Source: a virus
Direction: 5' to 3' (one strand)
Virus record (IMG/VR): IMGVR_UViG_3300037189_017217
Coordinates: 1 to 21,866 of that record
Length of the DNA stretch: 21,866 bases
Shown here: positions 1 to 21,866 of the stretch, piece after piece
How positions within the stretch are numbered: position 1 is the first letter of the stretch
Layout: each line of letters begins with the position of its first letter
Program-made: the position numbers and the translations under genes
The notes under the pieces: model-generated
Told to the model about the DNA's origin: nothing
The model's database searches: none
Seen by the model: only the letters and a program-made list of their open reading frames with translations

Positions 1-892
1 CCATTCGGTATCCCATATAAGCACTACCTGTTGATTGATTCATACTAGGAAATGTTGTTGCATTTTTAATGGCAGCTTTATGATGACCGTGTATTGGTTG
101 TGTTCCGCTTTCTTTTACAAATTGATGTGCTCTCATTTCTCTTACCGCCTTGTTAACATCTTTTATTTTTTTAGCAACCTTTTCTGGATACTGTGATAGA
201 TAGTGTGCCACCAAGTCAAAAAACGGCCGACCAGAAACTAGCGTTTCAGCAGGAACACCTGCGGCTTTTGTAAATGCATCTCTATCACCGCTACGAACTG
301 CGTTACGCAATTCAGTAGCCGAACTTAACCTTGGAGTTTCTTGTTGTTTAATCTCGTCAAACTTATAAAATCCATGTGCGGCTTGTACTCCATTATATTG
401 TTGAATTGTTTTAGTAACCCACGCTTCGTCAGTAAAACATACTAAAGTTTTAGCATCTGGATGTGATTTGAAACAATGGCTAGCAAGTGTTAGCCAACTT
501 TGTTCAGCCATTAAATGTCCTTCGATGCCTGGCCATATTGTTTTCATAGCCTCAATTTTAATTTCATAAGGCAACGGATCTTTTGGGCCTTGCGTATCTT
601 TGTTTGTTCCTACATACCAATATGGCAATTTGCTAGCCATTTGCCAAGCGGCTTTATGACCCTTATGTGGAGGGTTAAAACGACCAAATATAATACCAAT
701 TGATGAGCCGGTTGTTTTTTCTTTATCTTTTGCAATAGCTTTTGCTTGCGATATAACTTTAGTCTCTGGTTTAGCAATTGCACCAACTTCTTTTTCAGCA
801 TTTTTGGCAACAGATTTCCCGCCCATCTTAATGAGGTCTTCAATACCATGAGCTATACTGCCGTACCCTTCAAACATTTCTCTTAATTTCAT
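1..892 (-). CDS. Cytidylyltransferase-like nucleotidyltransferase (partial; C-terminus outside window)
   Basis: My own minus-strand translation gives 297 codons with no stop, so the gene runs off the left edge. After about 60 charged, Ala/Lys-rich residues there is a Rossmann nucleotidyltransferase signature, GRFNPPHKGH (residues 70-79), the HxGH-type nucleotide-binding motif. SSATELR at about 190-196 matches the ISSTxxR-type motif of the NMN adenylyltransferase/cytidylyltransferase superfamily. Such enzymes transfer AMP or CMP from an NTP onto a phosphorylated acceptor; phage members are often assigned to NAD salvage, but the substrate cannot be read here. The start ATG shares its A with the TAA of the upstream gene (TAATG), so translation is probably coupled. 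The first residues, MKLREMFEG, resemble the N-termini of the next two genes upstream. The superfamily is clear; the reaction is not. Confidence 0.85.
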   Translation of the reverse strand, partial: MKLREMFEGYGSIAHGIEDLIKMGGKSVAKNAEKEVGAIAKPETKVISQAKAIAKDKEKTTGSSIGIIFGRFNPPHKGHKAAWQMASKLPYWYVGTNKDTQGPKDPLPYEIKIEAMKTIWPGIEGHLMAEQSWLTLASHCFKSHPDAKTLVCFTDEAWVTKTIQQYNGVQAAHGFYKFDEIKQQETPRLSSATELRNAVRSGDRDAFTKAAGVPAETLVSGRPFFDLVAHYLSQYPEKVAKKIKDVNKAVREMRAHQFVKESGTQPIHGHHKAAIKNATTFPSMNQSTGSAYMGYRM

Positions 893-2109
893 TATGGCAC
901 CCATTGCGGCAATACTTCACCGCTCTTATGTTGTACATCGTGACGCGGAACAAATTTTGTATGCATATCACCACTTGTATCGTACTGTACCCATCCTTCT
1001 GAATTAAGCACTTTTATTTCTGGAGGTGCCATTTCGAGTTGAGATAGCAATTGATTTTTAAGACCCATAATTTGTTTGACATATTTAAACACAATAGTTA
1101 CACCTGCAGGCACTATGTTTATGCGATTTCTAATGTTGGATTTCATGCTATCGCTTTTAACCATACCAGCCGCACCTTGCTCAATCCAGTTCATAAAGTC
1201 ATCGCCTACATTAGCAAGTTGCCCGCCTTTAGACTTTTCATTCATGTAGCGATAGATAATACCTTTAAAATTTGAAACTTTAGGAATAGGTGCAAGAAAT
1301 GCTTCAATAGTTGCTTTATCTTTAGTAAGATCTTGTTCTATCTTATCTATTGCTTTAGTATCTATCTTTGGTTGTTCCATAGCATAGTATGGACTTAATA
1401 CAATTAACTCTGTAGTAGGAGTCATATATTTTGTAAAATCTGAAACAGGTTTTTGTGCAGTATCAGGAGCTCCAAATGTATCAAAGCTACCATGTGCCGC
1501 AACCATAGCTTGTGCTCCATCTGCAATACGCTTACCAAGTGTAGAATCAACACTTATATGATATTGTGTTTTGCTTTTTAAATTTGGATTTAGTTCATAA
1601 ACGCCATTTACTTCTTCGGGCGGTTGTGTAAACAATCCATCGGCATAAAAATAAATTTCTTGGCCTTTTCTTGGAACTTTAGTTGCTGTTTTAAATATTT
1701 CGTATAAATGACTAAATTCAGTTGCGAATTGCTGACGTTCTGCTTGCTTCTCCGGAGGAAGCCCTGCTGTGTCACCACTTTTATTTAGAATGAAATTATA
1801 GATACCACGGACACTGGTAAAATCACTTATATCACTAGTGCCTGTACCACCTCTACTCCAGCCATTATGTCCGCATAGGATAAACTGACCATCTTTAGTA
1901 TATCCCCAGTAGATTTGAGGAGCACCATCCCATTTAAATCTTGTATGTTTTGCACTTGCTGATCCTGCCATACGTACATGTTCAAGGGCTTTGATTACCC
2001 CAGAGGTTCCGTGCAAAAATGCAAGATCTTCTACGTGATTAAACGCCCGTCCTACTTTGGCCTTAACGGGCTCATTGGATTCACGAACAAAGAGCTCTCT
2101 TAATAACAC
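892..2109 (-). CDS. Conserved phage protein with KWDG / EGWV ligase-like motifs (405 aa)
   Basis: Starts at GTG (2109) after an AAGGAT ribosome site, two bases past the previous stop. From memory it belongs to a family found in T4-like marine phages that carries a KWDGAP motif (possibly DUF6267, not verified). Visible motifs are K59-W-D-G-A-P64, a strand ending in ADGLFT (156-161), then YELNPN (171-176), MVAAHG (202-207), SEGWV (370-374) and KFVPR (385-389). The order KxDG ... aromatic-rich strand ... EGxV ... K is that of motifs I, III, IV and V of DNA/RNA ligases and capping enzymes, with K59 as the candidate adenylated lysine. The spacing between I and IV is longer than in small ligases, so this is inference. 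It lies between an unknown protein and a nucleotidyltransferase in a cassette preceded by a late promoter box. The N-terminus MLLRELFVRE resembles those of its neighbours. Confidence 0.85.
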   Translation of the reverse strand: MLLRELFVRESNEPVKAKVGRAFNHVEDLAFLHGTSGVIKALEHVRMAGSASAKHTRFKWDGAPQIYWGYTKDGQFILCGHNGWSRGGTGTSDISDFTSVRGIYNFILNKSGDTAGLPPEKQAERQQFATEFSHLYEIFKTATKVPRKGQEIYFYADGLFTQPPEEVNGVYELNPNLKSKTQYHISVDSTLGKRIADGAQAMVAAHGSFDTFGAPDTAQKPVSDFTKYMTPTTELIVLSPYYAMEQPKIDTKAIDKIEQDLTKDKATIEAFLAPIPKVSNFKGIIYRYMNEKSKGGQLANVGDDFMNWIEQGAAGMVKSDSMKSNIRNRINIVPAGVTIVFKYVKQIMGLKNQLLSQLEMAPPEIKVLNSEGWVQYDTSGDMHTKFVPRHDVQHKSGEVLPQWVP

Positions 2110-2111
2110 GG

Positions 2112-2483
2112 TTAATCCTTATACTTGCCATCAGCGATATGTTTGCTAACATCTTCTTTCATCTTTTTGCAGACTTTTACGCATGTTTCTTCGTCTAACG
2201 ATTGGGGCAATTCGCGAATGGGATATTGTTTAATATATGCTTCGTAGCTTTTTTCTACAGCAGGTTTAAAGATTGATGAATTAAACGACTGATTTGCTTT
2301 AGATCTATCCACACATTTTGCAATACTTGGATATACGTGGCGACGATACACATTATCGTCGTGATTCATAAAATGTACTAAATCTTCAATAAGGTCATAG
2401 TTGATTTCACGGCCATTCTCAGTAGGATTTACAAAATCTAAATCTTTGAAATGTCTATTTTCTAATAATTCACGTATACGCAT
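2112..2483 (-). CDS. Conserved phage protein of unknown function, first gene of late cassette (123 aa)
   Basis: First gene after the late-type promoter box at 2533-2540. The protein is 123 aa, charged and probably helical, with no membrane segment or signal peptide. It starts MRIRELLEN, like the two genes behind it, and contains a DD-VYRRHVYP segment (about 42-51) and PIRELPQSLDE (about 88-98). It has the feel of a small family seen in environmental T4-like phages, but I cannot attach a function. The ATG is preceded by GGGCTTTATA with no good purine-rich ribosome site, odd for the first gene of a transcript. Its TAA is two bases before the GTG of the 405-aa gene. The context suggests late expression and possibly virion packaging; nothing in the sequence shows enzymatic activity. 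Confidence 0.8.
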   Translation of the reverse strand: MRIRELLENRHFKDLDFVNPTENGREINYDLIEDLVHFMNHDDNVYRRHVYPSIAKCVDRSKANQSFNSSIFKPAVEKSYEAYIKQYPIRELPQSLDEETCVKVCKKMKEDVSKHIADGKYKD

Positions 2484-2532
2484 TATAAAGCCCAGTTTTT
2501 AGCAAAGATGGAAATATACTCCACCGTTGAAG

Positions 2533-2540
2533 TATTTATC
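2533..2540 (-). promoter_or_regulatory. T4-type late promoter box GATAAATA
   Basis: On the minus strand the sequence reads GCGATAAATACTTC, one mismatch from the T4 late -10 TATAAATA, in the 67-bp gap before the 123-aa gene and 50 bp from its ATG. The identical octamer occurs at 16313-16320 and 20738-20745 before structural genes. A perfect 10-bp palindrome, CGCAATTGCG (2540-2549), abuts the box on its upstream side. No -35 box is seen, as expected for late promoters recognised by a phage gp55-like sigma with a clamp. Assignment is by motif and position only. Confidence 0.5.
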
Positions 2541-2550
2541 GCAATTGCGT

Positions 2551-3198
2551 TCAGGCTTTATCTTTGATAATTCGCTCTATCTTGCTTATACAGCCGCCCA
2601 GATGCATTTTAGCCATTAGCAAGTTATTATCGCCTGTGATGTAAAAGTAACTTCCGCCCCAACTGCGTGGTTTTAATAAGGCCTTTGCACAAGATTTAGT
2701 TAGTTTTAACTTACTATTAGAACCCGCCCAGTCTACAAAAGCAGTACAATCTTGGGAAGTTCTACCAATAGTTACCCTGTAATCAAAGTTGATCTTGGGC
2801 AATATAATAGTATCTACGTCTAAAGTAGAGTCTGTTGGCGGCTCGCTTATATACTTTACTTTAGAGTTGTCTATCTTGGCTAGTGCATCCACAGCAGACT
2901 TGCTATTAGTATATACATTTACCCATGGACTTTCAACCCGTATATCAAAATCTGATAGCAATGATAGTTCATGTTGAAGTTTTAAAGCATAGTCTAAATC
3001 TTCTTTAGTTCTAATTATATATCTACTTCTTACAAACGAAAATTTATCATCCTCCAAAAATTCTCTTTTAGCTTGTTGTAAATTTTCTAATATAGTAGTT
3101 GAATCAGCAGATCTAAACAATGACGCACCGGCACATACCAGCACAATTTTATACCGGTATGTGCCGTAAAACAATTTTTTAGTTAGTTTGTACTGCAT
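2551..3198 (-). CDS. Conserved phage protein of unknown function (215 aa)
   Basis: A 215-aa soluble protein with no recognised domain. The start ATG lies inside the 3' end of clpA (20-nt overlap), with no strong ribosome site, so it is probably expressed by coupling to clpA. The N-terminus [17 protein letters not shown] is very basic. Regions that look structured include an internal RSRYIIRTKEDLDYALKLQ helix, SPWVNVYTN (about 89-97), and a C-terminal RSWGGSYFYITGDNN segment followed by LGGCISKIERI. It resembles from memory an uncharacterised family in environmental phages. A role tied to the ClpA unfoldase, for example as an adaptor, is suggested only by the overlap and shared promoter. Confidence 0.8.
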   Translation of the reverse strand: MQYKLTKKLFYGTYRYKIVLVCAGASLFRSADSTTILENLQQAKREFLEDDKFSFVRSRYIIRTKEDLDYALKLQHELSLLSDFDIRVESPWVNVYTNSKSAVDALAKIDNSKVKYISEPPTDSTLDVDTIILPKINFDYRVTIGRTSQDCTAFVDWAGSNSKLKLTKSCAKALLKPRSWGGSYFYITGDNNLLMAKMHLGGCISKIERIIKDKA

Positions 3199-5449
3199 TA
3201 TCTACGATTTCAACAGATAGCAATGGAACTTTAAGTGTTTTAGGTTTTGCCGCCAATACTAACTTGTCATCTGCAACACTGATATGCAACCATCCGCCAT
3301 TCTTCAAGTCACCGAACAACATCATACGAGCAAGGTCACGTTTAATTTCTTTGTCAATAACACGTTGTAGAGGACGAGCACCCATTTTGCTATCAAAGCC
3401 TTTATTGATTAACCAATTGGTAGCTTCTGCATTGATTTTAATACGGATGCCTTTTTCTTTAACTTGATTACGCAACTCATCGATAAATTTATCAACAACT
3501 TTAACAGTTGTTTCTTTACCAAGTTTGTTGAATGTAATGATAGCATCTAAACGATTACGGAATTCAGGAGTAAAGAACTTCTTCAATTCAGCATCTGTAT
3601 AATCCTTATCCTGGCTACCAAATCCAATCTGGTTCTTTTCGCTTGCTTGAGCACCAGCATTAGTAGTTAGAATAAGAACAATGTTACGGCAATCTGCTTG
3701 TTTTCCATTTGAACCAGTAATAAAACCATTATCCATCATTTGTAGCAATACTGTGCTAACATCCGGATGCGACTTTTCTACTTCATCAAACAATAGAACA
3801 GCATTAGGGTTTTCTTGAATCTGTGTAATCAACAAGCCTGCATTATCTTCAAAGCCAACATAACCTGGTGGGCTACCGATCAGCTTACTGATACTGTGCT
3901 TCTCTTGATATTCACTCATATCAAACCGCAACAATTTAGTACCCAAGTGTTTTGCTAGAGATTTTGCGGTTTCAGTTTTACCGCAACCGGTAGGGCCCAT
4001 GAATACAAAACTACCAACAGGTTTATTCTCTACTTTCAAACCCGCTTGTGCAACAACAATGCGATCAACAATTTCTTCAATAGCTTTATCTTGACCATAA
4101 ACGTCGTTCATTAGATTACCATGTAATTTAGACAGACTTATACTTTCAGTTTCCATAACTTGCTCTTCGGGAATAGTGGTCATTTTAGCAAGTTCAAATT
4201 GAACTTCGCGTTCAGTGATGACTCTTTCATCTGCAAGTTTAAGATTGAAACGACTGCAAGCTAGATCAATTAAGTCAATAGCTTTATCAGGCAACTTTTT
4301 ATCTGCAAGATACTTAACGCTCAACTTAACAGCGGCTTGTAATGCATCATCTTTAATTTTAACATTATGAAATCCTTCGTAGTATTTTTTAATACCTTTG
4401 AGGATTTGTAATGCTACTTCTTGTGTGGGCTCGTCGATGGTAATACGTTGGAAACGACGCATTAACGCACGATCCTTTTCAAAGTGCTTGCGATATTCTT
4501 CCCAAGTAGTACTGGCAATAACTTTAATGTTACCTTTACTTAACGCTGGCTTCATCATGTTAGCAAGATCGTTGGCACTATTGCCTGCTGAACCGGCACC
4601 GCTAATCATATGTGCTTCGTCGATGAACAAGACAGTTTTGCCTTTCTTTTCTAGTGCTTTAACAACATGTTTGAAACGTTCTTCAAAGTCGCCGCGATAT
4701 TTGCTTCCAGCCAACATGGCACTAATATCCAAGTTATATACAGTATAGTCTTTTAGAAAATCTGGAACTGCACCTTTAACAATATTGTAGGCTAGTCCTT
4801 CTGCAATAGCAGTTTTACCTACACCGGGATCGCCTACAAGAATAACGTTATTCTTGCTACGACGGCCCAAGCTCAGTGCAATATTTTCTATTTCTTCAAT
4901 ACGGCCAATAACTGGGTCAATTTTATTTTTCTTAACTTGTTCATTAAGATTAGTTGTAAATGACTGTAGTGCTTTATTCGATTGCGGTGCATCTTGCCCG
5001 CCTTCTTCTGGCTCTTCGCTTGTGTTGTTTAAGAATTCTGCAAACTTATCGCGATCAATACCAGCTTCTGCAATATAAAAGTATGCCCAACTACGCTTCT
5101 CGCCCATCATAGCAATGAACACATCTGTAGGTTCAATACGTTGGCGTCCGTTAAACAATACTTGAGTGAACGCACGATTAAGTACACGTTCTACGCTTTG
5201 TGTTTTCTTTGGTTTAACAACTACATCTTTGACAGTAATTTCATTGCATTCTTTATGCAAGTAATTTGTCAATGCTTTTTTAAGTTTGTCTGGATCTGAC
5301 CCAAACCCTTGCAAGCAATTAAAAAACGATTCCTCCATAAGCATACACATCAATAGATGTTCTATTGTAAGATACTCATGATGAAGTTTTTTGGCGGTAT
5401 CGATGGCTTTTTCGAAAACTGCTTGTAAGTTATCACTTGGTTCTACCAT
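3179..5449 (-). CDS. clpA: ClpA-type AAA+ unfoldase (Clp protease ATP-binding subunit)
   Basis: 756 aa, full length for ClpA. It has an N-terminal Clp repeat domain (1-142) and a D1 module with Walker A GDPGVGKT (206-213), pore loop [11 protein letters not shown] (248-258) and Walker B VLFIDEAH (273-280). The D2 module has Walker A GPTGCGKT (485-492), pore loop GSPPGYVGF (525-533), Walker B LLFDEVEK (552-559) and sensor-2 GARPLQR (690-696). No ClpB/ClpC middle domain separates D1 from D2, which fits ClpA. A ClpP-docking tripeptide IGF sits at 608-610, the site of the IGL loop in E. coli ClpA. ClpA unfolds substrates by ATP hydrolysis and threads them into ClpP. No clpP gene is seen here, so host ClpP is the likely partner. 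AAAGGAAA lies just upstream of the ATG, and a consensus sigma70 promoter lies behind it. Confidence 0.96.
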
Positions 5450-5480
5450 TTAATTTCCTTTGTAATTGCATTAATATTAT

Positions 5481-5508
5481 ATTGTACACTATTGATTCTG
5501 TATGTCAA
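5481..5508 (-). promoter_or_regulatory. Sigma70-type promoter for clpA
   Basis: Minus strand: -35 TTGACA (5508-5503), 16-bp spacer, -10 TACAAT (5486-5481), about 31 bp before the clpA ATG in the 74-bp gap after dnaJ. It gives clpA, and the overlapping 215-aa gene, a transcript separate from dnaJ. The absence of a strong terminator after dnaJ suggests read-through as well. Confidence 0.75.
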
Positions 5509-5523
5509 TGTATTCGACACAGA

Positions 5524-6372
5524 TTAGTATTTGTTTATTTGAGAATCTAAATCTTTTAATTTTGCAATTAATGCAGGATCAGTAACAGTTGGTGTTTTAA
5601 TATTTACAACAGATACAAAGCGACCTTTATGTCCAGTATTTACATTTGTAAATCCAGTACCGTGGCTGGCAAATTCTGCACCACTTTCAATACCTGCACG
5701 AATATCCAATTCCAACCTTTGGCCAGAAATAGTTAGCACAGTTTTTCTGCAACCAATCATAGCTTCGATAGGACTGACATTAATAGTAGTATACAAGTCA
5801 TCCCCTCTTCGACTAAAATTAGCATCTGGTTGGACAACAATGGTCACATTAAGATTACCACGGGGCATTTGCGGTACGGTATCATCGCCAAGTCCTTGAT
5901 AGCGAATAGTTTCGCCATGTGCAATACCCGGAGGCACGTTGATAACAACTGTTTGATTTTTACCGCTTGGTAATCTATAATTGGCCTCAAGTTGTTTACC
6001 GAGGTAAGAATCCAACAGTGTAATTTGACATTGTATATTTAAATCTCGATTACGTCGAATCTGTCTGCCAAATATATCAGTAAACGGACCACCACCAAAT
6101 GGTCCACCTCCGCCGAACATATGTTCAAACGGATCGAACCCTCCGTTACCAGTGTGGAATCTTACTTGCGGCCCGCCCATTCGTTGTTGATCATATTCAG
6201 ATCGTTTATTTTGATCACTGAGTGTATCGTATGCTACACTTATATCTTTAAACATTGCTTGGTCGCCACCTTTATCTGGGTGGTGTTTATTAGCCAAACT
6301 TCTGTAGGCTTTTTTAATTTCGTCTGGGCTCGCATTTGGCTGAACCCCTAGTGTTTGATAGTAGTCAGTCAT
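5524..6372 (-). CDS. Type B DnaJ-like co-chaperone (no zinc finger)
   Basis: 282 aa. An N-terminal J domain (about 1-65) carries the HPD motif (31-33) needed to stimulate the DnaK ATPase. A Gly/Phe-rich linker follows (about 72-102), then a C-terminal substrate-binding domain pair (about 108-270) of the DnaJ/CbpA type. The four CxxCxGxG zinc-binding repeats are absent; only two isolated cysteines occur. That places it with CbpA-like class B J proteins rather than true DnaJ. No DnaK is encoded here, so it presumably recruits host DnaK. It lies directly upstream of clpA, which suggests a protein-remodelling unit, and is driven by a perfect-consensus promoter nested in a terminator hairpin. The ribosome site is weak (GAG about 8 nt before ATG). 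Confidence 0.93.
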   Translation of the reverse strand: MTDYYQTLGVQPNASPDEIKKAYRSLANKHHPDKGGDQAMFKDISVAYDTLSDQNKRSEYDQQRMGGPQVRFHTGNGGFDPFEHMFGGGGPFGGGPFTDIFGRQIRRNRDLNIQCQITLLDSYLGKQLEANYRLPSGKNQTVVINVPPGIAHGETIRYQGLGDDTVPQMPRGNLNVTIVVQPDANFSRRGDDLYTTINVSPIEAMIGCRKTVLTISGQRLELDIRAGIESGAEFASHGTGFTNVNTGHKGRFVSVVNIKTPTVTDPALIAKLKDLDSQINKY

Positions 6373-6384
6373 AGTTGGTCTCGT

Positions 6385-6434
6385 AAAAATAGGTCAGTTT
6401 CATAATAGTAATTATACTATCTTAAAACTGACCT
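6385..6434 (-). terminator. Two-tier hairpin terminator after the lysis/secreted-protein transcript
   Basis: Read on the minus strand, AGGTCAGTTT (6434-6425) pairs perfectly with AAACTGACCT (6400-6391). Inside this stem ATAGTA (6420-6415) pairs with TACTAT (6410-6405) around a TAAT loop. The outer stem is followed directly by ATTTTT (6390-6385). This is a rho-independent terminator layout for transcripts arriving from the holin/77-aa genes. The promoter for dnaJ lies within the same bases. Confidence 0.65.
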
Positions 6435-6439
6435 GTCAA
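6411..6439 (-). promoter_or_regulatory. Perfect-consensus sigma70 promoter for dnaJ
   Basis: Minus strand: -35 TTGACA (6439-6434), 17-bp spacer, -10 TATAAT (6416-6411), a full match to the consensus with optimal spacing, about 39 bp upstream of the dnaJ start. The -10 occupies the apex of the terminator hairpin described above. Initiation would occur near 6404, downstream of the left stem arm, so transcripts starting here cannot form the terminator and escape it. Confidence 0.85.
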
Positions 6440-6447
6440 GAGTTTGA

Positions 6448-6681
6448 TTACTTTTTCTTGTCTGGAACTGCTTCGCCTTCAACCTTCTTGTGAGTTTTGA
6501 TTTTCTTACAATCTTCGGCTTGCTTACCAGTTTTCTTATCCATAACAGCTTTACCTGCTTTGTCAACTTTTGGTGTACAAACTTCTTTAACTACTGCTTC
6601 GGCATGTGCCATATTTGTAGTGGCTAATAAACATACCAAATAGATACTTGTTAGATATAATATTGCTGATAATTTTTTCAT
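6448..6681 (-). CDS. Small exported Lys-rich protein with signal peptide (77 aa)
   Basis: 77 aa. It starts MKKLSAILYL, followed by a hydrophobic stretch and an AHA-EA signal-peptidase I site around residues 24-27, so a periplasmic or secreted product is predicted. The mature part is about 50 residues, highly charged (many Lys, several Asp/Glu), with two cysteines (CTPKVD and EDCKKIK) that could form a disulphide in the periplasm, and ends in KKK. AAAGGAAA precedes the ATG at good distance. It follows the holin gene and is the last gene before the terminator at 6385-6434. I do not recognise a family. It could be a periplasmic lysis accessory, a host-derived protein or an exclusion factor; all of these are speculation. 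Confidence 0.75.
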   Translation of the reverse strand: MKKLSAILYLTSIYLVCLLATTNMAHAEAVVKEVCTPKVDKAGKAVMDKKTGKQAEDCKKIKTHKKVEGEAVPDKKK

Positions 6682-6692
6682 TTTAATTTCCT

Positions 6693-7274
6693 TTAAATTG
6701 CTGGTTGTCCAAAGTCTGGCACAATTTTCTTTCCTGATGCTGTTGTTGCTGGAGGTGTGCTTCCAAACCCGCCTCCGCCAAAGCTACTTGGTGCCGGTGT
6801 TGAACCAAAACTTGTGCTTGGGGAACCGAAGCCTCCTGCTGCCGTAGAGCCAAATGCTGGTGCCCCGCCCGCAAATCCTGTTGCTGATGTGCCTGCTCCG
6901 CCATTTCCAAATCCTCCTGTTGAACCACTACCAAATCCACCTGCAACATTACCAGTCATGTTTTGTGTACTGATAGTTTGCGTTGATGTTGGGTTTGCAG
7001 CCGTACCTGCTAGTTTTTCTTGTGTGCGACCGAATGCACTAATACCTAGAACAGCACCCATGGCAATATGGAATAAACCTGCACCCTGTAGTGTTAGCGG
7101 ATTCCATTGCGTAATTGGCATATGCATAAATGCTTGTAGTGCTGACCACAAGACTGGAAATATAGCCATATCTAACATACAAATAATCATGTACATCCAA
7201 CCCATTGCTGGCCGCCATAATTTTTGCATCCACTCTGCTCCACCACTGCTGTCTTTTTCTTGTTCGTCCGCCAT
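6693..7274 (-). CDS. Holin-like membrane protein with FG-rich C-terminal tail (193 aa)
   Basis: The N-terminal part WRPAMGWMYMIICMLDMAIF (residues 20-39) followed by a second hydrophobic, glycine-containing stretch (about 62-80, LQGAGLFHIAMGAVLGI) and GRTQEKLAG matches, from memory, the phage 3TM-type holin family with its WRP ... GRTQEK signature. Holins form inner-membrane lesions that release or activate the endolysin. Residues 110-180 are low complexity (Gly, Ser, Ala, Thr, Phe) with eight or so FG/GFG units, then GKKIVPDFGQPAI at the end. That tail is unlike standard holins. AAAGGAGC lies before the ATG, and a late-type CATAAATA box lies 26 bp upstream. The place at the end of the endolysin-spanin cassette supports the call. 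Confidence 0.78.
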   Translation of the reverse strand: MADEQEKDSSGGAEWMQKLWRPAMGWMYMIICMLDMAIFPVLWSALQAFMHMPITQWNPLTLQGAGLFHIAMGAVLGISAFGRTQEKLAGTAANPTSTQTISTQNMTGNVAGGFGSGSTGGFGNGGAGTSATGFAGGAPAFGSTAAGGFGSPSTSFGSTPAPSSFGGGGFGSTPPATTASGKKIVPDFGQPAI

Positions 7275-7299
7275 TGCTCGCTCCTTTATAGCATACTAT

Positions 7300-7307
7300 T
7301 ATTTATG
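7300..7307 (-). promoter_or_regulatory. T4-type late promoter box CATAAATA for holin
   Basis: Minus strand CATAAATAATAG, 26 bp from the holin ATG and overlapping the stop of the Ala-rich gene. One mismatch from T4 TATAAATA. Its placement over the previous stop codon parallels the box at 20738-20745. It would let the holin be transcribed separately from the endolysin, useful for timing lysis. Confidence 0.45.
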
Positions 7308-7587
7308 GCTTTTTATCAACTAAACTTGCTTGGTAAATTGCGGCTTCTTCAGCTGCTCTTACTTCTAATAACAGTTCAGTAGCCACAGTTTGTGCTTTTT
7401 GTGCCGCATCTATTGCTGCTTTATGTGCTAGATCAGTTGCTTCGGCTGCACGAATTTTTGCATCGGCTAGTGCTTTTTCAGCTCGAGCAACATCTTCTAC
7501 GGCTGAATCTGCATAGCTTTTAGCATCTAAAAACAACTTTTTAAGTTTTTTTGCGGCAGCTTCTTCTACTCGTCTAATAAAACTCAT
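7303..7587 (-). CDS. Ala-rich coiled-coil small protein (94 aa)
   Basis: 94 aa, very rich in alanine, with Lys and Glu in a regular heptad-like pattern across most of its length (EDVARAEKALADAKIRAAEA in the middle). It is predicted to be one long amphipathic helix or coiled coil. It has no signal peptide, membrane segment or cysteine. GGAAAA precedes the ATG, which lies two bases after the stop of the Rz1-like lipoprotein. Its place between spanins and holin suggests a role in lysis or in the virion, but no family was recognised. Confidence 0.72.
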   Translation of the reverse strand: MSFIRRVEEAAAKKLKKLFLDAKSYADSAVEDVARAEKALADAKIRAAEATDLAHKAAIDAAQKAQTVATELLLEVRAAEEAAIYQASLVDKKP

Positions 7588-7589
7588 GA

Positions 7590-7859
7590 TTATTTTCCAT
7601 TGTATATTTTTTGTTGGCCATTATACCATACAATCCAGTCATCCACTTTGGCTTTACAATCATAGTATAGAGCGTAGTTATCGCTCACAACATCTATAAT
7701 GTCACTTAATTTGTCAACCTTTGGATCAACTTGTTTTAAATCTGGACATGCTTCCAGCAATTCTTTAGGAACTGTTGGCCATACTTGTTTAATGGGTACA
7801 GGATCGCTCAAGCACCCAGTTAGCAATAATGCAGGAATTAATAAAACTAAACGCTTCAT
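7590..7859 (-). CDS. Rz1-like outer-membrane lipoprotein (o-spanin)
   Basis: 89 aa. A short basic N-terminus MKR, a hydrophobic stretch and a lipobox LLTGC put the lipidated cysteine at residue 16. The +2 residue is Leu, not Asp, so sorting to the outer membrane is expected. The mature part is about 74 residues with prolines near its start. The start overlaps the end of the upstream i-spanin gene by four bases (ATGA). Spanin pairs bridge the periplasm and fuse the inner and outer membranes in the last step of Gram-negative lysis. Identification rests on lipobox, size and position beside the two-TM coiled-coil protein, since Rz1 proteins have little sequence conservation. Confidence 0.8.
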   Translation of the reverse strand: MKRLVLLIPALLLTGCLSDPVPIKQVWPTVPKELLEACPDLKQVDPKVDKLSDIIDVVSDNYALYYDCKAKVDDWIVWYNGQQKIYNGK

Positions 7860-8311
7860 TTAGCTTTCTCCGGATTAGTAGCGGCTTTGTTAAGTATCTC
7901 GGGTACTTTAGGATCAATTTTACAATCTTTATCAATTACTTCTTTTTGTACCTGAATTTCAGTTTTTATCTGTGTACGATATTCAACTCTAACTTGTGCT
8001 TTTTTCTTACGCTCTACTTCTAATTTATTACTAAACTCTTCGGATTCTTTTGCCTTACGATCTGCAATTTCCTGTGCCACACGAACTTTTTCTTCCCACA
8101 TGGCTTGCACGCCTGCACCGCCATACATGAATACACAGGCCAGTGTAAGTATACCAGATACGGGTTTGATAAATTTAGCATAAATGCCTACACCTGGAAA
8201 GTGAGATAACACTCCGCTCAATAAAAATACAACAAGTGCAGAACCTGCACCAACCAACCAAAACCAAGATGGAATGCTACTTAATACAAAGTCGATCATC
8301 CAACTAAACAT
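7856..8311 (-). CDS. Rz-like inner-membrane spanin (i-spanin)
   Basis: 151 aa. Two hydrophobic segments (about 15-36 and 49-69) are followed by a long charged helix/coiled coil (about 72-125) and a tail with DCKIDPKVPEILNKAA, similar to the Cys-containing C-termini of many phage Rz-like proteins. Classical Rz has one membrane segment, so the second is unusual; a combined holin/spanin role is conceivable. AAGGAT lies just before the ATG, three bases after the endolysin stop. The C-terminal codons overlap the Rz1-like lipoprotein. Together with endolysin and lipoprotein this forms an ordered lysis cassette. Confidence 0.8.
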   Translation of the reverse strand: MFSWMIDFVLSSIPSWFWLVGAGSALVVFLLSGVLSHFPGVGIYAKFIKPVSGILTLACVFMYGGAGVQAMWEEKVRVAQEIADRKAKESEEFSNKLEVERKKKAQVRVEYRTQIKTEIQVQKEVIDKDCKIDPKVPEILNKAATNPEKAK

Positions 8312-8314
8312 GGC

Positions 8315-8941
8315 TTATCCTTGTAGAACGTGAATAGCGTGATTGTAGTGCTTAATGCGGTCTTCTAATCCAAGTGTTCCGCCATTGATGCGTTTAGTCA
8401 ATGTTAGCATGTCGCCCGCATCTGCCCACTGGTTTAAGTTATTAGCCTCCCAGAACCATGCGGCACTTTGTACACATCCTTCAAATGTTGTTAAGTGCTC
8501 ACTGGCTTCGTCTAGGCTAATTTCTAAACTTTGTGCATAACGTGAGTAGTTGTCTTTACCAGTCAACTGAATAAGTCCTCTTCCACAAAACTTCCAACCA
8601 TCGCCTGATTCTTCTGGACCATTGCCCATACGATTAGCATAAGCTCTGTTGGCAATCTTTTCTGGTTGTTGTGCATAAGCATTAGCAACATCCATATTAG
8701 GGAAATATTTGGGCCAAACTTTACAAAGACTTGCGGCTTTGTAATTTAAGTTTTCTTTAATAGCACGATAGCCGCCTGATTCGTGTGCTGTTTGTGCAAG
8801 GAAAGCCGCTACACGGGGAACTGTGTTGATTTCATAGTCTGGCAATATTTCGCATAGTGCTTCGTACCAATGCTCGGCATAGGGATTCTTGCCAATAATT
8901 TCTTCAAACTTATGTTGGGTAAAATTAAATTCAAAACTCAT
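8315..8941 (-). CDS. GH19-family endolysin (chitinase-like muramidase)
   Basis: 208 aa from the ATG at 8941, which has AAAGGA at good spacing and a TAATG junction with the upstream gene. An in-frame ATG ten codons earlier lacks such a site. Motifs of the glycoside hydrolase 19 family are clear: AQTAHESGG (49-57), with E54 the likely catalytic acid; CGRGLIQLTGKDNY (119-132); and TKRINGG (182-188). In phages these enzymes cleave peptidoglycan glycan strands. No signal peptide or SAR anchor is seen, so export would need the holin. The two spanin genes follow directly. Confidence 0.93.
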   Translation of the reverse strand: MSFEFNFTQHKFEEIIGKNPYAEHWYEALCEILPDYEINTVPRVAAFLAQTAHESGGYRAIKENLNYKAASLCKVWPKYFPNMDVANAYAQQPEKIANRAYANRMGNGPEESGDGWKFCGRGLIQLTGKDNYSRYAQSLEISLDEASEHLTTFEGCVQSAAWFWEANNLNQWADAGDMLTLTKRINGGTLGLEDRIKHYNHAIHVLQG

Positions 8942-9678
8942 TATAGTGTCCTTTCTAGTGCAACGGCCCATCCGCTGTTTTCAAATACAAATGTGTTGCC
9001 AATTTTATTAATATTATAATTGCCAATAATTTTAGTTAGAAACATAACTTCAGCCATGTCCTTACTTTCCATCATCATTGGGCCTTTGATTGAATTGTAT
9101 ACTTCTTGTTTTGGCCCACTTTCAAGTATTTCAAATTTAATAGGGCCGCCGTATGTGCGTTGAAACAAAATAGATTCGTCAAGTAGTTTAATATCGTTAG
9201 CATAACTGTTAACAAAAAACTCGCTAAAATTATCAATGCCGTTACGTTCAGTTGCAATTGTATAAGATTCTTTATCTAGAGGAATTACAGCACGTAAATT
9301 TTCTTCTGTTGCGTCTTGACTTTTAAAGTTTTTAAAATATCTAAAACGCATATAGTCATGCCCAGTTAATAAGTTAACACCTTTGATAATTTCTGATATT
9401 TGATCAACAAGATGGCGTCCACGTTCTAACTCAACAAATACTATGTAATCACCGTCGTCGGTTTCTCCAGGAGTGATATCTGCATCCAGTACAAAATCAT
9501 ATCCCATCTCAATAAAATTTTCAAGATCTTTAGCAGGATCTTCTTGACTAACTGTAAAACTTAATACAACAACTTCTTCGTCATTGCCAATTTTACTTTT
9601 GTAGCAGTCAACACCAAACACCTTTTTAACAAGGTATTTTAAATCGTTTGCTCGTAGGCTTTCATTTATATTTGTCAT
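8941..9678 (-). CDS. Conserved phage protein of unknown function (245 aa)
   Basis: 245-aa soluble acidic protein. No catalytic motif, membrane segment or signal peptide is seen. An N-terminal alpha/beta part (1-110) contains the acidic segment DADITPGETDDGDYIVFVEL, and the C-terminal half ends with a GNTFVFENSGWAVALERTL strand pair. It looks like a family found in T4-like environmental phages without a known role. The ATG is five bases after the previous stop with only a weak ribosome site, so translation is probably coupled. It is cotranscribed between the 195-aa protein and the endolysin; a virion or assembly role is possible but not shown. Confidence 0.8.
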   Translation of the reverse strand: MTNINESLRANDLKYLVKKVFGVDCYKSKIGNDEEVVVLSFTVSQEDPAKDLENFIEMGYDFVLDADITPGETDDGDYIVFVELERGRHLVDQISEIIKGVNLLTGHDYMRFRYFKNFKSQDATEENLRAVIPLDKESYTIATERNGIDNFSEFFVNSYANDIKLLDESILFQRTYGGPIKFEILESGPKQEVYNSIKGPMMMESKDMAEVMFLTKIIGNYNINKIGNTFVFENSGWAVALERTL

Positions 9679-9683
9679 AATAA

Positions 9684-10271
9684 TTATACTGGTGCGGGTG
9701 CTGCCCCAGCCGGTGCCGCTCCTCCTGCTGGTACTCCTGCAGATGCTGGCCCAGCGGCAGGCATTGGAGGCGGAGTTGTTGGTGCTGTTGGAGAACCTGC
9801 TAACGGTGTTCCTGGTTTAGGAGAAGTATTGCCTTGTTGTTCAGTTTTCATCTTGTCCATATAGCCACGATAAATGTCAAATGCAATCTTTTTAGGCATC
9901 TGTATTTCCACAATCCAAATAGGCTTACGATCTAGTTTACCTTTTTTAGCACCAGGTCGGAAATCTTCGTGTGTACGGATTTTACGTGGCTCAAGCAAAT
10001 GACTCTTTTGATACTTGATTTTACAGCCTAAATCCATAAGACGTTTTCCTGCATCCGGATCGGGCATTTTATCTTGGGGCCACATAAAAGCGGCTGTGAT
10101 CCAGTGACGATCCACTTGTGGGCCGTAGGCTAATTCGCCATCTTCCCAGTTTTCGTAAACATACGTATCCATCTCATCTAGAACCCGTTCAAAATCCTTT
10201 AATACAGCAAGGCTACTGTTATTTTCGTATAAGTCTTGTATGTTTTGTATTACGTCTAATATATCATGCAT
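9684..10271 (-). CDS. Conserved phage protein with Pro/Ala-rich tail (195 aa)
   Basis: 195 aa. A folded N-terminal region (1-146) has an acidic helix (KDFERVLDEMDTYVYENWED), HWITAAFMWPQDKMPDP and KSHLLEPRKIRT, then WIVEIQMPKKIAFDIYRGYM. The last 45-50 residues are an abrupt Pro/Ala/Gly low-complexity tail (for example PTTPPPMPAAGPASAG). The core resembles from memory a conserved protein of marine T4-like phages of unassigned function. AGGA lies about 10 nt before the ATG. It is the first gene leftward of the divergent region shared with phoH. Disordered Pro/Ala tails are often linkers or surface extensions in virion proteins; that is only a suggestion here. Confidence 0.8.
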   Translation of the reverse strand: MHDILDVIQNIQDLYENNSSLAVLKDFERVLDEMDTYVYENWEDGELAYGPQVDRHWITAAFMWPQDKMPDPDAGKRLMDLGCKIKYQKSHLLEPRKIRTHEDFRPGAKKGKLDRKPIWIVEIQMPKKIAFDIYRGYMDKMKTEQQGNTSPKPGTPLAGSPTAPTTPPPMPAAGPASAGVPAGGAAPAGAAPAPV

Positions 10272-10298
10272 TTTATAAGTCCTAGAAACTTCTATACT

Positions 10299-10306
10299 TA
10301 TTTAGC
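10299..10306 (-). promoter_or_regulatory. Possible late-type box GCTAAATA upstream of 195-aa gene
   Basis: Minus strand GCTAAATAAGTATAG, 28 bp before the ATG, is two mismatches from TATAAATA. No sigma70 pair was found in this divergent gap for the leftward gene, and a promoter must exist here because the gene beyond is on the other strand. Weak candidate. Confidence 0.25.
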
Positions 10307-10362
10307 TGGTTCAAATACATAACGTATTAGTTTATTATTTTAGGAATACAGTAAATACTTAT

Positions 10363-10425
10363 GTAGAACCACTGTAGTAATCAGGGCGGTCACTACACGT
10401 TCTACTTTTCCATAAAAGTAGGAGC
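10363..10425 (+). promoter_or_regulatory. Structured phoH leader with two mutually exclusive hairpins
   Basis: Hairpin A: GTAGAAC (10363-10369) pairs perfectly with GTTCTAC (10399-10405), and TGTAGT (10373-10378) with ACTACA (10392-10397), enclosing a 13-nt G-rich loop. It is followed by TTTT. Hairpin B: CTACTTTT (10402-10409) pairs perfectly with AAAAGTAG (10414-10421) around a CCAT loop, and its last G is the first base of the GGAG ribosome site (10421-10424) of phoH. The bases CTAC at 10402-10405 belong to both, so A and B cannot form together. This is seen in the sequence; any switching function is inferred. No known riboswitch class was recognised. The remainder of the gap (10272-10362) is A+T-rich without a convincing plus-strand promoter. 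Confidence 0.5.
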
Positions 10426-10432
10426 AACTTTA

Positions 10433-11167
10433 ATGAGTAAACAACGAGTAACACAACGAGTGAAAAAACGTTTTACATCAGAAGTTAACATAATTGACTT
10501 TCAACCATATCTTCCTCAGAAGAAGCAACGTGTTGTTATTTCAGCACGTAACGCTAATCAGAAAATATACCTCCAAAAATTACAAGACGAAGAAAAAAGC
10601 ATTGTTCTTGCTATTGGTCCAGCAGGCACGGGTAAAACCATGTTAGCTGTACAGCACGGTATTAAACTGTTTCAGGAAGGTGTAGTTGACAAAATCGTTG
10701 TGACAAGACCCGCCGTTTCAGTAGATGAAGATTTAGGATTTTTACCAGGTACGCTAAATGAAAAAATGGCACCATGGACTCGTCCTATTTTTGATGTATT
10801 TGCAGAGTATTATAAGCAAACAGACATAGCTAAAATGCTAGAGGAAGGAACCATAGAAATAAGCCCCTTGGCCTATATGCGTGGCCGCACATTTAAAAAT
10901 GCATATATTATTGCAGATGAGTGTCAAAACACCACTGTCAATCAAATGAAAATGTTATTGACTCGTTTAGGAGAAGGATCCAGAATGGTAGTCACAGGAG
11001 ATCTAGCCCAAGCAGATAGATTAAATGATAACGGACTCATTAATTTTTGCAACCTACTAGGAAGCCAACGAAGCCTCAAACATGTAGATATTGTACAGTT
11101 TGATCATATGGATATTGAGCGTCATAATGCTGTTAAGGAGATATTAAACATATACGGCGACTCATAA
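10433..11167 (+). CDS. phoH: PhoH-like ATPase
   Basis: 244 aa, the usual size for phage PhoH. Walker A GPAGTGKT (62-69), VTRPAV and LGFLPGTLNEKMAPW (101-115) typical of the family, Walker B YIIADE (158-163), TRLGEGS (177-183) and VTGDLAQ (187-193) make this a secure assignment to the PhoH superfamily-1 helicase-like ATPases. The cellular function is poorly defined; it was named from the E. coli phosphate-starvation gene, and RNA-related roles have been proposed. It is the only plus-strand gene in the window, has its own structured leader and GGAG ribosome site (spacing 8), and ends in a strong bidirectional terminator. Confidence 0.95.
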   Translation: MSKQRVTQRVKKRFTSEVNIIDFQPYLPQKKQRVVISARNANQKIYLQKLQDEEKSIVLAIGPAGTGKTMLAVQHGIKLFQEGVVDKIVVTRPAVSVDEDLGFLPGTLNEKMAPWTRPIFDVFAEYYKQTDIAKMLEEGTIEISPLAYMRGRTFKNAYIIADECQNTTVNQMKMLLTRLGEGSRMVVTGDLAQADRLNDNGLINFCNLLGSQRSLKHVDIVQFDHMDIERHNAVKEILNIYGDS

Positions 11168-11191
11168 AAAAAGGACCTTCGGGTCCTTTTT
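11168..11191. terminator. Bidirectional rho-independent terminator between phoH and dCMP deaminase
   Basis: AAAAA-GGACC-TTCG-GGTCC-TTTTT: a 5-bp GC-rich stem (11173-11177 with 11182-11186) extended by A-T pairs, with a stable TTCG tetraloop. The stem is bounded by A-run on the left and T-run on the right, so it works on either strand. It sits between the convergent stops of phoH (11167) and the deaminase gene (11193). Confidence 0.93.
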
Positions 11192-11192
11192 A

Positions 11193-11702
11193 TTATCCCA
11201 CTTGTTCTACCTTGACTCCTGATTGTTCAAGGAACAACACACCATCACTACTACGATAGCTGTCACGATAGAATACATTACGAATACCGCTTTGAAATAT
11301 AAGTTTTGCACAGTCCATGCATGGCATATGAGTAACAAACAATACAGCCCCATCACCTGATTCTGTACTCTTCGCAAGTTTAGCAATAGCATTAGTTTCT
11401 GCATGTAACACCTCTGGTTTAGTTTTTAATCCGTATCGAACTTTTCGCCCAACATCGCCTCGGAATTCTTCATAAGGATATTGCTTGTCAAAATCTTCAG
11501 GACTGATCCAACCGCCCGCACCATTATCCCATATCTTGTCTTCACAGTCGTTATCCCACCCTGCCGGCATGCCGTTATAACCAATAGAGATAATTCTATC
11601 GTCTTTAACAATAATGGCACCAACGTGTAAACGGCGAGCATGAGAAAGCTCTGCGAATGTCTCCGCAGTTTTCATGTATGCATCAATTAGTCTTTCTTTC
11701 AT
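11193..11702 (-). CDS. dCMP deaminase (deoxycytidylate deaminase)
   Basis: Start chosen at the ATG of 11702, which overlaps the upstream TGA as ATGA and has GGAA about 9 nt before it; an ATG five codons earlier has no properly spaced site. 169 aa. Zinc and catalytic motifs are H100-A-E102 and P127-C128-M-D-C131, and GYNGMPAG (41-48) is typical of the T4-type family. It deaminates dCMP to dUMP, feeding thymidylate synthesis for phage DNA replication; T4-type enzymes are hexameric and controlled by dCTP/dTTP. It is the last gene of the clamp-loader operon and ends at the shared terminator. Confidence 0.95.
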   Translation of the reverse strand: MKERLIDAYMKTAETFAELSHARRLHVGAIIVKDDRIISIGYNGMPAGWDNDCEDKIWDNGAGGWISPEDFDKQYPYEEFRGDVGRKVRYGLKTKPEVLHAETNAIAKLAKSTESGDGAVLFVTHMPCMDCAKLIFQSGIRNVFYRDSYRSSDGVLFLEQSGVKVEQVG

Positions 11703-12307
11703 TTTAAATTTTTCCATTCCTGTATTAATGTATTAATACACGTTTTAATTTCTTCAAAATTTTTAGGTTTTGGCGTAATTAAAAAATTACTATCAAAAGT
11801 TTTTATATTTTCGTATACTAGTCTTAAATTGCATTTTATTTTACACATTTCTGTTTGGTGAAATAGGACAGCGTTTATGTCAAATTTCATTCTTTTTAAA
11901 TTAATGGGAACATTTATATTTTCCAAATCATAATTTTCATTTTGAAAATAGTGCCATCTGTTCACGGTGTTGGCTATATATTCGCTAGATATTTGATCAA
12001 TTATATTGTTTCTAGTAATACCTATTGTAAAACATTCATTATTATCTATCATACGCTGGATATGATTAGGATATTTTTCTTTAGTTCCTACTATAATTTT
12101 TAAAATATAATTATTACTAGTTTTTGAAAATTCAGAAAATTCAGTTAGACTTCCAAGATTTTGATTAGGTTCTTGAAAATATTTCAGATCTTTTCTTATA
12201 TTTTGAATATAATAAGCAAACGGAGTAGATCCGCTCCTTGGCCCAGAAATTATTACAATTGGTAATTTTGTTATTTCTAGGATCAATAAGTCAAGATCTT
12301 GGGCCAT
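11699..12307 (-). CDS. Sulfotransferase-like P-loop protein (202 aa)
   Basis: The ATG at 12307 is preferred; a GTG one codon earlier is possible. 202 aa. IVIISGPRSGST (17-28) matches the phosphosulfate-binding loop of PAPS-dependent sulfotransferases, and GITRNNIIDQISSEY (96-110), with R99, D104 and S107, matches the second (3'-phosphate) motif. Phage homologues are known from marine T4-like genomes, where their substrates are unknown. The acceptor could be a host surface glycan or a virion component. The gene is visibly more A+T-rich and richer in Ile/Asn/Lys codons than the clamp loader and deaminase around it. Together with its place inside a replication operon, this suggests acquired cargo. 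The ribosome site is poor, and its stop overlaps the deaminase start. Confidence 0.75.
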   Translation of the reverse strand: MAQDLDLLILEITKLPIVIISGPRSGSTPFAYYIQNIRKDLKYFQEPNQNLGSLTEFSEFSKTSNNYILKIIVGTKEKYPNHIQRMIDNNECFTIGITRNNIIDQISSEYIANTVNRWHYFQNENYDLENINVPINLKRMKFDINAVLFHQTEMCKIKCNLRLVYENIKTFDSNFLITPKPKNFEEIKTCINTLIQEWKNLK

Positions 12308-12312
12308 CACTA

Positions 12313-13227
12313 TTATAAATGACTTAATCTGATTAGAGTTGCAGCCAAATTAATTTCAGCATCACTTACTAGCGTATGATCAACAAGTCCTTGCTTGATA
12401 ATAAGGATAGCTTTATCTTGTGTTGCTTCATCTCCAAAAATTGCAATGTTATCATACAACCATCGATAGATCTCTTCCATCTCTTCCGGGCGTGCTTGAC
12501 TACATACCAACTTACGTGCCTCGCTAATCTTACCAGCTTTAAACAAGGTAACCATTTCCAGCTTATAATCTTGCTCTCCAGTATCACCTTTTTCTGGACT
12601 GTGCAATGCACCTCCGAGACTATTCATTTGTACAGTATTGATGCACTTACGCAAATCGGGATAAGTTGCCTTAACAAACGTGTCTAGCGTGTCAAGATCA
12701 AATTCTACATTCTCTTCCATGAGAATGGTAGCCACACGAGCAGTAAACTCAGCAACATCAACTCGCTCAATGTGGAATCCTTGACATCTGCTGTGGAGAG
12801 CAGGGATAATGCGATTAGGATAATTGCAAGTAAGTATAAAACGAGCGGTCGTATGGTATTCTTCCATGACACCGCGAAGTGCTGCCTGTGCGTTAGGTGA
12901 TAAGTAATCTGCTTCATCTAATAATACTATCTTAAAATCCCCAAATGGAATCATCTGTACAAAACTTACAATTTTATCGCGAACATCTTCGACGGAGTTA
13001 GTACGACTTGCGTTAATCTCTAATACATCTAAATCATTTACTTCTAATTCATTAAACAGAATTTTTGCCAAGGTTGTTTTTCCAATACCTGCATTGCCGC
13101 TAAACAGCAAGTGAGGAATGGATTTTTGTTTAATCCAAGACTCAATTTGTTCTTTTTGATGATTGTCCCTAAACACATACCCGTCAATTTTACTTGGACG
13201 ATACTTTTCTACCCATAATTCTTTCAT
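12313..13227 (-). CDS. 44: Sliding-clamp loader ATPase, T4 gp44-like
   Basis: 304 aa, close to T4 gp44 length. It starts WVEKYRPSKIDGY, the RFC box common to RFC/gp44 clamp-loader subunits. Walker A GNAGIGKT (44-51), Walker B LLDEAD (102-107), TCNYPNRIIPALHSRCQGF (133-151) with the SRC arginine-finger motif at 146-148, and a C-terminal collar region follow. gp44 forms a pentamer with gp62 that loads the gp45 ring onto DNA for replication and, in T4, late transcription. gp45 and gp62 are not in this window. AGGAT lies 7-8 nt before the ATG, which sits inside the 3' end of the 91-aa gene (38-nt overlap). Confidence 0.95.
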   Translation of the reverse strand: MKELWVEKYRPSKIDGYVFRDNHQKEQIESWIKQKSIPHLLFSGNAGIGKTTLAKILFNELEVNDLDVLEINASRTNSVEDVRDKIVSFVQMIPFGDFKIVLLDEADYLSPNAQAALRGVMEEYHTTARFILTCNYPNRIIPALHSRCQGFHIERVDVAEFTARVATILMEENVEFDLDTLDTFVKATYPDLRKCINTVQMNSLGGALHSPEKGDTGEQDYKLEMVTLFKAGKISEARKLVCSQARPEEMEEIYRWLYDNIAIFGDEATQDKAILIIKQGLVDHTLVSDAEINLAATLIRLSHL

Positions 13228-13465
13228 TTTTAATCCTGTAATGTTGTTTCATTCCATAATGCTCTGTAATAGCATTGATACTTCTTTCAATGGTTCCTTC
13301 TACCATACTACTATCGTAAGTAGTATATGCAATATGTCTAATCTCGTTTGTAGATTCTAACACATTAATAATGTCTTGGACAATCAACTCGGCAAACTTT
13401 TCATGATCAAAGTTTGAGTAAGGGTTATAACATTCTATTGCTAATTCTTTAATTCTTTCGTTCAT
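13190..13465 (-). CDS. Conserved small phage protein (91 aa)
   Basis: 91 aa. The N-terminus MNERIKELAIECYNPY followed by FDHEKFAELIVQDIINVL resembles a small protein type widespread in phages (M-N-x-R-I-K-E-L ... F-D-x-E-K-F-A-E-L-I-V). Its function is unknown. The ATG overlaps the previous stop as ATGA, and the 3' end overlaps the clamp-loader gene by 38 nt, an unusually long overlap in this otherwise short-overlap genome. The C-terminus is basic (KNERIMGRKVSSK). Coexpression with the clamp loader suggests early or replication timing. Confidence 0.82.
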   Translation of the reverse strand: MNERIKELAIECYNPYSNFDHEKFAELIVQDIINVLESTNEIRHIAYTTYDSSMVEGTIERSINAITEHYGMKQHYRIKNERIMGRKVSSK

Positions 13466-13629
13466 ACCAGTTCCTCAACAATACCTAACACTTCGGCTAG
13501 GATAAGTAATATGCCTGCTGTAAGCACATCTCCGCGGATTAATCGAATACCTGCTCCAATTCGTAGTACGCTTTTTACAAGGCTAACATAAAAATGCCCT
13601 TTGCTTGTATCTTTAGGTTGTATTTCCAT
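13462..13629 (-). CDS. 55-aa single-pass membrane protein
   Basis: A short reading frame between the co-chaperonin and 91-aa genes. AAAGGAT lies 7 nt before the ATG, and its TGA overlaps the next ATG as ATGA, so the gene is well supported despite its size. The product begins MEIQPKDTSKGHFYVSLVKS, continues with an Arg-containing amphipathic stretch (about 20-33), and has one hydrophobic segment (about 35-52, LTAGILLILAEVLGIVEEL). It resembles from memory a small conserved protein of T4-like phages of unknown role. It is the first gene of the clamp-loader operon and therefore likely an early product. A membrane anchor or host-interaction role is possible. Confidence 0.8.
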   Translation of the reverse strand: MEIQPKDTSKGHFYVSLVKSVLRIGAGIRLIRGDVLTAGILLILAEVLGIVEELV

Positions 13630-13646
13630 AATAGATCCTTTATACT

Positions 13647-13675
13647 ATTGTACAGGTGAAAACAGGGCTAGTCAA
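13647..13675 (-). promoter_or_regulatory. Sigma70-type promoter for the 55-aa/clamp-loader operon
   Basis: Minus strand: -35 TTGACT (13675-13670), 17-bp spacer, -10 TACAAT (13652-13647), 18 bp before the ATG at 13629. One mismatch from consensus in each box. The -35 starts in the loop of the terminator hairpin at 13661-13685. Confidence 0.8.
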
Positions 13676-13685
13676 TAGCCCTGTT
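13661..13685 (-). terminator. Hairpin terminator after the co-chaperonin gene
   Basis: A perfect 10-bp stem, AACAGGGCTA (13661-13670) with TAGCCCTGTT (13676-13685), and a 5-nt loop. On the minus strand the stem ends GTT followed by TTC, giving a short T-run (TTTT). It is a plausible rho-independent terminator for the structural/GroES transcript, 17 bp after its stop. The weak T-run leaves some read-through likely. Confidence 0.6.
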
Positions 13686-13701
13686 ACTCAAACAAATTTA
13701 A

Positions 13702-14109
13702 TTATTGTTCGAAACTTGGTCTAGCAAATGAAGCTGGATCAAACTCGGCATGTGATACTTTACTATGCGTTCCAAATGTATCATCAGCGGGTTTCTCATC
13801 AGAGACCATCAATATACCATTTGGATCAGCACGACGAATTGTAATATCGTTCCCATCATCGTCCAGTACTGTAAATCCTCTACTCCACCGACCATGCTCA
13901 AGCAGTATCCAATCACCAGGTTTCACATCTTCTTGTTCTGGCCCAACAGAATAAACTTCTCCCCAACGATGGCGTACACCTTCACTCTTGCCATCATCGC
14001 TAGGCAGTACAATTCCGCCAGCGGTGACACGTGCCTCAAAATTCATATTGATAATAACAATATTATTTCGAATTGGTTTTAGTTTATTGAGTAAAACTTT
14101 CTTGCTCAT
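13702..14109 (-). CDS. GroES-like co-chaperonin (functional analogue of T4 gp31)
   Basis: 135 aa. LNKLKPIRNNIVIIN opens a Cpn10 barrel, followed by a mobile-loop segment containing EARVTAGGIVLPS (25-37) that in GroES contacts GroEL. WGEVYSVGP (49-57) and VKPGDWILLEHG (62-73) match the conserved GEVxAVG and VKVGDxV elements, and the barrel closes near GILMVSDEKP (98-107). A 28-residue tail follows that GroES lacks. T4-like phages encode such proteins to let host GroEL fold the major capsid protein. Starts by ATGA overlap with the 88-aa gene and ends just before a terminator hairpin. Confidence 0.88.
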   Translation of the reverse strand: MSKKVLLNKLKPIRNNIVIINMNFEARVTAGGIVLPSDDGKSEGVRHRWGEVYSVGPEQEDVKPGDWILLEHGRWSRGFTVLDDDGNDITIRRADPNGILMVSDEKPADDTFGTHSKVSHAEFDPASFARPSFEQ

Positions 14110-14372
14110 TCGTTGCCTTCGGGATCCATATCGGCTACGTTCTTTTGACGGACATTGACTTGTGAAGGAGTAGATGTTGCACTAGCTTCACGAAGTACTT
14201 CTTCCCGCTTTTTAATAATGCGTCCGCCTGGCCCAAGTTCGTCGCCACGTGCGTTTACTTTTACATTGCCGACAGCAACAGTTAGCTCATTTTGGCTAAT
14301 CAATTTGTTCATATCGACGATTTTACCTTGCATACTTCGATGCACTTGTTTAGGTTGTTCTTTCATTGCCAT
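14106..14372 (-). CDS. Conserved small phage protein (88 aa)
   Basis: 88 aa, soluble and charged. The segment QGKIVDMNKLISQNELTVAV (15-34), followed by VNARGDELGPGGRI (39-52) and KKREEVL, looks strongly conserved and recalls a small protein of T4-like marine phages, without known function. The C-terminal 35 residues appear disordered. An excellent AAGGAG site lies 6 nt before the ATG, the best in this part of the window, implying high expression. Its stop overlaps the GroES-like start (ATGA), so the two are coupled. A possible relaxed late-type box GATAAGTA lies at 14397-14404. Confidence 0.82.
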   Translation of the reverse strand: MAMKEQPKQVHRSMQGKIVDMNKLISQNELTVAVGNVKVNARGDELGPGGRIIKKREEVLREASATSTPSQVNVRQKNVADMDPEGNE

Positions 14373-14399
14373 AGCAATCTCCTTGTGTTATATTAGTAC

Positions 14400-14909
14400 T
14401 TATCTCAGGAATTCCCGCCAGTCTAAATTATATTTGATACTATTAATCTGATGTACTCCGATTATGTATAAAACATAGCTAGACACGCTACTTCCACGCC
14501 CAACTCCCCAGACAATGTTGTTTTCTGTACAAGTGTCCACAAAGTACTTGAGCCAGCGTAATAAATCCAGCATATCGCGTTCTTTATATGCAGATAATTC
14601 TTCCTCTACCCTTGTATGTTCCGGATCCCATGGTGGAATTTGATCATACAGCCATTTTTCAATATCAAAAGTTTTGTACTTTTCCGGCATAAACCAATTT
14701 GATTGGCAAGCCTTATCGTAATCAGAAACTTCAAAATGAGTTTCGTAAGGTTCTAAAAATTTAAAACCTAACTGTGTTTCAAGTTGTTTAACAGCATCGG
14801 TGCGTTCGACAAGCATGGTGTCATCGACGTTAAATTCATAACCTTGATATAAAGAATTGAATAGATCTTGTTCTGTAAAGATAGGATTACTGTATTTGTC
14901 TGTATGCAT
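14400..14909 (-). CDS. Stand-alone DNA polymerase III alpha-like fragment (169 aa)
   Basis: 169 aa. The C-terminal third, from about residue 115, reads like the start of the DnaE polymerase core: helix LLRWLKYFVDTC, then GVGRGSSVSSYVLYIIGVHQ (135-154), then INSIKYNL and WREFLR. This parallels GRGSGAGSLVAYALxIT-D-DPL-x-F-L-LFERFLN of E. coli DnaE. The frame stops exactly where DnaE continues to the PDFDVDF catalytic aspartates, so this cannot polymerise alone. The N-terminal part contains ERTDAVKQLETQLGF and an acidic WDPEHTRVEEEL. No frameshifted continuation was seen downstream, and the next gene starts 27 bases later. It may be a DNA- or nucleotide-binding accessory. No ribosome site precedes the ATG; TTGACA (14945-14940) and TAAACT (14922-14917) with a 17-bp spacer could give a near-leaderless mRNA. 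Confidence 0.75.
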   Translation of the reverse strand: MHTDKYSNPIFTEQDLFNSLYQGYEFNVDDTMLVERTDAVKQLETQLGFKFLEPYETHFEVSDYDKACQSNWFMPEKYKTFDIEKWLYDQIPPWDPEHTRVEEELSAYKERDMLDLLRWLKYFVDTCTENNIVWGVGRGSSVSSYVLYIIGVHQINSIKYNLDWREFLR

Positions 14910-14919
14910 AACCCATAGT

Positions 14920-15150
14920 TTAGCTTACATTAATAAGTTTGTCAAGACCTTTATCACGTGTGTTCATCATCTTTTCATAATCTAACCGTTTACGTTTGTC
15001 CAATTCTTCTTTATAAGAATCAAGCACAGCAACAATTTGAGCTTGTATTCCCGGGTTATGTGTCATAAAGTATTTGCGAGTTAGTTCATTAATTTTTGAC
15101 TCCAACTCTGGATCCTTCATGCTACCTAAATTACTTACTAATGGATGCAT
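14920..15150 (-). CDS. Conserved small helical phage protein (76 aa)
   Basis: Start taken at the ATG at 15150, one base after the preceding stop (TAATATG); an in-frame TTG eight codons earlier lies inside the upstream gene. 76 aa. MHPLVSNLGSMKDPELESKI is followed by a segment RKYFMTHNPGIQAQIVAVLD and a highly charged helix to the end (YKEELDKRKRLDYEKMM). Likely an all-helical coiled-coil protein. The pattern resembles a small conserved protein of T4-like environmental phages, role unknown. It follows the structural genes directly and depends on coupled translation, as no ribosome site is visible. Confidence 0.78.
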   Translation of the reverse strand: MHPLVSNLGSMKDPELESKINELTRKYFMTHNPGIQAQIVAVLDSYKEELDKRKRLDYEKMMNTRDKGLDKLINVS

Positions 15151-15151
15151 A

Positions 15152-16282
15152 TTATAATGTTGGGAATTCGCCAATGTATCTTAAGTAAATATTATTACTA
15201 GAACCAAATTTTAATGCTTCAACTATTTTTACATTATATTGTTGAGACGAAGATATTTCAACAGTGCCATAAGCATTGTTTACTCCGCCGGACTGCGCTT
15301 GAGCGGAGTTGAGACCGTTAATTACTAATCCAGGTGCACCTGTTAAAAACGAATCTCCAGCATTTGTAATTTGTATGGAATCAATGCCGCACGGTAAATT
15401 GACTTTACCTCCCAAACCGCTACCTGTTATCGCAGTAACGTTTCTACTATTTAAAAAAAGTTGGGGAAGCATTGTTCCTGTACTTCCAACTAGCGTAACC
15501 GCAGTAATTGCTCCTGCATTAGCAGTTACTGTAAGTCTTATGCTTGGATAATCATCCACTGCCACAACATCTCCAGTTGTATAACCTGATCCGCCGCCAC
15601 CTGCTGTAACTGTTGGGCCTTTTATGATATAAGTTGGAACTGCGGTTGGTGTAAACGATCCAGAAATTCCGCTAAATGTTATAGGAATGCCATTTGGATA
15701 AGCATTGGCTGTATATCCTGTTCCTTGATTTTCAACAGTAATGGACATAAGGCTTTCCCCACCTACTCGGATTCCATAAGATTCTGTTCCAGGAATGATC
15801 GGAAATGCTGCATCATATTGTATTGTTCCTCCAGCAGTTGTTGCAAAAGTTGGGTGCCTAACTGCTAGATTTCCAGGTGCTGCTTGAATTGCAACTCTTA
15901 CTGTTGCATAACCACTTGCTGGCCAACCTTTAAATGTTAAAGTAGGATCTCCGCTTAACAAAAATTGCTGCATTGGACCATTTGCTAGATTAATATCAGC
16001 TGAAGCTGATTGTGTTCCACCATTAAAATAAACACCGTAAAATTTATTATAAAATGCGTTGGCAATAGTACTACCATTCAAATCATTTTGTACAGCAGTG
16101 GTATTTGTTGCAAGATCTGCACGTAATACAGAACTGTTTTGCAATTGTGTTAATTCCGTTTTAGCAATAGCTAATCCGGCTGCAATTGCTGTAAAGTTGT
16201 CTCTGAACCCCTGGCTATCATTATCCTCGCCCGCTACTGGGTAAGATGTTGTAATTGCTCCGTAATTTATTTGGCTTGTCAT
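15152..16282 (-). CDS. Tail/baseplate structural protein (376 aa)
   Basis: 376 aa, rich in Gly, Ser, Thr, Ala and Asn as in phage fibre proteins. The N-terminus has NDSQGFRDNFTAIAAGL (21-37), related to the 'R-x-x-F-x-K-I-N-x-N-F' attachment segment seen in the 455-aa fibre. A helical stretch (AKTELTQLQNSSVLRADLAT) and a beta-rich body follow. NQGTGYTANAYPNG (around 186-199) and GGGGSGYTTGDVVAV (around 229-243) form a repeated G-x-GY-x-x-GD module also present in the 1023-aa neighbour. It starts by ATGA overlap with that gene and has a GATAAATA box 31 bp upstream. Likely a baseplate wedge, fibre or fibre-connector; the exact T4 equivalent is not identifiable. Confidence 0.78.
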   Translation of the reverse strand: MTSQINYGAITTSYPVAGEDNDSQGFRDNFTAIAAGLAIAKTELTQLQNSSVLRADLATNTTAVQNDLNGSTIANAFYNKFYGVYFNGGTQSASADINLANGPMQQFLLSGDPTLTFKGWPASGYATVRVAIQAAPGNLAVRHPTFATTAGGTIQYDAAFPIIPGTESYGIRVGGESLMSITVENQGTGYTANAYPNGIPITFSGISGSFTPTAVPTYIIKGPTVTAGGGGSGYTTGDVVAVDDYPSIRLTVTANAGAITAVTLVGSTGTMLPQLFLNSRNVTAITGSGLGGKVNLPCGIDSIQITNAGDSFLTGAPGLVINGLNSAQAQSGGVNNAYGTVEISSSQQYNVKIVEALKFGSSNNIYLRYIGEFPTL

Positions 16283-19200
16283 ACTGTTATCCTATCGTTT
16301 CTAAATATAAGGTATTTATCGATACTCAAGTTGTCCACCGTATCGATTATGTACCTATCTGCGGTATAATCCAATGTTTTGAAATCAAAACCGCTGTGTG
16401 ATATGTTTAATAATATATCTGCACTAGTTCCTGCTTTACAGTAGCATATAGGCACAGCCAACACAAATCCTAATTCTTCTTTAGTTCCTGGCTGTATACT
16501 ACGCATCCATAATGGCAAATAGTTTCTTTCTGTAGATCCTACTGCCTTTAATCGCTGTCTCCATAAGCTAATACTATTTGGAAAATATACATTGGTATTT
16601 GAATTTGATGCTTGATATCCAGTATTGTCTACTGTAAGTATAGGCTCTGGGCGATTCAATCCAGGTTCGTCGCGTGTCAGAACATCTATACTTCTACTCC
16701 AGAAGTCCATACTGTTGTCTGATGTTATATTGTCAGATGCTGCTCCATTGAATTTAATTTGTGTTGGAAGATGTTTTCCATTAGATTCAGCAAGATCTTT
16801 CATTTCAACATAAACAACTTCATATGCAGTTAATTTAGTACCGGGAATAATTGCACTTGCAGATTTAACTGCACCAAATGCAAATCGTTTTCGTTTGTGA
16901 TTTAGTGCAATTGCTGAAATATATTCTGTGGCTGATTTTGTTTCTATACCAGCATATACTAACATGTCTAAATTAATTTGAATTCCAAAATTAGTATCGT
17001 GTACCCGATATATACTGCTTGGAGTAAAAATTGAATTGTCGTTGATAAACGCTTTCCATGTTAATCTTTGAGATTGTTTTAAAAATGGTTTAGTCCTAAT
17101 ATTACTGTAACCAATGCTATTGGGTGTTAATATTAATAATGTAAATTGTCTAGTAGTAGCACTATAATCGTATTGATCTTTGGCTTGTATAGTAAAAACA
17201 TATTTTCTATCAAATGTACTAGAATCGTTATCAAATGTTGTAAACTTTTTAGTGGCTACATGCGGTGGTTGATCATAAAAACGTGTTAACCCTAACTTAC
17301 CAGTTATTGCATTATAAAATTGAGATACTTTGCCAGTGATTTCCCCGTCTGAGTTTAAAGTCAACCCTGGAGGTAGTTTACCAGATATCAATTTATATTG
17401 AACTACTGCATCAGTAATAGTACTGGATGCTGAAACTTTTAGTGTTGATACTAAATTAGCATTTATTGTTCCTAAATTACTATCACTATTCCATGTAATA
17501 ACACTATCAATTTCTCCAATGATACCAATGGTAAATGTTCTTGAAGTTCTTGCAGAGTCGCCTTTATCACCTAATCTAATCGCAGTAATGGTAAAATTAT
17601 AATTTTTTGTAATGGCTGGTTGGTAAGGAACAGCTCCGTATATTGTAGCAGTTTGTAAATCAAAAGAAGTACCAGCAGGTAGTGTACTTCTACTCCCAAT
17701 ATAGAATGAAGTGCCGTTTGGAATATCAATTGCTAAAGAAGAAACTACATAAAGACGATACCGATCATTTCCTATATCATTTACTGTTATGACACGATAT
17801 AATTGATCAGTTGCGCCGTCGACAATGCCTTCAAATACAATATAATAATTAGGAAGAATAGTTCCTTTTACATTTGTCACTGTTATATAGTGACTATTTT
17901 TAATATTATCAGTGGGATCAACATTGACACTGGTACATGTTACTTCTTGATTTATATATTCTAAATTATAATATACATTACTTGGGTCGTAGAGTATTAT
18001 TGGTATTGTTAGATAATTGTTGGCTCTAAACAATCCAATATTGGTATTAGTTAGCCAAGCAGGTTGTCTTAAGTAAGTAACATCAGCTGTAAATAATCCT
18101 CCGGCAAATCCGTCGCTTATAGTTGAGTCAGCTCTAAATTGATCATCACCTACAACAAATATTTTAAAGATACGTTGTGCATAATGATTACCGTCTGTAA
18201 CTGTTACTTTAAATTGATAATTAACATTTAAACTAGATGGTCTAGAATAGGGTAAATTATAGTCGTAAAATACTTGATCATAAACATAGCTATCAAAACC
18301 ATTTGACGGTCTTAATGCAAAATCATAAGATGCTGAATCATAGTATCCTTCGTCATATGTTCCTGTGCCGTCGGCAGGTTTAATCTTTGGTGCCGGCAAA
18401 ATATAACCTGAAATAAATCCGTTACTATCCATAGTAACACCTGGCGGCAATTCTCCGTCACCGCTAGAAATAAAATATGTTAATTTTTGCCCAGCCGCAG
18501 TATCGAGATCAAATGCCTCTATTTGAAAATCAATATATGTTTTATCTAGTACATATAATTGCTCATGCACGCCAATGGCTATTGATCCTGCTTCGGTTAT
18601 AAATGTAGGTAAGTCTGGCCCGTCTACTAATATTGAAAATGTCCTATCTGAAACACTATATCCTTCTTTGGATGCACGTATACAAAATGTAAAAAGCGTA
18701 TAGTCCACTACTTCAAACGGTGTGCCAATTAATCTATTTCCGCTGATACGTAATCCTGGCGGCAACTTACCAGAAATAACTGAGTATGTAACTAAAAAAT
18801 CTATATTAACAACAACCGTAGCATTATTATTGCCTGCAAGTATTGTAATTATATCACCGTCTTGATAACCCACGCCTGGATTGTTTATACTCACCGCTTG
18901 AAGGTAACCATTAGGGCTAAACACTTGTATAGTCATCCCTGTGCCTCTGCCACCCGTGGTATAAAATGATCCACCGTTGATAGGATAACCGGTACCAGCA
19001 TTAGCAATCTGCAATGTTATTACTCCGTCTCCAGCAGTAGGTAATTGTTGATTGAAAACAGTTTGTTCACGTATAAATGCTTCGTATACTGTACCAGTAC
19101 CTGGATGGCTTACAGGTTCTATTCCTGTAAAAGGGCCTGCCCTGCTACCAGTTGCTGTTGCGGTGAATATAGTATTAATGGCATTAGACTTTGCACCTAT

Positions 19201-19350
19201 TGTTGTAAAATCAGTGGTGCCTACATTTTTAATTATATATTCTCTGCCAATAGTTAAATTACCCACAGGAACTTCTGTTCCAAACCCTGGAGTTTGGCCC
19301 AAATTATAACCAGATGGTTTAGTCCAGACGTCTAATGTCGGTAGCGGCAT
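16279..19350 (-). CDS. Large virion structural protein with putative Ig repeats (1023 aa)
   Basis: The ATG at 19350 (MPLPTLDVWTKPSGYNLG) is one base after the preceding stop (TAATATG); a TTG six codons upstream is the less likely start. 1023 aa, beta-rich, no signal peptide. Three repeats carry the signature of the bacterial putative-Ig (He_PIG, cadherin-like) fold: VISGKLPPGLRISGNRLIGT (about 191-210), SSGDGELPPGVTMDSNGFIS (about 295-314) and LISGKLPPGLTLNSDGEITG (about 654-673), with a degenerate one near 555-578. An N-terminal GTGY/GVGYQDGD module (about 119-167) matches the 376-aa neighbour. The last 300 residues are a different domain with many aromatic residues. Such proteins form tail fibres or baseplate decorations that bind host surface glycans; the role is inferred from context. 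Confidence 0.8.
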   Translation of the reverse strand: MPLPTLDVWTKPSGYNLGQTPGFGTEVPVGNLTIGREYIIKNVGTTDFTTIGAKSNAINTIFTATATGSRAGPFTGIEPVSHPGTGTVYEAFIREQTVFNQQLPTAGDGVITLQIANAGTGYPINGGSFYTTGGRGTGMTIQVFSPNGYLQAVSINNPGVGYQDGDIITILAGNNNATVVVNIDFLVTYSVISGKLPPGLRISGNRLIGTPFEVVDYTLFTFCIRASKEGYSVSDRTFSILVDGPDLPTFITEAGSIAIGVHEQLYVLDKTYIDFQIEAFDLDTAAGQKLTYFISSGDGELPPGVTMDSNGFISGYILPAPKIKPADGTGTYDEGYYDSASYDFALRPSNGFDSYVYDQVFYDYNLPYSRPSSLNVNYQFKVTVTDGNHYAQRIFKIFVVGDDQFRADSTISDGFAGGLFTADVTYLRQPAWLTNTNIGLFRANNYLTIPIILYDPSNVYYNLEYINQEVTCTSVNVDPTDNIKNSHYITVTNVKGTILPNYYIVFEGIVDGATDQLYRVITVNDIGNDRYRLYVVSSLAIDIPNGTSFYIGSRSTLPAGTSFDLQTATIYGAVPYQPAITKNYNFTITAIRLGDKGDSARTSRTFTIGIIGEIDSVITWNSDSNLGTINANLVSTLKVSASSTITDAVVQYKLISGKLPPGLTLNSDGEITGKVSQFYNAITGKLGLTRFYDQPPHVATKKFTTFDNDSSTFDRKYVFTIQAKDQYDYSATTRQFTLLILTPNSIGYSNIRTKPFLKQSQRLTWKAFINDNSIFTPSSIYRVHDTNFGIQINLDMLVYAGIETKSATEYISAIALNHKRKRFAFGAVKSASAIIPGTKLTAYEVVYVEMKDLAESNGKHLPTQIKFNGAASDNITSDNSMDFWSRSIDVLTRDEPGLNRPEPILTVDNTGYQASNSNTNVYFPNSISLWRQRLKAVGSTERNYLPLWMRSIQPGTKEELGFVLAVPICYCKAGTSADILLNISHSGFDFKTLDYTADRYIIDTVDNLSIDKYLIFRNDRITV
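16313..16320 (-). promoter_or_regulatory. T4-type late promoter box GATAAATA before 376-aa gene
   Basis: Minus strand CGATAAATACCTT, inside the last codons of the 1023-aa gene and 31 bp from the next ATG. The octamer is identical to those at 2533-2540 and 20738-20745. It would allow extra transcription of the smaller structural gene. Confidence 0.5.
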
Positions 19351-19351
19351 A

Positions 19352-20719
19352 TTATACAAATGTTCCAAAATTGATGTTGTTGGCTATAGGGTCGTCAGAG
19401 AAAAACCCCATATCTAATTTATATCCGTGTGAATTGATTTGATATCCTGTTGGTTGCGTAAATGTTCCTAAATTAATATTCAATGAATTTGATTCAAACA
19501 TTAATGATACAAACGAATTCAACGCCTCGACGTTGACACCAAAAACTGTAGTTTGTACATCGCCTGGCCCGTATATGTGATGTCCGTTTAGACCTAAATT
19601 TCCCCCAAGCAACGGAGCCGCATCATTTTCAACTTGAGTAAGCCCGCCTGTACTTGCAGAAGCAACCCATTTTAAATTATATTCGCTCCATGTTAACACT
19701 TGACCGTCTGTTGGAGGAGAAGTAATAACATCAACATCTAATAATTCTGATAACGGATGATCAGAAATGCTACTTACAGTACCTGAATTACCATTTATAC
19801 TTCCAATAATTGTATTACTAAATGTCTTATTACCATCAATAGTCTGATCACCAGTGGTATATACTCCATTTGTCACAGTACTGGCATTGCCATTTATACT
19901 TCCGCTAATTGTATTTGTAACTGTTAAATTGGTCAAAGTTCCAACACTGGTCAACTGTGAATTTACTACAGTTGAATTTAAACTTGTTCCATACAGTGTA
20001 TCGGCAGATGCAGGAACGGTAATATCAATAGTTCCGTTAAATGCAACTCCGTTAATATTTTTTGCAACAAGCAATCTTGAAGCAGTAGACGCATTACCTG
20101 TAGTTGAACTGGAGCTACCAGACACGTTACCAGTTACATTACCAGTTAAATCCCCTGTTACATTACCAACTACGTTTCCAGTGTGTAATCCAACTACGTT
20201 TCCAGTAACATTTCCAATAACATCGCCTGTGTGTAATCCTGTAGTGTTGCCTGTAACATTACCAACTACGTTTCCAACTACGTTACCTGTTAACGGCCCA
20301 GTGAATGTAGAAGCCATTGTTGTGGCATTAATGTAACCAGTAATTCCTATATTACCTGTACCTTGAATGGCAAAATTATTTAAAACTAAATTACCACCTA
20401 GATGTGGATCAATATCTTCAACTAGCTGATTAATAGAATCTGGAGTAAAAATTGTAACAGAATCATTGATAGTACTAACAGTTATGTTAGTGCTACCTGC
20501 AATTTTTCTAAACAGTAGTTTTTGACCAAACGAATTTAAATTGTCTGGTGCTTCTAATTTAAAAATAGGTTGGCCAAGTGCTCCAATATTGGACTCTTCA
20601 GTTGCTACTATAAGATCTAATGCACGAAAATTTTCATTAATTTTATTAAATGCACTTCGTAAGTTGTCGCCTGTGCCGTCGTTTGCATATGCACCGATGT
20701 TAATATTCTGAATAGTCAT
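19352..20719 (-). CDS. Tail fibre-like protein with TGNV tetrapeptide repeat (455 aa)
   Basis: 455 aa. The N-terminal INIGAYANDGTGDNLRSAF (6-24) followed by NKINENF is a recurring attachment segment of phage tail fibre/baseplate proteins. Residues 141-201 consist of a four-residue repeat (T-G-N-V/V-G-N-V and variants). A second repeat pair, HLGGNLVLNNFAIQGTGNI (106-124) and LLGGNLGLNGHHIYGPGDV (370-388), is a motif common in trimeric fibres. GSINGNAS (273-280) and GSINGNSG (306-313) repeat as well. The composition (Asn, Gly, Thr, Ser, Val) fits a beta-helical trimeric fibre. AGGAG lies before the ATG, with a late box 19 bp upstream. It is followed at once by the 1023-aa protein. Confidence 0.82.
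   Translation of the reverse strand: MTIQNINIGAYANDGTGDNLRSAFNKINENFRALDLIVATEESNIGALGQPIFKLEAPDNLNSFGQKLLFRKIAGSTNITVSTINDSVTIFTPDSINQLVEDIDPHLGGNLVLNNFAIQGTGNIGITGYINATTMASTFTGPLTGNVVGNVVGNVTGNTTGLHTGDVIGNVTGNVVGLHTGNVVGNVTGDLTGNVTGNVSGSSSSTTGNASTASRLLVAKNINGVAFNGTIDITVPASADTLYGTSLNSTVVNSQLTSVGTLTNLTVTNTISGSINGNASTVTNGVYTTGDQTIDGNKTFSNTIIGSINGNSGTVSSISDHPLSELLDVDVITSPPTDGQVLTWSEYNLKWVASASTGGLTQVENDAAPLLGGNLGLNGHHIYGPGDVQTTVFGVNVEALNSFVSLMFESNSLNINLGTFTQPTGYQINSHGYKLDMGFFSDDPIANNINFGTFV
20117..20299 (-). repeat. 12-bp-period coding repeat (TGNV/VGNV units)
   Basis: About fifteen tandem, diverged 12-bp units inside the 455-aa fibre gene encode the tetrapeptide repeat at residues 141-201; in DNA they appear as variants of ACATTACCA/ACGTTTCCA on the plus strand. 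LHTG interrupts the series twice at equal distance from GNV blocks (residues 162-165 and 178-181), suggesting a larger unit was duplicated. Confidence 0.85.
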
Positions 20720-20737
20720 TGTCTGCTCCTGATATAG

Positions 20738-20745
20738 TATTTATC
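20738..20745 (-). promoter_or_regulatory. T4-type late promoter box GATAAATA before tail fibre gene
   Basis: Minus strand TTGATAAATACTATA, overlapping the stop of the peptidase gene and 19 bp from the fibre ATG, so the leader would be only about a dozen bases with the AGGAG site in it. Third identical copy of the octamer. Confidence 0.5.
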
Positions 20746-21595
20746 AAGGGTTATTAACCGCACTGATTAGCCAAAAATCACTGCTCATACTGGTGTTTTT
20801 AATGACATCATAGGGCATATAGAAGTAGCCATTGTCACCCCAGCCTGTTCCCCAGCTATTACGCACAATAAAACGTCCGTTGGCCTTGCCTGTTACTGGC
20901 ATGGTATCGTCATATCCAACAATACAAACAGCATGGCCGCCAAGTAGCTGTTCAGTGACTGTATTAGGAAAAGGCATCATGCCAGACCCTGCTTGCCCGT
21001 GGGGTATATCTCCCCATGCACCTTCAAAACTAGCATACACGCTAAATCCAATAACAACTGGATTGCCTGCCGCCACGGCATTCTTAACAGCATTAAAATC
21101 TGTACAACGTTGGTAGCCAGTTACTTTGCGTTTTAGTGCATCGGTATAGGCCGCGGTTGCGGGTTTAGTGGCAAATTTATTTTCAATGTAGGGCCATAGG
21201 TTTTCTAATGGTGCACCTTTAGTATAGCATACTTTAATGCCGTCACGGATATACGCACCGGCGTCATAACGTACTGATCCTTCTAATACACGCTCTTCGT
21301 AATAGATAAACAAGCGACTAATATCTCGTCCTTTTGTAGGATTTGCTTTACGTTGTATTAATTCAATTTGTCCCGCAATGGCATTTCCGGTACAAGATCC
21401 AATTTGACCTTGATCTTCAATAGTACTGGCATATTGCCTTAAGTCAATTCTCGGTGCCAGTGTTACAGGAGCAAGTTGATAAATGTGATCTCTAGCATCT
21501 GGTGGATCAGGTAGCCAGCGATACTTGCCTAAAAAACTGGGATTAAAAATTCCCGATACATTGATTGTTGATAAGTTTACGCCTGCTGTTTTCAT
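20744..21595 (-). CDS. Papain-like (C1 family) cysteine peptidase (283 aa)
   Basis: Start set at the ATG of 21595, which has GGAG 6 nt upstream and lies just after the LamG stop; an upstream in-frame ATG (21637) would overlap that gene by 32 bases. 283 aa. The catalytic set of C1 peptidases is complete: Q62 and C68 in DQGQIGSCTGNA (61-72), H221 in GGHAVCIVGYDD (219-230) and N246 in NSWGTGWGDNGYFYMPY (246-262). Residues 24-50 (KYRWLPDPPDARDHIY...) are a short pre-domain; a long inhibitory ERFNIN-type propeptide and a signal peptide are absent. Similar peptidases occur in bacteria and some large phages. Placed between a lectin-like protein and a tail fibre, it may be a virion protein that trims a fibre or attacks host surface proteins. 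Confidence 0.92.
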   Translation of the reverse strand: MKTAGVNLSTINVSGIFNPSFLGKYRWLPDPPDARDHIYQLAPVTLAPRIDLRQYASTIEDQGQIGSCTGNAIAGQIELIQRKANPTKGRDISRLFIYYEERVLEGSVRYDAGAYIRDGIKVCYTKGAPLENLWPYIENKFATKPATAAYTDALKRKVTGYQRCTDFNAVKNAVAAGNPVVIGFSVYASFEGAWGDIPHGQAGSGMMPFPNTVTEQLLGGHAVCIVGYDDTMPVTGKANGRFIVRNSWGTGWGDNGYFYMPYDVIKNTSMSSDFWLISAVNNP

Positions 21596-21605
21596 ATTCG
21601 CTCCA

Positions 21606-21866
21606 TTATAATCCAAATCTTGTATGCTCTGCCGCATAGTTGTTAGTAATATCTGCTTGACTTAATGCTCTGTTATAAACACGCACTACGCTCAATTTTC
21701 CGCCCCAATTATTAGTAGTCTCTTGGTCCCAACGACTCATCACATTGTATCCAACAACGTTTGCTGTTCCAACTGGGCTGTCAGTAGTAGCATTTATTAA
21801 CGTTTGATTTACATATAGTTCAAGGGTAGTACCGTCATAGGTTCCAACTACATGGTACCATGCTCC
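21606..21866 (-). CDS. LamG/concanavalin-like domain protein (partial; C-terminal 86 aa)
   Basis: An open frame enters from the right edge and ends at TAA (21608-21606). The visible 86 residues begin GAWYHVVGTYDGTTLELYVN, the typical W-x-H-V-x-x-T-Y-D-G strand pair of LamG/Laminin_G_3 jelly-roll domains. The frame ends with WGGKLSVVRVYNRALSQADI and NNYAAEH, the usual closing strand and helix of that domain. Such domains bind glycans and are frequent at the tips of phage fibres. The N-terminal part, and thus the size and anchoring region, are outside the window. Confidence 0.88.
   Translation of the reverse strand, partial: GAWYHVVGTYDGTTLELYVNQTLINATTDSPVGTANVVGYNVMSRWDQETTNNWGGKLSVVRVYNRALSQADITNNYAAEHTRFGL

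Follow-up and report, generated by a model that had tools for sequence, protein, structure and literature searches.

Three neighbouring genes of an uncultured bacteriophage encode proteins that begin with the same short peptide and are otherwise mutually unrelated. We consider it likely that this shared N-terminus is a divergent capsid-targeting propeptide of the T4 type with the consensus M-[KR]-[LI]-x-E-[LMI]-[FL]-(0-2)-E/[AGSN] (here and below, a slash marks the putative cut), as judged from sequence. Visible in the sequences themselves are the tag, its conservation and distribution, a late promoter box, a prohead protease and an L-x-E site in gp23. The idea of capsid targeting stems from a sequence-only reading of the same DNA and is supported by a genome-wide motif scan and by the checks on protease and gp23; presence in virions, cleavage and injection are not shown here.

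The DNA analysed (the window) is a 21.9-kb phage fragment from IMG/VR, on which nearly all long open reading frames (ORFs) lie on the minus strand. It also encodes PhoH, a clamp loader, a ClpA/B-like protein and DnaJ, as well as two structural virion proteins with relatives in the jumbo phages GAP32, CBB and PA5oct. The source phage is an uncultured member of a T4-related jumbo lineage near these phages. The cassette of interest comprises three adjacent minus-strand genes which abut or overlap. Its first gene (2112..2483, ATG start) encodes a 123-aa orphan with the N-terminus MRIRELLENRH, the second (892..2109, GTG start) a 405-aa ligase-like protein of the DUF6267 family (PF19782, 8.2e-14) starting with MLLRELFVRES, and the third (2..892, ATG at 892) a cytidylyltransferase/NMNAT-like nucleotidyltransferase which starts with MKLREMFEGYG and is cut by the contig end. 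For the third gene, an in-frame ATG further upstream (MGAIMKLREMF) was rejected: relatives either lack it or have different residues there, and MKLREMF is thus the conserved start. On the minus strand, the tags occupy positions 2460..2483 (MRIRELLE, putative cleavage LLE/N), 2080..2109 (MLLRELFVRE, VRE/S) and 869..892 (MKLREMFE, MFE/G). The proteins were claimed to share M-x-[LI]-R-E at their N-termini and nothing else, and both parts hold: the similarity is far above chance, and the mature parts belong to PF19782 (8e-14), to the cytidylyltransferases (PF01467/phrog_3041, 1.5e-15) and to no known family in the case of the orphan.

As a chance background, we took internal positions of a related jumbo phage, which match the motif at 1.65e-4 per position. 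Among the candidate N-termini of the window, three are tagged where 0.006 would be expected (P ~3e-8). MNERIKEL-type small proteins (one at window position 13465, two in the relative) carry the motif in a different register and were not counted.

The tag is also strongly conserved. In an alignment of 14 sequences of the 123-aa protein, M1, R2, I3, E5, L6, L7 and E8 are invariant; this tag was followed by alignment, N-terminus survey and AlphaFold model. The 405-aa protein (14 sequences, down to 39% identity) keeps residues 1-5, 7 and 10 (M1, L2, L3, R4, E5, F7, E10), while position 8 can hold V, I, L, F or Y and the linker past residue 11 varies in length. Beneath these fixed residues synonymous codons change: Glu5 is GAA or GAG, Phe7 is TTT or TTC, and Leu6 is encoded by TTA, TTG, CTC, CTT or CTG and replaced by Met in one relative. 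Because the residues are fixed while the codons vary, selection acts on the tag peptide, with codons and downstream linker free. In none of the 37 distinct N-termini from the three families is the last Glu of the tag followed by anything other than A, G, S or N; the nucleotidyltransferase, for which 15 distinct N-termini were found in relatives, has nothing but G, S, N or A after Glu8. AlphaFold predicts a short helix at residues 3-7 of the 123-aa protein with pLDDT below 50 at residues 9-11, and pLDDT is likewise below 50 for residues 1-29 of the 405-aa protein. Such low model confidence around the tags is as expected for a detachable leader.

A genome-wide scan for further M-x-[LI]-R-E-[LM] N-termini had been suggested, and it was carried out as a blind test of the exact motif on IMGVR_UViG_3300023174_000036 (G001), a 356-kb relative. 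It returned the orthologues of the three cassette genes and only two more. One of these encodes a 79-aa protein between the portal and prohead protease genes, in the head-core cluster. Members of this family start with M[IL]LRE[LF]-like sequences in 42 of 45 head loci (gp23-containing loci with enough upstream DNA), and apart from them no motif match was found among the 39,570 ATG/GTG codons of the head loci. The 79-aa protein has the LRELF stretch but no L-x-E site beside it, which counts against the capsid-targeting reading. The other additional match is a 331-aa protein which is homologous to CBB_298 (4.9e-5) and also matches a PHROG labelled virion structural protein; CBB_298 itself was identified in CBB virions by mass spectrometry with ten unique peptides (PMC5259590). 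With the wider motif M-x-[LIF]-R-E-[LIM], seven N-termini were found in G001 against 0.13 expected from internal positions (P 1e-10), one of the seven being a heme oxygenase with its native motif. A refuting result named beforehand, the motif on clearly early cytoplasmic proteins, did not occur: among metabolic genes, this heme oxygenase is the sole near-match. Its MSLREIT lies outside the exact motif, with LRE...T inside its own Pfam domain (PF01126), and was not counted. A phage-encoded heme oxygenase is an observation in its own right (L061, G001 290114-290656, minus strand). MKAFVIILQES in G001 was also left out; it belongs to a family 25 glycosyltransferase and is not clearly a separate tag.

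In T4, the capsid-targeting sequence (CTS) measures 10-19 aa and is cleaved at L/I-X-E, with residues 4 and 7 serving targeting and residues 8 and 10 serving processing (PMC9026906). LLE-N and MFE-G of the cassette had been proposed to offer a glutamate comparable to this site. In the window, the strict T4 form [LI]-x-E holds for LLE-N alone, the other two tags reading V-R-E-S and M-F-E-G; two of the three tags thus speak against an exact T4 site. At the putative site relatives have IRE, LRE, IFE or LFE, and P3 across the tag families varies among L, I, V, M, F and Y. LLE and these four variants fit [LI]-x-E, VRE and MFE only loosely; judged by these sequences, the hydrophobic P3 is looser in the tags than in T4. 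The second suggested check was also borne out in the phage lineage. A gp21-type protease is encoded in G001 (PF03420, 6.5e-27), and a matching cleavage motif is present in another head protein, as gp23 N-termini show an L-x-E site. Protease and gp23 were seen in relatives only, the window fragment not including this region. Where gp23 N-termini could be recovered among 80 related loci, they carry RKYL-x-E-[STA] with a free middle residue, directly ahead of AGATSAGN, the conserved beginning of the mature protein, and gp23 of CBB has MLRE-S at the corresponding position. This site conforms to the L/I-X-E rule of T4.

A late-type promoter box had been noted ahead of the cassette, and this is confirmed: GATAAATAC is found on the minus strand at 2540, with GATAAATA(C) at 2533..2540, 56 nt upstream of the cassette. 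The T4 late box is TATAAATA, to which GATAAATA is close. The strict TATAAATA box is absent from the window and from the region upstream of gp23. All 13 related loci examined retain GATAAATA 52-65 nt ahead of the 123-aa gene in spite of diverged flanks. In G001, 23 of its 26 copies are followed by a gene start at a distance of 8-160 nt, compared with a mean of 5.3 for permuted 8-mers, and the genes behind it include the portal operon and very long structural-type proteins. Tagged genes are among them as well, namely those for MRATEFITE-G (DUF6321), MRAKEFLILE-A (M23 peptidase) and MRVIDILSE-A, N-termini even nearer to that of T4 IPIII. The prediction of late cassette expression from a conserved GATAAATA box is met as far as promoter sequence can tell. 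Two more copies on the minus strand of the window, at 16313..16320 and 20738..20745, precede a 376-aa gene (16282-15152) and a 455-aa gene (20719-19352), respectively. Over the whole of G001 (loci L045-L064) GATAAATA acts like a late promoter box, and it might serve to delimit the late regulon of the jumbo-phage lineage.

In the proposed mechanism, the GATAAATA box would drive late expression of the cassette. The amphipathic stretch of the tags (hydrophobic-x-E-hydrophobic-hydrophobic, like YQEFI of T4 IPIII) would then bind to the growing prohead core, and by this binding the three proteins would become enclosed when the gp23 shell closes around it. The gp21-type protease would cut past the Glu that ends the tag and free the mature proteins, namely the ligase-like enzyme with its KxDG motif, the cytidylyltransferase/NMNAT-like enzyme and the small helper. 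These would stay alongside the DNA inside the head until their ejection into the next host. For this phage, core binding, packaging, cleavage, injection and the purpose of the cargo are all inferred, and no virion proteome is known to us either for the phage itself or for close members of its lineage.

The closest known counterpart is the CTS of T4, the gp21-cut propeptide of IPI, IPII, IPIII and Alt. Like the cassette tag, it is a short N-terminal stretch common to unrelated proteins, with a hydrophobic-x-E-hydrophobic-hydrophobic core, a terminal Glu followed by a small residue, and late expression; a relative of the window phage also has the gp21-type protease and a gp23 with an L-x-E site. 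The two differ in sequence (M-x-[LI]-R-E-[LM] in the window versus MKTYQEFIAE), in the looser P3 and in their cargo, which consists of small basic proteins in T4 and of enzymes (ligase-like, nucleotidyltransferase) in the window. The phiKZ-like phage SPN3US also has N-terminal propeptides on packaged and ejected proteins, a prohead protease that cuts after Glu, and paralogues with identical N-terminal 15 residues. Its propeptides, however, mostly comprise 79-127 residues, the motif is A-x-E (S-x-E in phiKZ), and the lineage is a different one.

Evidence from virions comes from the cyanophages, whose T4-GC190 protein is homologous to the nucleotidyltransferase. T4-GC190 was detected by mass spectrometry in virions of S-SM1 (PMC3037559), and the corresponding enzymes were found in virions of S-CREM2 (three peptides, PMC10665884) and S-SZBM1 (two peptides, PMC9146016). 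Their N-termini are MKKFSAFLNE-A, MKNFSSFLTE-A and MRFRQFIIE-A, respectively, and by sequence MRFRQFIIE is intermediate between MKLREMFE of the window and MKTYQEFIAE of T4. NMNAT-like proteins were similarly reported for S-SCSM1 and S-CBWM1 virions. The three cyanophage enzymes share the HxGH region and a CTS-like N-terminus with the window protein, and in S-SM1 and S-SZBM1 the gene adjoins a DUF6267-like gene. Unlike in the window, the tag is nearer to that of T4 (MKxFxxFLxE-A) and the DUF6267 neighbour is untagged. This untagged neighbour is missing from the S-SZBM1 virion list, and CBB_73, an untagged cytidylyltransferase of CBB, is not among the 55 virion proteins of CBB (PMC5259590); both are natural contrasts that fit tag-directed packaging. 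Some homologues count against the reading: the P-HM1 nucleotidyltransferase lacks the tag, MKTLKELL of HTVC008M has no E-small, and the DUF6267 proteins of cyanophages are untagged. The first two cases show that loss or change of the tag is possible in this enzyme. The N-terminus of T4-GC15, the other core virion protein of the cyanophages, does not resemble a tag. The authors of the cyanophage proteomes left open whether such proteins are cargo or co-purified owing to their abundance, and in the portions of the cyanophage virion reports that could be consulted no link between N-terminus and packaging was found.

With a motif of only some five residues, its recurrence might be a coincidence or a by-product of translation-start or codon bias. 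We regard this as highly improbable and rule it out by the excess of N-termini over expectation in G001, the lack of any other match at start codons of related head loci, and the changing codons beneath a fixed peptide. A docking function outside the head deserves more weight, though it also seems unlikely. The tag could attach its proteins to the tail tube, baseplate or hub instead of the prohead core, so that they travel with the tail. Several tagged proteins of relatives are indeed cell-wall enzymes (M23 peptidase, tail-lysozyme-like, LysM, PG-binding), as would be expected of enzymes for tail entry. Yet wall-degrading activity is compatible with head cargo, given the precedent of T7 gp16, a wall-degrading protein which is stored in the head and then ejected. 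The best conserved tagged protein, moreover, is encoded between portal and prohead protease, and the tags end in E-small like the sites of gp21, an enzyme that acts in proheads.

Slightly more doubtful still is the idea that the tag docks onto a cytoplasmic partner common to the three enzymes and thereby joins them in a late complex that never enters the virion. The ligase-like protein and the nucleotidyltransferase do seem to work as a pair, being adjacent in cyanophages and fused in some relatives (L039-L042). This fused protein, though, retains a single tag at its N-terminus, as a targeting signal would; the tag is also found on the head-core-cluster protein and on the homologue of the virion protein CBB_298; and homologous tagged enzymes are present in virions. 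The reading as a capsid-targeting propeptide is retained.

The functions of the presumed cargo are predicted only. In the 405-aa protein, K59-W-D-G (residues 59-62, 1924..1935 on the minus strand), a candidate adenylation-lysine motif I of KxDG type, is invariant in the 14-sequence alignment. Structural alignments placed DNA or RNA ligases in all 50 matches listed (Z 5.0-6.0, rmsd 3.8-5.4), the Foldseek E-value being only 0.13. Sequence and model suggest a ligase-like covalent nucleotidyltransferase with no activity known. DUF6267 (PF19782) resembles the ATP-dependent DNA/RNA ligases in its invariant KxDG and in having them as nearest solved folds, and differs in the lack of a known activity and in a fold match that is moderate (Z about 6). 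A tblastn search of named phages with the 405-aa protein gave no match; relatives in named phages were reached via the homologue in Methylophilales phage Melnitz. A PDB sequence search with the DUF6267 profile returned nothing useful. The nucleotidyltransferase matches phrog_3041 (1.5e-15) and just passes the PF01467 cut-off (21.1 bits versus 21), and contains FGRFNPPHKGH with the HxGH motif. For the 123-aa protein, the best structural matches (Z 5.7, small ribosomal and other helical chains) were not informative, and its role as a small helper is merely proposed.

In L039-L042, DUF6267 and the nucleotidyltransferase form one protein of 984-999 aa with the tag MFLRELFVNPKK-x-L-x-E, whereas in L028-L032 they are separate and each has its own tag. 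This fusion points to a joint function. About 250 residues of unassigned sequence precede DUF6267 in the fused protein. As to the purpose in the host, one can only guess at functions such as the repair of nucleic acid cut by the host or the renewal of NAD. These named cargo enzymes, fused in some phages, would act in the first minutes of infection.

Tag variants occur on other cargo in relatives, including M23 peptidase, tail-lysozyme-like, PG-binding, LysM and kinase/phosphatase-like proteins. These wider patterns were set after examples had been seen, and their P values are descriptive only. With somewhat less assurance than for the cassette itself, we favour the view that a degenerate N-terminal packaging code, M-(x)2-3-[EDQ]-hydrophobic-hydrophobic-(x)0-3-E/small, is common to widely differing phages of the T4 superfamily and loads varied enzymes into heads for delivery: ligase-like and nucleotidyltransferase pairs, wall hydrolases and kinase/phosphatase-like proteins. 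If true, the code would predict virion cargo from sequence and explain the recurring cytidylyltransferases in cyanophage virion proteomes, where tag plus protease site would offer a sequence rule to tell cargo from contamination. It would extend T4 capsid targeting to jumbo and marine phages.

Several side observations were also made. In L063 (G001 328084-328785 and 334703-335350, minus strand), the DUF6321 protein (MRATEFITEG) and the M23 peptidase with PG-binding domain (MRAKEFLILEAT) have N-termini strikingly near that of T4 IPIII. Three further genes in L076/L077 (G004 17776-24983, plus strand) have MRL-x-[ED]-[LI]-[FL]-E-A N-termini and encode a tail-lysozyme/PG-binding, a PG-binding and a HAD/polynucleotide-kinase-like protein. 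The window itself encodes a papain-family cysteine protease (PF00112, 4.5e-15; 20744-21637, minus strand) among tail-fibre-like genes, and a 203-aa ORF (11699-12310, minus strand) whose GPRSGSTP stretch recalls P-loop sulfotransferases, without a Pfam match. Finally, seven virion proteins of CBB (CBB_536, 537, 548, 549 and 551-553; L106, L107) have similar N-termini of the type MLPF-x-x-x-x-x-Y-[AG]-N, another shared N-terminal label, perhaps with a role in tail or whisker assembly.
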